A DNA stretch of 64,000 nt from an uncultured bacterium (GTDB taxonomy: Bacteria > Cyanobacteriota > Vampirovibrionia > Gastranaerophilales > Gastranaerophilaceae). The stretch covers positions 62,001 to 126,000 of the forward strand of contig CASGCE010000035.1 of the NCBI GenBank assembly GCA_949299935.1. Direction: 5' to 3'. The notes under the pieces are model-generated. The model had not been told where the DNA came from. It worked only from the letters and a program-made list of their open reading frames with translations, and did no database searches. Position numbers and translations under genes: made by a program. Positions within the stretch are counted from its first letter, which is position 1. The number at the start of each line of letters is the position of its first letter. Of this stretch, positions 1 to 64,000 are shown one piece after another.

Positions 1-1
1 T

Positions 2-343
2 ATCGTAAGAGTAGTATCAACTTTGAAAGAAGCTGAAAAATCACTAAAAGAAATAAAATCCGGAAAAGCAAGATTTCAACTTTTGGAGGTGATGGCGTGT
101 CCCGGAGGATGTATAAACGGCGGCGGTCAACCTTCCAGTTTTGACAACACTAAAATCAAAGCTGAACGTGCAAAAGGACTTTATAAAGAAGATGAACAGC
201 TGTCAATTCGAAAATCACATATGAATCCTTCAATACAAAAGCTTTATCAGGAATTTTTGGAATACCCGAACTCACATAAAGCTCACGAATTGCTGCATAC
301 TGCATACGTGGACAGATTCAAGAATTCTTACAAAGACATATAA
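2..343 (+). CDS. [FeFe]-hydrogenase catalytic subunit, C-terminal fragment
   Basis: The reading frame is already open at base 2, so only the C-terminal part of the gene lies in the window. The segment MACPGGCINGGGQP is the third H-cluster motif of iron-only hydrogenases, whose cysteines ligate the cluster that reduces protons to H2. It is followed by the small-subunit-like tail with the typical pattern L-Y-x-x-D, then R-x-S-H-x-N-P, then L-Y-x-x-F-L, ending near H-x-x-L-H-T-x-Y. Whether the enzyme is ferredoxin-only, bifurcating (HydA of HydABC) or a sensory type cannot be judged without the N-terminal iron-sulfur domains. It indicates fermentative hydrogen metabolism. Confidence 0.93.
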   Translation: MVRVVSTLKEAEKSLKEIKSGKARFQLLEVMACPGGCINGGGQPSSFDNTKIKAERAKGLYKEDEQLSIRKSHMNPSIQKLYQEFLEYPNSHKAHELLHTAYVDRFKNSYKDI

Positions 344-390
344 TATCATAGGGGACTAAACCACCACTTTGTGCCGGAACAAAAAAAATG

Positions 391-419
391 TTGACAATAA
401 AATTTGTTCTTGTTAGACT
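391..419 (+). promoter_or_regulatory. Sigma-70 promoter of tRNA-Lys
   Basis: TTGACA at 391-396 and TAGACT at 414-419 are separated by exactly 17 bases, and a TGT extended element directly precedes the -10 box. The tRNA begins 40 bases downstream. Confidence 0.75.
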
Positions 420-458
420 AAAAGCATTGACAGCATTAGTCAATGTGGGTAGCAGTAA

Positions 459-531
459 GCGCTTGTAGCTCAGTAGGTAGAGCACTCCCCTTTTAAGGGA
501 TAGGTCGCGCGTTCGAATCGCGCCAAGCGCA
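459..531 (+). tRNA. tRNA-Lys (anticodon TTT)
   Basis: The cloverleaf can be traced by eye: acceptor GCGCTTG pairs perfectly with CAAGCGC; the D arm is GCTC/GAGC; the anticodon loop CTTTTAA gives anticodon TTT; the T arm is GCGCG-TTCGAAT-CGCGC; the discriminator is A. CCA is not encoded. The outermost anticodon-stem pair (27-43) is a C/T mismatch, which is unusual but probably tolerated. The 3' end is duplicated at 699-715. Confidence 0.95.
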
Positions 532-565
532 AAATAAAAGAGGACATTATGTCCTCTTTTATTTT
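531..565 (+). terminator. Rho-independent terminator of tRNA-Lys
   Basis: A perfect 16-bp inverted repeat (531-546 and 550-565) encloses a 3-base loop. The inner part is AGAGGACA/TGTCCTCT and the outer arms are A-rich and T-rich, so it could terminate in both directions. Confidence 0.85.
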
Positions 566-597
566 GCTGTTTAGCTAAGATGAGAACGCCTATTGCG

Positions 598-695
598 TTT
601 GAGCGACCTGCGAGCAGAGTGCGAAGGCTTGAGTGTGTAAAGAACGAAGTTCTTGTAACACTCAACCGTAGTCACGTTTAATGCGAGCAGGTCAA
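598..695. other. Folded intergenic element of unknown nature
   Basis: The stretch contains a nested inverted-repeat structure. Inner hairpin: TTGAGTGT (629-636) pairs with ACACTCAA (658-665), and inside it AAGAAC (640-645) pairs with GTTCTT (649-654), with a symmetric GTA/GTA internal loop. Outer stem: GACCTGC (605-611) pairs with GCAGGTC (687-693). The 8-mer GCGAGCAG occurs twice, at 610-617 and 683-690. It has no credible reading frame. It sits between the tRNA-Lys gene and a copy of the tRNA 3' end, so it may be a miniature mobile element or the remnant of one; a structured RNA is the alternative. Confidence 0.5.
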
Positions 696-698
696 GAC

Positions 699-715
699 AA
701 TCGCGCCAAGCGCAA
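699..715 (+). repeat. Duplicated 3' end of tRNA-Lys (att-like direct repeat)
   Basis: The 17 bases AATCGCGCCAAGCGCAA are identical to 516-532, which cover part of the T arm and the 3' acceptor strand of tRNA-Lys. Duplication of a tRNA 3' end is the classical footprint of tyrosine-recombinase integration. Only about 166 bp separate the copies and no integrase is present, so any element is a scar or a miniature. From 716 to 853 I see only a T-rich run and no gene. Confidence 0.6.
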
Positions 716-853
716 TTTTTTTTACCCTTGCCATCCCGAAATACTCACAATTTTTCTATTATGTTTATTACGTGTTCGTTTGTATCTTTAGCCGGCGTTG
801 AGTATATCCTACTTAAAGTTTTTTCTGCTAAAATACATTTAGAACTGTAAATA

Positions 854-1417
854 TCATTTAATATGTACAAACTTTTTGGCACAATCAAACATAGAATTTA
901 CCATGGCGGCATTGGAATAAATATTCATACCGTTAACCTCTAAAACCTGTTTCATGCGCTTTTCCCACATATTGTAAACTTCATCGGTAGATAAATCCAA
1001 AACCTGACCTATCATTGATAATTCCTTATAGTCAATGGGTACAGGCAACGTACCCCGCAATATATCAACAATATCCAGTCGCTTTTTACGAGGAAAAGCC
1101 TTTAAAAAATTCACGACAGACATTTTTTTTGCTTTGAGCGCATCTTTTATAAATTCCACTGAATCATCCAATAAAACAGGTTCTTGCGGGATTTTGTATT
1201 CTTCAAAGTCTTCAGGTTCAATCTCCATAACGGTAGCAATACGCTCTAAAGTAGTCCCCCTTGTTGAAAAAGGTATTGATTCATCTATAAGATTATAAAC
1301 ATAAGACAAGGTAACACCTATCATCTCCGCGAAATCTTTTTTATGTAATGCATTTTTATCCAAAAATCTGGCAACTTTTTCGGAACTTTTTTCTTGAACT
1401 ATTTGTTTATCTTTCAT
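854..1417 (-). CDS. XRE-type helix-turn-helix DNA-binding protein
   Basis: A 187-residue protein. Residues about 10-75 resemble a Cro/C1-type helix-turn-helix (K-x-D-F-A-E-M-I-G-V-T-x-S-Y-V-Y-N-L-I), followed by an acidic spacer ending in E-P-E-D-F-E-E-Y. The C-terminal half is helical, without enzymatic motifs. The start is supported by GAGG about 8 bases upstream. It is transcribed divergently from pth. The probable role is a transcriptional regulator; its target is unknown. Confidence 0.7.
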   Translation of the reverse strand: MKDKQIVQEKSSEKVARFLDKNALHKKDFAEMIGVTLSYVYNLIDESIPFSTRGTTLERIATVMEIEPEDFEEYKIPQEPVLLDDSVEFIKDALKAKKMSVVNFLKAFPRKKRLDIVDILRGTLPVPIDYKELSMIGQVLDLSTDEVYNMWEKRMKQVLEVNGMNIYSNAAMVNSMFDCAKKFVHIK

Positions 1418-1547
1418 AAATTAATCCTCATAATTAAACTTATAATTAAAATACGTTTATTTTATCAATTTGTTAAGCGAAATGTCGGTAAATCTACACG
1501 GTAATATTTATTTACGTTAAAATAATAAATATAAAAGGTTAAAGCAA

Positions 1548-2105
1548 ATGAAACTAATAACAGGATTAGGAAATATAGGAGAAAAATACTGTTTTACACG
1601 TCATAATACAGGATTTATGGTAGTTGATAAATTGGCGTTGGATAAAAACCTGAGTTTTAAAGAAGAAAAAAAATTAAAGTGTTATATAACAAAATACAAA
1701 TTTAACGACGAGGACATAATAATCGCAAAACCGACAACATTTATGAATCTATCAGGAGAAGCTGTGTCAGCAATATGTAACTTTTATAAAATAAGTTTAG
1801 AAGATATATTGATAATATATGATGATATAGCAATAGATTTGGGAAGATTACGTTTTCGCAAAAACGGTTCTGACGGAGGTCATAACGGCATCAAATCCAT
1901 TATAAAACATCTTGGTACAGACAATTTTGCCAGACTAAAAATAGGAATAGGTCCCCAACCCCCAATACCATCCGAAAATTTTGTACTTCAAAATTTTCAA
2001 AAAGAAGAATTAGAGATTTTGAAATCAACAATTTGCCAAGCAGTAAGTGCCGTTGAATGCTATCTTAAAGATGGTATGGATAAGGCACAAAACATTTTTA
2101 ATTAG
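1548..2105 (+). CDS. pth: Peptidyl-tRNA hydrolase
   Basis: A 185-residue protein, normal for the family, which releases tRNA from peptidyl-tRNAs that have dropped off the ribosome. The N-terminal GLGNIG with Asn9 and the TRHNTGF block with catalytic His19 are present, as are TFMNLSG (substrate-binding Asn), the YDD acidic pair and GGHNGIKS. The upstream AAAAGG gives a ribosome-binding site. The TPR protein follows 57 bases later. Confidence 0.96.
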   Translation: MKLITGLGNIGEKYCFTRHNTGFMVVDKLALDKNLSFKEEKKLKCYITKYKFNDEDIIIAKPTTFMNLSGEAVSAICNFYKISLEDILIIYDDIAIDLGRLRFRKNGSDGGHNGIKSIIKHLGTDNFARLKIGIGPQPPIPSENFVLQNFQKEELEILKSTICQAVSAVECYLKDGMDKAQNIFN

Positions 2106-2162
2106 CCAATCGGACTTTTTCAAACAAAATATTTTATGTATAATAAACTCAAGGAGTGCAAA

Positions 2163-3560
2163 ATGAGCATACAAACAGCAGAACAATACGAAGCAGCAGA
2201 ACAATATGAACAGGCATACGAAGAGTATAAAAAGGAACACGAAAAACATCCGAATGATTTAAGCATAACCGAGCGGCTCGGACATTTGGCGATGATGCTT
2301 AACAAAAAAAATGAAGCTGCAGATTATTATACCCAAATTTTAGAAAAAGATATGACAAATACCCTTTGTTACGAGCAATTAATGGACATATATGCGGATA
2401 CCGACCGATATAAATATTACATATACCGGGGGAATCTTCACACTGTTGAACATAAGCTAGAACAAGCAATTAACGATTACAAAAAAGCACTTAACCACAC
2501 AGATGATAATCGTAACATGGTTATGACCCGTTTCACACTTGCAAATTTGTATGAACAAACAGGTAATACGGCCAAAGCTATAGACGAATTTCTAAAAACA
2601 CTTGAATATGAAGACAATCACGAAGAAGTTTTTTCAAGACTTGCCGACTTATATACTAAAGAAAATATGCTTTCAAGCGCTATTGACGTGCTGGAAAGGG
2701 CAATGAAAAAATTTGATACAGAAAATATAAGAGAAAAGCTTGCAAAATTATACCTGCAAAATAATCAATTAGAGAGTGCAAAAAATCTTACCCGAGATAA
2801 TCTTTTGAAAATTAAGTGTTTACTTGAATGTAAAGAATTAGAAGAAGCAGATAAAAAACTGAAGGAAACTGAGTACTTATACAAAAACACACCAGAATAC
2901 TTTTCCCTAAGGGCTGAATACTATTATATTATAAACGAATACGATAAAGCACTTGAGTATGTAGAAAAATATAATGAGCTTAATCACAATTCACCGCTTG
3001 TATATCAAATGCGTGCATTGATATACGAAAACAAACACGATGAATACAATGAACATTTAAACTGGGGCAAATATAATTTAGTCAGAGGCAACAAAGACAT
3101 TGCAGTGAATGAATTTCTTAACGCATTTCAGTTTCGTGAAGATGACGTAGATTTAATGAACACACTAGCAGTATTATTAGAGGAAACCGGAGATAAAAAT
3201 CATGCAGTAGAGTTTTGGGAAAAAATTTCCAAAGCCGAACCTGCAAATAAAAAAGCTTTGGAAAAACTTGCGGATTTCAGAGAGGGTCTGGGTGACTACA
3301 AAACAGAAGCAGACTATCTCGAAAGGCTTTATGAGCTGGATAAGCGAAACACAATTGTTATAAGAAGATTAGCACAGGTTTATGAGAAGATTAAAAATAA
3401 ACCTGAAGCGGTTGAATTTTATAAAAAATATCTTGAACTTGCAAAAGGTTCTGCGGATTACGAAAAAATACAACAAAGGCTTGAAAAACTTGAACACACT
3501 GAATTTATTCAAGAAGACGAAGGCTTACTTGATAAAATAATGAAATTTTTTAATAAATAA
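2163..3560 (+). CDS. Tetratricopeptide-repeat protein
   Basis: A 465-residue, highly charged helical protein made almost entirely of TPR-like units (for example around residues 10-45, 110-150, 290-330, 350-420), with recurring A-x-x-x-Y-x-x-A-L-E patterns. No signal peptide is visible, so it is probably a cytoplasmic scaffold. The ATG at 2163 is preferred over 2136 because AAGGAG lies 6 bases upstream of it; a TATAAT box at 2139-2144 overlaps the longer reading. The partner is unknown. Confidence 0.85.
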   Translation: MSIQTAEQYEAAEQYEQAYEEYKKEHEKHPNDLSITERLGHLAMMLNKKNEAADYYTQILEKDMTNTLCYEQLMDIYADTDRYKYYIYRGNLHTVEHKLEQAINDYKKALNHTDDNRNMVMTRFTLANLYEQTGNTAKAIDEFLKTLEYEDNHEEVFSRLADLYTKENMLSSAIDVLERAMKKFDTENIREKLAKLYLQNNQLESAKNLTRDNLLKIKCLLECKELEEADKKLKETEYLYKNTPEYFSLRAEYYYIINEYDKALEYVEKYNELNHNSPLVYQMRALIYENKHDEYNEHLNWGKYNLVRGNKDIAVNEFLNAFQFREDDVDLMNTLAVLLEETGDKNHAVEFWEKISKAEPANKKALEKLADFREGLGDYKTEADYLERLYELDKRNTIVIRRLAQVYEKIKNKPEAVEFYKKYLELAKGSADYEKIQQRLEKLEHTEFIQEDEGLLDKIMKFFNK

Positions 3561-3588
3561 GGTACGCGACTAAATATCAACGTAACTA

Positions 3589-3618
3589 AAACAAGAGGTC
3601 ATAAAGACCTCTTGTTAT
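3589..3618. terminator. Bidirectional terminator between the TPR gene and clpC
   Basis: ACAAGAGGTC (3591-3600) and GACCTCTTGT (3606-3615) form a perfect 10-bp stem with a 5-base loop, flanked by A-rich and T-rich arms. It lies between two convergent genes and touches the clpC stop codon. Confidence 0.85.
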
Positions 3619-6134
3619 TAAGTTTCAGCAGTGATTTGCTCCTTAACGTTATCATCTTTAGGCTTTGATTTACGCTTGGAACCACCCTTTTCAAAAGCGA
3701 TTTTGCCTTCCTTTAAAACAATTTTAACAGTATCACCGTTAGCATATTTACCGGAGAGGATTTCCTCTGCGAGCTCATCTTCAATTTTACGCTGAATCAA
3801 TCTTCTTAACGGTCTTGCACCGTATGCTTCGGAATAACCGTTTTCAGCCAAATGATCCTTAACCTCATCGGTAACATCAACCGACAATTCTCTTTCTTGT
3901 AAGCGTTTAAACAAATCTTTAAGCATCAAATCGACAATTTGTCTAATTTCCTCTTTACTCAAGTGAGAGAAAACAATAGTTTCATCAATACGATTAAGGA
4001 ATTCCGGCCTAAAAGCTTTTTTCATTTCTTCAGTAACAGTTTCCTTCAGTTTTTCGTATTTATCCTTAGATTCATCATCAAAAGTAGTAAAACCAAGCTT
4101 AGAAGTATTAGTAATCATGCTGGCACCGACATTAGACGTCATAATGATAATAGTATTTTTAAAATTAATATGCCGTCCTTTTGAGTCAGTCAGCCTGCCG
4201 TCATCCAATATTTGAAGCATTATGTTAAACACATCAGGGTGAGCTTTTTCGATTTCATCAAAAAGGACGACCGAATAAGGTTTTTTACGTATAAGTTCAG
4301 TCAAATGACCGCCGTCATCATACCCGACATAACCCGGAGGTGAACCGATAAGCTTAGCGGTAGAATGTTTTTCCATAAATTCAGACATATCAACTCTAAT
4401 CATATTATCTTCAGAGCCGAATACAGCTTCAGCCAATGCTTTAGCGAGTTCAGTTTTACCTACACCGGTAGGTCCGCAAAAAATAAAACTACCTATAGGT
4501 CTGTTAGGTGATTTTAACCCGACACGGGCGCGCCTTATTGCTTTAGAAATAGCAACAACCGCATCATTTTGACCAATAACTCTAGCGTGAAGTGTATCTT
4601 CAAGCTTTAAAAGACGCTCACTTTCACCTTCAGTCAACTTAGTAACAGGAACACCGGTCATGGTAGCAATAACCTCAGCGACATTTTCGGCATTCACGGT
4701 AGGCTTATTCGCCTCGTGTTCTTCTCGCCATTTTGCTGACATTTCACGAATTTTGTCCTTCATGTCTGCTTCTTCATCGCGCAATTGTGATGCTTTTTCG
4801 AATTCCTGATTACGAATTGCATCTTCTTTTTCTTTTATAAGCGCGCGTAGTTCTTTTTCCATTTCCTTACCTTCAGGCGAAAGAACAGAAACTTTCAATC
4901 GAACCTTAGAACTTGCTTCGTCAAGTACGTCAATCGCTTTATCCGGTAAAAATCTGTCGGTAATATATTTGTTAGATAGCTTTACGGCAGCAACGACCGC
5001 CTCATCGGAAATTATCAAATTATGATGTTCTTCATACTTACTTTTAATACCTTTTATAATCTCAATAGACTCTTCTTCGGTAGGCTCATCAATCATAACA
5101 GGTTGAAAACGACGTTCAAGAGCGGAGTCTTTTTCAACGTATTTTCTGTATTCATCGAGTGTAGTAGCGCCAATGACTTGAATTTCACCTCTTGAAAGAG
5201 CAGGTTTTAAGATATTAGCCGCATCAATTGCACCTTCAGCAGCTCCGGCACCGATAAGCGTATGCATTTCATCAATTACGAGAATAATATTACCGGCCTG
5301 ACGGATTTCGTCCATAATCTTTTTAAGGCGTTCTTCAAACTCACCTCTGTATTTTGTACCTGCAACCAAAAGTCCCATATCTAGCTGAATAACCTTTTTC
5401 CCGTCCAAAATATCGGGTACTTCGGCATTAACAATCCTTGTAGCAAGACCTTCAGCCACTGCTGTTTTACCTACACCGGGTTCACCTATAAGTACAGGAT
5501 TATTTTTTGTTCTTCTTGCAAGAATCTGAATAACACGTTCAATTTCTTTTTCTCTACCAACAACAGGATCCAATCTCAGTTCTTGAGCAGCGAGCGTCAA
5601 ATCCCGACCAAATTCATCCAAGCTTGGAGTTTTAGTTTTACCTGAGGAGGTTGAGCTGCTTGAAGATCCTGTGGAGGAACCGCTTGAAACTTGAGGTTTA
5701 GTTTCGCCAAGCATCTTTATGACATTACTTCTGACCTTATTCAAGTCAACACCAAGATTCTCCAGAACTCTTGCCGCAACGCCTTCACCTTCTCTAATCA
5801 AACCCAATAACAGGTGTTCCGTTCCTATATAATTATGTCCCAGTTGTCTTGCCTCATCCCACGACAACTCCAAAACACGTTTTGCTCTGGGGGTGAAAGG
5901 TATCTCAACGGCAACAAACCCGGAACCGCGACCGATTATTTTTTCAACCTCTGCTCTTGCATCTTTAAGGGTTATTCCCATTGATTTAAGAGTTTTGGCA
6001 GCGACACCAGTGCCTTCGCCAATCAGACCCAGCAGAACCTGCTCTGTACCTACAAAGTTATGTCCCAGCCTTCTTGCTTCCTCTTGCGCAAGCATTATGA
6101 CCTTGATAGCTTTTTCAGTAAAACGTTCAAACAT
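3618..6134 (-). CDS. clpC: ATP-dependent Clp protease ATPase subunit ClpC
   Basis: An 838-residue Hsp100 unfoldase that feeds substrates to ClpP. Order of domains: two Clp-N repeats (about 1-145, each with a G-H-N-x-x-G-T-E motif), a Ser/Gly-rich linker (about 150-170), AAA+ domain 1 with Walker A GEPGVGKT near 217, a coiled middle region with a UVR-like segment (about 430-465), AAA+ domain 2 with Walker A GPTGVGKT near 560, and an arginine-rich C-terminal domain. The UVR/middle domain and length identify ClpC rather than ClpA or ClpB. GGAG lies 6 bases before the ATG and a TATAAT box lies upstream. No ctsR or mcsAB is adjacent, so regulation differs from that in Bacillus. Confidence 0.97.
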
Positions 6135-6350
6135 TTTTTCTCCTATCTCTTCCTATGCTATAGATTATATATCAAAAGCTTTTAACTTTCAAGTTTTTAT
6201 AAGAATAGTCAAGTGAGGTTAAATAAAAACTTCCCTATATCGGCATAATTATTTGAGTATAAAGTATACTTAAATATCAGGAAACTTCAAATACAAGCGG
6301 ATTTTCGTGCTTAAACGCTGAGATTTTAACTGTTTTTAATAAAGTAATTT

Positions 6351-6376
6351 AAAAAAAAGGAACCCTCGCAGGCTCC
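6351..6376 (-). terminator. Terminator of the flagellar operon
   Basis: On the minus strand GGAGCC pairs with GGTTCC (one G-U pair) across a 6-base loop, followed by a run of eight T. It lies 24 bases after the stop of the flagellar hook/rod gene. Confidence 0.75.
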
Positions 6377-6399
6377 TCTTCAAAAATGGAGTTTAATCA

Positions 6400-7236
6400 T
6401 TAACTGCCGACAAGCCTCAATGCTTCTTGCAGCAATTCTTTATTAGTTGATATTAGTTTATTAGTAATTTCCATCTGAAGTTTAGCCATCTGATAATACG
6501 AAATATTATTTTTAAAATCGGCATTAGAAAGCTCTAATAAACCTGATCTTATCTCACCGCAACCGATAACCGGCTTGCCTGATGCCTCGGTTTCTATAAA
6601 TTGTCCTTCTTTAAATTCATACAATCCCGCAGCATTATGAAAGTTTCTTGTAGTAATTCTGTATAACGGTACAGAACGTTTGCCGCCATCAGCTTTTCCA
6701 TATATTGTACCATCGCCTTTTATTTCATAATCATCATATTTACCCAAATATTTTCCGTTATTAGGGTCAATCCACATCTTGATATTTGTGGTGGGAATAT
6801 CCAAAGAACCGCCTTTGAGCGCAGTTTGCTGGTATAAATCCGCGCTTACAGATTTAGTTCCCTGCATTATTTCGCCCTTATCATTGAGAATATAGCCTTG
6901 AACAGTATTGCCGTATCTGTCACGATAAACCCCTTCACCATCAAACTTAAATTCACCCAAACGAGTATAAATACTTTTCCCTTCGCTATTTTTGACAAGG
7001 AAAAAGCCTTTACCTTCCAAAAACAAGTTTTCGGTAGAAGTACCCGGAGTTGATTTACCCTGACTTATTTTTTTGTCATAGTCCTCAGCTATAGCACCGC
7101 CAAGAAAAGTCTTAAAGTTTACCTGTTTTTCACGAAATCCCGGAGTATACACATTTGTCATGTTGTCCGCAATTACGTCCATCCAGTTGTTTGTTGCAAA
7201 CTGCGTATTCAATGCCGTGATAAATGAATCATTCAT
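6400..7236 (-). CDS. Flagellar hook/basal-body rod family protein (FlgE/F/G type)
   Basis: A 278-residue protein with the family's N-terminal rod domain (N-x-x-D-V-I-A-D-N-M-T-N-x-x-T-P-G-F, about 15-35), a central F-L-E-G-K-G-F-F-L-V block (about 72-82) and a C-terminal helix where S-N-A-D-F and E-I-T-N-K-L-I-S-T-N-K match the conserved end of hook-rod proteins. At 278 residues it is nearer FlgF/FlgG than FlgE, so its exact place in the axial structure is not settled. The start at 7236 has AAGGAG 7 bases upstream. It overlaps the preceding fliK-like gene by 8 bases and is last in the fliJ-fliK-flg operon. Confidence 0.85.
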   Translation of the reverse strand: MNDSFITALNTQFATNNWMDVIADNMTNVYTPGFREKQVNFKTFLGGAIAEDYDKKISQGKSTPGTSTENLFLEGKGFFLVKNSEGKSIYTRLGEFKFDGEGVYRDRYGNTVQGYILNDKGEIMQGTKSVSADLYQQTALKGGSLDIPTTNIKMWIDPNNGKYLGKYDDYEIKGDGTIYGKADGGKRSVPLYRITTRNFHNAAGLYEFKEGQFIETEASGKPVIGCGEIRSGLLELSNADFKNNISYYQMAKLQMEITNKLISTNKELLQEALRLVGS

Positions 7237-8221
7237 TATCATTCTCCTTATTATTTCTTCTGTTTTGTTCCTGATTTTGTTTCTGTCTGGAATAAGACAA
7301 ATCTCTATAAGAAAGCTCCTGCTCATTGAATCTTTGGCGTAATAATGAAATATTTTGCCGCAAATATTCCTCTACAGCCTTATCCCCCGGTATAAAGGTC
7401 GCCGAAAGAGCACCGTCTTTATCAATCTTTATTACAACAGAAACATCCTTGTCTAAATTAATTCTCACGGGTTGGTTTGTTTTAACCGCATCATTTAAAA
7501 CATTCATAAGAGTCGCCGATACTTTTACATTTTTCGATGTCTTTTGTACATTTTGATCTATTCCGCTGTTTAAATTTTCTATAACCGATTGAAGTGTTTT
7601 GTCGGTATTTTGTACCAAATCAGCAAAAAATTTAGCATCATCAAAACTCATTTCTACATTTGTGTAATCCATTTTTACCGGTGCGAAACTATTGCTCATT
7701 CTTGTCAAATTTGCCATTTGATTGTTCGCCTCCAGCAGAACTTGGATATTGTTGGTTTGATTAAAATTTTTAATGTCACTTTGCAACGAATTCTGCGTCA
7801 TATTCTGTTGATTTTGCAAAATATTTTGCGAAATCTGAATGTTATTATCCACGCTAACACTAACCTGCCCCTCCAAAGTCGGGATATTATCATTCACAAA
7901 ATTCTGGGTAAGAGAATACTGTTGTCGCTCACTGTCGAATTTATCGGCGTCAACGGTATTGTTATGCTGCTCAATTTTAGCGTCAGAATCATTTTCATCA
8001 GTTTGCTGCTTTTTAACATTATTGTCAGATCCGGTTTCTTTAGCAGAATCAGATTTTTTATCCTCGGAAATTTCGTCAGCCACTTCGGATTCTTCTGGTT
8101 GAGAAGCCTTCTTCATTTCATCTTCAAAAGAAACATCTCTATTTGATGCCCACTGGGTTTGCGATGAAGTATTTGATTCTGTTATGTTTACGGTTGCCGT
8201 TGTCGTTGAACTAATATCCAT
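7229..8221 (-). CDS. fliK: FliK-like flagellar hook-length control protein
   Basis: A 330-residue protein rich in N, Q, S, D and E, with a disordered N-terminal two-thirds as expected of a secreted molecular ruler. The C-terminal section (about 245-315) matches the hook-length control domain: P-V-R-I-N-L, then V-V-I-K-I-D-K-D-G-A-L-S-A-T-F, then an L-R-Q-x-I-x-x-L-R-Q-R-F helix. ATG 8221 is preferred over GTG 8227 because GAGG ends 6 bases before the ATG. Position between fliJ and a hook gene strongly supports the call. Overall similarity is low, as usual for FliK. Confidence 0.75.
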   Translation of the reverse strand: MDISSTTTATVNITESNTSSQTQWASNRDVSFEDEMKKASQPEESEVADEISEDKKSDSAKETGSDNNVKKQQTDENDSDAKIEQHNNTVDADKFDSERQQYSLTQNFVNDNIPTLEGQVSVSVDNNIQISQNILQNQQNMTQNSLQSDIKNFNQTNNIQVLLEANNQMANLTRMSNSFAPVKMDYTNVEMSFDDAKFFADLVQNTDKTLQSVIENLNSGIDQNVQKTSKNVKVSATLMNVLNDAVKTNQPVRINLDKDVSVVIKIDKDGALSATFIPGDKAVEEYLRQNISLLRQRFNEQELSYRDLSYSRQKQNQEQNRRNNKENDNE

Positions 8222-8708
8222 TTTCACCCTCTATCTTTTGTAATTCAGCCAGAACTTCTTTTTCTTCCTGCTCTAGCTTTTCCTGTTTCTGTCGGAAAAA
8301 TCTTGTTACACCAAGCTCGGAGTACTGTTTCAATTCTGCGGCTTTTTCTTCTTCTAAGTATATTTCTTTGTGCCGCTCTTTGTGTTTTTCAAGAACTTTA
8401 ACCGCCTGCTCAAGCCTAACCAGCTTTTCTTTTTCCAAGTCCAACTGTTCTTGAGCCTTTTGTCTTATTTGTTCCAGTTCTTCAGCTTTTTCCCAAAGAT
8501 AATTAAGATATTTATCATAAGTCTCATACATCATGGGATCCGCTGTCCTCAAACCGTCTTTTGTAGCCTGAATTTCTGCTTCATTTTTTCTGATATTTTC
8601 CTCCGCCATGTTAACTGCCTGCTGGGCCCTTTGCACCACAAGCAATTGTTCTTCTTTCTTGCGGATTCTGAAATCCAGAATTTTTTGTAAACGGTATTGG
8701 AATGGCAT
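8211..8708 (-). CDS. fliJ: Flagellar export protein FliJ
   Basis: A 165-residue protein, a coiled coil throughout, starting with M-P-F-Q-Y-R-L-Q-K-I-L-D-F-R, which matches the start of FliJ, the stalk-like activator of the FliI export ATPase. The start is uncertain: ATG 8708 matches the family, but ATG 8729 is in frame and neither has a strong ribosome-binding site. It overlaps fliK by 11 bases. fliI is not in the window. Confidence 0.8.
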   Translation of the reverse strand: MPFQYRLQKILDFRIRKKEEQLLVVQRAQQAVNMAEENIRKNEAEIQATKDGLRTADPMMYETYDKYLNYLWEKAEELEQIRQKAQEQLDLEKEKLVRLEQAVKVLEKHKERHKEIYLEEEKAAELKQYSELGVTRFFRQKQEKLEQEEKEVLAELQKIEGENGY

Positions 8709-8805
8709 ATTACACTTTCTTGCATTCATTATGAATGATAAGTCCTGCGTAATAAACATCTGTTTGTATGAGATTTAATGATTAAAGTATAAAAGTCAAT
8801 ATTTT

Positions 8806-9627
8806 TTAAGGCAAAATATGGACACCCGTTCCAATATCCCCGTAACGGCGTCCCCAAGTTTCTTTATAGGAACCTCTGACACGCTGTGCCCCACTTGGAT
8901 TGTAACCGCTATAAGCATCATAAGGACCATTATACCCATGATAACCGTTAACGTATGGAGAATATATTTGGGGCGAAAAACCGGTTGGCATTCCTATAAA
9001 TTGACGATTCATAAAATTTGTGAATGAACCCGCAAGACTTCTTAAACCTCCGGTTGTAGGCGGAAGTGTAAAATACGGGTCATCAGGAAATTCCAAAGAA
9101 AATGCTGCCGGAACGCTGTATTGAGATATGGCTTTTGACAACGTTGAATAACGGCTTTCCAGATCTCCGCCTTGTATTGTACCGAAAATCTGCTCCTCAA
9201 GTCGGGATATCCTATTTGCAATATTATCCGAGTCATATGTCCGGTTAAACAACTTCTTTTCCAGTTTGCACAATTTTTTATTCGTAATAGCTGTTGAAGT
9301 TAAATTGTTATTTTTACAGTTTACAATGATATTGTTCATCCGCTGCTCATAGGTCATATCAGGATATGTTCGGTTAAAGATGTTTTTCTCCAGCCTGTTC
9401 AATCTTACGTCGATATGTTGATGCTCGTATGTCTGCCCTAAAATACTTTTTTCTGCCTGAGTCACTTTGTTGTAATTCAATTTATTATAGCTGTTTTTTT
9501 CAAGTGTTTTAACATTTTCCTGCTTCGGCTGTAACGGCGGAAATCCGTCTTTAGCATAATCGATAGTTTTTGCCTCTACACACAATCCCAAAAACACTAT
9601 GCACAAAATTAATTTCAAATTTCTCAT
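8806..9627 (-). CDS. Secreted protein with L-x-x-L-E...F-x-x-T-Y repeats
   Basis: A 273-residue protein with a signal peptide (hydrophobic core about 6-16, cleavage near VEA-KT). Residues about 60-155 hold repeated units of the form L-E-K-x-I-F-x-R-T-Y followed by R-L-x-R-L-E, of a kind common in exported proteins of cyanobacteria and their relatives. The C-terminal third is rich in G, Y, P and S, typical of surface or matrix proteins. ATG 9627 is chosen because GAGGG lies 9 bases upstream; a TTG two codons earlier is too close to it. It is a single gene on the minus strand; function unknown. Confidence 0.7.
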   Translation of the reverse strand: MRNLKLILCIVFLGLCVEAKTIDYAKDGFPPLQPKQENVKTLEKNSYNKLNYNKVTQAEKSILGQTYEHQHIDVRLNRLEKNIFNRTYPDMTYEQRMNNIIVNCKNNNLTSTAITNKKLCKLEKKLFNRTYDSDNIANRISRLEEQIFGTIQGGDLESRYSTLSKAISQYSVPAAFSLEFPDDPYFTLPPTTGGLRSLAGSFTNFMNRQFIGMPTGFSPQIYSPYVNGYHGYNGPYDAYSGYNPSGAQRVRGSYKETWGRRYGDIGTGVHILP

Positions 9628-9735
9628 ATCGCTCAACCCTCATAAATCAATATTTTGAATATAAAATAAAATTTGTAAAACGGTATTGCCCGTAACGGCT
9701 ATAATTGCAGCTAATTTTTAATATACATTCACAAA

Positions 9736-9764
9736 TTGCCCCACATCAAATTGCATGATAAAAT
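9736..9764 (+). promoter_or_regulatory. Extended -10 promoter giving a leaderless GH38 mRNA
   Basis: TTGCCC at 9736-9741, 17 bases, then TAAAAT at 9759-9764, preceded by TGA (9756-9758). The ATG at 9771 follows after exactly six bases, so the +1 base is expected at or beside the start codon. No Shine-Dalgarno sequence is present. Confidence 0.7.
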
Positions 9765-9770
9765 TACGTC

Positions 9771-11678
9771 ATGAAAAAAAAAGTAATTGCATATCTTCAC
9801 ACACATTGGGACAGAGAATGGTATAGAGAATTTGAAGTTTTCAGACTACGACTGCTGAGAGTTTTTGATAATGTTTTGGAAATGCTCGAAAATAAATCTA
9901 TTCCGTCATTTTATTTTGACGGTCAAGTAGTTGCTCTTTTGGATTATCTGGAAATAAGACCAGAAAAAGAGGCGCAAATACGCAAATTCATAGCACAAAA
10001 AAAACTTTTTATAGGTCCTTTTTATTGTCTGGTGGATGAATTTTTGACTGATAAATCAAGTTTTGAAAAAAATTTGGAAATCGGATTAAAAATATCAAAA
10101 GACTTCGGATGTGAGGACTTTGTGGGATATCTTGCGGATACTTTCGGCCACAGCAAAAATGTCCCGATTATTCTGCAAAAATTCGGAATAGATAAAGCAA
10201 TTGTCTGGAGAGGAGTAGGAAATCTACCCGCAAATTTTTTATTCAACGGTGTAAAAACGGTTAATCTTGTGCGCGGATACTATATGGATGTGTTTTCAAA
10301 CTCGATTTCCATCAAAGAAAAAGCCAACCTGCTTAAAAAAGATTTTGATAAAATTTCCGAAAAAGCCTCAAATTACCTACTTTTGCCAATAGGTGCCGAT
10401 CACCTCGGAGTGGAAAAGAATATTTCCAATCAAATTGCAAATGTAAATAAATATCTTTCAAATTATGAAATTAAGCTTGGCTCACCGTTTGATTACTTTG
10501 AAAAAACAGAGTTTAAAACACAGTATAATGATGAATTACGGGACAATTCAAAAACTTTTATCCTTCAAGGTGCTTATTCTGCAAGAATGAAACTTAAACA
10601 ATATAACGTAAAATGCACTTATATGCTGGAACAAACAGATAAGCTGCAAAAATTTTACGGAAATAAATACGAAACTATAATGGATTATGCTTATAAACTT
10701 TTACTGCAAAATCAAGCGCACGACAGTATTTGCGGATGTTCAACAGACTCGGTTTACAGTGAAACAGTTAATCGATATGAAAAAATTATACAAATAACAA
10801 CTACTATCATTGAGGAATTAAGACTTGAACATCACTTTAATACACCTGTTATGCAAACAACCGAACCTATTGTCGGTTATGATATTTTAAAAGCCGAACA
10901 CGGTTTTGAAAACAAAATTCTTTATGACACTCAAAAAATTCCGACAACAGAGGACTACAAAATAATATACACTATCAAAAAATCCCCACAAAACCTCACC
11001 GGTACTAACATTACCGTAAATGACGGAAAACTTTTTGTAGGAAATATTCAAGTTGAATTTGTAATTCGCAAAGACAAAGGTGACTCATACAATTTCGGAG
11101 CAGTTAAGGGCGATTACGGAAAAAAAGCCGAAATTTTCGGATTGGGCAAAAATATCATAAAAACAAGCTTTTTTGATGTTGAATTTTATCCGAGTGAAAA
11201 TCTTATTAACTTCAAAATTGAGTGGAACAATAAATTCAGAAATAAACTTTGGCAAGTAAAATTTTTACTGCCTAACCCTATAACAGAAACTTTTTCAGAG
11301 GATATGAATACCATTATCCGCCGAGAATTCAACCCTGATTATGACCTGCTGAAACACCTGCCTGAAAAACGCGGACTTGAAGCCAAAACCAATTTTGCAC
11401 CAATGCAAAGGCTTGTATGGGCCCAAGGGGTCGGAATAATAACAAAAGGCTTAACCGAATACGAAGTTTTTGGAAACGGTCTTTCAATAACGCTGTTAAG
11501 AAGTATAGGAATAATCTCAAACCCTCACAACCCTTCACGCACAACACCCGCCGGCCCGCCGATTAAGGTTCCAAAAGCTCAACAATTAGGCAAAAATTCA
11601 GCAGAATTTTCCGTCGGATTCTTCGATGTTAATGGCTACCAAAAATACATTGATGAAGTATTTCCGTCCTTTGTCTGA
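9771..11678 (+). CDS. Glycoside hydrolase family 38 alpha-mannosidase
   Basis: A 635-residue enzyme expected to hydrolyse terminal alpha-mannosides. The N-terminal zinc-binding motif H-T-H-W-D-R-E-W-Y (about 10-18) is diagnostic. A-D-T-F-G-H-S near 122-128 carries the catalytic nucleophile Asp, and H-D-S-I-C-G-C-S near 318-325 is the third conserved block. There is no signal peptide, so action is probably cytoplasmic on imported oligosaccharides. At 635 residues it is shorter than most GH38 enzymes (800-1000), with a reduced C-terminal beta region. It is monocistronic. Specificity (alpha-1,2, -1,3 or -1,6) cannot be told. Confidence 0.9.
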   Translation: MKKKVIAYLHTHWDREWYREFEVFRLRLLRVFDNVLEMLENKSIPSFYFDGQVVALLDYLEIRPEKEAQIRKFIAQKKLFIGPFYCLVDEFLTDKSSFEKNLEIGLKISKDFGCEDFVGYLADTFGHSKNVPIILQKFGIDKAIVWRGVGNLPANFLFNGVKTVNLVRGYYMDVFSNSISIKEKANLLKKDFDKISEKASNYLLLPIGADHLGVEKNISNQIANVNKYLSNYEIKLGSPFDYFEKTEFKTQYNDELRDNSKTFILQGAYSARMKLKQYNVKCTYMLEQTDKLQKFYGNKYETIMDYAYKLLLQNQAHDSICGCSTDSVYSETVNRYEKIIQITTTIIEELRLEHHFNTPVMQTTEPIVGYDILKAEHGFENKILYDTQKIPTTEDYKIIYTIKKSPQNLTGTNITVNDGKLFVGNIQVEFVIRKDKGDSYNFGAVKGDYGKKAEIFGLGKNIIKTSFFDVEFYPSENLINFKIEWNNKFRNKLWQVKFLLPNPITETFSEDMNTIIRREFNPDYDLLKHLPEKRGLEAKTNFAPMQRLVWAQGVGIITKGLTEYEVFGNGLSITLLRSIGIISNPHNPSRTTPAGPPIKVPKAQQLGKNSAEFSVGFFDVNGYQKYIDEVFPSFV

Positions 11679-11696
11679 TATGAACGTATAATAAAA

Positions 11697-11732
11697 AACC
11701 CTATCTTTCGATAGAGTTCGGAATTCTTTTTT
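11697..11732 (+). terminator. Probable terminator after the GH38 gene
   Basis: AACCCTATC (11697-11705) and GATAGAGTT (11710-11718) pair in 8 of 9 positions with a 4-base loop. A T run (11727-11732) follows after a short gap, which makes it a weaker candidate than the other terminators here. Confidence 0.5.
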
Positions 11733-11992
11733 CGTAATTCCTCGTGTGTAGAAGGTTAGTGTGTAGTAGGTAGTGTATTATGTATCTCGTGTTTATTTAA
11801 TCAATTCTTACATATTAATAAAGTATTTTTAAAGTATATAATTGCTATATAAATATAATATATTTACAAAAGTTAACATTTTTTCAAAATCGAAGCAGAA
11901 AGCATTGTCACAATAGTTAACCAAAATACAAAAATAACTTGACCTTTTGGCAAAAAATTTATATTCTTAAATCATGGAAAGAAGGGCAAAAT
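11733..11992. other. AT-rich leader region of glnA
   Basis: No gene is seen. It holds two copies of GTGTGTAG (11744-11751 and 11759-11766) and two copies of CTCGTGT, which could be regulator sites. I looked for the cyanobacterial NtcA site GTA-N8-TAC in 11740-11990 and found none. AT-rich stretches such as TATAATATAT near 11860 could be promoter elements, but no convincing -35/-10 pair stands out. Confidence 0.4.
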
Positions 11993-13357
11993 ATGAAAGA
12001 ATTTAAACACACAAGGCTGGACAACCGACAATTTACGGAAGATGACATTAAAGGATACATCAAAGAATACAATATAAAATTTATAAAACTCCAGTTTGTA
12101 GACATAAACGGACAAGTAAAAAACCTAACAATACCATCAGAGCATATAGATAAGGCTCTGGCAAATGAAATGATGCTTGACGGTTCATCAATAAAAGGTT
12201 TCCGAAGCATAGAGACTTCCGACATGGTATTTCATCCGGACATAAATTCATTTCAAATACTGCCCTGGAGGGAAAAAGACGGAATAACCTCTGCCAGACT
12301 AATATGCGATATATACAATTCAGACGGGACACCGTTTGAGGGTTGTCCCCGCTGCAATTTAAAGCGGGTAATGAAAGAAGCTGAAAAAATGGGTTTTTCA
12401 ATGAATGTCGGACCTGAAGCTGAGTTTTTCTTGTTTGCCAAAGATAAAGACGGAAAGGTGACAACAACAACACAAGACAGAGCGGGATATTACGATGTCG
12501 GGCCGGAGGATTTGGGAGAAGATGTACGCGAGGATATCGTATTAACACTTAAGGAAATGAGATTTGATATAGAAGCCTCCCATCACGAAGTGGCAGACGG
12601 ACAACACGAAATTGATTTCAGATACACAGACATTTTAACTGCGGCGGATAACGTTGTAACTTTCAGAATTGCCGTAAAAGCGATAGCAGCGAAACACAAT
12701 TTTCATGCAACATTTATGCCCAAACCTATATACGGTATAAACGGCTCGGGGATGCACTGCAATGTTTCATTATTTAAAGACGGTAAAAATGCTTTTTATG
12801 ACGAAAATAATGAATATCAGCTTTCGGATATAGCAAAATACTCAATAGGCGGCATGCTGAAACACGTAAGAAATATCACCGCAATAACAAACCCGACAGT
12901 GAACAGCTACAAGCGACTGGTACCCGGTTATGAAGCGCCTGTATATTTGGCATGGTCACTTGCTAACAGGAGTGCCCTTTTAAGGGTACCCGCAAAACGC
13001 GGGAATGCAACACGGGTTGAATTAAGATCTCCCGATCCTGCGTGCAACCCTTATCTGGCATTTGCAGCTATTTTAGAAGCTTGTCTTGACGGGGTACGCA
13101 ATAAAATTGACCCGCCGGCACCTGTTGAAAGCAATATTTATCAGCTTACTTCTAAAGAGCGCAAAAAACAAAGAATTGATTCCTTGCCGGGAAGCCTTGC
13201 CGAAGCACTTGAACAACTCGACAAATCACTTGTTGCAAGAGCGGCACTGGGAGAACATATTTTCAATGAATTTATGTCATCAAAACGTAAGGAGTGGGAT
13301 TCTTTTAGAACATATGTTTCTAAATGGGAAATTGATAGATACCTTGAAAGATATTAA
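11993..13357 (+). CDS. glnA: Glutamine synthetase, type I
   Basis: A 454-residue enzyme making glutamine from glutamate, ammonia and ATP. Beta-grasp N-terminal domain with F-V-D-I-N-G and L-D-G-S-S-I-K-G-F; catalytic blocks G-P-E-A-E-F-F, then N-G-S-G-M-H-C-N, then N-S-Y-K-R-L-V-P-G-Y-E-A-P and R-V-E-L-R-S-P-D. The length and the region around N-I-Y-Q-L-T resemble the GSI-alpha type of Bacillus and many anaerobes, which is not adenylylated, rather than the N-L-Y-D-L-P-P type. The start at 11993 has GAAGGG 6 bases upstream; an upstream in-frame start at 11939 lacks a ribosome-binding site. Confidence 0.96.
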   Translation: MKEFKHTRLDNRQFTEDDIKGYIKEYNIKFIKLQFVDINGQVKNLTIPSEHIDKALANEMMLDGSSIKGFRSIETSDMVFHPDINSFQILPWREKDGITSARLICDIYNSDGTPFEGCPRCNLKRVMKEAEKMGFSMNVGPEAEFFLFAKDKDGKVTTTTQDRAGYYDVGPEDLGEDVREDIVLTLKEMRFDIEASHHEVADGQHEIDFRYTDILTAADNVVTFRIAVKAIAAKHNFHATFMPKPIYGINGSGMHCNVSLFKDGKNAFYDENNEYQLSDIAKYSIGGMLKHVRNITAITNPTVNSYKRLVPGYEAPVYLAWSLANRSALLRVPAKRGNATRVELRSPDPACNPYLAFAAILEACLDGVRNKIDPPAPVESNIYQLTSKERKKQRIDSLPGSLAEALEQLDKSLVARAALGEHIFNEFMSSKRKEWDSFRTYVSKWEIDRYLERY

Positions 13358-13399
13358 ATTAGTTATAAACAACCAAAATATAACAAGACTTTAAGGTAA

Positions 13400-13428
13400 T
13401 TGACACGTTTTGTTTAGCATGTTATAAA
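13400..13428 (+). promoter_or_regulatory. Consensus promoter of the glycogen-synthase-like gene
   Basis: TTGACA (13400-13405), a 17-base spacer and TATAAA (13423-13428) preceded by TGT. The predicted leader is about 90 bases. Confidence 0.8.
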
Positions 13429-13525
13429 ATAGATAACTTTAGTGTTTGTAACAAATTATTTAGCGGCGGAACTTTTACCCGCAAATTTTTTTTTCACGTG
13501 CATTCTGATGAAAAAAGGAGAAGGT

Positions 13526-16282
13526 ATGCTATCTGTACAAAAAATCGGATTTCAAGGCGAAAATTCAAATCTTTTGGTGCAAAATCTCAACAGTAAAAAA
13601 ACTGACACGCAACTACCCACTTTAACTAAAAACGAATTACCGGCACAAAGTACGACCGAAAAAATTTCAACCGGCAAACAACACAACAAAGCAGTTATAT
13701 ATGGGAGTTCGATAGTTGCAATAGCTGCAGCAGGTATTACGACCATTTACGGAATAAAAAGCGGCAGACTCAATAAAAAGTACTCAGCAGCAATAAATGA
13801 ATTTTCAAACGAATTGCAAAATTCATTAAAAGGATTTGCAAATGAATTAAACGAGTTAAAAAACCTGACAGGTAGTAGCCTAAAAAACTTTCAACAAAGG
13901 ATAAAGGATTTAGGGGAATTTCACGACAACTGGATAAAAGCGGTTGAAAAGAAGGCAGATCAAGCAATTAACAAACCCACCCAAATAAAAATTGAAGAAC
14001 GAATCAGTACCGAACGAAATTTAGCATCAATAGACGGTTTAAACCTGCTTCAAAACCTAAACAACAAAAATGAGAGGAAATTGCTGCCGGAAAATTTAGC
14101 CCAAAAACTTCAAAAAACTGCAGAAAAATATATAAACGGAGAGGCAGAACCAATAACGAAACTAAACAAAAATTCAACAGTATGGTCTTTGACAGCGGAA
14201 TCAATTCCGGAAAAGGAAGGTGGACTTGGGGAAGTACCCGTTCAAATAGCAAAAAATCTTACAAACGAACTCGGGATAGATAATTACCTGGTAAGACCTT
14301 TAAACGAAATTAAAGGATTATCTAAAATAGTCAGTGAGGATGGCAAATATACTTACCAATACGGCAGCACAAAAATGCCGGTGGATAAAGTAATGGAATT
14401 CAAGATGCCTGTATATAGAAACAGTCGTTACTATGATGAGAATGTAGAAATATTTTACGGTATAGATCCTACCTTCAATTACAAACGACTAATGTTCAAA
14501 AACGATACATATTTTTCTGCCAAAAGTCTGTACGAAAGTTCACAAGCAGTTTCGGAAACAGAAAGGTACGCTTTTTTCCCGAAAGCGGTATATGAATTTT
14601 TGAAAATAAAACACGACCCGAATTCAATGACATCCTATACAATAACGAACAAAGCGTTGTTTGATATGATTAACCCGCCGGATGCAATGATTGCAAATGA
14701 CTGGCACGCTGCAGCAATGCCGGCCTTGACAAAATTAAAGGCGCCGGTTGAAGCGGCAATGGGTGATTTAAACAAAAAAGCCGCCCAAAAGATAGAAAAA
14801 ATGAATATCGTTGAATTTATACACAATGCAGACTATCAGGGCACCAGTTGGGCTCACTCCTCTGAGATATTGAATACGCTTTTTGATAAATATGCGCTTG
14901 ATATATACGAAAATGCAAACAGCGGATTTATGGAAAACGGTATACAAAAAGTGCTGACAGTAGAAGGCGGAGTAAATTTAGCTAATTTATCAGCGATGTG
15001 TGCGAATAAACTTAAACCAGTATCTCCTACATATGCGAAAGAATTGGCACAACAGTTTGAAAGAAGTCGTTCGCTACAACACGTGTTTGATATAAGACTA
15101 CAAAAGGGCACAATGAAAGGTCACAGCAATGGCTGGGATAAGTCGGTTAATGCAGTTAGCCTTAATAATTTAAACAAGTTTAACGAAAACCTGAATAAAG
15201 ATAAATGCATGATATTCCAATCAATTATTGAAAATATAAAGGGTTTAAGCGACACAGAAGCAAAAGTAATTAATGATGTGTTCAAAAACATCGACAATGG
15301 CACTGTTAAATATAGCAATTTTTCAATGGTACTTGATACTTTGAAAAAACTTAATATAAAGAAATTAGATGAAGTATTAGAACAACTGGATAAAGATTCA
15401 ATAATATATCTGAGAGCCTTCAAACCTGTATCATTAGATGATGGAATAACAACTGTTATGGAAAACAGACTTCATAACAAGGAGATGGTACTTGGCTATT
15501 TAAAGAGAATGGTAGACTACAACCGCAAAACCAATTCGGAATTTTTCAATATAAAAAACAGTAACCTAACAGATCTTTCAGGAATAGATTGGAACAAGCT
15601 TGATGAAATTCCGGTAATAAACATGGGGACACGTTTTTGTGATCAAAAAGGTATAGATATAGCTTGCGGAACAATCGAATCAATTATAAACGACTGGAAC
15701 AAATTATATCCCAACAGACAAAAACCGATATTTATAATAGGCGGAGTGGATAGCGAAGGCGGGAAATACCGAAACATGGCAATGAATATGAAACAAAGAC
15801 TAGGAGAAAAAGGTAAGCAAGTAGTATACATGGATGGTTTTTTGCCAAATAATATACTCCAAGCGGGTTCAGACTTCACCTGGTTTCCGAGCCACTTTGA
15901 ACCGGACGGCTCAAAGTGGGAATCACTATACAAAGGCACACCGGTCATAGCAACGCGTGTAGGCGGACACGTTGATAGTATAACAGACGGATTTAACGGA
16001 TTTTTAACCCGAAGAACAATTCCGCAAATAAAAGAATCCGGTTATGATTACCTGGATACGATGGTATATGATTTCAAAGAAGCCAACTTAAAAGCGCTAA
16101 ATACCTTCTTTGACAAGACTAAATACACACAAATGGTAGAGAATTCATTAAAAGGTGATGCAAGCTGGCTTATAAAAGACAAAGACGGAAAAATAACTGG
16201 GGGTGCCTTGCTTGAGCACATGCAAGATTTAGGTTTTGAATTTAAAGATTTTCCTCAAATTTCTGAAAAAGCGATAATATAA
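13526..16282 (+). CDS. Large glycogen/starch-synthase-like glycosyltransferase (GT5 type)
   Basis: A 918-residue protein. An N-terminal K-I-G-F-Q-G-E motif (about 4-10) is followed by a single hydrophobic helix (about 55-76), a coiled region, then a GT5-like N-domain with E-G-G-L-G-E-V-P near 235 (K-x-G-G-L-x-D-V in classical enzymes), N-D-W-H-A-A near 391 and H-N-A-D-Y-Q-G-T near 432. About 300 residues of helical insertion separate this from the nucleotide-sugar C-domain, with F-I-I-G-G near 735, P-S-H-F-E-P-D-G near 790 and a G-T-P-V-I-A-T-R-V-G-G-H segment. The lysine of the classical K-x-G-G-L is replaced. GGAG lies 8 bases before the ATG. Likely ADP- or UDP-sugar dependent; the product is unknown and catalytic competence uncertain. 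Confidence 0.75.
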   Translation: MLSVQKIGFQGENSNLLVQNLNSKKTDTQLPTLTKNELPAQSTTEKISTGKQHNKAVIYGSSIVAIAAAGITTIYGIKSGRLNKKYSAAINEFSNELQNSLKGFANELNELKNLTGSSLKNFQQRIKDLGEFHDNWIKAVEKKADQAINKPTQIKIEERISTERNLASIDGLNLLQNLNNKNERKLLPENLAQKLQKTAEKYINGEAEPITKLNKNSTVWSLTAESIPEKEGGLGEVPVQIAKNLTNELGIDNYLVRPLNEIKGLSKIVSEDGKYTYQYGSTKMPVDKVMEFKMPVYRNSRYYDENVEIFYGIDPTFNYKRLMFKNDTYFSAKSLYESSQAVSETERYAFFPKAVYEFLKIKHDPNSMTSYTITNKALFDMINPPDAMIANDWHAAAMPALTKLKAPVEAAMGDLNKKAAQKIEKMNIVEFIHNADYQGTSWAHSSEILNTLFDKYALDIYENANSGFMENGIQKVLTVEGGVNLANLSAMCANKLKPVSPTYAKELAQQFERSRSLQHVFDIRLQKGTMKGHSNGWDKSVNAVSLNNLNKFNENLNKDKCMIFQSIIENIKGLSDTEAKVINDVFKNIDNGTVKYSNFSMVLDTLKKLNIKKLDEVLEQLDKDSIIYLRAFKPVSLDDGITTVMENRLHNKEMVLGYLKRMVDYNRKTNSEFFNIKNSNLTDLSGIDWNKLDEIPVINMGTRFCDQKGIDIACGTIESIINDWNKLYPNRQKPIFIIGGVDSEGGKYRNMAMNMKQRLGEKGKQVVYMDGFLPNNILQAGSDFTWFPSHFEPDGSKWESLYKGTPVIATRVGGHVDSITDGFNGFLTRRTIPQIKESGYDYLDTMVYDFKEANLKALNTFFDKTKYTQMVENSLKGDASWLIKDKDGKITGGALLEHMQDLGFEFKDFPQISEKAII

Positions 16283-16300
16283 ACTTTTATCACATTTAAA

Positions 16301-16331
16301 AACAAAGGCGTTAAAATACGCCTTGTTTTTT
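16301..16331 (+). terminator. Terminator of the glycogen-synthase-like gene
   Basis: AAGGCGT (16305-16311) pairs with ACGCCTT (16318-16324), followed by a T-rich tract. A TATAAT box for nupC (16333-16338) begins right behind it. Confidence 0.75.
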
Positions 16332-16369
16332 GTATAATTAAAATGTAAAAAAGTTAATAAAGGTTTAAA

Positions 16370-17641
16370 ATGGAAAGATTTTTCGGAATATTCGGAATAA
16401 TATTTATATTTATTATAGCATTTTTGATGTCAAATAACAGAAAGGCAATAAATTATAAAACAATATCAACAGGTTTTGTATTGCAGATATTACTTGCAGT
16501 ATTTGTGTTCAAGGTGCCGTTAGGACAAAAATTATTTTTAGCAATAGGTGCATTTATTCAAAAGATACTAGAATTTGCGAAAGAAGGGGGTCAATTTGTA
16601 TTTGGCACACTAATGGACAACAAGTGGGAAGTGACAAATGGAGGGCAAATTTTCGCATTACAGTTAATAAGCTCCATAATTTTTATGATGATATTGGTTA
16701 ACATGCTATATTATTACGGGATAATGCAACGAATAGTAGCATTATTGGGACGGGGCATGAACAAATTAATGTCGGTTTCCGGAGCGGAAGCGTTATCAAA
16801 CGTAGCAAGTGCGTTTGTAGGACAAATTGTGGCACAAATTATGATAAAACCGTACTTACCGAAGCTTACCAGATCAGAGCTACTGGCATCAATGGCAGGT
16901 AGTATGGCGTGTATATCCGGAGCTACAATGCCAATATATATAGGAATGGGGATTCCGGCATCATACATACTTGCTTCCTCAATTATGGCAGCACCCGGGG
17001 CACTAGTAATATCAAAAATAGTTTATCCGGAAGTTAACACACCTGAAACGAGCGAAAACTTTCAAGTCAATTTCAGTAAAAGAAAAAGAACACACGCAAA
17101 TGTATTTGACGCAATTTCCGCAGGAGCATCAGAGGGTATGAAAGTTGCAATCAATGTTACAGCAATGATTTTAGCACTTATAGCATTAGTTGCGATGATA
17201 GATTGGTTTTTAGGGAACATTGGTGGATTAATTGTCAAATATATTCACATAAATACTGTTTTTGGAATGGATTTAGCACACTTGTCATTGAAGATGATTT
17301 TGGGTAAAATTTTTGCTATATTTGCATTTTTAATGGGAGTTCCTCTAAGTGAAGCTACGAGCGTAGGAAGTCTTATGGGGACAAAACTTGTTTTGAATGA
17401 AATGGTTGCCTATGTAGATTTGTCGAATATGCAACAAATCTTATCCGAAAAAAGTTTTTTAATAGCCAGTTTTGCACTGTGCAGTTTTGGTAATTTCGGT
17501 TCAATTGCAATTCAATTGGGAGGTATAGGAGAGCTTGCACCAAACCAACGTAAAAATCTTGCAAGACTTGGGGTCAGAGCCTTAATTTGCGGGACTTTAA
17601 CGTGTTATATGTCTGCAGCAATAGCCGGCATTCTTTTCTAA
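16370..17641 (+). CDS. nupC: Concentrative nucleoside transporter (CNT/NupC family)
   Basis: A 423-residue polytopic inner-membrane protein that would import nucleosides by H+ or Na+ symport. Conserved landmarks are the central G-x-x-x-A-L-S-N-V-A-S-A-F-V-G-Q and A-x-x-I-x-x-Y-L segment, then M-A-G-S-M-A-C-I-S-G, and S-S-I-M-A-A-P-G-A-L, all typical of the CNT core. The C-terminal G-N-F-G-S-I-A-I-Q-L-G-G-I-G is also a family hallmark. The length is normal. TATAAT at 16333-16338 provides a -10 box just after the previous terminator, and AAAGG precedes the ATG. Confidence 0.93.
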   Translation: MERFFGIFGIIFIFIIAFLMSNNRKAINYKTISTGFVLQILLAVFVFKVPLGQKLFLAIGAFIQKILEFAKEGGQFVFGTLMDNKWEVTNGGQIFALQLISSIIFMMILVNMLYYYGIMQRIVALLGRGMNKLMSVSGAEALSNVASAFVGQIVAQIMIKPYLPKLTRSELLASMAGSMACISGATMPIYIGMGIPASYILASSIMAAPGALVISKIVYPEVNTPETSENFQVNFSKRKRTHANVFDAISAGASEGMKVAINVTAMILALIALVAMIDWFLGNIGGLIVKYIHINTVFGMDLAHLSLKMILGKIFAIFAFLMGVPLSEATSVGSLMGTKLVLNEMVAYVDLSNMQQILSEKSFLIASFALCSFGNFGSIAIQLGGIGELAPNQRKNLARLGVRALICGTLTCYMSAAIAGILF

Positions 17642-17660
17642 ACACAAAACAGCACAACTG

Positions 17661-17679
17661 ACGCTTATTAAATAAGCGT
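17661..17679 (+). terminator. Hairpin after nupC
   Basis: ACGCTTATT and AATAAGCGT form a perfect 9-bp stem with almost no loop, 20 bases after the nupC stop. No clean T run follows, so its terminator function is doubtful. Confidence 0.4.
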
Positions 17680-17763
17680 ACAAACAACACTTTTTATTCT
17701 CTAAACTCCCCTACTTGGCGTTGGAACAACCTCAACAAATAAACGTCTTTAATTTTAGAGGTT

Positions 17764-17859
17764 TTAGCCTTCCGTTGTCAGTTCTTCCCAGATGCTGGGA
17801 ACAACAATCAACGCAGTATAAACGATAAAACCAAACAGAATTAAATTAATAGCTTCCAT
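17764..17859 (-). CDS. Predicted 31-residue single-span membrane peptide
   Basis: A small open reading frame, too short for usual gene callers. Translation starts M-E-A-I-N-L-I-L-F-G-F-I-V-Y and continues as a hydrophobic helix to about residue 23, ending with an acidic tail W-E-E-L-T-T-E-G. AAGGAG lies exactly 6 bases before the ATG, one of the best ribosome-binding sites in the window. It fills an otherwise empty 328-bp gap between nupC and the next gene. The helix-plus-short-tail form resembles small subunits of membrane complexes, but I recognise no family. Confidence 0.6.
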   Translation of the reverse strand: MEAINLILFGFIVYTALIVVPSIWEELTTEG

Positions 17860-17949
17860 GACATGCTCCTTTTGTCACAAGTATATTATTCCCATTTGGA
17901 TATAAAGATTAACATAAATTGTAATAATTATAGCAAAAAAAAAATAAAG

Positions 17950-17958
17950 TGCTATAAT
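17950..17958 (+). promoter_or_regulatory. Extended -10 promoter of the zinc-ribbon gene
   Basis: TGC directly precedes TATAAT (17953-17958). The ATG is 11 bases downstream, with GAGAGGG between, so the leader is only a few bases long. Confidence 0.6.
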
Positions 17959-17969
17959 GAGAGGGTAAT

Positions 17970-18275
17970 ATGAAAAAGAATATCAAAAAATTATTAGAGA
18001 ACTTATGCTGTGCCAGCTGTAAATCAGGGTTTGAGGAAGACTCAATAAGTATCCAGCGTTACGAACAAGACTTAATAGTTGTACAAATTAATTGTAAACA
18101 TTGTGGTCGGAGCTACGGAATTGCATTTCTGGGATTTTCCGGCGGAATACCATTAAAGGAACCACTTGAGGTTCAGGAAGGGCCTGCTGCCATCAATTAC
18201 GACGACGTAATTGATGCGCACAGGTTTATCCAAGATTTAGACGAACACTGGCAGGATTATTTACCCAAGCAATAA
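17970..18275 (+). CDS. Small zinc-ribbon-like protein
   Basis: A 101-residue protein with two cysteine knuckles, C-C-A-S-C near 13-17 and C-K-H-C-G near 42-46, which probably bind one zinc ion. The middle Y-G-I-A-F-L-G-F-S-G-G is followed by an acidic, helical C-terminal half ending in a W-Q-D-Y motif. No enzyme motif is present. It is convergent with bioA, ending 4 bases before it. Similar small proteins occur in cyanobacteria-related genomes, but no function is known to me. Confidence 0.7.
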   Translation: MKKNIKKLLENLCCASCKSGFEEDSISIQRYEQDLIVVQINCKHCGRSYGIAFLGFSGGIPLKEPLEVQEGPAAINYDDVIDAHRFIQDLDEHWQDYLPKQ

Positions 18276-18279
18276 TAAA

Positions 18280-19629
18280 TTACAAGCTTAGCAGTACTTC
18301 TTTGGTACAATCGAACGCGATATCAGTTATAAAGTCCATATCGTGTTTTTCGATAATCAAAGGCGGATTAAAATAAATCACATTACCTAATGGACGTAAC
18401 AATACTCCTTTTTTAAGTGCCTTTTTATAAATTTGGTAACCAACACGCAAATCAGGATGAAATGGGATTTTACCGGTTTTATTTTTCACAAGCTCAATAG
18501 CATTTATAAGACCAATAGAACGTACTTCGCCGACATTTTTAAGTGTAAGGAATTTTTCCTTAATTATATTATTAAAATAAGGGGCTTTTTCGGCAGCGTT
18601 AATAATAACATTATCATTTTTAATAATATTCAAAACTTCACAGGCAGCGGAAGCAGCAAGCGGATTACCGCTGTAAGTGTGACTGTGCATAAAGGCTTTC
18701 CCATCATTATAATCAGAATAAAAAGCATCAAAGATTTTTTGTGTTGTGACAAAAACAGCCATAGGCAAATAACCGCCCGTCAAGCCTTTAGACAAACACA
18801 TTATATCGGGAGACACATTTGCATGTTCAACTGCAAACATTTTTCCTGTTCTGCCGAAACCTGTTGCTATCTCATCAGCAATAAAATGCACATTGTAATT
18901 ATCACAGAGCGTACGTAATTTTTTCAGATACAGCGGCGGGTATATTTTCATACCGGCAGAACCCTGCAAAAGCGGTTCTACAAGAATAGCAGCTGTTTCA
19001 TCAGCATATTTTTCAAAAGCTTCTTGTGCACGCTCAAAACATTCACAATTACAATTATCACGATTTTTTCCGTAAGGACATCTGAAGCAATCCGGACCTT
19101 CGATTCTTACTATATCAAGCAATATCGGCTTGTATATCTGCGAATATAAATCCACTCCGCCAACGGAAAGTGCAGCAATCGTTTCACCGTGATAAGCGTC
19201 CGTAAGTGCCATAAAGCGCTTTTTTTGAGGATTACCCGTTTGATAGTGATATTGAAAGCTCACTTTCATAGCCGCTTCTATCGCAGATGAACCGTTGTCA
19301 GTAAAATTAAATTTGCAAAGATTTTTGGGCAGAACTTCTGATAACTTTTCACACAAATTTATCACCGGTTTGTTACTGAAATTTGCAAAAATAACGTGTT
19401 CAAGTGAATCTATCTGTGTTTTAACAGCTTTGTTAATTTTAGGATTACAATGCCCCAAAAGATTGCACCACCAAGAGCTAACCACATCCGCATAGCGGTT
19501 TTTGTCAATATCATACAGATACAAACCTTTTGCACGCTCAATTACAATCGGAGGCATTTCCTCATAATCCTTCATCTGCGAACAAGGATGCCAAATATAT
19601 TTTAAATCCTTTTCCTGCCATTCATTCAT
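18280..19629 (-). CDS. bioA: Adenosylmethionine-8-amino-7-oxononanoate aminotransferase
   Basis: A 449-residue PLP enzyme of biotin synthesis that transfers the amino group of SAM to KAPA, giving DAPA. Features seen: W-H-P-C-S-Q-M near 11-17, typical of BioA; S-S-W-W-C-N near 53-58; the N-G-S-S-A-I-E-A-A-M-K block; D-E-I-A-T-G-F-G-R-T-G-K; and the PLP lysine in C-L-S-K-G-L-T-G-G. The start at 19629 is chosen because GAGG lies 6 bases upstream and it begins one base before the bioD stop codon. It forms a bioD-bioA pair; bioB and bioF are not in the window. Confidence 0.96.
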   Translation of the reverse strand: MNEWQEKDLKYIWHPCSQMKDYEEMPPIVIERAKGLYLYDIDKNRYADVVSSWWCNLLGHCNPKINKAVKTQIDSLEHVIFANFSNKPVINLCEKLSEVLPKNLCKFNFTDNGSSAIEAAMKVSFQYHYQTGNPQKKRFMALTDAYHGETIAALSVGGVDLYSQIYKPILLDIVRIEGPDCFRCPYGKNRDNCNCECFERAQEAFEKYADETAAILVEPLLQGSAGMKIYPPLYLKKLRTLCDNYNVHFIADEIATGFGRTGKMFAVEHANVSPDIMCLSKGLTGGYLPMAVFVTTQKIFDAFYSDYNDGKAFMHSHTYSGNPLAASAACEVLNIIKNDNVIINAAEKAPYFNNIIKEKFLTLKNVGEVRSIGLINAIELVKNKTGKIPFHPDLRVGYQIYKKALKKGVLLRPLGNVIYFNPPLIIEKHDMDFITDIAFDCTKEVLLSL

Positions 19630-19630
19630 G

Positions 19631-20320
19631 TTAAACCTCTTTAAACATCTCAAGTAACAGCTCTTTTTCAATTATAATACTGTCCGCAAATTTTTTGACG
19701 GTAGCAACAATATTTACACCGGTTAATTTATTAATAGCATTTATATTATCGCGGTGAATAACATTTTTTTCATCAAAGTTATTTAAAACAATCCCTCTAA
19801 CCTTCAGACCAAAATTTTGGGCAAAATGAACGGTTAAAACAGTTGAATTAATAGTACCCAAACCAGCCGGGGCGACAAGCAAGACATCCATTCCCAAAAG
19901 CTTTACGACATCAGGCAAAAGAATTAAATCTTGGTTTTCCAACTTGAACGGACAAGCAATTCCACCGGCGCCCTCCACCACCAGGTAATCATAGTCATTT
20001 TTAATCCTTATAAAATCTGATTTAATTTTATCGAGATCAACAGAAGTATTTTCATATCTGGCAGCCAAATGCGGTGAAAAAGCGGGTTTGAAGGCAAAAC
20101 TTACAAAATCATATGGATCAGCGGAAATATTAGCGGTTTTCAAAACAAAATCGACATCACCGGGGGTAAATTTACCGTTTACTTCCTCCAATCCGCTCAA
20201 CACGGGCTTATAGTAGCCGCAACAAAAACCCAACTCACGCATTTTTTTGACCAAAAGTCCCGAAACATAAGTTTTACCTACATCCGTACCAGTTGCAATT
20301 ATAAATACACCTTTTACCAT
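19631..20320 (-). CDS. bioD: Dethiobiotin synthetase
   Basis: A 229-residue ATPase that closes the ureido ring of dethiobiotin from DAPA and CO2. The P-loop G-T-D-V-G-K-T (about 10-16) and V-V-E-G-A-G-G-I (about 110-117) are diagnostic. ATG 20320 fits the family N-terminus V-F-I-I-A-T-G-T-D; GGGAG lies 4 bases upstream. A GTG 18 bases further upstream is less likely. It is directly followed by bioA. Confidence 0.95.
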   Translation of the reverse strand: MVKGVFIIATGTDVGKTYVSGLLVKKMRELGFCCGYYKPVLSGLEEVNGKFTPGDVDFVLKTANISADPYDFVSFAFKPAFSPHLAARYENTSVDLDKIKSDFIRIKNDYDYLVVEGAGGIACPFKLENQDLILLPDVVKLLGMDVLLVAPAGLGTINSTVLTVHFAQNFGLKVRGIVLNNFDEKNVIHRDNINAINKLTGVNIVATVKKFADSIIIEKELLLEMFKEV

Positions 20321-20338
20321 ATTTCTCCCTAAAAACAC

Positions 20339-20363
20339 GCGATAACTTATAAGAAGTTATCGC
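20339..20363 (-). terminator. Hairpin between the TpsB gene and bioD
   Basis: GCGATAACTT (20339-20348) and AAGTTATCGC (20354-20363) form a perfect 10-bp stem. In the minus direction it is followed by GTGTTTTTA, a modest T run, so it may terminate or attenuate transcription from the TpsB gene into bioD. Confidence 0.6.
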
Positions 20364-20389
20364 AACAATGAATATACATAAAGCTTATT

Positions 20390-22351
20390 TTACAGAGCGC
20401 CGCCACCATCAAGGAAGTAATCATAATGTCTGACATCGTCATAATTATTTATATACTCAGCCTCAACTTCTTTTTGGACCTGAGGAACGACCTTAGCAGC
20501 TACAGATCTGCTCTTAAGCAATTTATCAATATTAGGCTCCAAAGTCAATTCAAAATGGAAACGTCCCAACTTTCTATCCTGTTCATAAGCATTGTTAATC
20601 AAAGGGTAGCCCCAATAAAGCCTTGCGCTTAAATCACCCGGCAATTGAACTCTTAAACCCATACCGATTGATGCCAAAAAATAGCTTCCATCATGGATAT
20701 CGTATCTTGTACTTGGGAAAACAGCTGCCTGATCAGCAAAAACAACACCCTGAATATATTTGCCTAAAAACGGTATTTTCATACCGGTTCTCGGGCTTGT
20801 AATTTGACGCGGTAATAAAGGAAATATCAAATCACCACTAATAAAGTAACCGTTTTTACCAATCATAATACCTTCGGAATACCCTCTTGCAGTTAACAAA
20901 CCGCCTGCTTGGAACTGATCAATGTAAGGGATATCTTTATTGTTAGGAATAATTTGGTAATTAGCACGCAACTGACCGTAGATACCATGAGAAAAATCGT
21001 GTATTCTGTACAAGCCGCCAGAATATTTGAAATAACTTGATCTGCTGTCAAATATAGGGAATGCCATAGAAGCATTCTGGTTAAAATACCATATGCCTCT
21101 TGCAGTATCTTTTCGGATATTAAACCCGATATCAGCACTTGTAACTTCATCCAGACTCAGCTGAGATGTACCGAGAATAGGTCTTAAAAAATCCATACCG
21201 GTATATACACGTTTATAATTCAAAGAACCGTAACCTTTAAGCTCAAATCCTTGAGAACGTTTTAGAGGTTGAGAATAGTATAACGAATAAACATAAGATC
21301 TGGTATTCAAGCCAAACGGAGAATACTGTCCCCATTTAACCTTAGCGAATGTAGATGCGTAGCTGAACCCGACACGTCCGTCATGCTTATTAACAGGGAT
21401 GTTGTAATCAAAGAACGGGCTGATAGCACCACCGCTAAAATATGATCCCAAGCTCATTCTGTCGCGATAACCAAACAAGCTGTCAGCAATCAACATAGGA
21501 CCACCTCTTAACTTACCGGTTTGATACCTACCTGCATTATCCATTACACCTATGATATGAAACGGGAAAGATTCTTCAGCCGACAACTCAATATCGGTTG
21601 TGCCTGTTTTTTCACCCGCTTTTAAATTTGCACTAAGCTTAACGCCCTCATTATACCGGTTAAAATCAAGTACATCTTTTTCAAGCTTTACAATATCAAA
21701 CAGCTGATGTTCCTTATCAGGAATTCTATCCAGAATATAATTTGATTTTGTCCATTTATTGCCTTCAATAGTAACCTTTCCGATACGACTTTCAATCAAG
21801 TCAATGTAAATAGCACCGTTTTCAACCTGCTGTTCAGGTAAATAAGCCTTTGCAGTAACAAAACCCTTTTGCGCATAGAGTACATTAATTTCGTCAATCA
21901 TTGTCTGAATATCAGTTATGAAAAGATTTTTTCCGACATATTTGGAAATAACAGGTTCAATTTCTTCACGTGTAAGGATTTCGGAAGGTGCAACCTCAAT
22001 AGAATCAACATAAATACCTTTAGTTTCGAGCTCCTCAACTTTTGCACGAATCACATCGCCGGAACCTTCAGGTGCGCCCTTAATTACCGTACTACTGCCT
22101 TTTGTGCCGCCTTGTTCCGTATCACGCTGCTCCTCAAATCTGGTAAAATCAGATTGAACCTCCTTACGTTGTTCTTCAAACTTTCTGGTATCCATATCGT
22201 GCTTAACATTTACACCGGCATCATATCTGACCCTTTCTTCAAAGCCGGCAGGTAACATCGGCTCTGAAAAAACTTTCTGCTGCAGAGAACACATTAAACC
22301 AAAAATAACAAATGTACTTAAAAATATTCTTTTTGTCATCACCTTTTTCAT
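20390..22351 (-). CDS. Two-partner secretion outer-membrane transporter (TpsB/ShlB family)
   Basis: A 653-residue protein with a signal peptide (about 1-30). A charged, Glu/Arg-rich linker (about 40-95) is followed by two POTRA-like domains (about 110-260; the first with I-Y-V-D-S-I-E-V and Y-A-Q-K-G-F-V-T-A-K-A-Y, the second with I-G-K-V-T-I-E-G-N), then a beta-barrel with the conserved Y-D-N-P/M-D-N-A-G-R-like start and G-L-L-T-A-R-G-Y (the VRGY/F motif of lid loop 6). It would export a partner protein across the outer membrane. The chain runs about 45 residues past the last barrel strand and ends in G-G-A-L, without a terminal aromatic residue. No TpsA partner is in the window. Confidence 0.9.
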   Translation of the reverse strand: MKKVMTKRIFLSTFVIFGLMCSLQQKVFSEPMLPAGFEERVRYDAGVNVKHDMDTRKFEEQRKEVQSDFTRFEEQRDTEQGGTKGSSTVIKGAPEGSGDVIRAKVEELETKGIYVDSIEVAPSEILTREEIEPVISKYVGKNLFITDIQTMIDEINVLYAQKGFVTAKAYLPEQQVENGAIYIDLIESRIGKVTIEGNKWTKSNYILDRIPDKEHQLFDIVKLEKDVLDFNRYNEGVKLSANLKAGEKTGTTDIELSAEESFPFHIIGVMDNAGRYQTGKLRGGPMLIADSLFGYRDRMSLGSYFSGGAISPFFDYNIPVNKHDGRVGFSYASTFAKVKWGQYSPFGLNTRSYVYSLYYSQPLKRSQGFELKGYGSLNYKRVYTGMDFLRPILGTSQLSLDEVTSADIGFNIRKDTARGIWYFNQNASMAFPIFDSRSSYFKYSGGLYRIHDFSHGIYGQLRANYQIIPNNKDIPYIDQFQAGGLLTARGYSEGIMIGKNGYFISGDLIFPLLPRQITSPRTGMKIPFLGKYIQGVVFADQAAVFPSTRYDIHDGSYFLASIGMGLRVQLPGDLSARLYWGYPLINNAYEQDRKLGRFHFELTLEPNIDKLLKSRSVAAKVVPQVQKEVEAEYINNYDDVRHYDYFLDGGGAL

Positions 22352-22661
22352 ATCTATCCTACTACCTTTTAATTACTTTGTTCAGGCTACTATATATTTT
22401 CCTACTATAAAAGCCGGGCATAAAGTTTTTTAACAGTTTTATTACAATTTAGTAACAAAAATTTATCATCAAACATTACTTGACACATTAACTATTATAG
22501 ACTAACATTAGCCGCTTGTAAACATTATGACGAAAATTTAACTTATTTATCCGAGTAAAAATCAGAAAATCATACATATGCAGTAGAAAACAACGATAAA
22601 AAACTTAAAAACTCTAAAAAGAGTAATCAAGAATTAAGTAAAGCGGCTGACACTTCAAAAA
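22352..22661. other. Gene-less region between the TpsB gene and pgi, with an unexplained plus-strand promoter
   Basis: No coding sequence is supported. On the minus strand TATAGT near 22405 is a possible -10 box for the TpsB gene. On the plus strand TTGACA (22480-22485), a 17-base spacer and TAACAT (22503-22508) look like a promoter pointing away from the TpsB gene. AGCCGCTT (22510-22517) and AAGCGGCT (22641-22648) are inverted copies 123 bases apart, and a terminator follows at 22662. A small RNA of about 150-170 bases is possible. Confidence 0.4.
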
Positions 22662-22686
22662 AAAAGCACCCTAAAAGGGTGCTTTT
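22662..22686 (-). terminator. Terminator of pgi (bidirectional)
   Basis: AAAAGCACCC (22662-22671) pairs with GGGTGCTTTT (22677-22686) across a short loop. Nine A on the left give a strong U run in the minus direction, and TTTT on the right allows termination in the plus direction too. Confidence 0.85.
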
Positions 22687-22691
22687 AAAAA

Positions 22692-24029
22692 TCAAGCAAG
22701 TTTTGACAATCTGCCAGCAACAACAACATCCGGTTCACCCGGCTGAGGCTTCAAGTTTTTCTTATAAACTTCAACGTGCGGTTGAAGCACACTGTCCAAA
22801 ACTTCCGGCAACTTTTGATTTCTAACATTTTTGTCAATTAATTCTTGATATACCGTAGAAAAAGCTCTTGACTGAGTTAAAGCTCCGGCAGTTTCAGGTT
22901 TTAAACCAAGCCCTGCAGTTTCCACAGACTCATTAAAGAACCTTCCGGCTTCCGAATATGATTTATTCAAAGCACCAACGTAGCCTTGAACATTCTCTCT
23001 TGCAAAACCACGATCAAAAGGTGAAGTTAATGCATAAGCATATTTATTTGCAGGATTAAAATGTGCTTCGGCACTGTGATGCATGGCATCCGGAACCTTT
23101 GCAATTTGCTTTAAAGTATTTTTTATTGATTCATTTTGCATCTGAGCATGCCAGTTAACGGTATCTTCAAATAAAGAGCCCATATACTGATGAACTGCCG
23201 TTTTAACACCTTTAAGTTGAGCATTTACCCAAAAAGCCGCCTGTAAAAACGGATCATTTCTTCTTAAGTCACTTGATAAAGCAACCTTCGACATATCATT
23301 TGCACCTTTTAACATTTTAATCATATCCTGCTTTTTCATCCCTGCATCAGCTAAAGCAAACAAAACATGATCATCCAATGCCGAAAATCTACCGCCTACA
23401 TCGTCGTGAATATACAAATCTCCGGTCCAATTTTCTGAGTTTGATAATCTGCGAAGCTCACTTGTTGAAGGATTTCCGTCGGTTACCGCTATCATATGCT
23501 TTGAAGCAAGTTCTTCAGCCTGCTTTTTAGTATATCCTTTATTTATGTATGCATCCTCAAGCATTTGCTTAAATCTCAGCATACTGTCTTTTGTTTCAAA
23601 CGTTGAACCTGATTTTGATACAACCAGAAAATTTGATTTGGTAACATCATTATCCAGTCTGTGCAAAAACCTTGCCATACTTGTGGAATCAACATCGGAG
23701 AAAAACAAAATTCTGTCTTTATTGAGATTCAACCCGTTAATTCCCAGCATATGCTCTACCGGATGTTTTGAACCTCCTATTCCTAATACAGTCAACACTT
23801 TTGAGTCAGTTTGATTTTTTGTTTTTGCTACCATATCATATATCGCATCAACTCTTTTTAGCTGCTGCTCGGGCAAATCCACCCAGTTTAAAAATTGTCC
23901 CGGCTTATTAATGCGTTGCATAAATTCCTCTTTTACCTTCGGTAAAACCTTTCCTACATTAGTTAAATCCGAATTAAAATACTTTGTTCTAATTCCAAGT
24001 CCGGTGTCTACAACATGTACTCTAACCAT
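22692..24029 (-). CDS. pgi: Glucose-6-phosphate isomerase
   Basis: A 445-residue glycolytic enzyme interconverting glucose-6-phosphate and fructose-6-phosphate. The sugar-phosphate loops are clear: G-I-G-G-S-K-H near 83-89, V-S-K-S-G-S-T-F-E-T near 136-145 (phosphate-binding) and D-D-V-G-G-R-F-S near 207-214 (PGI signature 1). The shorter length matches the bacterial type rather than the 550-residue E. coli form. The C-terminal signature region is diverged, and the last 40 residues (Q-P-G-E-P-D-V-V-V-A-G-R-L) do not resemble common PGIs. AAAGGAGGT lies 6 bases before the ATG, an exceptionally strong site that suggests high expression. Confidence 0.9.
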   Translation of the reverse strand: MVRVHVVDTGLGIRTKYFNSDLTNVGKVLPKVKEEFMQRINKPGQFLNWVDLPEQQLKRVDAIYDMVAKTKNQTDSKVLTVLGIGGSKHPVEHMLGINGLNLNKDRILFFSDVDSTSMARFLHRLDNDVTKSNFLVVSKSGSTFETKDSMLRFKQMLEDAYINKGYTKKQAEELASKHMIAVTDGNPSTSELRRLSNSENWTGDLYIHDDVGGRFSALDDHVLFALADAGMKKQDMIKMLKGANDMSKVALSSDLRRNDPFLQAAFWVNAQLKGVKTAVHQYMGSLFEDTVNWHAQMQNESIKNTLKQIAKVPDAMHHSAEAHFNPANKYAYALTSPFDRGFARENVQGYVGALNKSYSEAGRFFNESVETAGLGLKPETAGALTQSRAFSTVYQELIDKNVRNQKLPEVLDSVLQPHVEVYKKNLKPQPGEPDVVVAGRLSKLA

Positions 24030-24219
24030 TTTTATACCTCCTTTTGTACACGATAAAAATTTGATAAGTATTAATACTGCACTTATAATGCCTATATGAC
24101 AGAAAACAAGTACTATAAATCTTTTCCATAATTTTTTAAATAGTCAGAAACGACTGTGCAACAGGGGAAAATGACAAACACATATCCTAAGTACACATAA
24201 AATTACATTTAAAACTTTA

Positions 24220-24294
24220 TGGAGCGGAAGACGAGATTCGAACTCGCAACAACCTGCTTGGAAGGCAGGGACTCTACCATTGAGTTACTTCCGC
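24220..24294 (-). tRNA. tRNA-Gly (anticodon TCC)
   Basis: Read on the minus strand: acceptor GCGGAAG/CTTCCGC, D arm ACTC/GAGT, anticodon arm CCTGC-CTTCCAA-GCAGG with anticodon TCC, T arm GCGAG-TTCGAAT-CTCGT. Discriminator T is followed by CCA (24220-24222), so CCA may be encoded, unlike the other two tRNAs here. Confidence 0.95.
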
Positions 24295-24474
24295 ATGGCA
24301 ACTATACTATGATAAACACAAAAAAAAATCAATAGCTCACTATAGTACTTGAGGATTAATTACTATTCGTTATTATTTTTACAATTAAAGTAACTCTCAA
24401 GAAGGGTGAAAATAATCTCAAAATAAGTTATCATAAATAGGTAGACTCAAGATATCCAGGCACTTTTTCGGGGT

Positions 24475-24576
24475 TGCGACAAGAGTTTTTTCTTTAGCGG
24501 GTTTGGTTGAAAATGTTTTGGGTCTACGCTTTTTTGTGCTTGCGATAAGAGTTTTTCTTTAGCGGGTTTGGTTGAA
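24475..24576 (+). repeat. Pair of 36-bp direct repeats, 66-bp period
   Basis: Copy 1 (24475-24511) and copy 2 (24541-24576) share TGCGAYAAGAG, a T run, then CTTTAGCGGGTTTGGTTGAA, with one base change and one T-run length change. A degraded third copy (TGCAATAAACGG) starts at 24602. Each is preceded by a CTTTTTT-like run, so the whole array is tandem with a 60-66 bp period. It lies in the 386-bp gap between tRNA-Gly and ppiC and has no reading frame. The rest of the gap shows nothing recognisable. Confidence 0.7.
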
Positions 24577-24629
24577 TTGCTTGGGGGGAACTTTTTTATA
24601 ACCTGCAATAAACGGCTTAACTAAATCTG

Positions 24630-24658
24630 TTGCTAAAGTCAGTTTTTTGGTTTATAAT
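24630..24658 (+). promoter_or_regulatory. Promoter of the ppiC operon
   Basis: TTGCTA (24630-24635), a 17-base spacer and TATAAT (24653-24658), 22 bases before the ppiC start codon. Confidence 0.7.
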
Positions 24659-24680
24659 CCAGAAAAAGGAGTTTAAATTT

Positions 24681-24962
24681 ATGACAACAGAAGTAAAAGC
24701 AAGCCACATTCTTGTAAAAACAGAAGAAGAAGCACAAAAATTGTACGAAGAAATCAAAAACGGCAAATCATTTGCCGAAGCGGCACAAGAGCACTCATTA
24801 TGCCCATCAGGCAGAGCGGGCGGGGATCTTGGGTATTTCGGACGCGGAATGATGGTCAAACCGTTTGAAGATGTCGTGTTTAACATGCAAGTCAATGAGA
24901 TATCAAAACCTGTAAAAACCCAGTTTGGCTGGCATTTAATTCAACTTACCGGAAAAAATTAA
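24681..24962 (+). CDS. Parvulin-type peptidyl-prolyl cis-trans isomerase
   Basis: A 93-residue protein that is a bare parvulin domain, like E. coli PpiC, without signal peptide or chaperone domain, so a cytoplasmic proline isomerase. Conserved elements are A-S-H-I-L-V-K (His in the active site), the G-G-D-L-G-Y-F-G-R-G-M-M loop, F-E-D-V-V-F and the final F-G-W-H-L-I-Q. AAGGAG lies upstream of the ATG; an in-frame start at 24630 sits on the promoter -35 box and is rejected. Its stop overlaps the next start by one base. Confidence 0.93.
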   Translation: MTTEVKASHILVKTEEEAQKLYEEIKNGKSFAEAAQEHSLCPSGRAGGDLGYFGRGMMVKPFEDVVFNMQVNEISKPVKTQFGWHLIQLTGKN

Positions 24963-26521
24963 TGAACAACTTTTTGACAGTAATAAGAAGGTTTATGACC
25001 GAGCAAGCGGTCGATTATCTGCTGGTAAATTCTACCAATAAGTTTTTGGCGGAATATACGATGTTAAGTGAAAACTCGCGTTATCGTATTACCGGTTTCA
25101 CCGGCTCAACGGGTGATGCGCTTGTATCGAAGGATAAGGTCTGGCTGTTTGTTGACGGACGGTATCACATACAGGCAGATATTGAGGTGGATAAAGACGT
25201 AATAACTGTTGTAAAACTGCAAGCAGGGGAAAATTTCCTTGATGAACTACTTAAAAAGATACCAAAAGCTTCGGTTCTCGGACTTTTTTCGGAAAAGAAC
25301 TCGCAGCATAATGTCGATTTAATTCAAAAGCAACGAAAAATAAAGCTTCTGACACACGATCCGCTTGATTTGTATAATACAAAGCTAAAAATTGAAACCA
25401 CATCACTAAGTACGGCTTTAACCGGGCTTTCAAGCAAGGAAAAAATATCCAAAATCAAACTTAAAGACAATGAGGCGCTGCTTTTAACCAACCCCGAAGA
25501 AGTATCCTATCTGTTTAATTTAAGAGATTTTTCCGTACCATTTTCATCAAATATCAGGGCAAAAGCCGTAATTTCAACTGGCGAAGCAGTTTTATTTAAA
25601 GAAGATAATCTTGAAAAATTTGAAGATTATATAAAGAATCTTAACAAGACGATATATGCCGATAAGACTTCTATAAATGCTTATGACTACGCGCTTTTGG
25701 GCGATCGCGCAGTGGAAATTAAAACCAATCCGATTAAATTAATGAAATCAATTAAAACCGAAGCAGAGATAGCGCACTATAAACAAGCATTTAATCAAAC
25801 CGATAAAACAATGCTTTCGATAAGAAAATACATTGACGCTAATGATAATCTAACGGAATTTGCCATTGCTCAAAAGCTTGAGGAAGAATTTCTAAGAAAC
25901 GGAGCCAAATGTTTAAGTTTCAGATCAATTGTAGCAAAGGATAAAAATTCAGCCTTGGCACACTATTCAAAATCATCAGCGAATGAAGTACTAACTGATG
26001 GCAGTCTTATACTAATTGATTGCGGAGCATACTATGATGGCGGACTGGCAACGGACATTACGAGAGTTTTTGTTAAAGGTGAACCGAATGCTTTACAAAA
26101 AAGAGTTTATACAACGGTATTGAGAGCGTTTTTGCACGCTTATAACACGGAGATTAAAGAAGGCTTATCCGGCTATGACATTGATAACTTTACGCGTACA
26201 TTTTTTGATGAAAATAAAATAGAAGGATTTATATTCAATCACGGTTTAGGACACGGAATCGGCATTAATGTCCACGAAGCACCACCAAATCTCGGCAAAA
26301 ACGAAATAGCAAAAACTCAATTAAAAGACAATATGTGCTTTACGATTGAACCCGGATTATATAATGCCGAACATTTTGGAATAAGATTGGAAAATTCCTG
26401 CTACCTGAAAAATAATAAAATCAATTCATTTGTAAAAATGCCGTACGAGAAAAAACTCATTGATTACAGCTTAATGAACAAAATTGAAAAAGAATGGCTT
26501 GAAGAATTCGGAGTAATATAG
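24962..26521 (+). CDS. Xaa-Pro aminopeptidase-like M24 metallopeptidase
   Basis: A 519-residue enzyme that would cleave N-terminal residues preceding proline. Two creatinase-like N-terminal domains (about 1-280, with T-G-F-T-G-S-T-G-D and V-D-G-R-Y) precede a pita-bread catalytic domain. All five metal ligands are recognisable: Asp in L-I-D-C-G-A, Asp in A-T-D-I-T-R, His in H-G-L-G-H-G-I-G, Glu in T-I-E-P-G-L-Y and Glu in R-L-E-N. The two-N-domain form resembles AMPP2/APP1. It is translationally coupled to ppiC (TAATG) and abuts the methyltransferase gene. Confidence 0.92.
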   Translation: MNNFLTVIRRFMTEQAVDYLLVNSTNKFLAEYTMLSENSRYRITGFTGSTGDALVSKDKVWLFVDGRYHIQADIEVDKDVITVVKLQAGENFLDELLKKIPKASVLGLFSEKNSQHNVDLIQKQRKIKLLTHDPLDLYNTKLKIETTSLSTALTGLSSKEKISKIKLKDNEALLLTNPEEVSYLFNLRDFSVPFSSNIRAKAVISTGEAVLFKEDNLEKFEDYIKNLNKTIYADKTSINAYDYALLGDRAVEIKTNPIKLMKSIKTEAEIAHYKQAFNQTDKTMLSIRKYIDANDNLTEFAIAQKLEEEFLRNGAKCLSFRSIVAKDKNSALAHYSKSSANEVLTDGSLILIDCGAYYDGGLATDITRVFVKGEPNALQKRVYTTVLRAFLHAYNTEIKEGLSGYDIDNFTRTFFDENKIEGFIFNHGLGHGIGINVHEAPPNLGKNEIAKTQLKDNMCFTIEPGLYNAEHFGIRLENSCYLKNNKINSFVKMPYEKKLIDYSLMNKIEKEWLEEFGVI

Positions 26522-27262
26522 ATGGAAATAACAAGCGTAAATAATAATCTGGTAAAAGAAACCGTAAAACTGCAGCAAAGAAAATACCGAACAAACAAGT
26601 TTATACTTGAGGGTTACAAAGCTATAAAAGAAGCTGCAGATTTTGGTATAGAGATAGATTACGTATTTGTACCCGCAGAAAAAAAAGAAGAATATAAATT
26701 TTTAGGTAACAAAATAATTTTAACGAATGAACAGGTAATGAAAAAAATTTCTACAACAGAAACATCGCCTTCAGCAGTAGGGGTTGCACAAAAAAGGGAA
26801 TACTCCCGAGAGATATTAAAAAAAGCGAAAAAGGTAGTGCTTTTGGAGGGGATAAAAGATGCCGGTAACTTGGGTACAATATTGCGGAGTGCGGTGGCCT
26901 TTAAAGCTGATGCAGTAGTTTTATACGGCAACAGCGTAGATTTATATAATCCAAAATGCGTAAGAGCGGCAGTTGGGAATTTGTGGAAAATTCCTGTTTT
27001 TGAGATAAAAAATTTTGAAGAACTCCGCACAATTTTTGACGGATTTAACCGTATAGCAACACTTTTGAAATCAAACAATAATCTTAAGGATTTTGAAGTA
27101 AATGAACCGTGCCTTATTATGTTTGGTTCGGAAGCTAATGGGTTAAGCAAAGAACTGACCGGCTTTGCAACGGACAGTGTAAGAATTGAAATGCAAGATA
27201 ACGTCGAATCTTTGAATTTAAGTGTATCGTGCGCAGTTGTTCTTTATGAACTTTTTATGTAA
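26522..27262 (+). CDS. SpoU/TrmH-family RNA 2'-O-methyltransferase
   Basis: A 246-residue protein. The three SPOUT motifs are present: N-L-G-T-I-L-R (motif 1), F-G-S-E-A-N-G-L-S (motif 2) and V-E-S-L-N-L-S-V-S-C-A (motif 3), forming the knotted SAM site. An N-terminal substrate-binding domain (about 1-90) with F-I-L-E-G suggests an rRNA rather than tRNA target, as in RlmB- and TsnR-like proteins, but the exact site is unknown. It begins directly after the peptidase stop codon and is third in the ppiC operon. Confidence 0.9.
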   Translation: MEITSVNNNLVKETVKLQQRKYRTNKFILEGYKAIKEAADFGIEIDYVFVPAEKKEEYKFLGNKIILTNEQVMKKISTTETSPSAVGVAQKREYSREILKKAKKVVLLEGIKDAGNLGTILRSAVAFKADAVVLYGNSVDLYNPKCVRAAVGNLWKIPVFEIKNFEELRTIFDGFNRIATLLKSNNNLKDFEVNEPCLIMFGSEANGLSKELTGFATDSVRIEMQDNVESLNLSVSCAVVLYELFM

Positions 27263-27267
27263 ACTGC

Positions 27268-27891
27268 CTATAACGATTCATCGTGAAGATCCGTTCCGCC
27301 CGTCATAATAAATTCGTATTTTTGAGCAAATTTTTTCACAGCAGCAACAGTATGGAATTTTATAATACCTCTGTGGCGTTCATAAGGATAATAGACTTCA
27401 ACACCGTCAATTCCGAGTTTTTTCAACTTTTTAAAAAATCTGTCCAGACATAACGCCCAACAACATGCCGGATGCGCAATAACAGCAATACCCCCTGCCT
27501 TGTGAATCGCTTCAACAAGCTTTGTTATATCTCGTTTTGCAAATATTCTTATAATATCAAGCTCGGTTTCTTTTTTTGAATTTGCCAAAAAAGGTTTAAG
27601 AATATCTGAACGAACGTCAATTCCATAAGCCAAAAGATGTATAAAAACATATCCGCACCACACATCAAACTCTGCTGCAGGAATAAGATTATCGGAAAGC
27701 TCGTTTTCCAGATAGCCGTTAATTGTATTATGATCGCAAATTGCAATGGCCTTATAATCCGATGCCTGTCGAACAAGTGACGCAAAATCACCCCTGCCGT
27801 CAGAGTATGTAGTATGAATATGCAGGTTCACTTTGTGCTCCAGATAATCGCGCTCGGTAAAACCTTTTATTAATTCTTTGTAATTTTTCAT
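27268..27891 (-). CDS. PHP-domain metal-dependent phosphoesterase
   Basis: A 207-residue protein. Metal-binding motifs of the PHP fold are visible: N-L-H-I-H-T-T-Y-S-D-G near 22-32, C-D-H-N near 53-56, an A-E-F segment, I-A-H-P near 138-141 and the C-terminal G-T-D-L-H. Such proteins hydrolyse small phosphates, for example nucleoside monophosphates, and YciV/TrpH-like members are 5'-3' exonucleases; the substrate here is unknown. It is convergent with the methyltransferase gene, five bases apart. No Shine-Dalgarno site precedes the ATG. Confidence 0.85.
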   Translation of the reverse strand: MKNYKELIKGFTERDYLEHKVNLHIHTTYSDGRGDFASLVRQASDYKAIAICDHNTINGYLENELSDNLIPAAEFDVWCGYVFIHLLAYGIDVRSDILKPFLANSKKETELDIIRIFAKRDITKLVEAIHKAGGIAVIAHPACCWALCLDRFFKKLKKLGIDGVEVYYPYERHRGIIKFHTVAAVKKFAQKYEFIMTGGTDLHDESL

Positions 27892-27942
27892 GTTTTTTTA
27901 AATTTATTTGTAATAGAATAATTATACATCAAAGGAGAATAT

Positions 27943-28845
27943 ATGGCGAAATTCAAAATAAAAGACAGCCTTTTAAGTGTTCTGGGTAAAGGGTTAAGCA
28001 TTTATTTTACAAACCTTGTAAAATTCACACAATATATGCTTTTCCCGGTATTAGGCCAACTGATAGGCATAGCGTTAATTTTCATGTTGACCGGATGGTT
28101 TACACATTCACTTCCGTATTTAACTGAAAATTACAGTTTTTTGAACAATTTCACAACAATAACCTTGATACTTTTGTTACTGGCATTACCGGGGTTTGCA
28201 ATATTTTTAAAGGCATTTTGGGACTATCTGGTGGCATACGGGGCATTAAACTCCATGACAGATGCGGCAATAACAACCGGTAAACTTTATGATTTTAAAG
28301 CACATGTCCAAGTAGTAACCTCCAGAACCGGGTCATACATATTTCTGCTTTTAATAATAAGTATACTGTCACTAATAGCAATTAACCCGCTTTTTTGGGT
28401 ACTGGGATTAATCTTTTTTATATACTTTATACTTGTATTTCAAATATTCACATTTGAAAGTGAAACAACCGTAACCGGCTGTTTCAGACGGAGTTTTAAC
28501 CTTATAAAGGGGAATTTTGCCAGAACATTTTCGATAATGATAATACTGGGATTAATATCGCATATAATGCTCAATCGCGTGGTAATGTTGTTTTTTGAGC
28601 TAATCAAGGTCGGGGAATTTTTCAAAGGGATTTTTGAGACGTGGGCTCTAACACTGCCTTTAACCGATATAAATAACTTTTTATCGTACTTAAGAATGCA
28701 ACCAATAACTCAACTGATGATAGCAAATGAGATTTGGAATTCTACCGTACTATTTTTAGTAACGGGATTAACACTTCCAATGCGCAGTATTTGTTGGACA
28801 TTGTGGTACAAGAATTTATCTGCAAAAGAGAATAAAGGTAAGTAA
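27943..28845 (+). CDS. Polytopic membrane protein of unknown function
   Basis: A 300-residue protein with about six hydrophobic segments (roughly 25-50, 70-92, 125-145, 150-170, 195-215, 255-280). A C-F-R-R-S-F-N-L-I-K-G-N-F segment near 183-195 resembles the charged loop in glycerophosphodiester-phosphodiesterase-type and DUF4013-type membrane proteins. GGAG lies upstream of the ATG. It overlaps the next small gene by one base and is apparently cotranscribed with it and rph. No catalytic motif is seen. Confidence 0.75.
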   Translation: MAKFKIKDSLLSVLGKGLSIYFTNLVKFTQYMLFPVLGQLIGIALIFMLTGWFTHSLPYLTENYSFLNNFTTITLILLLLALPGFAIFLKAFWDYLVAYGALNSMTDAAITTGKLYDFKAHVQVVTSRTGSYIFLLLIISILSLIAINPLFWVLGLIFFIYFILVFQIFTFESETTVTGCFRRSFNLIKGNFARTFSIMIILGLISHIMLNRVVMLFFELIKVGEFFKGIFETWALTLPLTDINNFLSYLRMQPITQLMIANEIWNSTVLFLVTGLTLPMRSICWTLWYKNLSAKENKGK

Positions 28846-29069
28846 TGTTTATATGCAAAAACTGCAAATCAATAGATAAATTTGAATTAATGTTTGCACC
28901 GGACTATAAGGGAGCGAAGCATTTCGAGCAAAACTACAATAACAAAAATGAAATAGAAATAACCGTAGACGGATATACGTTTGTACCGGATTTAAGGTTT
29001 ATGAACGAACATGCGGTATGTAGGTATTGCGGTCAAATATACGAGTGGGATTACGAATACAGGGGATAA
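28845..29069 (+). CDS. Small zinc-knuckle protein
   Basis: A 74-residue protein with C-K-N-C near 4-7 and C-R-Y-C-G near 59-63, a likely single zinc site joining the two ends of the chain. The rest is polar and aromatic. Its start overlaps the stop of the membrane protein (TAATG), indicating coupling, and rph begins four bases after its stop. No family is recognised. Confidence 0.7.
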   Translation: MFICKNCKSIDKFELMFAPDYKGAKHFEQNYNNKNEIEITVDGYTFVPDLRFMNEHAVCRYCGQIYEWDYEYRG

Positions 29070-29073
29070 AAAA

Positions 29074-29766
29074 ATGAGAAAAAACAGAAAAAATGATGAA
29101 ACACGTGAGATAAAATTCACGCACGAGTACACAAAATATGCACCGGGTTCAGTCCTGGTGGAATTTGGCGAAACAAAAGTAATAGTAACCGCAAGCGCAG
29201 AGCAATCAAAACCGAAATGGATGGAAAAGGAAGACCCGAGGGGATGGATAACTGCAGAATATTCACTTTTACCGGCATCAACAAATACCCGTTGTCAGCG
29301 TGAAAGGACAAAGGTTTCGGGCAGAACACAGGAGATACAACGACTTATAGGAAGGAGTCTGAGAGCGTGTGTAGACCTAACAAAACTGACAAATATAACA
29401 ATCACTGTAGATGCCGACGTAATCCAAGCAGACGGCGGAACACGAACAGCTAGTATTTGCGGAGGTTACGTAGCATTGAAAGATGCAATAGACAAACTGT
29501 TACAAAACGGTATCATCACCGAAAACCCAATAATTGAACCTATCGCAGCGATTTCAGCAGGAATAATCAACAATGAGATAAGACTTGACTTGGATTACGA
29601 AGAAGATTCACACGCACAGGTTGATTCAAACATAGTATTGACTAAAAGCGGTAAAATTATTGAATTTCAAACGACAGCAGAAGGCGAACCATATAATTAC
29701 GAACAAATGTTACAAATTTTCCAAATTGCTAAAAAAGGTATTGGTGAAATTATTGCAAAATATTAA
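29074..29766 (+). CDS. rph: Ribonuclease PH
   Basis: A 230-residue 3'-5' phosphorolytic exoribonuclease that trims tRNA 3' ends. Typical blocks are R-E-I-K-F-T, then G-E-T-K-V-I-V-T-A-S, then P-R-G-W-I-T-A-E-Y-S-L-L-P, then R-S-L-R-A-C-V-D, and D-A-D-V-I-Q-A-D-G-G-T-R-T-A-S-I (catalytic). ATG 29074 is preferred over 29011 because AGGGG lies just upstream and it matches the family start. CCA-less tRNA genes in the window fit a need for 3' processing. Confidence 0.95.
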   Translation: MRKNRKNDETREIKFTHEYTKYAPGSVLVEFGETKVIVTASAEQSKPKWMEKEDPRGWITAEYSLLPASTNTRCQRERTKVSGRTQEIQRLIGRSLRACVDLTKLTNITITVDADVIQADGGTRTASICGGYVALKDAIDKLLQNGIITENPIIEPIAAISAGIINNEIRLDLDYEEDSHAQVDSNIVLTKSGKIIEFQTTAEGEPYNYEQMLQIFQIAKKGIGEIIAKY

Positions 29767-29781
29767 AAATACTGTTATAAT
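29753..29781 (+). promoter_or_regulatory. Consensus promoter of the secreted helical pair
   Basis: TTGCAA (29753-29758), a 17-base spacer and TATAAT (29776-29781) preceded by TGT. It overlaps the end of rph. Confidence 0.8.
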
Positions 29782-29801
29782 TTTTAAAGAAAGGTTGGTT
29801 T

Positions 29802-30119
29802 ATGAAAAAGTATGTTATGTTTATAATAACGGCAGCAATGTTGATAGCACCCTTTGCTAACCTGGCAGCTGCTGAAGAAACGAAAAATCCGATATCATCA
29901 TTCTTCAGTAAATTGTGGAAATTTAATGATGATGTAAATGCCAAAATTGATGAGATACAGGCAAAAAATGAATCTCAACAAAAAGAATTCGAGGCTAAAA
30001 AAGCCGAACGAGAAAGGAAAATTTTGGAGGAGCAAAAACAGCGTCAGGAGATATATGAAGCACACCAAAAACGTTTAGAAGAAAAAAAGGAACAATTGAG
30101 GATACTACTTGAAGAATAA
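29802..30119 (+). CDS. Small secreted coiled-coil protein, first of a pair
   Basis: A 105-residue protein with a clear signal peptide (about 1-23, ending A-A-A-E) followed by a short F-F-S-K-L-W-K-F segment and a highly charged K/E/Q-rich helix (about 45-105). After export it would be a soluble or surface-associated helical rod. The start has AAAGG about 8 bases upstream. It is followed 10 bases after its stop by a second gene of the same design. No known family; a chaperone-like or envelope spacer role is only a guess. Confidence 0.75.
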   Translation: MKKYVMFIITAAMLIAPFANLAAAEETKNPISSFFSKLWKFNDDVNAKIDEIQAKNESQQKEFEAKKAERERKILEEQKQRQEIYEAHQKRLEEKKEQLRILLEE

Positions 30120-30129
30120 GGAGAAGAAA

Positions 30130-30417
30130 ATGATACAAAAAAGTATAGTAACAGCATTAACAATAGTACTTACGTCAACAGTAGCTATTGCCGGACCACT
30201 GGGGAATTGGGCACAACAAACAGCAGACACAATTAACAAAAAAGAAACAGAAGCAGTACAACCAATAAAAGAAAAACAAGAAGCATACCAAAAACAACAG
30301 GAGGCTGCCCGTCTGGAAAGAGCCAAACAACAAGCTGAGCAACAAAAAAGACGAGAAGCAGCTCAAAAGAAAATAGAACAGAAGAAAAAGTTGTGGAACG
30401 AATTAATAAGCGAATAA
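30130..30417 (+). CDS. Small secreted coiled-coil protein, second of a pair
   Basis: A 95-residue protein with a signal peptide (about 1-21, ending A-I-A-G), a G-N-W-A-Q-Q segment and then a continuous K/Q/E/R-rich helix to the C-terminus. Its C-terminal K-K-L-W-N-E-L echoes the K-L-W-K-F of its neighbour. ATG 30130 is preferred over 30109 because AAGGAG lies 6 bases before it, and the longer reading would place charged residues before the signal peptide. It is cotranscribed with the previous gene and ended by a strong terminator. Confidence 0.75.
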   Translation: MIQKSIVTALTIVLTSTVAIAGPLGNWAQQTADTINKKETEAVQPIKEKQEAYQKQQEAARLERAKQQAEQQKRREAAQKKIEQKKKLWNELISE

Positions 30418-30420
30418 ATA

Positions 30421-30449
30421 AAAAGCCTGCAAAATATGCAGGCTTTTTT
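30421..30449 (+). terminator. Terminator of the secreted helical pair
   Basis: AAGCCTGC and GCAGGCTT form a perfect 8-bp stem with a short loop, followed by six T. Confidence 0.9.
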
Positions 30450-30450
30450 G

Positions 30451-30459
30451 TGCTAAAAT
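30451..30459 (+). promoter_or_regulatory. Extended -10 promoter giving a leaderless ilvB mRNA
   Basis: TGC precedes TAAAAT (30454-30459); the ATG at 30466 follows after exactly six bases. There is no Shine-Dalgarno site. The promoter begins right after the preceding terminator. Confidence 0.65.
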
Positions 30460-30465
30460 TAATAT

Positions 30466-32082
30466 ATGGAAAACACAACAAAAACGAAAACTCAAACCGG
30501 AGCCCAAATAATAATCCAAAGTCTAAAAAAACACCAAGTAAGCAAAATATTCGGTTATCCGGGCGGAATAGTTTTAAAGATATACGACGAACTGAACAAA
30601 CAACGTGCCATAGAGCATATCCTAGTCAGACATGAGCAAGCGGCGGTACACGCAGCTGAAGGATATGCAAGAGTTAGCGGCAAGCCTGGGGTTGTACTGG
30701 TGACTTCGGGTCCCGGGGCGACTAACACTGTGTCAGGCATAGTTAATGCATACCTTGATGGCACCCCGCTTGTTATATTAACAGGCCAGGTTAATTCTAA
30801 CCTAATAGGCAAAGATTCGTTTCAAGAAGCAAATATATGTGATATAACTAAATCTTGCACTAAAAAAGTATATCAGGTAAAATCAGTCAAAGACCTGGAA
30901 ACAACGATACAAGATGCCTTCAAAACAGCTATGACAGGCAAAAAAGGACCTGTATTAATCGATTTAGCAAAAAATATACTTTACGAAGAAACAGAATATA
31001 AAGATTTAGCACTAGATATAGCAACAGAAAAAAAACACTACAAGATAAAAAATATTATAAAAGAGATTTGCAATGCCAAACGACCTGTGATAGTAACAGG
31101 CGGCGGCGCAAAAGGGGCATGTAATGAAATCCGCGAATTGAATAAAATTTTAAAATTTCCAATAGTAACCACTATGATGGGGTTGGGTGTATATCCTCAA
31201 ACAAACGAAAATTATTTCGGAATGATAGGCATTTTTGGTGACAAAGCGGCAAATCAAATCATTAGAGAAAGTGACCTGATTTTTTCAATCGGTGCAAGGT
31301 TTAACGACAGGATTACATGCTGTTTTGAGAAATCGGATTTGGAAAAAAAATTTATCCAACTGGACATAAACAAAGATGAAATTTCACGTGTAATAAAAGC
31401 ACGTGACTATATAATCGGGGATGCAAAAGCTGTTATAAAGGAAATGATAACCGCACTAGACAATCCAAAAATAGAGTGTAACTGGGTTAATATACAACAA
31501 CTGCGAGAGGAAAATGTCAGACGAAAACCTAAAACTAATATGCTGCATTCATTTGAAGTTATGCAGGAATTGGATAAATTTATAGGTGGTCGAGAAATAG
31601 TAATCACAACAGAGGTCGGTCAGCATCAGCTTTGGGCGGCACAAAACCTGCATTTTAACAAGCCGGAGAATTTTATAACATCAGGCGGATCAGGTACTAT
31701 GGGTTTTGGATTTCCTGCAGCAATAGGTGTCGCGGTTTATGATTCGACCAAACCGGTAATCTGCATTGCAGGTGACGGTTCATTCCAAATGAACATTCAA
31801 GAGCTTGCAACCTGTCGTGATTATAATTTACCAGTAAAAGTTTTAATATTAAATAACGGATACCTGGGGATGGTTCGTCAATTACAGGAAAATCAATGTA
31901 ACGGAAGATATTTTGAAACAAAAATTTCTAATCCCGATTTTATTAAAACAGCAGAAAGTTACGGATTAAAAGCATATCGAGTAACACACCGAAGTGAGGT
32001 TATACCCGTTTTGCAAAAAGCATTTAGCGACAAAGGAACGGTACTTGTAGAATTTGTAATAGAGCCGATGGAGACGCTATAA
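30466..32082 (+). CDS. ilvB: Acetolactate synthase large subunit
   Basis: A 538-residue ThDP enzyme condensing two pyruvates to acetolactate. The N-terminal F-G-Y-P-G-G, the catalytic Glu in V-R-H-E-Q-A-A, T-S-G-P-G-A-T-N, and the ThDP/Mg block G-D-G-S-F-Q-M-N...N-N-G-Y-L-G-M-V-R-Q all fit AHAS. It is somewhat shorter than usual (about 560-590), and no ilvN regulatory subunit is adjacent, so it might be a stand-alone or catabolic form; the F-Q-E-A and M-V-R-Q motifs favour the biosynthetic AHAS type. It is monocistronic and apparently leaderless. Confidence 0.9.
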   Translation: MENTTKTKTQTGAQIIIQSLKKHQVSKIFGYPGGIVLKIYDELNKQRAIEHILVRHEQAAVHAAEGYARVSGKPGVVLVTSGPGATNTVSGIVNAYLDGTPLVILTGQVNSNLIGKDSFQEANICDITKSCTKKVYQVKSVKDLETTIQDAFKTAMTGKKGPVLIDLAKNILYEETEYKDLALDIATEKKHYKIKNIIKEICNAKRPVIVTGGGAKGACNEIRELNKILKFPIVTTMMGLGVYPQTNENYFGMIGIFGDKAANQIIRESDLIFSIGARFNDRITCCFEKSDLEKKFIQLDINKDEISRVIKARDYIIGDAKAVIKEMITALDNPKIECNWVNIQQLREENVRRKPKTNMLHSFEVMQELDKFIGGREIVITTEVGQHQLWAAQNLHFNKPENFITSGGSGTMGFGFPAAIGVAVYDSTKPVICIAGDGSFQMNIQELATCRDYNLPVKVLILNNGYLGMVRQLQENQCNGRYFETKISNPDFIKTAESYGLKAYRVTHRSEVIPVLQKAFSDKGTVLVEFVIEPMETL

Positions 32083-32133
32083 AATCTTTAAAGATTTTGA
32101 TGAACCGGAAGATTTATTTAAGAAAAAATCGGA

Positions 32134-33006
32134 TTAAACCTTGTTAATTCGTTTTTTCAGTCTGGCGCCGTAAGTTTCATGCACATCAACGATTGACATA
32201 AATGCATTAGGATCAATATCACGAACGATTTCTTTAAGTTTTGACATTTCAAGTCTGGAAATAATACAATAAATCATGGTCTTGTCTACTTTAGAATATC
32301 CACCTTGTCCGTATATATAAGTGATTCCTATATCAAGTTTTTCAATAAGCTGCTGACCGATTTCGTAAGATTTATCGCTAATAATACGTACGGCTTTTGA
32401 ACTGTTCAAACCCTCCATAACAATATCAATAACCTTATAAGCAATGAAATAAGTCAACATAGAATACATAGCTTTTTCCCAGCCGAAAACCAGTCCTGCA
32501 CCGCAATATATAAACACATTCATACCTATAATGAATTCACCGACGGAAAAACCCCATTTTTTAGACAAAACAAGTGATAAAATTTCAGTACCATCAAGCG
32601 AACCTTCATTTTTGAGAATAATACCAACACCGGCACCGAGAATAATACCCCCGAAAACCGTAACCAGCAATAAATCTTCAGTAGCCGGATGTCCGTGAAA
32701 CAAATTCAAAAAAAACGAGAACATAGTAATTGCGTAAAATGTTTGTAAAACAAATTTCTTACCCATTTTGGTAAAAGCAAGACAAATAAACGGGAAGTTA
32801 ATTAAAACAACAAGCAAACCGAGATTTTTTCCAGTCAAATAGCTTGCAATCATTGAAATACCAACAACACCGCCATCAATAATATTATTAGGCAGCAAAA
32901 AACCTTCAATAGCTGCAGCGGCAATAAGTGCACCAACAGTTAAAAAAAACATTTTACGAATAATCATTGCTATTTTAAGTTTTAACGAAACCGGTTTATT
33001 TTGCAT
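32134..33006 (-). CDS. YitT family membrane protein
   Basis: A 290-residue protein with five or six membrane segments in the first 190 residues (G-G-V-V-G-I-S-M-I near 44-52, G-A-G-V-G-I near 127-132, G-S-L-D-G-T-E-I near 137-144) and a C-terminal soluble ACT-like DUF2179 domain. This matches the YitT/YpjC family of unknown transport function. It is the last gene of the lysA-cdaA-yitT cluster, 1 base after the cdaA stop. Confidence 0.88.
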   Translation of the reverse strand: MQNKPVSLKLKIAMIIRKMFFLTVGALIAAAAIEGFLLPNNIIDGGVVGISMIASYLTGKNLGLLVVLINFPFICLAFTKMGKKFVLQTFYAITMFSFFLNLFHGHPATEDLLLVTVFGGIILGAGVGIILKNEGSLDGTEILSLVLSKKWGFSVGEFIIGMNVFIYCGAGLVFGWEKAMYSMLTYFIAYKVIDIVMEGLNSSKAVRIISDKSYEIGQQLIEKLDIGITYIYGQGGYSKVDKTMIYCIISRLEMSKLKEIVRDIDPNAFMSIVDVHETYGARLKKRINKV

Positions 33007-33007
33007 A

Positions 33008-33895
33008 TTACTTCTTCTTTATAGTTATGAAATTATTTATATTAAAAACATTTTTTTTATCATTAATTTCATCTTCGGGTTTAACACCGAGAATACTTTC
33101 CAAATCGGACTTGAGAGTAACCAAGTCGTCATACTTTTTCAAAGTACCGTCCAAGCAAATAGACACATCACCTGTTTCTTCGGAAACGACAAGACAAGCC
33201 GCATCACTAACTTCAGACATACCAATTGCAGCACGGTGACGAGTACCATATTTCCAGCTAAGTTTAGGATCTTCCGTCAAAGGCAGCAAAACACCGGCCG
33301 AAATTATTTTATCTCCGTTAATAACAACCGCACCGTCGTGTAATGGGGTATTCGGGTGAAAAATAGTAAGCAAAAGTTCTGTAGAAACATCAGCGTTCAA
33401 AACAGTACCCACGTCATAATATGTATGACTCAAGTCACTTTGAAAAACGATTAACGCTCCAGTGTGAGATCTGGAAAAATATTTAACAGATTCCACAATT
33501 TCTTTTACGACATCAATGCGCTTATTATCAGTACTTTTAGAATTATCAAAAAGTTTTTTGATAAAATCCACCTGTCCCAAAAAACCCAAAAATCTGCGCA
33601 GCTCCGGTTGAAATATAACAATCAAACTTAAAGAAACTAATGTTACAACAGATTTGAGAAAAACACCTATAATTTTTAAATCAAATCTAATCAAAATCTC
33701 ACTGAAAATCCATAAAAATACAAGAAAAAACGCACCCTTTACGAATTTTTCAGACTGAGTATTTTTAATAAACTTTTTATAAAGATACCACAAAACTCCG
33801 ACGATAACACAAATTTCAGCCAAGTTAGTCCAATTAAAAGCCAACTCCATAGGTGCTATTAAACTTTGAAAAAATGTCCAAATTTCAGAAATCAT
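33008..33895 (-). CDS. cdaA: Membrane diadenylate cyclase (c-di-AMP synthase)
   Basis: A 295-residue protein. Three N-terminal membrane helices (about 25-45, 55-72, 78-95) precede a DAC domain with the substrate motifs L-H-D-G-A-V-V-I near 193-200 and T-R-H-R-A-A-I-G near 225-232. It makes the second messenger c-di-AMP from two ATP. It overlaps lysA by four bases (ATGA); a lysA-cdaA neighbourhood is also usual in cyanobacteria, which supports the lineage inference. A c-di-AMP hydrolase (pgpH) is also encoded in this window. No cdaR is adjacent. Confidence 0.95.
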   Translation of the reverse strand: MISEIWTFFQSLIAPMELAFNWTNLAEICVIVGVLWYLYKKFIKNTQSEKFVKGAFFLVFLWIFSEILIRFDLKIIGVFLKSVVTLVSLSLIVIFQPELRRFLGFLGQVDFIKKLFDNSKSTDNKRIDVVKEIVESVKYFSRSHTGALIVFQSDLSHTYYDVGTVLNADVSTELLLTIFHPNTPLHDGAVVINGDKIISAGVLLPLTEDPKLSWKYGTRHRAAIGMSEVSDAACLVVSEETGDVSICLDGTLKKYDDLVTLKSDLESILGVKPEDEINDKKNVFNINNFITIKKK

Positions 33896-35211
33896 AACAA
33901 CTCGTCCGCATCGTGAGAAATCAAATCTTCTAATGTCTCTCTATATACTATAATAGCAGATTGTGAATTATTTACAAGTACCATGCCGGATTTTTGCACA
34001 CGATTGTAATTAGAGGACATGGAGTAGTTATAAGCACCGGTATTGAAAACGCAGAGTATATCGCCATTAGCGGGGGAAGGCAGCTGAATATTTTTAATCA
34101 AGATATCACCGGACTCACAGAATTTTCCGGCAATTGTTACCGTTTGTAAATTTTCAACAGAATTCGGTTTATTAGCAATTAATGCGGAATACAGCGCCTG
34201 ATACATGGCAGGGCGGGGATTATCAGCCATGCCACCATCAACTGCAACATATTTTGTACCGCACGGAACTTGCTTGGAACTGCCAATAGTATATAAAGTT
34301 ACGCCGGCATTTGAAACGATACTTCTGCCGGGTTCTATATAGACAACAAGCGCCCCCGTCCGGTATTTTTCAATAGCACTGTTAAGCGATGAAATAATAA
34401 CATCAGCAATTTCCTCAACGGAAGGAGGATTATCCGCGTTGGTGTACTTCACTCCCAACCCCCCTCCAATATTAATTTCATTCATATTAAGCTTGAATTT
34501 TTCATTAAGACGCGCAATTTCTCTAACCAAAATCTGTACCTCGTCGCCATATATTTTAGTTTCAAAAATTTGGGAGCCGATATGTGCGTGAATACCTTTC
34601 AACTCAAGGTTTTTGTAATTATCTAAAATAAGCCCGGCAGCCCCGTCAATTTGAGAAAGATCAAACCCGAATTTAGAATCCAAATGACCGGTTTGAATAT
34701 ATTCATGGGTATGACATTCAATCCCCGGAGTGACCCTTAAAAGAATTTGCACTATTTTATTTTTATGAGCAGCAATTTTGTTAAGTGTTTCAAGCTCAGA
34801 AAAATTATCAACGGAAATTCTTCCGACATTCAAGTCAATCGCCAGGGAAAGTTCCTCGAAAGACTTGTTATTCCCGTTGAAAAGCACCGTGGACATATCA
34901 ACACCGGCTTTATATACTGTAAAAATTTCACCGGCAGATACTACGTCGAATCCGAATCCTTCCTCAGCAATTAATTTAGAAGTAGCAATAGTACAAAGCG
35001 CTTTTGAAGCGAACATCATACGCATTTTCGGGTAGGCTTGAAAAGCTTTTTTGTATTCGGCACAAACACTTTTTATTGTAAATTTATCCAAAACATACAA
35101 CGGAGTGCCATATTTTTTAGCAAGCTCCACTGTGTCGCACCCGCCTATTTCCAAATGTCCTTTTGCGTTAACACGACACGTTAAAGGTTCAGATGATTGA
35201 TTAGTACTCAT
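33892..35211 (-). CDS. lysA: Diaminopimelate decarboxylase
   Basis: A 439-residue PLP enzyme of fold type III making lysine from meso-diaminopimelate. The PLP lysine lies in F-A-S-K-A-L near 67-72; H-I-G-S-Q-I-F-E, G-G-G-L-G-V-K-Y, E-P-G-R-S-I-V and C-E-S-G-D-I-L are family blocks. GGAGAG precedes the ATG, and a TATAGT box with TGT lies about 15 bases further upstream. It is first in a lysA-cdaA-yitT operon. Confidence 0.96.
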   Translation of the reverse strand: MSTNQSSEPLTCRVNAKGHLEIGGCDTVELAKKYGTPLYVLDKFTIKSVCAEYKKAFQAYPKMRMMFASKALCTIATSKLIAEEGFGFDVVSAGEIFTVYKAGVDMSTVLFNGNNKSFEELSLAIDLNVGRISVDNFSELETLNKIAAHKNKIVQILLRVTPGIECHTHEYIQTGHLDSKFGFDLSQIDGAAGLILDNYKNLELKGIHAHIGSQIFETKIYGDEVQILVREIARLNEKFKLNMNEINIGGGLGVKYTNADNPPSVEEIADVIISSLNSAIEKYRTGALVVYIEPGRSIVSNAGVTLYTIGSSKQVPCGTKYVAVDGGMADNPRPAMYQALYSALIANKPNSVENLQTVTIAGKFCESGDILIKNIQLPSPANGDILCVFNTGAYNYSMSSNYNRVQKSGMVLVNNSQSAIIVYRETLEDLISHDADELL

Positions 35212-35241
35212 AATCTCTCCTTTTACTATAACAGTAGCAAA

Positions 35242-36213
35242 TCAAAAAAATTTTTCAAGCGCGAATGCAACGCACACCAGCACAGTAAAATACGTGGTAA
35301 TATTACGTGCAAGATATAGTCTTAAATAAAAGCTTTGAGTACCTTCTTTTACTATATGCTGCCAGTTTCCCAAAGGATAATTCCACCAGCTGATTTCAGG
35401 TACATAGGTTTTATCAACATTATAAAGCAATAAGCTTTTATACAGCAGAAAAATCAAAGGCAATACCAAAATTGAAATTAAAATCCAATAGAGTTGTGTA
35501 AGATACGAAAAACAGATAATAAACAGATAACCGGATAAATAAAACCATCCGAGCAATTTTAAAGCATCATCTTTATTCACAAAAGAACAGGCAAGAGTTT
35601 TTTTGTACAAACACAAATCACCGTCATAGTCCAAAATAGTATGAGTGTATAAAAAAGCAACCACAAACAAAGAAACCCCGCAAGCCAAAATTAAAAGCTC
35701 AAGTGAGAACTCCCGATTCATAACATAATAAACACCTTCAAATAACAACGGACCGTAAGTAATCGCAACCGCCAATTCGCCAAGTCCGACAAAAGTAAAC
35801 TTAGAATAAAATATTATAAAAACACCTGCCAATGCAGCGATTAAAATTACACCAACACCTGCAAGATAAGTTAAAAGAGCTCCAAAACACGCTGCGATAA
35901 ATAAACAAATTAAAGCAGCAACGAGCATTTGCTTGTGTGTAACAAGTCCGTCAGTAATGAATTTACACTTACAAATTTGTGCCGATTTAAGAAATTTATC
36001 ATCTTTACACAAGACAGTGTAGTCAAAGTAATCATCAAAAATGTTTGCAGCGAGATGAGCAAAAGATATACCGACAAGGGCAATCAAACCATAAAAAGCA
36101 TTGCCGCCGCAAAACACGGAATAAATAAAAGCTACCAGCCAGGACATAACAGTTACCGGCAGTGCAAAAGCTCTTGAAATATTCCACCACAATTCAAACT
36201 TACTTTTAATCAT
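35242..36213 (-). CDS. UbiA-family polyprenyltransferase
   Basis: A 323-residue protein with about eight or nine membrane helices. The first aspartate motif is N-I-F-D-D-Y-F-D near 58-65 and the second is L-D-Y-D-G-D near 195-200; both chelate Mg-prenyl diphosphate in UbiA/MenA enzymes. A role in quinone or isoprenoid lipid synthesis is likely; no quinone genes are near, so the acceptor is unknown. It overlaps the upstream small gene by four bases (ATGA), the last of a nanE-nanK-X-ubiA run. Confidence 0.85.
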   Translation of the reverse strand: MIKSKFELWWNISRAFALPVTVMSWLVAFIYSVFCGGNAFYGLIALVGISFAHLAANIFDDYFDYTVLCKDDKFLKSAQICKCKFITDGLVTHKQMLVAALICLFIAACFGALLTYLAGVGVILIAALAGVFIIFYSKFTFVGLGELAVAITYGPLLFEGVYYVMNREFSLELLILACGVSLFVVAFLYTHTILDYDGDLCLYKKTLACSFVNKDDALKLLGWFYLSGYLFIICFSYLTQLYWILISILVLPLIFLLYKSLLLYNVDKTYVPEISWWNYPLGNWQHIVKEGTQSFYLRLYLARNITTYFTVLVCVAFALEKFF

Positions 36214-36428
36214 AACAATATACTCCCAATACCTGCAACAGCCTCGTAACTGGCACCGGCCTCAAGAATTTCTTCAGCAGAAAACCCGAAAAGTGTAACC
36301 AATGCGAAAACATCACTGTCACCGTTATTGAGTTTTTCCACAACAGTATCAAGTGCCTCTTGTCTTGACAGTTTGGAAAACCTGTCGTTAATACCCAGAT
36401 GTAAACTTCTTTTTTTAGCCTTACCCAA
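36210..36428 (-). CDS. Small hypothetical protein between nanK and ubiA
   Basis: A 72-residue protein starting at TTG 36428, chosen because AAAGGG lies 6 bases upstream and it falls just after the nanK stop. The longer in-frame reading from 36539 would overlap nanK by 100 bases and is rejected. Composition: basic start G-K-A-K-K-R-S, then a small helical region with L-S-R-Q-E-A and S-A-E-E-I-L-E-A-G-A-S-Y. It is coupled to ubiA by an ATGA overlap. No family is recognised. Confidence 0.65.
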   Translation of the reverse strand: MGKAKKRSLHLGINDRFSKLSRQEALDTVVEKLNNGDSDVFALVTLFGFSAEEILEAGASYEAVAGIGSILL

Positions 36429-36438
36429 AATATACCCT

Positions 36439-37311
36439 TTACAATTTTTCAAAAGCGAGTAAAGCGGCACCCAGCATACCGGAATAATTACCCGCAGCGG
36501 CCTTGACAACGCGTGTTGGAGTTGTAACAATTTCATCATTTAAGGCTTCCGTCAAATAATCGGTATCAAGAAATTCAGCCATAGACCCCGATAATACAAT
36601 AACCTCCGGGTCAAAAATATTGGCAAGTCCGATAAGACCTGCAAGTATATCACTTCTCCAACATTCGTAAATCATAGTCATTACAACATCACACAATTTA
36701 TAACCGCCGATAATATCATAAGTAGTAATATTATGATTACCGGAAATATCCTCACCGGTCAGTTTTAAACCGGTTCCAGACGCATAAGCTTCAAAACAAT
36801 CCCAAGCACCACAAGAGCATTTTCTGTGATTATCGGAGCGAATTTTAAAATGCATCTCACCCGCAGCACCGTTTTTACCCTTCAAAAGTTTTCCGTCAAC
36901 AATAATTCCGCCACCTACACCTGTCCCCAAAGTAAGTGTAATCGAATGCTTATAACCCTTTGATGCCCCCATTTTATATTCCGCCCAAGCAGCACAGTTT
37001 GCATCATTTTCAAGAAACACGGGCTTTATACTTAAGCTTTGAAAATCGGTTTCAGAATATTCTTTCGCAATATTACCGGTAGAGCCGAGAATTTTTGTAT
37101 TTTCATTATTAACCGTGCCGCAAGTTGAAATCGCAACTAAATCCACCATATCTTGAGCTTTATGAATAATATTTTTCAAAGTCAAAATCAAACCTTCGTA
37201 TTGTTTAGGTGTAGAAGTTCTTTCAATGCGAGTGAGGAATTCTCCATTTTGGTTAATAATGGCAGAGTAAATCTTTGTACCTCCAATATCCAAAGCCAGT
37301 GCATTTTTCAT
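36439..37311 (-). CDS. nanK: ROK-family sugar kinase, probably N-acetylmannosamine kinase
   Basis: A 290-residue protein. The ATP loop A-L-D-I-G-G-T-K near 5-12, E-N-D-A-N-C-A-A-W-A-E, L-G-T-G-V-G-G-G-I and the zinc-binding C-S-C-G-A-W-D-C-F-E-A-Y are standard ROK features. The gene begins on the stop codon of nanE, so ManNAc is the most likely substrate; glucokinase activity is the alternative. Confidence 0.85.
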   Translation of the reverse strand: MKNALALDIGGTKIYSAIINQNGEFLTRIERTSTPKQYEGLILTLKNIIHKAQDMVDLVAISTCGTVNNENTKILGSTGNIAKEYSETDFQSLSIKPVFLENDANCAAWAEYKMGASKGYKHSITLTLGTGVGGGIIVDGKLLKGKNGAAGEMHFKIRSDNHRKCSCGAWDCFEAYASGTGLKLTGEDISGNHNITTYDIIGGYKLCDVVMTMIYECWRSDILAGLIGLANIFDPEVIVLSGSMAEFLDTDYLTEALNDEIVTTPTRVVKAAAGNYSGMLGAALLAFEKL

Positions 37312-38000
37312 TATAAATTATACCTCCGAACAAACCTTTTAGTAATGACATTAGGACGAGTAATGGCAGAACCGATAACAACACAATGAGCATTAAGCGA
37401 AAAAGCTTTATCAACATCATCAGGCGACCAAATTCTACCCTCCAAACAAACAGGGATATCAACCGCATTCACAAGTTTTTCAAGCAGAGGGAAATCCGGT
37501 CCCTGAGGAGAATCTTTTGATTCAAGGGTATAGCCTGCAAGAGTAGTAGATAAAATATCGGCACCGAGTTTAGCAGCCTCAATTCCTTCTTCCAAAGTTG
37601 AAACATCAGCCATAGCAGCCTTGTTATTAATGTGAATATACTTAATCATTTCTGCCAAACAAGCCATATTCGGTCTGGGTCTTTGAGTTCCGTCGAACGC
37701 TATGATATCCGCCCCCGCCTCAATAAGCGAAATAACATCTTTTAATTCGGGAGTAATATAGACAATTTCTTTGAAATTCGGTGGAATAACATCAGGCTTG
37801 GTAATCCCGATTACCGGGATATCGAAAAGTAACTTTGCATTTTTTACATCACGTATACCTGCCACCCTAAGTCCGCCTGCACCGCCTTTTACAACAGATT
37901 GCATCATCGCAACCATGCATTTTTCATTGTATAAAGGCTCATTCGGCATTGCCTGAACAGAAACTACTACCTTATTTTTAAGACGATCAATAATATCCAT
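37311..38000 (-). CDS. nanE: N-acetylmannosamine-6-phosphate 2-epimerase
   Basis: A 229-residue TIM-barrel protein converting ManNAc-6-P to GlcNAc-6-P in sialic-acid/ManNAc breakdown. Characteristic are V-V-S-V-Q-A near 11-16, G-L-R-V-A-G, I-G-I-T-K, I-I-A-F-D-G-T-Q-R-P-R-P, M-A-D-V-S-T and the C-terminal I-G-S-A-I-T-R-P. TATAAT (38008-38013) ends seven bases before the ATG and no ribosome-binding site is present, so the mRNA may be leaderless or nearly so. No sialic-acid lyase or transporter is in the window. Confidence 0.93.
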   Translation of the reverse strand: MDIIDRLKNKVVVSVQAMPNEPLYNEKCMVAMMQSVVKGGAGGLRVAGIRDVKNAKLLFDIPVIGITKPDVIPPNFKEIVYITPELKDVISLIEAGADIIAFDGTQRPRPNMACLAEMIKYIHINNKAAMADVSTLEEGIEAAKLGADILSTTLAGYTLESKDSPQGPDFPLLEKLVNAVDIPVCLEGRIWSPDDVDKAFSLNAHCVVIGSAITRPNVITKRFVRRYNL

Positions 38001-38007
38001 AAGTTAT

Positions 38008-38042
38008 ATTATATACCAAAAAAAAACTTTTTGCGATATAAT
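38008..38042. promoter_or_regulatory. Divergent promoter region of nanE and the M16 peptidase gene
   Basis: On the minus strand TATAAT lies at 38013-38008, seven bases from the nanE ATG. On the plus strand TATAAT lies at 38037-38042, 22 bases before the M16 start, which has its own GAGG site. A homopolymer A run (38018-38026) sits between. Confidence 0.6.
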
Positions 38043-38064
38043 CAATAACAACGAAAGAGGTACT

Positions 38065-39396
38065 ATGGAAAAAAGTTTGGTAAAATATCCGTATTTAACA
38101 CAGGATGTAGAAATATACACACGAGCCAATGGTCATAAAATCGTATTGGCACACAAAGAAGGTGTTCTGGTGAACATCAGTACATGGGTCAAAACAGGTT
38201 CAATTAATGAAACAGATGAAAACAACGGGGTTTCACATTTTTTAGAGCACCTGATGTTCAAGGGCACAACAAAACACCAAGCCGGATATTTTGACAAAAC
38301 ACTTGAAGCAAAAGGTGCAATAGTAAATGCCGCAACTTGGAAGGACTACACATTTTATTATATAACGCTGCCTCGCGGGGAAAATTGGAGCAATTTACAC
38401 CTTGCAATAGAACTTCACGCCGATATGATGCTGGATCCTATATTACCGGAAGAAGAAATCGGAGCACCGTTCAATTTAAAAAACAGCGAATATAAGGACA
38501 AGCGAGAACGACATGTTGTTATAGAAGAAATAAGGATGCGTAAAGATCAATCCTGGACAAAAATTTACAATACCTGTAACTACAATATGTACAGCCAACA
38601 CCCTTATAAAAGAGATGTTATAGGAACACCGGAGATTATATCTCGTATAACCCGCAAGGATATAATGAATTATTATCAAACATATTACACTCCGGAAAAT
38701 ATGACAACAATTGTCGTAGGAGACTTTAATCACGAAGAAATACTTAAAAAAGTTGAACAAGAATTTGATTTTAAAGGCAGGGAAAACACCCCAAACAAGG
38801 AAAACAAGCCTGATACTCCGGTGACTTGCACCAAATATATTGAACAAACTTCAAACGTAAATACTTCTTATGCCATGCTGGGCTGGCTCGGTCCAAAAGC
38901 AAACAATCTGAAAGACACAATATGCTTAGATTTAATTAATATAATTTTAGGCGACGGTACGAGTTCAAGGCTGTATAAAAATTTAGTGGAAAAACAGCCG
39001 CAAGCAATATTTAACATGATAAATTCCGAACACTATCAATTTAAAGACGGTGATAATTTCTTTATACAGGCAAATTTCAAACCCAAAAGCAAGGAGCAGG
39101 CACTTAATTTAATAAAACAAGAGCACATGAAGCTTTTCACGGAGCGGATAAGTGAAGATGAACTAATGAAGGCAAAGAAAAAGACTAAATCGAAATTTGC
39201 CTACAGTGCGGAAACCGTCTCAGAAATAGGTGAAAACATAGGTTATTACATAACAGTATGCGGTGATTTAAAAATTATCGAACAATACTTAAACTACCTG
39301 GACGAGATAACCACGGCGGATATAGAAAAGACGATAAGAAAATACTTAAACATAAATAATGCCGTAATAACAGTATTGGTGCCGGAAAATGAGTAA
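38065..39396 (+). CDS. M16-family zinc peptidase
   Basis: A 443-residue protein. The inverted zinc motif H-F-L-E-H near 58-62 is followed about 75 residues later by the third ligand region V-I-E-E-I, as in mitochondrial-processing-peptidase-like enzymes. The C-terminal half is the inactive repeat of the pair. An insertion near 130-145 (I-G-A-P-F-N-L-K-N) is unusual for the family. No signal peptide is seen, so the role is probably cytoplasmic peptide degradation. It overlaps udg4 by eight bases. Confidence 0.92.
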   Translation: MEKSLVKYPYLTQDVEIYTRANGHKIVLAHKEGVLVNISTWVKTGSINETDENNGVSHFLEHLMFKGTTKHQAGYFDKTLEAKGAIVNAATWKDYTFYYITLPRGENWSNLHLAIELHADMMLDPILPEEEIGAPFNLKNSEYKDKRERHVVIEEIRMRKDQSWTKIYNTCNYNMYSQHPYKRDVIGTPEIISRITRKDIMNYYQTYYTPENMTTIVVGDFNHEEILKKVEQEFDFKGRENTPNKENKPDTPVTCTKYIEQTSNVNTSYAMLGWLGPKANNLKDTICLDLINIILGDGTSSRLYKNLVEKQPQAIFNMINSEHYQFKDGDNFFIQANFKPKSKEQALNLIKQEHMKLFTERISEDELMKAKKKTKSKFAYSAETVSEIGENIGYYITVCGDLKIIEQYLNYLDEITTADIEKTIRKYLNINNAVITVLVPENE

Positions 39397-39979
39397 CGAA
39401 TTAGAGAAACAACTTGAAGAAATAAAACAAAAATGTCAAACATGCACCAAATGCGGGTTATGCAAAACCCGGACGAATACTGTTTTTTCCGGTGGTACGG
39501 CGAATAACAAACTAATGTTAATAGGCGAAGCTCCCGGATATTACGAGGATCAACAAGGGATTCCGTTTGTAGGCAAAGCAGGTCAGCTGCTTGACAAGAT
39601 TTTAGGTTGTGTAGGATTAACGAGGGAGAAGGATATATACATTTGCAACACAATAAAATGCAGACCGCCGAATAACCGTGATCCGCTGCTTGAGGAAAAA
39701 CTGGCCTGCAGAGAATATTTAGACGCACAAATTGAAATTTTGAAACCCAGAATAATACTTTTGTGCGGTAAAGTAGCCGTAAATTCCATGTTAAATACCA
39801 CACAAGGAATAACAAAACTGCGCGGGAAATGGTTTGAGGGACCGAATTATTGCAAAATGATGCCAATATTTCATCCTTCATATCTTTTAAGAAACGATTC
39901 AAGGGAAAAAGGCAGTCCCAAATGGCTTATGTGGCAAGATATCAAAGAGGTAAAAAAAGTTTATGATATGCTTGAATAA
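39389..39979 (+). CDS. Family 4 uracil-DNA glycosylase
   Basis: A 196-residue repair enzyme removing uracil from DNA. Iron-sulfur ligands C-x2-C (C-T-K-C near 17-20, with further Cys at 23 and in the middle) are typical of UDG4. G-E-A-P-G near 48-52 is the water-activating motif, F-V-G-K-A-G-Q-L-L follows, and H-P-S-Y-L-L-R near 169-175 is the leucine-loop motif. It overlaps the end of the M16 gene. Confidence 0.93.
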   Translation: MSNELEKQLEEIKQKCQTCTKCGLCKTRTNTVFSGGTANNKLMLIGEAPGYYEDQQGIPFVGKAGQLLDKILGCVGLTREKDIYICNTIKCRPPNNRDPLLEEKLACREYLDAQIEILKPRIILLCGKVAVNSMLNTTQGITKLRGKWFEGPNYCKMMPIFHPSYLLRNDSREKGSPKWLMWQDIKEVKKVYDMLE

Positions 39980-40017
39980 TTTAAATTTTTTTTGTTTGTG
40001 ATATAAATAAGATATCG

Positions 40018-40089
40018 GCGGAAGTAATTCAGTGGTAGAATGCGACCTTCCCAAGGTCGACGTCGCGGGTTCGAGTCCCGTCTTCCGCT
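40018..40089 (+). tRNA. tRNA-Gly (anticodon CCC)
   Basis: Acceptor GCGGAAG/CTTCCGC, D arm ATTC/GAAT, anticodon arm CGACC-TTCCCAA-GGTCG with anticodon CCC, T arm GCGGG-TTCGAGT-CCCGT. Discriminator T; CCA is not encoded. Confidence 0.95.
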
Positions 40090-40292
40090 TTAAGTTAACA
40101 AAAAAAACGTCACAAAAGACTAAAAACATAAATCAGAACTTGCCGGAGGATAATCTGCAAACAAGCTTAAGGTAAAGGTTTTTCCACACGGTAAAGCAGC
40201 AAAAAAAAACATCCGAGTCCCATTAATCGAGAGCAAGCAAGACTATCAAGTTTTTTTCATCAATTAATTAAATATATTACAAAGGAGTACAT

Positions 40293-41144
40293 ATGATTAC
40301 GGAAATTTTGAATTACGCAGATAAAATTGAAGCCGCACTTAGGACTTTGAAATTCGGATTTATAATAAGTCTGGTAATAAACTTAATAATCGGGGTTATA
40401 TTGTTCAAGATAACAGATGTATTTATAAGAAAGCTCAGGGAATATTCACAAAAATCCGATGCCACGTCGATATCAATACATTTAATCCCGATACTTGATA
40501 AAACCATAAAATTTTTAATTTTGTTTTTCATAGTGGCATCCTTTTTACAAAGCAACGGATACTCTATAACCTCACTTATAGCAGGTTTTGGAATAACGGG
40601 TTTAGCGGTTGGTTTTGCAGCGCAACAAACCATAGCTGACTTTTTCGGAACACTTGCAATAATAGCCGATAAAATATACAAGCTTGGTGACTATGTAAAA
40701 ATAGGCGATATCGAGGGAACAGTTGAGGATATTAACCTTTTATCCACAAAAATCCGAACACTTGACGATTTTGTAGTATCAATACCGAACAACAATATAT
40801 CAGGTACGGTAATCACAAACATTTCAAAAGCACATAAACGAAGGATTAATGAAGTTTTCGGAATTACCTACGATACAAGCAACGAAAAACTACATCGCGC
40901 TATGGAAATTATAAAAGAAATATGCGACAAGGACACCCGATTATACAAAAATCCTGTTACGGTTATCGAAACTTTAGCAGAAAGTTCAATAAATATAAGA
41001 TTATACGCTTACGTAAAAACAAATACATATAATGAACTTATCAAAACACGTTCTGACATAATTATGGAAATAGTAAAACAATTCAGGGCAGAAGATATTA
41101 ACTTTGCATTCCCGTCACAATCCGTATATATAGAGAAAAAATGA
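40293..41144 (+). CDS. mscS: MscS-type small-conductance mechanosensitive channel
   Basis: A 283-residue protein. Two or three N-terminal membrane helices end with the pore-lining TM3 (G-F-G-I-T-G-L-A-V-G-F-A-A-Q near 98-111), followed by the beta domain with G-D-Y-V-K-I-G and G-T-V-E-D-I-N-L-L-S-T-K-I-R and a mixed C-terminal domain. It opens on membrane tension to release solutes. AAAGGAG precedes the ATG. It overlaps rlmH by four bases (ATGA). Confidence 0.94.
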   Translation: MITEILNYADKIEAALRTLKFGFIISLVINLIIGVILFKITDVFIRKLREYSQKSDATSISIHLIPILDKTIKFLILFFIVASFLQSNGYSITSLIAGFGITGLAVGFAAQQTIADFFGTLAIIADKIYKLGDYVKIGDIEGTVEDINLLSTKIRTLDDFVVSIPNNNISGTVITNISKAHKRRINEVFGITYDTSNEKLHRAMEIIKEICDKDTRLYKNPVTVIETLAESSINIRLYAYVKTNTYNELIKTRSDIIMEIVKQFRAEDINFAFPSQSVYIEKK

Positions 41145-41611
41145 AAATAAAAATAATAGCAATCGGCAAAACAAAAGAAAAGTTTTTAAAAGACGGAACA
41201 GATGAATTTCTAAGGCGTATGACGCCATACGCCACGGTAGAGGTAATTGAATTAATGCCTGCGGCAATAAGGGATGAACACCTTATTGAAAAAGCGCTGT
41301 ACGAGGAGGGACAACATATTTTGCAGCATATAAAGGATTATTCCTACGTAATAACACTGGAAATAAACGGGCAAATGCTATCCAGTGAAGAATTTGCACA
41401 AAAAATAAACAATCTGACCAAGGCAGGCATAAGTGAAATAATTTTCGTAATAGGTTCGTCCTATGGAATTTGCAAGGAAGTTACAGAAAGGGCGGATTAT
41501 CGGTTAAGCATGTCCAAAATGACGTTTTTACACCAATTTGCAAGGTTAATACTTATCGAACAAATTTACCGTGCATTTAAAATAATCAAGGGTGAAACTT
41601 ACCATAAATAA
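41141..41611 (+). CDS. rlmH: 23S rRNA pseudouridine-1915 N3-methyltransferase
   Basis: A 156-residue SPOUT protein of the usual length. I-A-I-G-K-T-K-E near 5-12, L-E-I-N-G near 86-90, F-V-I-G-S-S-Y-G near 111-118, and the C-terminal F-L-H-Q-F-A-R-L-I-L-I-E-Q-I-Y-R-A and G-E-T-Y-H-K tail are diagnostic. It is translationally coupled to mscS. Confidence 0.96.
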   Translation: MKIKIIAIGKTKEKFLKDGTDEFLRRMTPYATVEVIELMPAAIRDEHLIEKALYEEGQHILQHIKDYSYVITLEINGQMLSSEEFAQKINNLTKAGISEIIFVIGSSYGICKEVTERADYRLSMSKMTFLHQFARLILIEQIYRAFKIIKGETYHK

Positions 41612-41664
41612 ACGACACATAATAAAAAAATATATGGTAAAATTTTAAGCAAAAGGAGTTTTAA

Positions 41665-43392
41665 ATGAGAAATTTCAGATTAAATTTAACGGAAAAAGAG
41701 CTTAAAAAACGGACAAGCAGGAATTATTTAACGACAAAAAAGTTTTTAACACCGGAATCGCCGGAATACTTGGAACTGGCGGAGGGAGATAAAAAGGCAC
41801 TTGTACACCTTGTAAAAGCAGCAAATATAATAGAACAGATAAACTTGCAATTGGATTGTCATGACAATTTAGCATTCAAACAATATTTGGAAAAAGAAAT
41901 AAAAAGCGGAAATAAACTTGCCAAAATGACCAAAATACTATTTGAAGCGCAAAAGGGAATGAACGCAACAGACACAATGTCAAACAAAATAAACCTCGCA
42001 AAAGGCATAAAAGAATTACCGGGTAAAGGAGTATATCCAAAGGATTTAACTGTGAAGGAGTTTCACAAAATATTAACCACCATGATAAAGTCGAACAAAA
42101 TCGACGAAGTAAAAAAAGTACTAAATCAGCGTTCAGTAGTGGAAAGGCGAGGGAAAATACTGGTAGGAATAGATTACGTAGATAAATATCGAGAAGAATT
42201 TCAACTAATTGCGGAGGAATTGGAAAAAGCCGCAGAAGTATCGACCAACGAAGATTTCAACGAATATTTAATTTTACAAGCGAAGGCATTAAAAACAGCC
42301 GATCCGACATTTGATGCTTTTGCGGACAAGAAATGGGCGACATTAGAGGACACCCCGTTGGAATTCACCATAACGCGGGAGAATTATGAAGATGAAATGA
42401 CCGCAACGATAATGGAAAATCCGGAACTAAAATTACTGCTTGAAAAGCACAATATAACTCCGACCCCAAAAGATTTTTTAGGGGGCAGAGTAGGAATAGT
42501 AAATAAAAAAGGTACGGAAGCACTTACCAAAATAAAAAAATATCTTCCACAGCTGGCGAAGAATATGCCCTACAATGAAGAATACGAGCAAAACATTTCA
42601 CCGGATAAAGATACAAAACAAACAATGGTAGATGTAGACATGGTGCAAGCGTCTGGAGATGTTGGGGCATACCGAGGAGGAATAACCTTAGCAGAAAATC
42701 TTCCGAATGATGACAAGCCGTCATTGCGTATTGGTGGAGGCAGAAGAAACGTATATCACAGACAAATAAGGTTTATAAGTGATAAGAAAAAGCTTCAAAA
42801 GCGGCTTGATGCGGTATTAGACAAGGAGCAGCACAAATATTACCTTGACGAAGCTGATCACTGGTTTACGATAGGTCATGAAAATGCTCATTCACTAGGT
42901 CCTAAAAAAGGCTGTGAAAAACTTGGCAAATACAGAAATATTATTGAAGAAAACAAAGCAGATATGGCAGCTTTAGCATTTATTGATTTATTAACAGAAC
43001 TGGGCATGTACAACGAAACCCAACGCAAGCAAATAATTGTAACCGTAGTAACCGACAACTTTTTAAAATCAAAACCCGCAATAAGTCAAGCACATCGAGT
43101 CAGGACAGTGATGCAGAACAAATATCTTGCTGAAAATGGTGCCTATGAGATTACAGACGGAAAAATACACGTAAACATAGACAAAGTTGTTCCGGCAGCG
43201 AAAGCAATGCTGGAAGAAATTATCCGGCTGCAAATTGATGAAGATTTTGAGAAAGCGGACAAATATGTCAGGAGGAACTTTGTTTGGACAGAGAATATGG
43301 AAATTATTGCAAAGAAACTACAGAAAGTCAGTAAGACATTAAACGGGAAGCTTGAAACAAAACTTGCGGATAAACTGGCAAAAGTAAAATAA
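41665..43392 (+). CDS. Putative zinc metallopeptidase related to the M49/DPP III family
   Basis: A 575-residue soluble protein without signal peptide. The catalytic region near 410-445 contains H-E-N-A-H-S-L-G-P followed about 20 residues later by E-E-N-K-A-D-M-A-A-L. This H-E-x-x-H plus E-E-x-K-A-D pattern resembles the M49-like domain of plant NUDT3-type and bacterial DPP III-like proteins, where the second Glu completes the zinc site. The N-terminal 200 residues are helical and K/E-rich. An extended -10 box (TGG-TAAAAT, 41635-41643) and AAGGAG precede the start. Its substrate is unknown. Confidence 0.65.
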   Translation: MRNFRLNLTEKELKKRTSRNYLTTKKFLTPESPEYLELAEGDKKALVHLVKAANIIEQINLQLDCHDNLAFKQYLEKEIKSGNKLAKMTKILFEAQKGMNATDTMSNKINLAKGIKELPGKGVYPKDLTVKEFHKILTTMIKSNKIDEVKKVLNQRSVVERRGKILVGIDYVDKYREEFQLIAEELEKAAEVSTNEDFNEYLILQAKALKTADPTFDAFADKKWATLEDTPLEFTITRENYEDEMTATIMENPELKLLLEKHNITPTPKDFLGGRVGIVNKKGTEALTKIKKYLPQLAKNMPYNEEYEQNISPDKDTKQTMVDVDMVQASGDVGAYRGGITLAENLPNDDKPSLRIGGGRRNVYHRQIRFISDKKKLQKRLDAVLDKEQHKYYLDEADHWFTIGHENAHSLGPKKGCEKLGKYRNIIEENKADMAALAFIDLLTELGMYNETQRKQIIVTVVTDNFLKSKPAISQAHRVRTVMQNKYLAENGAYEITDGKIHVNIDKVVPAAKAMLEEIIRLQIDEDFEKADKYVRRNFVWTENMEIIAKKLQKVSKTLNGKLETKLADKLAKVK

Positions 43393-43399
43393 ATTTATT

Positions 43400-44185
43400 T
43401 TATAAATCAAGAGTTTCCTTCTGGTAAGCCCAAGCGGAGTGGTTATGAATGCTTTCAAAGGCCTCACATTCAACTTCAAACTCACTTACGATTGGGTGAT
43501 TACGGAGTTTAACCACAACATCACGAAGCACATCTTCAACAAATTTCGGATTATCCCAAGCTTTTTCGGTAACATATTTTTCGTCCTCACGCTTTAAAAG
43601 CGGATAAACCGGGCAGGAAGAACACCCTTCAACCAGCTCTATCAAATCCTCAAGCCAAATCTGATTTTTCTCATCATAAGAAACTTTTACGGAGACATAA
43701 GCCCTTTGATTATGCGCACCGTTTTCGGAAATTTCCTTTGAACAAGGGCAAAGCGTAGTCACAGGTACAACAACACCAAGTACAAACTTGTAATTTCCGT
43801 CGACTATTCTGCCCTCAAACGAACATTCATAACTCATTAAAGCACTAAAACCACTTACCGGTGACTTTTTTTCGATAAAATATTTAAACTTAAATTCCAA
43901 CTCACCGCTTTTTGCATGAAGTTTTTTAATAATTTTTTCAATACAGCCTTTAATATCAACACCCAAAAGATTTTTTGTCTGCCATTCGCTCAAAACTTCG
44001 ACAAATCTGGACATATGAGTTCCTTTATATTTTTTAGGCAAAGAAACACTGACACGGGCTTTTGCACACACCACCTGATTGGAACTATTCTTTCTTTGAA
44101 TAATCAAAGGCAGTTCAATATGCTTAATTCCGACCTTTTGAATATCAACTTCTCTTGTATCTTCCAAATTCTGGATATCTTTCAT
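43400..44185 (-). CDS. folE2: GTP cyclohydrolase I, type 2 (FolE2)
   Basis: A 261-residue enzyme making dihydroneopterin triphosphate, first step of folate synthesis. The family block T-T-L-C-P-C-S-K-E-I near 148-157, with the metal-binding Cys, is followed by G-A-H-N-Q-R near 161-166; G-C-S-S-C-P-V-Y and H-N-H-S-A-W-A-Y near the end also match. It replaces the zinc-dependent FolE. The ATG lies six bases after TATAAT with no ribosome-binding site. Confidence 0.95.
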   Translation of the reverse strand: MKDIQNLEDTREVDIQKVGIKHIELPLIIQRKNSSNQVVCAKARVSVSLPKKYKGTHMSRFVEVLSEWQTKNLLGVDIKGCIEKIIKKLHAKSGELEFKFKYFIEKKSPVSGFSALMSYECSFEGRIVDGNYKFVLGVVVPVTTLCPCSKEISENGAHNQRAYVSVKVSYDEKNQIWLEDLIELVEGCSSCPVYPLLKREDEKYVTEKAWDNPKFVEDVLRDVVVKLRNHPIVSEFEVECEAFESIHNHSAWAYQKETLDL

Positions 44186-44191
44186 ACTTTA

Positions 44192-44200
44192 ATTATATCA
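44192..44200 (-). promoter_or_regulatory. Extended -10 promoter giving a leaderless folE2 mRNA
   Basis: On the minus strand TGA precedes TATAAT (44197-44192), and exactly six bases separate it from the ATG at 44185. The -35 region TTATTG is weak. Confidence 0.65.
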
Positions 44201-44224
44201 AAAAAAATACAAGGCAATAAATAT

Positions 44225-45496
44225 TTATCCAAAGGTTTTCAAATACCCCATCAATTCACCCATAGAATAAACATTTTTAACGACAAAGAACTTTTTTCGG
44301 GTAATTTTTTTAACATAATTCAAATCTTTGCCGTCGAGAAAATCTTCGCTGTAAGATCGGAGCATAACAGACGGAATAACAACAAAATCCGCATCAACAT
44401 CTTTAATTGTACGTAGCAAATCATCAGTTGTAATAAGACCTGCGACGGTAATATCACTGCCCCAATAATCCGATTTCACGGGACAGACTTTTGCATTTAG
44501 ACCCTCAATTTTATTCAACTTATCACAAATATATTCAAGAGCGGCTTTTGCGGCGTAAGAAGTTACAAAGACAAATTTAACGGGCTTTTTAAGTTTTTTG
44601 GGCAACTTATATTTTTTAAAATCTTCCAAAAGCAATCTTATAGCCCCGACGCCGTCCTCCAGTTGCGAAAAACTGCCGTAATATTTAGCGGGCGGGATTT
44701 CTTTTTCTGCAATAAGAAAGAATTCATCCGAGCAGCAAACTCTTTTATATTTGGCTGCGATACCGATTGTTTCCAGCGCGCATTTTTTATCGACCCGTTT
44801 TAAGCGGGAGCCTTTTCTGAACCGAGTAATCCCGACAGGCACAATTGCTGTCGAAAGTACCGTATTTTTAAGCTCAGCCAAATCTTTTAGCGTTCTTTCC
44901 AGTTCTTTTCCGTCATTAAATCCCGGGCATAGAACAATTTGTGCGTGAAACGGGATTTTATTTTTCCTGAACCATTTTAAATTTTCCAAAGCCTTGCCGG
45001 CATTTGGATTTTGAAGCATTTTATTGCGCAAATCCGGGTTTGTCGTATGCACTGAAACGTAAAACGGCCCCAGTTGCATCTTTTTTATACGTTCACGGTC
45101 TTTATCCGTAAGATTAGTCAATGTAACATACGTTCCCTGCAGGTAAGAAAGCCTGTAATCGTCATCTTTCACATACAAGGTTTCACGCAAACCCTTCGGC
45201 TGCTGATCTATAAAACAAAATATACAATGATTAAGGCACGGTTTAACACGGTCAAAAACAGCACTTTCAAATACTATCCCCAAATCCTCGTCATAATCCT
45301 TTTCGATTTCAATTTCTTCAACTTCACCCGTATTGCGCAAAATTGTAAGCGTTAAAAATTCTGATTTACAATAAAAATTATAATCAATCATATCGGACAT
45401 TTTATTCCCGTCAATTGACAAAATTTCATCACCTGGAACAATATTCAACTCGGCTGCAATTGAGTTTTCAGCAACACTATTTACCATTGCCGGCAT
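44225..45496 (-). CDS. DUF512 protein with PDZ and radical-SAM-like domains
   Basis: A 423-residue protein. An N-terminal PDZ-like domain (about 5-60, P-G-D-E-I-L-S-I-D-G) leads to a radical-SAM core with C-L-N-H-C-I-F-C near 87-94, followed by F-I-D-Q-Q-P-K-G-L-R, and then the C-terminal DUF512 domain (about 260-400). This architecture is found in cyanobacteria and Firmicutes; the reaction is not known. It overlaps padR by 20 bases, so the ATG at 45496 is likely but an internal ATG nine bases later is possible. Confidence 0.85.
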   Translation of the reverse strand: MPAMVNSVAENSIAAELNIVPGDEILSIDGNKMSDMIDYNFYCKSEFLTLTILRNTGEVEEIEIEKDYDEDLGIVFESAVFDRVKPCLNHCIFCFIDQQPKGLRETLYVKDDDYRLSYLQGTYVTLTNLTDKDRERIKKMQLGPFYVSVHTTNPDLRNKMLQNPNAGKALENLKWFRKNKIPFHAQIVLCPGFNDGKELERTLKDLAELKNTVLSTAIVPVGITRFRKGSRLKRVDKKCALETIGIAAKYKRVCCSDEFFLIAEKEIPPAKYYGSFSQLEDGVGAIRLLLEDFKKYKLPKKLKKPVKFVFVTSYAAKAALEYICDKLNKIEGLNAKVCPVKSDYWGSDITVAGLITTDDLLRTIKDVDADFVVIPSVMLRSYSEDFLDGKDLNYVKKITRKKFFVVKNVYSMGELMGYLKTFG

Positions 45497-46004
45497 TTTC
45501 TTTTTCCAATCCTTCCAAAATTGTTATAAAATTTGAATATTCACATATGCAGTTATCCAGAATTATCCGCTGATAAAAACTTAAATGATTAAACTCATCA
45601 TTAATAGCTTTTTCGGCAACGTATTTATGCTGCATAGCGAGCGATTTAACGCGCAAAAACAAATCAGCGCATTCATCTTTAGACAAAAAAGCTGCGCAAG
45701 AGAGTTTAATTCTGGCATTAGACAAAAATTGGACGGGATTTTCGCTCAAATTCTCAAGAATAAGCCGTCTTAATTCTTCGAGACCGTTTTTGGTAATCGA
45801 ATAAAAAACAGAAAACTTCCCGCCATCAGACATCATTTTACGTGTTGTTAAACACCCTGACTTTTCCAAACGAACAAGTGCTGGTTTTATTGCCCCGATA
45901 CTGGGCTTTGAAAACGCACCAAAATTCTCGAATATAAACTTCTGTACCGAATACATCGTTAATTCTCGTTTTGACAGCACATATAATATCATTAACTCAA
46001 TCAT
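45477..46004 (-). CDS. PadR-family transcriptional regulator
   Basis: A 175-residue protein. A winged helix in the first 85 residues (I-E-L-M-I-L-Y-V-L, then Y-S-V-Q-K-F-I, then A-I-K-P-A-L-V-R-L-E-K-S-G-C-L, then Y-S-I-T-K-N-G-L-E-E-L) and a helical C-terminal dimerisation region fit PadR. It is followed by and overlaps the DUF512 gene. Its promoter is of the leaderless type, overlapping the end of the pilin gene. Confidence 0.85.
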   Translation of the reverse strand: MIELMILYVLSKRELTMYSVQKFIFENFGAFSKPSIGAIKPALVRLEKSGCLTTRKMMSDGGKFSVFYSITKNGLEELRRLILENLSENPVQFLSNARIKLSCAAFLSKDECADLFLRVKSLAMQHKYVAEKAINDEFNHLSFYQRIILDNCICEYSNFITILEGLEKENAGNGK

Positions 46005-46010
46005 ACGCCA

Positions 46011-46039
46011 ATTATAACATAAAATTTTAATACGGGTAA
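46011..46039 (-). promoter_or_regulatory. Extended -10 promoter giving a leaderless padR mRNA
   Basis: On the minus strand TTACCC (46039-46034), 17 bases, TATAAT (46016-46011) preceded by TGT. The ATG at 46004 follows after exactly six bases. The -35 box overlaps the end of the pilin gene. Confidence 0.7.
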
Positions 46040-46689
46040 TCCTCAGGAAAATCCCATCCGTTTTTCATAATTAAATCTGCACAATAGTACGGATTGCTGT
46101 AGCATGTGATCGTAGAGTGTGCAAAGGGCTTAAACGAGCCATTCGCCCTTGAAAATACAAAAACATCAGAGCCGCATTTATTGGGACCGGAAGTACCGTT
46201 TACATCTATAAAAACCAAATTTGTATACACAGGATTACCTGCAGAATCACGAGTATTTCTGGGCAAAAATACTACTACTCCGTTTTTTAACATAAATAGT
46301 AATCTTGTATCATCAGTAGACACAGCCCACATCGCACCACAGTTCCAATCAAGATCATAATTAACGTTGATACCATTATAACCGCAAGCCGCTTTTGATT
46401 TGCAAAGCTTTGCATTTGCAAAGTAAGGCTTTACGTACTTTTGCCAAAATTCGTCTATATTCAACTTTTCTCCCGTAGGCCAGGAACTCATCGGACCATT
46501 ATCAATCTCTGAAAGCTTCACCCAGTTTAACATGATGGAATATGTATTTTTCAAATTTACTAAAATTTGTTTCTTTTGATATTTTGCTATAAGAGTCGGT
46601 ATTGTCATTGCCGCAACTATACCTACTATCGCTAATGCTATCAACACCTCCGCCAATGTAAAACCTTTTCTTAAACTATAATTCTTCAT
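46027..46689 (-). CDS. Type IV pilin-like protein (class III signal)
   Basis: A 220-residue prepilin. The short basic leader ends in R-K-G, followed by F-T-L-A-E-V-L-I-A-L-A-I-V-G-I-V-A-A-M, the GspH/PilA cleavage signal and hydrophobic N-helix. The remaining domain has five or more Cys and a D-V-N-G block (about 158-161, in V-F-I-D-V-N-G-T-S-G). ATG 46689 is chosen because it sits six bases after a consensus -10 box; an in-frame ATG at 46707 lies inside that promoter. It may form pili, pseudopili or competence fibres; no assembly genes are nearby. Confidence 0.9.
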   Translation of the reverse strand: MKNYSLRKGFTLAEVLIALAIVGIVAAMTIPTLIAKYQKKQILVNLKNTYSIMLNWVKLSEIDNGPMSSWPTGEKLNIDEFWQKYVKPYFANAKLCKSKAACGYNGINVNYDLDWNCGAMWAVSTDDTRLLFMLKNGVVVFLPRNTRDSAGNPVYTNLVFIDVNGTSGPNKCGSDVFVFSRANGSFKPFAHSTITCYSNPYYCADLIMKNGWDFPEDYPY

Positions 46690-46695
46690 ATTTGA

Positions 46696-46724
46696 ATTAT
46701 AGCACATAATATCGATTAGGTCAA
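46696..46724 (-). promoter_or_regulatory. Consensus promoter giving a leaderless pilin mRNA
   Basis: On the minus strand TTGACC (46724-46719), a 17-base spacer and TATAAT (46701-46696) preceded by TGC. The pilin ATG 46689 follows after exactly six bases and there is no Shine-Dalgarno site. Confidence 0.8.
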
Positions 46725-46742
46725 AACCCTTGTTATTTCTGC

Positions 46743-46790
46743 TTAGAGAGGTCGCCCCCCCCCGGCAAATTCCCTTTCGAATGTTTTCAT
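46743..46790 (-). other. Short upstream reading frame crossing a G9 tract
   Basis: On the minus strand GGAGAG lies 4 bases before an ATG at 46790. The frame reads M-K-T-F-E-R-E-F-A-G-G-G-R-P-L and stops at 46743. Nine consecutive G occupy 46763-46755. One added or two lost G would remove the stop and continue in frame, without further stops, into the pilin start at 46689. It may be a phase-variable start or a chance arrangement. Confidence 0.4.
46755..46763. repeat. Homopolymer C9/G9 tract
   Basis: Nine C on the plus strand in otherwise AT-rich DNA, 31 bases upstream of the pilin -35 box. Such tracts mutate by slippage. Confidence 0.9.
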
Positions 46791-46938
46791 ATATCTCTCC
46801 TATTATTCTTGCTGTTCACACATTTTTCCTGCGCCTCTTTTGCGCCTAAATTACTCCTTCTCGATTATTTTAAAGCTTCTTCCCGCCCCCAAGATTAAAT
46901 TCTAACATATTTTGAAGCAAAATGCAATATTTGAAAAA

Positions 46939-46968
46939 TTGACATAAGTGGGAATTTTTTTGTATAAT
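46939..46968 (+). promoter_or_regulatory. Consensus promoter giving a leaderless mlaE mRNA
   Basis: TTGACA (46939-46944), an 18-base spacer and TATAAT (46963-46968). The ATG at 46975 follows after exactly six bases with no ribosome-binding site. Confidence 0.8.
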
Positions 46969-46974
46969 TGTGGT

Positions 46975-47784
46975 ATGGGGACACTGCAAAAATATTTCAG
47001 ACAATCCGCAACGTATAAGATTTTCACAGGATTATACGAAACTTTTTATGATTTTGTGGAAACTTTGGGCAAAATATCCCAAAACGGTAAACAGTTTGTT
47101 AAGTGTATTTTAAAAGACGGTATTGACAAGAATGAGCTGATATACCAATGTTACAGGTTTGGTGTTAGCTCTTTGCCGATAACACTAACAATAGTCGGAA
47201 TGACCTCGGTTATTGTAACCTCCCAAGTAGCACTGGAAATGGTAAAACAGGGCGGAGGGAATTTTATCGGCATGATGATGTCTATATTGATAGTGCGCGA
47301 AGTAGCAGTTATTATGTCAGGTTTTGCAATAATTTCAATGATAGGCTCCTCAATAGCTTCCGAAATAGCAACAATGCGTGTAACAGAACAAATCGATGCC
47401 ATAAAGGTGTTAAAGGTCGATCCTATAAGTTATCTTTTTGTGCCGAGAGTTTTGTCGGGAATAATAATGATGCCGTTTATAACCATAATTGCAGCAGCAG
47501 TCGGGGTTATTGCAGGAGCTATAACATCTAACCTGTTTGCCGGATTAAGCTATATCGCATATATAGATTCAGCCTGGCTGGGGATTTATATGAAAGATCT
47601 GTGGGTTAGCCTCTTAAAATCGGTATTTTTCGGAGGAACAATAGCGTTGATAAGCTGCTCCTGCGGATATTACGCATCTCAGGGCGCTAAAGGCGTCGGT
47701 TTGGCTACTACTAAAGCGGTGGTTTGGTCCTTCGTTTCAATTGTTGTTTGGGATTTGATATTTGCCGCAGCATTTTTCTTTTAA
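46975..47784 (+). CDS. mlaE: MlaE-family ABC transporter permease
   Basis: A 269-residue inner-membrane permease of the MlaE/TGD1 type, moving phospholipids between membranes. Five hydrophobic segments and the conserved E-I-A-T-M-R-V-T-E-Q-I-D-A-I-K-V-L block near 128-144 and the preceding G-S-S-I-A-S are diagnostic. ATG 46975 is chosen over GTG 46948, which lies inside the promoter. It is followed by the ATPase gene 12 bases later. Confidence 0.92.
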   Translation: MGTLQKYFRQSATYKIFTGLYETFYDFVETLGKISQNGKQFVKCILKDGIDKNELIYQCYRFGVSSLPITLTIVGMTSVIVTSQVALEMVKQGGGNFIGMMMSILIVREVAVIMSGFAIISMIGSSIASEIATMRVTEQIDAIKVLKVDPISYLFVPRVLSGIIMMPFITIIAAAVGVIAGAITSNLFAGLSYIAYIDSAWLGIYMKDLWVSLLKSVFFGGTIALISCSCGYYASQGAKGVGLATTKAVVWSFVSIVVWDLIFAAAFFF

Positions 47785-47795
47785 GGGTATAAATT

Positions 47796-48530
47796 ATGAG
47801 TATTGAAGTTAAAAATTTGGTGAAAATTTTCGCAGACAAAAAGGTTATTGATGATGTATCTTTTAAGGTAAACGACAAGGAAACACTTGCTATAGTGGGG
47901 TTCTCAGGCTCGGGCAAAAGCACTGTTTTGAAGCTTATTTCAGGACTTATTGAAAAAGACGGCGGAGAAATTATTACCTCCAAGGGCGATATTGCAATGG
48001 TATTCCAGTATTCCGCATTGTTCGATTCCTTGAATGTCGCCGATAACATCGCTTTTGCACTGCACGAAAGACGCGATTTAAGAAAAAAATATTCACCTGA
48101 ACAGATTAAAAAAATAGTGGCGCAAAAACTTGAGCTTGTCGGGTTGAAAGGGATTGAAAATTTATACCCTTCCGAACTTTCCGGCGGTATGCAAAAACGC
48201 GTTAGTTTCGCTCGAGCAATCGTAACTGAACCTAACACTATTCTGTACGATGAGCCTACCGCAGGACTTGACCCTATATCTTCAACGCTTATTGAAGACT
48301 ATATCGTTAGATTGAAAGAGGAAACTAATGCCGCATCAATAGTTGTTACACACCAGATGTCCACAATTAAAAGAACGGCTGATAGGGTTGTTATGCTCTA
48401 TAACGGCAGAATAGTTTTTGAAGGAACCCCTGAAAATATGCTTGAACAGGATAATGAATACACTAAACAGTTCGTAACCGCATCATTGCAAGGGCCTATG
48501 AAAATTATGGAAGGAAAAAAGGATGAATAG
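47796..48530 (+). CDS. mlaF: MlaF-family ABC transporter ATP-binding protein
   Basis: A 244-residue ATPase with Walker A G-F-S-G-S-G-K-S-T near 36-44, signature L-S-G-G-M-Q-K-R near 129-136 and Walker B I-L-Y-D-E-P-T-A-G-L-D-P. The signature with M-Q-K-R is usual for MlaF/Ttg2A-like lipid importers. It powers the MlaE permease upstream; the substrate-binding MlaD protein is not adjacent. It overlaps the next gene by eight bases. Confidence 0.92.
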   Translation: MSIEVKNLVKIFADKKVIDDVSFKVNDKETLAIVGFSGSGKSTVLKLISGLIEKDGGEIITSKGDIAMVFQYSALFDSLNVADNIAFALHERRDLRKKYSPEQIKKIVAQKLELVGLKGIENLYPSELSGGMQKRVSFARAIVTEPNTILYDEPTAGLDPISSTLIEDYIVRLKEETNAASIVVTHQMSTIKRTADRVVMLYNGRIVFEGTPENMLEQDNEYTKQFVTASLQGPMKIMEGKKDE

Positions 48531-49764
48531 TTTTAAAGAAAATCTGTTTAATGACGATGTGATGTCACTTGATACATATATTATGTTTAAACTGAAAGAG
48601 CAAACCGCAAAACTTAAACCTGAATTAATCGCCCAAAATAGAGCGCCTATTTCGCTTTCTATGGGTGCTCCTACTGCTAATCCCCCTGCAGCACTCATTA
48701 ACAGACTTAAACAAATCCTTGATGAGGACGGCATCCACACCTACTCTTCACCTAAAGGCGAAGATTATTTTAGAAAAGCCATTGCACTGAGAATGAAAAA
48801 CCGATTCGGGGTAGATTTGGATCCTGATAAGGAAATTTATTCGCTTGTCGGATCAAAAGAAGGTATCGCAAATTTGATAAGATTTTTAATTACACAAAAA
48901 AAATCCCAAAAAGATATTATTATGGTGCCCGATCCGTGCTATGCCTCTTATTTACAATTTATACAATGCGCCGGTGGACTTGCTTACCACATACCTTTGA
49001 CTGCTGAAAATAATTATATGCCTGATTTGGAGGCTGTTTTCGATAAATTCGTTGAAGATGGTTATGATGAGAGGAATTTGAAAGCTCTTATTATTAATTA
49101 CCCCAACAACCCGCTCGGTGTTAGCGCCTCTAAAGAATATGTGCTGTCGGCCATTGATTTCTGCAAAAAACACAAAATACTCTTGATATCAGATTTGGCA
49201 TATTCTGACTTGTACTTCAGCGAAGATGAAAAACCTTTCAGTGTGTTTGAATTGGACGGCGCTAAAGATATTGCTGTCGAATTTCACAGCTTTTCAAAAC
49301 CCTATGCTGTAACCGGTTGGAGATTAGGCTGGGTTTGCGGAAATGAATTTGTCGTTCAACGACTGGGAAAAGGTAAATCTACTATTGATAACGGGATTTT
49401 TAAAGCATTACAAAAGGCTTGCGCTGAAATCCTTAATTCAAAAGCCGGTGATGACTACATAAAAGAAGGAAACCTCGGTTACAAACGTAAACAAAATATA
49501 ATGGTTAAAGGTTTTACGGAACTCGGCTGGGATATGTCAAAAGTCCCTCATACAACCTTTTATCTATGGCTTCCCATACCGAGAAAGTATAAATCCTCTT
49601 ATGAATTTTGCGAAGATTTGTTGAAAACCTCCGGAATAGTCGTTGTTCCGGGTAACGCTTTCGGAGCATGCGGTGAAGGATTTTTCAGATTATCATACGT
49701 ATGTTCCGATGAACAGCTTCAAGAAGTCATTGCTCGTATGAAAACTGACGGCTTTAGGTATTAA
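48523..49764 (+). CDS. Class I/II PLP-dependent aminotransferase, DapL/AspC-like
   Basis: A 413-residue protein of the aspartate aminotransferase fold. N-Y-P-N-N-P-L-G near 193-200 and S-F-S-K-P-Y-A-V-T-G-W-R near 260-271, with the PLP lysine and phosphate-binding Arg, are typical. The N-terminal S-M-G-A-P-T-A-N-P-P and Y-S-S-P-K-G segments resemble LL-diaminopimelate aminotransferase-type enzymes, which would link it to lysA in this window, but other substrates are possible. AAAGG lies upstream. It overlaps mlaF, so it is cotranscribed with the lipid transporter. Confidence 0.8.
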   Translation: MNSFKENLFNDDVMSLDTYIMFKLKEQTAKLKPELIAQNRAPISLSMGAPTANPPAALINRLKQILDEDGIHTYSSPKGEDYFRKAIALRMKNRFGVDLDPDKEIYSLVGSKEGIANLIRFLITQKKSQKDIIMVPDPCYASYLQFIQCAGGLAYHIPLTAENNYMPDLEAVFDKFVEDGYDERNLKALIINYPNNPLGVSASKEYVLSAIDFCKKHKILLISDLAYSDLYFSEDEKPFSVFELDGAKDIAVEFHSFSKPYAVTGWRLGWVCGNEFVVQRLGKGKSTIDNGIFKALQKACAEILNSKAGDDYIKEGNLGYKRKQNIMVKGFTELGWDMSKVPHTTFYLWLPIPRKYKSSYEFCEDLLKTSGIVVVPGNAFGACGEGFFRLSYVCSDEQLQEVIARMKTDGFRY

Positions 49765-49776
49765 TTATATCGGCTC

Positions 49777-49809
49777 AAAAAAAAGACCCCGACAGGGGCC
49801 TTTTTTTTA
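49777..49809. terminator. Terminator of the mlaE operon, bidirectional
   Basis: AAAAGACCCC and GGGGCCTTTT pair around GACA, with one A/C mismatch, flanked by A and T runs. It lies between convergent genes. Confidence 0.8.
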
Positions 49810-49820
49810 TTGTTACCTTA

Positions 49821-50189
49821 CTAGCTTAATGCCATCAAAGCTTTTACTGAACGGGCATTTTCCCGAACTTCTTCGTCAGAATGCATATCAACCGTATCTG
49901 TTAGAATTTTTAATGCTTCTTCTTTGTTTTCAAGTGCTAAAAGCTCGTTGATTGTACTCATAGCAACAACCGTTGACATGTCGTTTATACCTTTTCCTTT
50001 GTTCGTGATTGCTACAGCTAAAGAATCATGCATATTCTTTCTTACAAGAGCACGCGCCGTTAATTCCCTAATCTCATCATCAGAAGAATTTGTTCCCATT
50101 TCCTCTAAAACTCTTATTGAATCAGCATCTGAATGCAAGCATAAAGCCTCTATTATATTTCTAATCTTTCTGTTTTTGTTATCCTTCAT
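49821..50189 (-). CDS. Small HEAT-like helical protein
   Basis: A 122-residue protein, all helical, with repeated units such as D-D-E-I-R-E-L-T-A-R-A-L and S-D-E-E-V-R-E-N-A-R-S-V-K-A-L, a HEAT/armadillo-like spacing. The ATG at 50189 has AGGAGG seven bases upstream. The frame extends further upstream to 50213 but lacks support there. It is 13 bases after the preceding gene on the same strand. Function unknown; probably protein binding. Confidence 0.7.
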   Translation of the reverse strand: MKDNKNRKIRNIIEALCLHSDADSIRVLEEMGTNSSDDEIRELTARALVRKNMHDSLAVAITNKGKGINDMSTVVAMSTINELLALENKEEALKILTDTVDMHSDEEVRENARSVKALMALS

Positions 50190-50202
50190 ATTTTTACCTC
50201 CT

Positions 50203-50667
50203 CTATGCCGCAACGTTTAATTCTGATAAGTTTTTCCACATGTTTTCTAGTGAACTAACGTCACATTTCTTTAGCTTTTGAACACTGTAATTGTCTGCCA
50301 TTGAAGCAAAACCTGACTTGATAGCACGCCCTGCACCGGCAAAATCAACGGATACATCTATTGAACCTATTTCGTTAATTTTGTTTAAGGCAGCAGAAAA
50401 ACCGCCCTTTATTCTGTTTCCAAAGGCAACAACTGATTCTATCCCTTTGCGGAATGTCGGAAATGCATCATTAATTGAACCTACAAGTGCACTCAGTTTC
50501 AATTTATCCTTTATGGTCGCTCTGGTTGAACCTGTTTCGAACACGTCAGCAGTCAAAACATTACCTTTAAATGTTGATGCCGCAAACGGATTTGATGAAT
50601 GATTTACAGTCTTTTTGATTTTAATAGGGGTGTTTAAAACCTGACCAATCTTTTCAATTATTGCCAT
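50203..50667 (-). CDS. Lineage-type protein with N-terminal N-P-F-x4-F-K-G-N motif
   Basis: A 154-residue protein. Near 27-37 it has N-P-F-A-A-S-T-F-K-G-N-V-L, a variant of the short F-x-G-N motif seen in other proteins here (13526 and 57937). The remainder is helical with many S, A and G residues. No signal peptide or catalytic motif. GAGAGG is present upstream. It is probably cotranscribed with the HEAT-like gene. Function unknown. Confidence 0.65.
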   Translation of the reverse strand: MAIIEKIGQVLNTPIKIKKTVNHSSNPFAASTFKGNVLTADVFETGSTRATIKDKLKLSALVGSINDAFPTFRKGIESVVAFGNRIKGGFSAALNKINEIGSIDVSVDFAGAGRAIKSGFASMADNYSVQKLKKCDVSSLENMWKNLSELNVAA

Positions 50668-50782
50668 TAAAATATACCTCTCTCTTAACTATTCACATAC
50701 TAAGAATAACACACTAACCTCATAATAAATCCACCTTTTGATGTATTCTTGCAAAAAATATTCAAACTTTAGTTAGAGTTTG

Positions 50783-50791
50783 TGATAAAAT
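50783..50791 (+). promoter_or_regulatory. Extended -10 promoter giving a leaderless mazG mRNA
   Basis: TGA precedes TAAAAT (50786-50791), and the ATG at 50798 follows after exactly six bases with no Shine-Dalgarno site. Confidence 0.65.
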
Positions 50792-50797
50792 TTAAGT

Positions 50798-51568
50798 ATG
50801 GGATATGACAATTTGGAAAAACTGATTGATATAATAAGCAAACTCAGATCGCCAAAAGGATGTGAGTGGGATAAAGCACAAACACATAAAACTTTACGCC
50901 CGAATATGCTTGAGGAAGCTTATGAAGCAGTAGATGCAATAAATGATGACGATATGACACATTTGAAAGAAGAATTGGGTGATGTGCTTTTACAGGTTGT
51001 TTTACATTCACAAATAGCAGATGAAAACGGGGATTTTAACATTGAAGACGTGGCAAAAGTGATTAATGACAAATTAATACACAGACACCCGCACGTTTTT
51101 TCAAATGTTAAAGTAAGTTCAACAGATGAGATTGCAGATAATTGGGACAGATTAAAATCTGAGGAGAAACCGCACCGTAAATCAGCCATGGATGGCATTT
51201 CCAAGTCACAATCCGCCTTGATGAGTGCTCAAAAAATAAGTAAAAGAGCCGTTAAAACAGGATTTGAATGGCCTGATGAAAACTCACTCTACCAATGCAT
51301 TTTTTCAGAGATAGATGAGTTTAAACAAGCCTGCAAAGACCAAGACTATGCCGGCATGGAGGAGGAATTTGGCGACATACTTTTCGCTCTCGTAAATCTC
51401 GCCCGTTGGAATAAAATCGACGCAGAACAGGCACTTTTAATTGCTAACAAAAAGTTTGAAAAACGTTTTCGCATGATGGAAAAACTTGCCGCAAAACCAC
51501 TACCCGAACATACTTTTGAAGAATTTGACACGCTTTGGAAAAAATCGAAAAAAGCATTGTCTAAATAA
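50798..51568 (+). CDS. mazG: Nucleoside triphosphate pyrophosphohydrolase MazG
   Basis: A 256-residue protein with two MazG domains. The first (about 10-110) has K-G-C-E-W-D-K-A-Q-T-H, E-E-A-Y-E and E-E-L-G-D-V-L-L-Q-V, whose acidic residues bind Mg; the second (about 165-240) has G-F-E-W-P and E-E-F-G-D-I-L-F-A-L. It hydrolyses NTPs or dNTPs, house-cleaning or lowering (p)ppGpp effects. The phage-like repressor gene lies convergently just downstream. Confidence 0.95.
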   Translation: MGYDNLEKLIDIISKLRSPKGCEWDKAQTHKTLRPNMLEEAYEAVDAINDDDMTHLKEELGDVLLQVVLHSQIADENGDFNIEDVAKVINDKLIHRHPHVFSNVKVSSTDEIADNWDRLKSEEKPHRKSAMDGISKSQSALMSAQKISKRAVKTGFEWPDENSLYQCIFSEIDEFKQACKDQDYAGMEEEFGDILFALVNLARWNKIDAEQALLIANKKFEKRFRMMEKLAAKPLPEHTFEEFDTLWKKSKKALSK

Positions 51569-51576
51569 TTCTATAA

Positions 51577-52185
51577 CTATAACCCGCGTGATAAGTTCTT
51601 GATAACCCTTCCGACAATACTTATTTCAACATCACCATCGGGTTTCAATGTTTCAATCGGATATTTTTGGTTGTCCGAAATTATGTCCAATTCACCTGTA
51701 ATTCTTAACCTTAAACGCTTTACAAACCAATCATTATTGATGGTAAGAACAAATATCCCGCCATTGTTAAAGTCCCTGCGGGAAGTGTCTACAAGCAAAA
51801 TATTACCGTCTTCAATTATATTTTCCATACTGTCACCTGATGCCTTGAACAGCTTTAAATCGGAAGGATGAGGAATTTTCCACAGCTCACGTATAAGTTC
51901 CGTACCTATCTTAACCGGAGTAACCTCAGCATCGTCCGGCACAACAGTCCCTTGACCACAAGAAGGATTGATTTTAATATAGTCCAACTCAACACAATCG
52001 GTCAACAGCTCTATTCCGTAATGCTTTTCTATAAGTGCAATTTCACTTTCGCTGAAATCGCTGTCCCTCGCAGCACGCGCCGACATTGCAGCTTTTTTTA
52101 CCTGTAATATTTCACACAAATCAGTCTGCTTTGGTCTAAATCCTATTAAATTTTGTAAAGTACTTAAAAGCTTGTTATACTTCAT
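51577..52185 (-). CDS. CI/LexA-type self-cleaving repressor (peptidase S24)
   Basis: A 202-residue protein. The N-terminal region resembles phage CI helix-turn-helix domains. A Cys76-Gly77 bond (P-S-C-G-Q-G) lies where autocleavage occurs, like the Cys-Gly of UmuD rather than Ala-Gly of LexA. The Ser119 nucleophile lies in G-D-S-M-E and Lys156 in W-F-V-K-R-L, so the dyad is intact and RecA-dependent induction is plausible. ATG 52185 has AAGGAAG 3 bases upstream. It likely represses itself and the divergent early genes. Confidence 0.85.
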   Translation of the reverse strand: MKYNKLLSTLQNLIGFRPKQTDLCEILQVKKAAMSARAARDSDFSESEIALIEKHYGIELLTDCVELDYIKINPSCGQGTVVPDDAEVTPVKIGTELIRELWKIPHPSDLKLFKASGDSMENIIEDGNILLVDTSRRDFNNGGIFVLTINNDWFVKRLRLRITGELDIISDNQKYPIETLKPDGDVEISIVGRVIKNLSRGL

Positions 52186-52219
52186 ATCTTCCTTCAATTA
52201 CATTTATATGTAGAATAAT

Positions 52220-52259
52220 GTCAACTTTAATGTTGACTTTTGTCAACTTTTGTGTTAAA
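52220..52259. promoter_or_regulatory. Putative repressor operators
   Basis: O1 is the exact palindrome GTCAAC-N6-GTTGAC (52220-52237). O2 at 52242-52259 is GTCAAC-N6-GTTAAA, with one perfect and one 4/6 half-site. Centres are 22 bases (two helical turns) apart. Both overlap the divergent promoter elements. Confidence 0.7.
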
Positions 52260-52261
52260 CT
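52233..52261 (+). promoter_or_regulatory. Early promoter of the phage-like genes
   Basis: TTGACT (52233-52238), a 17-base spacer and TAAACT (52256-52261) preceded by TGT. The -35 box is part of operator O1 and O2 lies in the spacer, so repressor binding would block it. A TTGACA on the minus strand (52224-52219) may serve the repressor gene. The 260 bases from here to 52520 show no gene. Confidence 0.7.
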
Positions 52262-52520
52262 GATAGCACGATGTAAATAATTGTATAAATAACTCCGCTA
52301 AACAAACCCGGACACATATTGCTGGTTACCGTTTGAATGAATAAATGCAATTGTATCCGGAAACTTTACGGCAGACTTTTTTTAAAGCCTGAATTCCAAC
52401 ATTATTATAATACAACAAACAAAGTACGCTATCACCTGACTGGATATATTTTTACAAATTATTTACAAACCCACACCTGCAGGGCTTATGCCGATTTTTT
52501 CTTAACATAAGGAGCGAGAT

Positions 52521-52718
52521 ATGATAAAACAGTTACTTAAAAAAATTAACAAAAAGGAAATTCTACGAAAACGACTCATTGAATACTATCAAACGTTAAA
52601 CAATAACGAAGTTAATATCCCGGCTTTTATCCTTGCACAAGAGGATATCCGGCTTATTGAACAAAAAGGTACACTTGATTTTTGGTATAAAAATTTTAAA
52701 AATGGCATCAGAAGATAA
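52521..52718 (+). CDS. Small hypothetical protein, first early gene
   Basis: A 65-residue basic protein, with a K-rich N-terminal helix (L-L-K-K-I-N-K-K-E-I-L-R-K-R) and a short C-terminal part ending W-Y-K-N-F-K-N-G. AAGGAG lies 8 bases before the ATG. It is the first gene after the early promoter. Phage early regions often begin with such small proteins; no family is recognised. Confidence 0.6.
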   Translation: MIKQLLKKINKKEILRKRLIEYYQTLNNNEVNIPAFILAQEDIRLIEQKGTLDFWYKNFKNGIRR

Positions 52719-52884
52719 TTTTCTACGTTTGGACGAGGAGTTTGCTTTGAGCGAAATTAAAAAACGTGTGGCAGACGGAGATTTTTCACATTCGGATATA
52801 GAACTTTTTTTCCAACAAAATTTGATATCCGTTGATGAGTATGAATATTGCGTTGAAATTTTGGAAAGGAGAGAAAATGTCTAA
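52702..52884 (+). CDS. Small acidic hypothetical protein
   Basis: A 60-residue protein (E/D-rich). ATG 52702 overlaps the previous gene by 17 bases and lacks a good ribosome-binding site, so translation may depend on coupling. The frame is open further upstream to 52633, but that reading is unlikely. It ends 8 bases inside the start of the next gene. Function unknown. Confidence 0.5.
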   Translation: MASEDNFLRLDEEFALSEIKKRVADGDFSHSDIELFFQQNLISVDEYEYCVEILERRENV

Positions 52885-53791
52885 AAGACTTACAGATACT
52901 TCCATTTGGAATAAAGATTGGTATTTGGATTTACCTTTGAAAAAAAAACTGTTGCTGAAATATATTTTTGACAACTGCGATTGTGCAGGAGTATACGAGA
53001 TTTCATACAGGACTTTAAAGCACTGTTTCGACGAAGAAATTACAAAAGAAGATTTTAACGACTTAAGACAAATAAGATTTATCAGTGAAAATAAAGTTTT
53101 TATAGAAGACTTCATAGAATTCCAATACGGAGTAACGACAGACAAGCTTGATCCTAAAAAAAGCGTACATAAAGGTATCCTAAGATGTTTAAAAAAACAT
53201 CAACTGTTAGATAACCCTTTTGAAACAGTTAAAGATAAAGATAAGGATAAGTATAAGGATAAGGATAAAGATAAGGATATAGATAAAGTTAAAGATATAA
53301 ATAAAGATATAAATAAAAATATAAATGAAAATGTAAGTAAATATAAAAAAATAAATATAAATTCACCTACAAATGAAAGTTATAATAAGATAAAAAATAC
53401 TATGTTAGATACTTACAAAGAATTATGTCCTCATCTGATAGCCATAAGCGGAGAAGCAAACAGCAAAAGAACGGGAGAAAAAATCCGCCAATATATAAAT
53501 GAAACACAAAACGACATGGAATTGTTTAAAAAACTTTGCACTAAAGCAGACAAGCTTAAAAAAATCGGGACAATAAACATAGATTTTGAAACAATGTTAA
53601 ATTGCAGAATAGGGATTTTAAACGGGAAATATGAGAACAACGAAAAGACGGAAGAAGAAAAAATAAACGAGCGTGCAAAACGAGAACTTATGGCAACCAA
53701 AAAGTTATTAGAAGAATATAAAAATCTCAAATGCGATCCGATGCCGGAAAGTTTCAAAAAATTGGGAGAGAAATTAAGGAGTATGAAATGA
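52877..53791 (+). CDS. Phage replication-organiser-like protein
   Basis: A 304-residue protein. The N-terminal region (about 1-100) has W-N-K-D-W-Y-L-D-L-P-L-K-K-K-L-L-L-K-Y-I-F-D-N-C-D-C-A-G-V-Y, a pattern common in phage-encoded DnaD/replisome-organiser proteins that bind the replication origin. A low-complexity linker of K-D repeats (about 115-140), encoded by tandem GATAAR hexamers, joins a helical C-terminal part. AAGGAG lies 6 bases before the ATG 52877. It overlaps the next gene by four bases. Confidence 0.7.
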   Translation: MSKRLTDTSIWNKDWYLDLPLKKKLLLKYIFDNCDCAGVYEISYRTLKHCFDEEITKEDFNDLRQIRFISENKVFIEDFIEFQYGVTTDKLDPKKSVHKGILRCLKKHQLLDNPFETVKDKDKDKYKDKDKDKDIDKVKDINKDINKNINENVSKYKKININSPTNESYNKIKNTMLDTYKELCPHLIAISGEANSKRTGEKIRQYINETQNDMELFKKLCTKADKLKKIGTINIDFETMLNCRIGILNGKYENNEKTEEEKINERAKRELMATKKLLEEYKNLKCDPMPESFKKLGEKLRSMK

Positions 53792-54243
53792 CAATAACGA
53801 CACAGCAGCTGAGGGATTACACGGAGATAGTAAAGGAATTAGACTTTTTGCTGCGGAAAAAAGAACAAATAAAGGAACGACTAAGCGTGTTAAAGAGTCC
53901 TAATTATAAAGAAATAAAGGTAAAAGAAGGTAATAGAAGCAAAATAAGCGAACAGGAAAATTATGTAATAAAACTGGAAAAAATAAACAAAAAAATAGAT
54001 GAATACAAAACATGGCTTATACCGGAACACGCAAAAATAAAAGAGGAAATAGCACGGATAAAGAAATGGCAGTACAGAAATATTTTGGTATACAGGTATC
54101 TGGAAAAATGGAAATGGTCTGAAATAATCCAAGAATTTTTTGAATTTGAAGACGACTATGAAGAAGAAAAAGATTTCAAGTACAGAGAAAGGATTATGTA
54201 CTGGCATCGCAAAGCGCTCACAGAGCTGTCCGAAGGGAAATAA
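53788..54243 (+). CDS. RinA/ArpU-like phage regulator
   Basis: A 151-residue protein. A coiled N-terminal half is followed by R-Y-L-E-K-W-K-W-S-E-I-I-Q-E-F-F and a C-terminal Y-R-E-R-I-M-Y-W-H-R-K-A-L helix. This resembles the sigma-region-4-like fold of late-gene activators in Gram-positive phages (RinA, ArpU). The ATG overlaps the previous stop by four bases and AAGGAG lies 6 bases upstream. Its target is unknown. Confidence 0.65.
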   Translation: MTITTQQLRDYTEIVKELDFLLRKKEQIKERLSVLKSPNYKEIKVKEGNRSKISEQENYVIKLEKINKKIDEYKTWLIPEHAKIKEEIARIKKWQYRNILVYRYLEKWKWSEIIQEFFEFEDDYEEEKDFKYRERIMYWHRKALTELSEGK

Positions 54244-54354
54244 ATTCAGCCAAAGATAATATGAACAAATGTAACATACAACAATCAAAAAAAAGCAATT
54301 TTGAAGCGACAAATTTCTTTATATAAATATACAGGTTGGAAAGAGGACAACACA

Positions 54355-54558
54355 ATGAAAGAACAGGAATTAAATACAATGATGTCAGTAGTGTCAGATC
54401 CAATATCAAACGTCTACAAAATTGAGACCAGAAAGGATTTGGAGGAAATACAGCGCATCATAAGAATTTTCAATATAGCGCAGGAGCAGCATAATAAGCA
54501 TACATTACTTTCAGTGAAGAATTTAGCGACATTCAGATTAGTATTAAGCAATAATTAG
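54355..54558 (+). CDS. Small hypothetical protein, last gene of the phage-like module
   Basis: A 67-residue helical protein with an acidic beginning and R-K-D-L-E-E-I-Q-R-I-I-R-I-F in the middle. GAGGA lies 7 bases before the ATG 54355; an upstream in-frame TTG at 54301 lacks a site. It is separated from the RinA-like gene by 111 bases and followed by a terminator. Function unknown. Confidence 0.55.
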   Translation: MKEQELNTMMSVVSDPISNVYKIETRKDLEEIQRIIRIFNIAQEQHNKHTLLSVKNLATFRLVLSNN

Positions 54559-54582
54559 GAAATAGAATAAAGAGGAATGTGG

Positions 54583-54615
54583 AAAAAAAAAGTCTTGTAA
54601 ACAAGACTTTTTTTA
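54583..54615. terminator. Bidirectional terminator between the phage-like module and dgkA
   Basis: AGTCTTGT (54591-54598) and ACAAGACT (54601-54608) form a perfect 8-bp stem, flanked by nine A and a run of seven T. It serves the convergent genes on both sides. Confidence 0.85.
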
Positions 54616-54990
54616 TGCAAACAAGTTCAAAACAGGCGGCAAAAACAATAAAATTCCGATTAACACAGCGATAATTGTATTAAACATAACGGCACCTGCG
54701 GAAATATCCTTTGCCATGCCAACCAATTTAGAGTATTTATTGTGAAATACAGCATCGAGAGCGAATTCGATAGCGGAGTTAACCATTTCAGCACAAATAA
54801 CCGAAGAAATAGTCAAGAGCAAGACACAAATTTTAGTAACAGAAAAGTCCAAATAAAAAGCCAAAATCAAAATCAGCAACGCGACACAAAAATGGACTCT
54901 CAAATTAATTTCACTTTTTAAAACCAGCCGTAATCCTTTTCTGGCATTTTTAAAAGTCATAAAAAATCCCTGTGACTTATACTTTGTCAT
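54613..54990 (-). CDS. dgkA: Diacylglycerol/undecaprenol kinase
   Basis: A 125-residue integral membrane protein. The DgkA signature E-M-V-N-S-A-I-E near 68-75, with Glu and Asn for Mg-ATP, follows the N-terminal amphipathic helix; three membrane helices are visible. The Gram-positive form phosphorylates undecaprenol, and this neighbourhood (pgpH-ybeY-dgkA) is the one found there. It overlaps ybeY by four bases. Confidence 0.93.
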   Translation of the reverse strand: MTKYKSQGFFMTFKNARKGLRLVLKSEINLRVHFCVALLILILAFYLDFSVTKICVLLLTISSVICAEMVNSAIEFALDAVFHNKYSKLVGMAKDISAGAVMFNTIIAVLIGILLFLPPVLNLFA

Positions 54991-55481
54991 ACACCAATAC
55001 CTTCCAAAGCCTTATTCTGTAATTCCACAACAAAATTATAATCTTCCAAAACCGAATGGTCAAATCCCAAAAGATGTAAAATACCATGGCCAATCAAAAA
55101 AGCCAATTCGTGTTCAAAAGAAGTATTTTTTTTTGCAGCCTCCTCATAAACCTTATCAATGGCGATAATAATTTCACCGAGATTAATTTCACGGTCAAAA
55201 ACAAACTTTTCTTCACTGTCTGCGAAAATTGCGAAAGTAATAATATCAGCCGGATAATCTTTAGCTCTATATTGACGGTTAATATCAAGAGTTTTATCTT
55301 TTGTGCAGTACAAAATATCGAAAGAAATAACATCAAAATCATACCCTAAAAGGCAGGATTTATCGAAAATAACAGACAAATAAAAACGGAGTATCTTTTT
55401 TGCGATTGCAATGAACTTTCTTTCATTAATCGCAAAATCATCAGCAATATTTTCCGTAAAAACATTAATCTTTGTTTTCAT
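54987..55481 (-). CDS. ybeY: Endoribonuclease YbeY
   Basis: A 164-residue metalloprotein involved in 16S rRNA maturation. H-G-I-L-H-L-L-G-F-D-H near 133-143 supplies the three zinc-binding His. Y-P-A-D-I-I-T-F near 92-99 is the second family block. ATG 55481 lies 17 bases inside the end of pgpH, so translation is coupled. The longer frame to 55667 overlaps pgpH far more and is rejected. Confidence 0.94.
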   Translation of the reverse strand: MKTKINVFTENIADDFAINERKFIAIAKKILRFYLSVIFDKSCLLGYDFDVISFDILYCTKDKTLDINRQYRAKDYPADIITFAIFADSEEKFVFDREINLGEIIIAIDKVYEEAAKKNTSFEHELAFLIGHGILHLLGFDHSVLEDYNFVVELQNKALEGIGV

Positions 55482-57678
55482 TTTTAGTATCGACTTTGTC
55501 GTCCTCAGAGCGTTTTTCGAGCAGCGAAATTTTATTTTCCAAATCTTCATCAAGGATTTTATTAGGAATAACGATTTTATTTTTATCAAATTCTTCGGCG
55601 AGATTTTCCTGATATTTAATTCTATTATGCTGCATACCGCGCAGAATTCTGCTAAAAGTAGCGGCAATAACTTTCAAATCGTGCAAAGTCAAAGGGCTGT
55701 CAGCGAGCTGAGTATCATTAAGACGTTCCACAATAATTTTATCAATAATTTTTTCAATTTCTTCAGGAGTGGGGTTTTTCAAGGAGCGTACAGCGGACTC
55801 AACGGCATCGGCAATCATCAAAATAGCAGTTTCCTTAGAATTAGGTTTAGGGCCGGTGTAACGGAACTGTTCTTCCTTAACATTTTCAATACCTTCTTCC
55901 TGAACAGCCTGATTGTAGAAATAACTTGCCAACCCCTCGCCGTGGTGCTGTAAAATAAAATTATGAATAATAGGCGGCAAACCGTATTCTTTAGCCAATT
56001 CAACGCCATCTTTAGGGTGGGCAGTGATAACCATCTTGCTTAATCTGGGATTAAGCTTAGTGTGAGGATTTTCAATACCAAAATAAGACTGATTTTCCAC
56101 AAAAAACAAAGGCCGCTTCAATTTACCGATATCATGATAAAAAGCTCCGACTCTGGCCAAAATAGGGTTAGCACCGATAGCCTCAGCAGCAGCTTCGCAG
56201 AGGTTAGAAACCATAAGACTATGGTGATAAGTTCCCGGCGCTTCAAACTGCAAGCGTTTCAACAATGGCTGATTGTGATCGGCAAGCTCAGCGAGGCCAT
56301 AAGGCGTAATTATCCTAAACCAGCTTTCAAACACAGGAAAAAGTCCCAAAGCGATTACAGAGCTTAAAATACCGTTTAAAAACAGGAACACACAATTTTG
56401 AACGATTAAAATGTTACTGACATCAATTAAACACTTTTCCAAAAAGTAAATACTTAAAAGAATAATCAAACCGGCAGCGGAAATATGGAAGCCTGTTTTA
56501 ATCAAGTCAACCCGTTTGGAGTAACGAATTCTGGAAATAGCAATCATAGAAACAACCGCCAAAAGTACAAAAGTAATAAGCCATTGAACATCATACTGAG
56601 CCCCGACGGAAATAACGGTAGACAAGATTAAAGAAGCGATACAAGCCACCCGAGGGCTTAAGAATATGGATAACATAAACATATAAGCAGGAATGGGTAA
56701 TATATAAGGTGAAAATCCGGTAGGTAAGACGGCCACCAATAACGCTATAATAATCGACAAAACAGCCGATATAGCAAGGTAACTTTTTTCCAGGAATTTT
56801 TTTTCAAAGAACTTCATATACCCCAAAAACATCAAAGTAGTTAACAAAACAAAGATATAAAAAGCCAAAAGTCCTTGAATATTAAGTTCATAAACATTAT
56901 ATCCCGCCTGTCTGAGAGCATCACGTTTCAAACGAGTAACCGGTTCACCTTCAAACAAAATTTTATCGCCCTTTTGAAAAACAATATCGTAAGGTTTAAC
57001 GGAATTCATGGCATTTTTACGAGCGATTTCGGTAGCGAACTCATCCACCACCAAATTAGGTACAATTACCTGTTCTAAAAGTGCACTTATAATAGAAATT
57101 TGGCGTCTGGAAACATTAGCTGCCATATTGTTAACAACAAGCAGGTGAATATCATTATTTTCATAATCACTTTCACTAATACCGACTCTTAATATTTTAT
57201 CGAGAGTCATATTAGCCTTTTCGAATACATCGTGAAGGCTGGCGTCGTCAGATTTCAAGAGAAAAGTTGTGATAAATTCCTTTTTAGGGTTACCCGACAA
57301 ATCCAAAAGTGTATTCAAGTCTTCCAATTTAAGCGAATCGACCGAATCTTTTTTTCTAATTTGAGCTATAGAGTTTTCCATAGTAACAAGATTAGTTTTA
57401 ATGAATTCATCTTCAGCGGGGGTCAAAACGGGCTCAACCTTGGAAGCAACTTCTTTTCTATGTTGTTCGGTACGTTTAACATCGACAACCGTTAAAGTTT
57501 TCTGAGCAATAATATCGCGCTTACTAATACCGTTTTCGATAATATTTTGAAAAAGGTAAGTTTGAGAAGCAATAATGGCGGTCAGTAAAAAAGTAAAGCC
57601 AAAAAGCGCAAAAACCTTCACGGTAGAAGGTGCAGTAATAAACTCTCTGACAGCGGTAACAAATTTATTATCAAACAT
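55465..57678 (-). CDS. pgpH: 7TM-HD family c-di-AMP phosphodiesterase PgpH
   Basis: A 737-residue protein. An N-terminal signal-anchor helix (about 20-45), an extracytoplasmic domain to about 270, seven membrane helices (about 280-490) and a cytoplasmic HD domain with Y-H-H-S-L-M, F-Y-H-D-I-G-K and I-L-Q-H-H-G-E-G. It hydrolyses c-di-AMP, balancing cdaA. ATG 57678 is used because the upstream extension to 57891 has no site and would add an odd N-terminus. A C-terminal charged tail ends E-N-K-D. Confidence 0.93.
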   Translation of the reverse strand: MFDNKFVTAVREFITAPSTVKVFALFGFTFLLTAIIASQTYLFQNIIENGISKRDIIAQKTLTVVDVKRTEQHRKEVASKVEPVLTPAEDEFIKTNLVTMENSIAQIRKKDSVDSLKLEDLNTLLDLSGNPKKEFITTFLLKSDDASLHDVFEKANMTLDKILRVGISESDYENNDIHLLVVNNMAANVSRRQISIISALLEQVIVPNLVVDEFATEIARKNAMNSVKPYDIVFQKGDKILFEGEPVTRLKRDALRQAGYNVYELNIQGLLAFYIFVLLTTLMFLGYMKFFEKKFLEKSYLAISAVLSIIIALLVAVLPTGFSPYILPIPAYMFMLSIFLSPRVACIASLILSTVISVGAQYDVQWLITFVLLAVVSMIAISRIRYSKRVDLIKTGFHISAAGLIILLSIYFLEKCLIDVSNILIVQNCVFLFLNGILSSVIALGLFPVFESWFRIITPYGLAELADHNQPLLKRLQFEAPGTYHHSLMVSNLCEAAAEAIGANPILARVGAFYHDIGKLKRPLFFVENQSYFGIENPHTKLNPRLSKMVITAHPKDGVELAKEYGLPPIIHNFILQHHGEGLASYFYNQAVQEEGIENVKEEQFRYTGPKPNSKETAILMIADAVESAVRSLKNPTPEEIEKIIDKIIVERLNDTQLADSPLTLHDLKVIAATFSRILRGMQHNRIKYQENLAEEFDKNKIVIPNKILDEDLENKISLLEKRSEDDKVDTKNENKD

Positions 57679-57734
57679 AATTAATATTCCTTTTTTAACT
57701 ATTTTATAACTTCCTGTATTTTTTGCAAGTATGC

Positions 57735-57761
57735 TTGACACCAACATTGATGTTGTATAAT
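57735..57761 (+). promoter_or_regulatory. Putative promoter of the 57937 gene
   Basis: TTGACA (57735-57740) and TATAAT (57756-57761) have a short 15-base spacer, which itself carries the palindrome CAACATTGATGTTG. The leader to 57937 would be about 170 bases. Confidence 0.5.
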
Positions 57762-57833
57762 AGAGAAAAAGCCTTTCTAAGGTAAGGATTAGGGAATAAA
57801 AGTTAATTTTACGTATTCTGCACGACAGGTTAG

Positions 57834-57923
57834 ATGAAATTAAAAAGCATCCTGCGTTTACAAAACTTAACAATTCGAGCAGATCTAGCAATTTTAATTT
57901 TGTTCGACACTATATATAAGTAG
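57834..57923 (+). CDS. Possible 29-codon leader peptide
   Basis: An ATG at 57834 with AGG four bases upstream opens a frame (M-K-L-K-S-I-L-R-L-Q-N-L) of 29 residues that stops just before the ribosome-binding region of the 57937 gene. It has a basic start and a hydrophobic end. Its position suggests a leader peptide, but chance cannot be excluded. Confidence 0.3.
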   Translation: MKLKSILRLQNLTIRADLAILILFDTIYK

Positions 57924-57936
57924 AAGGTGTGTAGTC

Positions 57937-59160
57937 ATGAAAGTAGAAAAAATCAACAATAATTATGTGCTGCATCAGGGTAATAGACAAAAGAAGGTAC
58001 CCAATTTTGAGGGTAACACCATTTCAATAGCAGAAGAAATAACGAATTTATTACCGGGTAAAAAAGCTTTAAAAAGGATGCAGAGTTTTGAGTGGTTAAA
58101 AGGAGAAATCGGCGGTATATTAATAACAGCAATAGGAACAGGCTTAGTAGCCCCGATATTCATAGGTTTCAACCCATTTGTAAAGGCGCCAAAGGGTGCA
58201 ACAAAAGAACAAAAAGAGGAAGTGACCAACACCAAATTATACACGGCGATGAGGCAACCGATATCAGCGGTACTGGCGATATTATTCCAGGTAGGCGCAT
58301 TGAAGCCGATAGACAAGGTTTTAGACAAAGTATTCAATAATCCGGCATATTCAAAGAATTTGAGCATAAACGTTGATCAATCAGCTCTAAACAGCAAATC
58401 ATATTTAAAGACAATAACAAAACAAGAGCTGACAAAAGAGGGATTAAAAAAGCCGACGATACTTGCAGGCTTCAAAGAAGGTTTTGATAAAGTAAACAAA
58501 CGAAGAAAAGAATATGACGAAATATTAAAAACAAGAATCAATCAAAAAGCCGAGGAGCAACTGCAAAAATTAGCCGACACATTTGAGCAAACCGGCAGAA
58601 TAAAAATCGGGGAACGTAACTTGGATAACAAGGTAGTAGCCGAATTAATCAACAAACAAATTGACGGTTACATTTCAGATGCGAATAAGCTAAAGCTTGG
58701 TAATAGCGGGCTTGAATTAAACGCCCAAATGGCGCAAACAAATTCAACGTCCTTAAGGGATGCCGAACTGGATAAAATAATCACAAAGCTAAAACTAAAC
58801 AAGATTGACGATACAGAGAAAGCGACAGTAACGACAATTCAAGAGACAATCAAGAAATTAGTAGATAACTGTAAATTTGACACAGAAAACAAATTATTAA
58901 ATTCAATACTGCAAGATACAGACACTTTTGATACCAATGCAGAAAAGTTAACGAAAAAGGTATGCAAAGATGTAACCAAACTTTACAAGAAGTTTTTAGA
59001 GAACAATTATAAAGCCCCCAACCAGATAATAAAGATAATAATCGGGGTATGTATAACGTTGCCTATAACCTGTAATGCACTAAACTGGGTATATCCGAGA
59101 CTAATGGAAATAGTATTTCCGCGTCTTGCAGGTGTAAAAAAAGATGGAGGTGATAAATAA
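57937..59160 (+). CDS. Lineage-type membrane protein with F-E-G-N motif, first of a pair
   Basis: A 407-residue protein. Residues 21-27 read V-P-N-F-E-G-N, the short motif found in other proteins here. Hydrophobic segments lie near 55-80 (G-G-I-L-I-T-A-I-G-T-G-L-V-A-P-I-F), 105-120 and 370-390 near the C-terminus; the long middle is K/E-rich and helical. AGAAGG lies upstream. It overlaps the next gene by one base (TAATG). No family beyond this lineage is recognised. Confidence 0.7.
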   Translation: MKVEKINNNYVLHQGNRQKKVPNFEGNTISIAEEITNLLPGKKALKRMQSFEWLKGEIGGILITAIGTGLVAPIFIGFNPFVKAPKGATKEQKEEVTNTKLYTAMRQPISAVLAILFQVGALKPIDKVLDKVFNNPAYSKNLSINVDQSALNSKSYLKTITKQELTKEGLKKPTILAGFKEGFDKVNKRRKEYDEILKTRINQKAEEQLQKLADTFEQTGRIKIGERNLDNKVVAELINKQIDGYISDANKLKLGNSGLELNAQMAQTNSTSLRDAELDKIITKLKLNKIDDTEKATVTTIQETIKKLVDNCKFDTENKLLNSILQDTDTFDTNAEKLTKKVCKDVTKLYKKFLENNYKAPNQIIKIIIGVCITLPITCNALNWVYPRLMEIVFPRLAGVKKDGGDK

Positions 59161-59981
59161 TGCCGTTAAACAAGATTTTATCAGCCACATCAAAAGCAAT
59201 AGGTACAGTTGAAAAAAGCAAACCGATGCAATGGGCGGAGCGTAAATTTAACATAGACCCTGAGAAAGCATTAGGTTTAGCCACAGTAACATCAATAGTA
59301 ATTAAAGACGGAGTAGGGTGTTATAAATATGTAACACAAAGTATAAAGAATGATAAAATACCGGAGGAGAAGCGCAAATTTGTAGCCGCGTTGGATTTAA
59401 CAAACGGAATATTGATGATAACGGCGCAGATAGCAATGTACTTTGCGATGAGGAAGTACAGCGGGCCATTATTCGAGAAAATATTCAAGAGCTCATTTAA
59501 TCCGGAAACAGCGAAAAATATAGCTGCCCAAATACGTATGAAACAAGCCAAAGCCGGAGAAGCAGTTGCAAGTAAACTTGAAATAGAAAAGGCATACAAC
59601 AAAGTAAAATCTGACGGATTAGACTTATTCAAATTTGTAGCAGACATAGCGGCAGCGACAATAATAGGTAAGCGAGTAATTGTTCCGTTTATAGCGACGC
59701 CACTGGCAGCAAAAGTGAAGAACAAGATGGAAGCCTACAGTAAAACGCATAATTCCGGTGATAAAGCCAAATCTGCGGGAGAAAAACCATTAGCAAACAA
59801 TAAACAAGAAGTTGAGCTCAACCCGCAAGAAACAGTAATGGAGCCCAAAACCGATTCCAAGCCGGAAGTAGCAGAAGCAAACGGAGCTGGCGAAGTAGGG
59901 AAGAAGTTAGATATCACGACAGCCGATACAAATCTTTTAAAAAGGTACTACGATAATCATCAAGAGATATCAGCGAATTAA
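59160..59981 (+). CDS. Membrane-associated hypothetical protein, second of a pair
   Basis: A 273-residue protein with hydrophobic stretches near 75-95 (L-T-N-G-I-L-M-I-T-A-Q-I-A-M-Y-F) and 155-180, and a disordered C-terminus rich in K, E, P and N (about 195-255). It is translationally coupled to the 57937 gene and preceded by GGAGG, so the two proteins probably act together. No motif is recognised. Confidence 0.7.
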   Translation: MPLNKILSATSKAIGTVEKSKPMQWAERKFNIDPEKALGLATVTSIVIKDGVGCYKYVTQSIKNDKIPEEKRKFVAALDLTNGILMITAQIAMYFAMRKYSGPLFEKIFKSSFNPETAKNIAAQIRMKQAKAGEAVASKLEIEKAYNKVKSDGLDLFKFVADIAAATIIGKRVIVPFIATPLAAKVKNKMEAYSKTHNSGDKAKSAGEKPLANNKQEVELNPQETVMEPKTDSKPEVAEANGAGEVGKKLDITTADTNLLKRYYDNHQEISAN

Positions 59982-60883
59982 GAACACAAGAGAAAATCAG
60001 CGACCTTTTCAGCGATTTCGGCAGCCACTTTAGATTGAGTTTCGACGGTATTAGCCCCCAGATGCGGAACAGCTACGACCTTATCCGGGAATTGCAAAAG
60101 CGGAGAAGAAGCGATATCGGGTTCATTTTCAAACACGTCGACAGCGACACCCGAGATAATTCCTGACCGTAATCCTTCAGCTAAATCTTTTTCAACGGCA
60201 ATGCCGCCGCGTGCGCAATTAATGATTTTAACTTTAGGTTTCATAAGTTTTATCGTCTCTGAATTAATAATACCTGTGGTTTCAGGGGTTTTAGGAAGAT
60301 GCAGAGAGATAAAATCGCACAAAGGCAGGATATCTTCAAGTCTGTTAAAACTTTTATAGCCGGGTATTTTACGTCTTGAAAACACAACAACCTTCATACC
60401 GAAAGCTTTACATAATTTTGCCACGTTAGACCCAATTCTTCCGAACCCAATAATACCGATAGTTTTACCGAACAAATCATTCCCCGTAAAATTAGCTCTG
60501 TCCCAACGACCAGCAAAAGTGGAAGCACAAGCCATAGGAATTTTTCTTGCCAGAGCAAGCATAAGTGCCATAGTATGTTCGCAAGTAGCTATTGTATTAC
60601 CGTCAGGAGAATTAATAACACGGATATTATTGGCATCAGCCGCATTAAGATCGATATTATCGAGTCCGGAACCCACACGAGCAATAATTTTAAGTTTTTT
60701 AGCGTGTTTGATAACATTTTCATTAATACAAGTCAAGTTTCTGAGCAAAATCCCGTCAAAATCGCAAATAATTTTGTACAAATCTTTTTGTGATTGTGAG
60801 GGCAAAACAACAGTATCAATACCGGCATTCCTGAGAATTTCCACAGCGCAATTATCAATGTTATCAACTAACAAAACTTTCAT
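59978..60883 (-). CDS. D-2-hydroxyacid dehydrogenase, SerA-like without ACT domain
   Basis: A 301-residue protein. NAD-binding G-F-G-R-I-G-S near 142-148, the R-V-G-S-G-L-D-N-I near 70-78 substrate region, N-C-A-R-G-G near 214-219 and the catalytic Glu/His pair of the family (E-N-E and P-H-L-G). It could make phosphohydroxypyruvate in serine synthesis, but short forms also act on other 2-hydroxyacids. It is convergent with the 59160 gene (4-base overlap) and downstream of a small gene on the same strand. Confidence 0.85.
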   Translation of the reverse strand: MKVLLVDNIDNCAVEILRNAGIDTVVLPSQSQKDLYKIICDFDGILLRNLTCINENVIKHAKKLKIIARVGSGLDNIDLNAADANNIRVINSPDGNTIATCEHTMALMLALARKIPMACASTFAGRWDRANFTGNDLFGKTIGIIGFGRIGSNVAKLCKAFGMKVVVFSRRKIPGYKSFNRLEDILPLCDFISLHLPKTPETTGIINSETIKLMKPKVKIINCARGGIAVEKDLAEGLRSGIISGVAVDVFENEPDIASSPLLQFPDKVVAVPHLGANTVETQSKVAAEIAEKVADFLLCS

Positions 60884-61231
60884 CTAAAAAGGCTTGGTCT
60901 GATTAAGCTTAAGTCGCAAATCACGGAAGCGGGCAATATCCTCCTGAGTTTTTCCGGAATCTTTAAACACTGCCTGAGAAGCCGGATGAACCATCAAAAC
61001 GTAGTCCATATGGATTTCCAAAAAATTATATCTTCTGGGTGACTGATTAACGTTTCTCGGATAGATTTCGGCGTTTGTAACAGCAAGAAATCTTCTTTCC
61101 CTATCATTCAATAAATCAGTCAATTCACGATTAGTGTTAGTATACTTGGAAACGTGAACAACGCCCTTGATATCATGATCAGCAGTTAAAATACAAACTT
61201 CTATGGGAACCGTATCAATATTTTTTGCCAT
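60884..61231 (-). CDS. Small conserved hypothetical protein
   Basis: A 115-residue protein of mixed beta and alpha character. I-E-V-C-I-L-T-A-D-H-D-I-K-G near 11-24 and Y-T-N-T-N-R-E-L-T-D-L-L-N near 30-42 resemble a small beta-barrel protein family of cyanobacteria-related genomes. GAGGAAG precedes the ATG. It abuts the dehydrogenase gene and is probably cotranscribed with it. Function unknown. Confidence 0.7.
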   Translation of the reverse strand: MAKNIDTVPIEVCILTADHDIKGVVHVSKYTNTNRELTDLLNDRERRFLAVTNAEIYPRNVNQSPRRYNFLEIHMDYVLMVHPASQAVFKDSGKTQEDIARFRDLRLKLNQTKPF

Positions 61232-61299
61232 AAAACTTCCTCTTAATGATACAAGTATAGTATAATTTAAAAAAAAAGTCCATATGTAAAGTTATATAT

Positions 61300-62380
61300 C
61301 TAAGCCATCAATCTCAAATATTCTTCAATAAATCCGTCGATATCGCCGTCCATAACCGCATCAATATTTCCGATTTCGAAGTTAGTTCTATGGTCTTTAA
61401 CCATTTTGTAGGGGTGGAAAACGTAGGAGCGGATTTGGGAGCCGAAATTTATATCAACGTTTTCGCCTTTAAGCTCTGCGAGCTTTTTCTCGTGTTCAGC
61501 CTGACGGATTGCAAGAAGCTTTGCCGCAAGCATTTGCATGGCATTTTCTTTATTCTGTAATTGAGAGCGCTGCTCTTGGCACTTAACAACAATTCCGGTC
61601 GGCTTATGGAGAATTCTGACGGCGGTTTCTACCTTGTTAACATTTTGTCCGCCGGCACCGCCTGAGCGCATTGTATCAATTTCCAAATCCTCAGGCGGGA
61701 TGTGGATTGTTTTTTCGTAATCTTCAATAATCGGGGAAACCTCTAATGAGGCAAAACTTGTCTGGCGTTTGCCGTTTGCGTTAAACGGTGAAATTCTGAC
61801 GAGTCTGTGGACGCCTTTTTCCGCTTTTGCGTAACCGAAAGCGTATTTGCCGGTAATTTTTATAGTCGCCGACTTAATCCCGGCTTCTTCACCGTCGAGT
61901 TTATCCAGCAATTCCACTTTCCAGCCGCGTTTTTCAGCCCAGCGCATATACATTCTTAAAAGCATACTTGCCCAATCCTGCGCATCAGTTCCGCCCGCGC
62001 CCGCATTAATTGTCAAAATCGCATCCGCCTCGTCGTATTCACCGGAAAGCATTTGCCTTAATTCAAAACTATCAAGCTCTTTTTCCGTTTTTGCCAAGGC
62101 ATTTTCGCTTTCCGAAATAAGTTCGGCATCCTGAATTTCAAGGGCGGCACCCGCATCATCAAGTGCGGATTCCCAATTTTTAAGCATTTCAAGATTATCT
62201 TTAATCTCACGGATTTCAGCGCCCAATTTTGACGCAAGATTTTTATCCGACCAAACCTCAGGCGACTGCATTTTTTCTTCAAGCTCTGATAATTTCACCT
62301 CGGCGGGGTCAAAGACACTCCTTTATCTTTTTAACACGCGGACGCAAAATATTTATCTGCTGTTTTAATTCGGTTTCCAT
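61300..62380 (-). CDS. prfB: Peptide chain release factor 2 with programmed +1 frameshift
   Basis: Terminates translation at UAA and UGA. The first frame from ATG 62380 runs 23 codons (M-E-T-E-L-K-Q-Q) to C-U-U-U-G-A; slipping forward one base there continues as D-P-A-E-V-K-L-S for 336 more residues, 359 in total, close to 365 in E. coli. The stop-recognition tripeptide S-P-F lies in R-I-S-P-F-N, and the hydrolysis motif GGQ in [10 protein letters not shown]. Without the shift the N-terminal domain lacks its start; the internal ATG-like start at 62298 is a GTG within the true gene. Confidence 0.96.
62308..62323 (-). promoter_or_regulatory. RF2 autoregulatory frameshift site
   Basis: On the minus strand AAGGAG (62323-62318), three bases, CTT, then the in-frame stop TGA followed by C (62314-62308). 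This is the classical prfB arrangement: an internal Shine-Dalgarno three bases before CUU-UGA-C. Low RF2 promotes frameshifting and so its own synthesis. Confidence 0.95.
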
Positions 62381-62459
62381 AACTCAATCCTACAATAAAC
62401 TTTTTTCTATTGCAATTCCGCGCTAAAAATGGTATTCTTAAAGACGAAAGGAGTTTTTC

Positions 62460-63233
62460 ATGTTAGGAATCAAGGATGCTTTCAAAAAAATTTATTCAGG
62501 CGATGACGCACTTTTAAAACACATGATGCTGTTTGTTCTTTCGGGAGTGCCTGTCATGCTTTCAACACCGCTGAATGAAATAAGCCGGCGCGAGGACCTG
62601 AGCACAATGGATATTACTATGATTTTTGCGGCACTTGCCGTTATGCTTGTAATTGCAATATATCTTGCAGGATACACATACGGAATTATGCATAATTCAT
62701 TTGATAAAACAAAAGAGACTATTCTGCCTGATTTTGACAAAAGCTGGTTTAAGATATATTTCAAAGGTCTGCCGTTATTGCTTTGCTGGCTTTCATATGC
62801 AATTATTTATATAATCTTATTTTTTATAGTCGCAGTTATACTTAACACAGGATTATCACTTTTAATACCGATAAAAATCTCAAGCTGGATAATCATGACA
62901 ATTTATACTGTCATTGCTGCGCTAATACTTCTTATGATACAATTTATATCCGTCGGATTTTCAAAGGAATACAAACGCGACGGGCTTTATCATTTCGGGT
63001 TAATCTTCACATATTTACGCAAAACAATTAAAAGTGTTTTGTGGCTTATGGTAAAACTTATCCCGATATTTATAGTTATACTGGCTTTGTATATTCTGGG
63101 CAAAGGTAACGACGTTATGTCATACATAATTACAGCCATAGGAGCATATTTGTATAGCATAACCTATTTTGTTATAAGCTACTGCTACGTTCAGATTTAT
63201 AAAGAAAAACTATCTGACACTGCTGTTGAATAG
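62460..63233 (+). CDS. DUF4013-like membrane protein
   Basis: A 257-residue protein with about six membrane helices. G-Y-T-Y-G-I-M-H-N-S near 74-83 and L-P-D-F-D-K-S-W-F near 93-101 match the DUF4013 pattern. AAAGGAG precedes the ATG. It shares overall design with the membrane protein at 27943, but little direct sequence. Function unknown. Confidence 0.75.
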   Translation: MLGIKDAFKKIYSGDDALLKHMMLFVLSGVPVMLSTPLNEISRREDLSTMDITMIFAALAVMLVIAIYLAGYTYGIMHNSFDKTKETILPDFDKSWFKIYFKGLPLLLCWLSYAIIYIILFFIVAVILNTGLSLLIPIKISSWIIMTIYTVIAALILLMIQFISVGFSKEYKRDGLYHFGLIFTYLRKTIKSVLWLMVKLIPIFIVILALYILGKGNDVMSYIITAIGAYLYSITYFVISYCYVQIYKEKLSDTAVE

Positions 63234-63242
63234 CTTTGAATA

Positions 63243-63476
63243 TCAGAACTCCATTTTTTGACAGTGCCATTTTTCCTGTAATTTTTCAAAAAGGCGGGTG
63301 GCACTGTCATCTGTTATTTCAAGAATTACGATACCTGAATTTACGCATTTATCCTGAAAAGTATCGTGAAGCCCGATTCTGGTTTTAATCCCGCAGCCGA
63401 ATTCCGTAATTATTTTTTGAAATTCCTGAGCATCAGACTCTCTGTTTGCCAATTTTACACCAATAATTGTTTTCAT
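63243..63476 (-). CDS. Small ACT-like protein resembling hydrogenase-associated regulators
   Basis: A 77-residue protein with alternating strands and helices, I-I-G-V-K-L-A-N-R near 4-12, then F-G-C-G-I-K-T-R-I-G-L-H near 29-40, and a C-terminal M-E-F. This fits the small ferredoxin-fold family often encoded with iron-only hydrogenases (TM1266-like) and related stand-alone proteins in anaerobes. GGGGGA lies 4 bases before ATG 63476; the longer frame starts M-G-E-I-M and is rejected. It is about 20 kb or more from the hydrogenase fragment at the window start. Confidence 0.6.
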   Translation of the reverse strand: MKTIIGVKLANRESDAQEFQKIITEFGCGIKTRIGLHDTFQDKCVNSGIVILEITDDSATRLFEKLQEKWHCQKMEF

Positions 63477-63605
63477 AATTTCCCCCATAATATAGTGACG
63501 TACATTCCGGTAACCGCAAAACTTCTCTCAATCAAATTTAAAATGACGATTTGTTTTTTTACCGCAAATAATAAAGGTAAATATATATACCAATAAAATC
63601 CACAA

Positions 63606-63643
63606 TAAAAAAAATAGCACCCACTTTTCGGGTACTATTTTTT
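63606..63643 (-). terminator. Terminator of the 63662 gene
   Basis: AAATAG (63612-63617) pairs with CTATTT (63635-63640) and ACCC (63619-63622) with GGGT (63630-63633), with one mismatch between; an A run on the left gives the U tract in the minus direction. Confidence 0.7.
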
Positions 63644-63661
63644 GTACAACACGATAATCAC

Positions 63662-63967
63662 CTATTGTTGATTATCTTCGGCTTGAAGCTGTTTTTTCAT
63701 GATATTATGCACAATCGCATCAACCAAAAGCTCATAAGATTTCATTTTTTCGATATTCGGAAATTCAGTTATGAGCTGTTCTCTGACCATTGCTTCCAGC
63801 TTTTTTGCGTCAGACAATGATTTCAGTTCAACCCCGCTTACGGACTGGATATAATCCTTCGAGGTTTTATCTGCATTTTTATCGGAAAATTTTAGCCAAC
63901 GTAACTTCGGGCTAATCTCTGATTTAAGCTTTTTAACAATTTTAAGATTTTTGAATTGATTAAACAT
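63662..63967 (-). CDS. Small hypothetical helical protein
   Basis: A 101-residue protein, basic and helical in the first 50 residues (K-N-L-K-I-V-K-K-L-K), acidic at the end (Q-A-E-D-N-Q-Q). GAGG lies 5 bases before the ATG 63967. No family recognised. It ends 19 bases before a terminator. Confidence 0.6.
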   Translation of the reverse strand: MFNQFKNLKIVKKLKSEISPKLRWLKFSDKNADKTSKDYIQSVSGVELKSLSDAKKLEAMVREQLITEFPNIEKMKSYELLVDAIVHNIMKKQLQAEDNQQ

Positions 63968-64000
63968 CACTACCTCATCTGGTACTATTTTAAAGTATCC

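Follow-up and report, generated by a model that had tools for sequence, protein, structure and literature searches.

We analysed a 64,000-nucleotide stretch of DNA (the window; C35:62001-126000 of a 1.68 Mb assembly that is 97% complete), in which a compact phage-like module lies between mazG and dgkA. A CI-type repressor diverges here from a short early operon. The named relatives with the same module are Candidatus Gastranaerophilales MAGs. The features of the locus, in window coordinates, are as follows.

51577..52185, minus strand: CI-type S24 repressor, 202 aa (Pfam Peptidase_S24, 1.2e-17; PHROG 4 repressor, 7e-27)
52220-52237, no strand: predicted CI operator 1, GTCAACN6GTTGAC (0.05 matches expected by chance)
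about 52231-52247, no strand: predicted CI operator 2, GTTGACN4GTCAAC, TGTTGACTTTTGTCAAC (0.06 matches expected by chance)
52233..52261, plus strand: early promoter, TTGACT - 17 bp - TAAACT (direct sequence reading; overlapped by the operators)
52393..52453, plus strand: conserved leader block, ATTCCAACATTATTATAATACAACAAA...GCTATCACCTGACTGGATATATT (nine-species alignment)
52521..52718, plus strand: g1, 65 aa, first early gene (nine species, 57-80% identity to the window copy)
52702..52884, plus strand: g2, 60 aa, fastest-evolving early gene (kept in nine species)
52877..53791, plus strand: Rep-like protein, 304 aa (AlphaFold model and viral fold hits)
53230..53362, no strand: 6-12 bp tandem repeats in the rep linker (Tandem Repeats Finder)
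53788..54243, plus strand: ArpU-like late-activator candidate, 151 aa, last module gene (PHROG 36, 1.1e-8)
54355..54558, plus strand: g5, 67 aa, host gene outside the module (in the module-less mazG-dgkA interval of six relatives)

An earlier reading, made from the sequence alone, had called the repressor CI/LexA-type, with a Ser119/Lys156 dyad and a Cys76-Gly77 cleavage bond. The Pfam and PHROG matches agree with this call, and all of these residues are identical in 14 of 14 aligned relatives. With its Ser/Lys dyad and cleavable bond, CI has the makings of an autocleaving S24 (CI/LexA) repressor, and self-cleavage is predicted. The two GTCAAC/GTTGAC operators that the same reading had placed over an early promoter are likewise upheld, by their low chance expectations and by conservation: they overlap each other (52220..52247) in a block conserved in nine species, and the -35 element, the spacing and the -10 element are all kept in the nine-species alignment.

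The early genes are kept in all nine species whose genomes bear the module. A homologue of g1 occurs in the phage contig L243 (38% identity), and g2 has only a weak YqgQ-like resemblance, below the cut-off. The AlphaFold model of the Rep-like protein, of moderate quality, has a winged-helix N-terminal part, a disordered Lys-Asp linker and a helical C-terminal part. Against a viral fold library this model gave DnaD-like and replisome-organiser matches (E 5e-4 to 7e-3); a PDB fold search yielded nothing useful and sequence-family searches returned no match. The description of this protein as replication-organiser-like therefore stands by fold, at the strength of such a model, and not by sequence family. 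By analogy with lambda O, the repeats in the linker could, speculatively, be a replication origin. The ArpU-like part of the earlier RinA/ArpU-like call is confirmed by the PHROG 36 match; a match to Pfam DUF1492 (1.3e-3) falls below the Pfam cut-off. A 61% identical copy of this protein lies within a prophage-like array of G016.

Extent and distribution of the module

The genus was sampled with 16 genomes (Candidatus Gastranaerophilales; the window's genome is G000), of which nine have the module: G000, G001, G002, G004, G009, G010, G011, G012 and G015. A comparison of mazG-dgkA intervals between strains had been proposed, and in six genus members this interval is 'empty' of the module and holds g5 with the same leader and terminator. 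Since g5 is present in these module-free intervals (L121-L126), it was ruled out as a phage gene, and the insert spans 51577 to about 54243. Four of the five small early genes described previously thus belong to the module, while the fifth (54355-54558) is host DNA. The g5 product, a 67-aa protein with no family match, lies between mazG and dgkA genus-wide and has a strongly conserved leader.

The position of the module varies. It lies in the mazG neighbourhood in five genomes: between mazG and g5 in G000, G002 and G012, beside mazG in G009, and together with g5 between an aminotransferase and a HEAT-repeat gene in G011. In G015, G004 and G001 it lies beside rpoD or a pilin-like gene, in the recN-rpoD-pilin neighbourhood. 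In G010 it occupies a lone 3,183-bp contig; a circular form of this contig was considered and rejected, there being no terminal overlap. The module is thus found in nine of 16 species at three or four positions, and not at one locus in all relatives without transfer, the pattern that would have refuted the earlier reading. In the module tree, G001, G004 and G015 (the pilin class) split off from all others with support of 99-100, consistent with one relocation. Copies of an approximately 80-bp dispersed repeat, GAGGCTGGAGGGCTTTGCGAAGGCAAAGACCGCAACGCCGTTTA, lie next to the module in G002, G012 and G010 (left of CI in L103, on the dgkA side in L102, at the left end in L035) and could have mediated such a relocation.

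An intact late operon lies beside recN

A large terminase subunit (TerL) gene was first seen near the module in the relative G015 and was then searched for across 146 genomes. In the window's genome, TerL was found at C35:36117-37343, 76 kb upstream of the module on the same contig. It is part of a late operon of about 20 kb on the minus strand (C35:17994-37743), outside the window, which starts at C35:62001. The earlier statement that structural genes are absent is therefore correct inside the window and wrong for the contig. The operon is intact and of contractile-phage type, with terminase, portal, capsid, sheath, baseplate and endolysin genes. Specifically, it encodes TerS (PHROG 3064, 9e-19), TerL (PHROG 2, 7e-36), portal (PHROG 533, 2e-25, and SPP1 portal, 1e-18, for the G002 copy tested), a scaffold-like protein, capsid (PHROG 10, 5e-57), adaptor, sheath, tube, baseplate J, hub, a gp25-like protein, fibre and fibre assembly (these two names assigned by position) and endolysin (PHROG 894, 8e-42). 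The late genes are full length in nine of nine module genomes. The sole interruption is a plus-strand metallophosphoesterase gene (L161:16840-17583; C35:31840-32583), found at the same position in all nine genomes and in G007. The assemblies break next to the baseplate and fibre genes (contig ends in L165, L166, L167 and L169), and four of the ends consist of tandem copies of 60-80 bp units, which suggests a fibre gene of variable repeat number.

The TerS gene starts about 400 bp from recN and is transcribed away from it. The junction contains a conserved block, GTATATTAGCATATTATCC, and, upstream of TerS in all nine genomes, three to eight copies of a GT[GT]TNA repeat at an exact spacing of 10 bp (one 20-bp gap occurs in G015). 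Among 279 loci compared, the array was seen at the TerS-recN junction only; within the window's genome it matched that junction and one other site, on C11. Since 10 bp is one helix turn, the spacing suggests an oligomeric binder, which may be the ArpU-like activator or a TerS ring at a pac site. A motif apparently shared by the early and late regions, CACCNNNNTGG, was spotted by eye and is too weak to claim. A conserved 44-aa, ribbon-helix-helix-like ORF also lies between TerS and recN in nine of nine genomes (e.g. L162:2744-3200), and a similar small ORF adjoins CI in G054 (L109).

The two halves occur together

TerL and capsid genes are present in single copy in exactly the nine module genomes of the genus. 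G003, G005, G006, G013 and G014 have neither module nor TerL or capsid; G007 has diverged TerL and capsid, G008 a diverged TerL, and both a diverged Rep. With G007 and G008 left out, a co-occurrence of nine of nine against none of five has a chance of 1 in 2002 if relatedness is ignored. The sheath gene is distributed in the same way save for one missing match in G002, whose late contig terminates in tandem repeats. Each of the nine genomes has the late operon beside recN, with TerS-recN synteny; in module-free members recN has the pilin-like gene and rpoD as neighbours, and no phage gene intervenes. A single inversion was considered as the cause of the split between the halves and discarded, as gene orientations do not fit. 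Because both loci are flanked by host genes on long contigs of several assemblies, the module is not a prophage end truncated by assembly.

The absence of an integrase, reported earlier for the module, was borne out at both loci: none was found near the module or the late operon in the window's genome, where integrase-family matches occur only on C1, C7 and C27. Two of these are short frames of about 185 aa (C7:4402-4857 and C27:13405-13872; L242, L241).

The sequence-only reading had offered a satellite as one option, that is, a unit borrowing the particles of a helper phage. The module is indeed compact and under CI control; it contains a Rep-like gene and a candidate late activator, and its own locus has no virion genes. 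PICI-type satellites, however, have their own integrase and excision functions and draw virion genes from another phage. Here no integrase frame lies at the locus, the matching late genes are always at a fixed locus of the same genome, one-to-one across the genus, and the layout is that of a reduced phage early region. With the integrase missing and the late operon resident, we reject the satellite option as hardly credible.

Selection and descent

Purifying selection is strong on both halves. In the measurable pairs, dN/dS was 0.02-0.08 in capsid, portal and TerL, 0.06-0.07 in CI, 0.05-0.07 in ArpU, 0.09-0.11 in Rep and 0.15-0.16 in g2; the values are rough, with synonymous sites near saturation in many pairs. 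Such values, together with intact frames in nine species, agree with the earlier view of a maintained unit and not only decay, and they fit the suggestion that the unit is domesticated. Slow decay of one old prophage into two remnants would account for the lack of an integrase, the reduced early region and the loss of everything in five relatives. Against this, module and late frames have stayed open in nine species although synonymous sites are near saturation, dN/dS is low, and the halves are kept or lost together, so that we regard decay as very unlikely.

TerL distances follow RecN distances (r = 0.84, 21 genomes), and the TerLs of the nine genomes group in a single clade that excludes all viral relatives. 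The case that the TerL tree by itself makes for vertical descent across the family is weakened, as viral TerLs lie among the copies of other genera. In those genera, related late genes are found in shuffled order (L175 and L176 in G055, L177 in G084, L178 in G020), and in G055 repeated exported-looking proteins are inserted between them. The late genes reject two clades of a host tree that was built from two proteins, one of them RecN, encoded next to the late operon. Moreover, module genes, and at times late genes too, are more diverged at synonymous sites than host genes in several close pairs; for G009 and G011 the values are 0.31 for host, 0.54 for late and 0.66 for module genes. The clade rejections and the excess divergence point to allele exchange between species and a descent that is not strictly vertical, and strict domestication is weakened accordingly. 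The positions are stable while alleles have probably been exchanged.

Relation to phages

Two IMG/VR contigs, L243 and L244, have TerLs 75% identical to the resident copy and look like ordinary phages. L243 carries an early operon (ArpU, RusA-like, exonuclease-like and RecT-like genes, the last three named from reading their sequences), followed by CI, TerS, TerL and portal. Dulem virus 31 (PP511318), a circular genome of 35.8 kb, shares this layout, and its CI is 61% identical. Its record (L267, PP511318.1) is filed under Microviridae despite the 35.8-kb genome and contractile tail, and that taxonomy looks wrong. Early operon, CI and late operon have the same relative order and orientation in these phages and in the resident element. 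The phages are contiguous, whereas the resident halves are separated; their early region is larger, with the RecT-like, exonuclease and RusA-like genes that the module lacks, and L244, L247 and Dulem virus 31 have a minor head gene after portal that is absent from the resident late operon. Judged by gene content, the module is such an early region in stripped-down form.

The existence of these relatives, and a module divergence above that of the host in close pairs, would suit a phage lineage that is still mobile and whose halves are exchanged between species by homologous recombination. We consider this unlikely: no integrase is nearby, host genes spanning tens of kilobases lie between the halves in most species, and the position beside recN is fixed in nine species.

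A proposed dispersed, domesticated prophage

On balance we think it probable that a contractile-tailed temperate phage took up residence in this Gastranaerophilales genus and that the module is its early half, carrying the regulation; a DNA-packaging particle would be the likeliest product. The element would be a dispersed, domesticated prophage, perhaps moving DNA between cells. In the proposed mechanism, CI would repress the early promoter until stress led to CI self-cleavage and released it. The early operon would then supply Rep and the ArpU-like activator, the latter may switch on the distant TerS promoter in trans, and the late operon would yield particles and then lysis. With no integrase nearby and host genes between the halves, the element cannot leave as one piece, and packaging of chromosomal DNA, as by a gene transfer agent or PBSX, is therefore the most plausible outcome. 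Besides the signs of allele exchange, this explanation has against it that gene transfer agents do not usually keep a Rep and that TerLs 75% identical occur in real phages.

A more specific version can be put forward as doubtful. Speculatively, a putative origin in the rep linker might drive in-place amplification around the module, resembling Bartonella run-off replication (PMC2697382). A single CI switch would then release both a trans activator and a Rep that amplifies the surrounding chromosome, enriching a chosen region in the particles of a contractile, dispersed gene transfer agent of gut Cyanobacteriota relatives; this coupling would be BaGTA-like and of independent origin.

A killing particle of PBSX type would have the same anatomy and package DNA as well, its benefit being the killing of relatives and not gene transfer. 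The contractile tail, baseplate and endolysin genes suit it, and tandem repeats within the fibre gene could be a sign of shifting targets. The two functions are not separable by sequence alone, and we give the killing particle a real if minority chance. A headless particle is unlikely, given the purifying selection on terminase, portal and capsid.

These observations have wider consequences. With intact copies at fixed loci in nine species and natural empty sites in their relatives, domestication and gene flow could be tested on metagenomes. Window-sized scans, moreover, can mislabel a dispersed element as defective.

Comparison with known systems

Gene transfer agents (GTAs) are viriforms, e.g. 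RcGTA, BaGTA and VSH-1; they have caudoviricete-derived particle genes, are fully endogenised, often at several loci, are inherited mostly vertically and co-diversify with the host, package mostly random host DNA, cannot package their whole own genome and deliver DNA to other cells (PMC9662315). The late operon provides caudoviricete-derived particle genes, and the element is endogenised at two loci 76 kb apart, which are separate in relatives too, with no integrase nearby. As for inheritance, distances correlate with those of the host and the position is fixed, yet host clades are rejected and alleles look exchanged. As two of the published features are found and three need particles, we regard the element as a candidate whose function may be that of a gene transfer agent or of PBSX, and not as an established GTA. 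The literature searched contained no report of either a gene transfer agent or a domesticated phage from Gastranaerophilales/Melainabacteria. If DNA is packaged, such agents would have arisen independently in this little-studied group of the gut, here as one whose tail is contractile and which has kept a lysogeny-type switch.

The element resembles RcGTA, BaGTA and VSH-1 in being caudoviricete-derived and endogenised at more than one locus and in the lack of a nearby integrase, and it may also share their broad co-divergence with the host. It differs from them in its contractile tail, its CI-type switch and its Rep-like gene, and its particles and their cargo are predicted. PBSX of Bacillus subtilis is a resident, contractile, repressor-controlled phage-like element encoded in one contiguous cluster. 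The present element shares these traits except that its two halves are dispersed, and PBSX packages DNA according to work cited within PMC2697382. BaGTA keeps a packaging cluster and a phage-derived run-off replication function in the same genome (PMC2697382), as the element appears to do; by contrast, replication is here predicted from a moderate fold model, control would lie with a single CI switch, and the bacterial phylum is different. FpGTA of Faecalibacterium, podovirus-like, has two operons about 125 kb apart, the second structural and lytic (PMC12946183). Both are elements of gut bacteria with two distant loci (about 125 kb and 76 kb apart), whereas the element described here has a regulatory second locus and a contractile tail.
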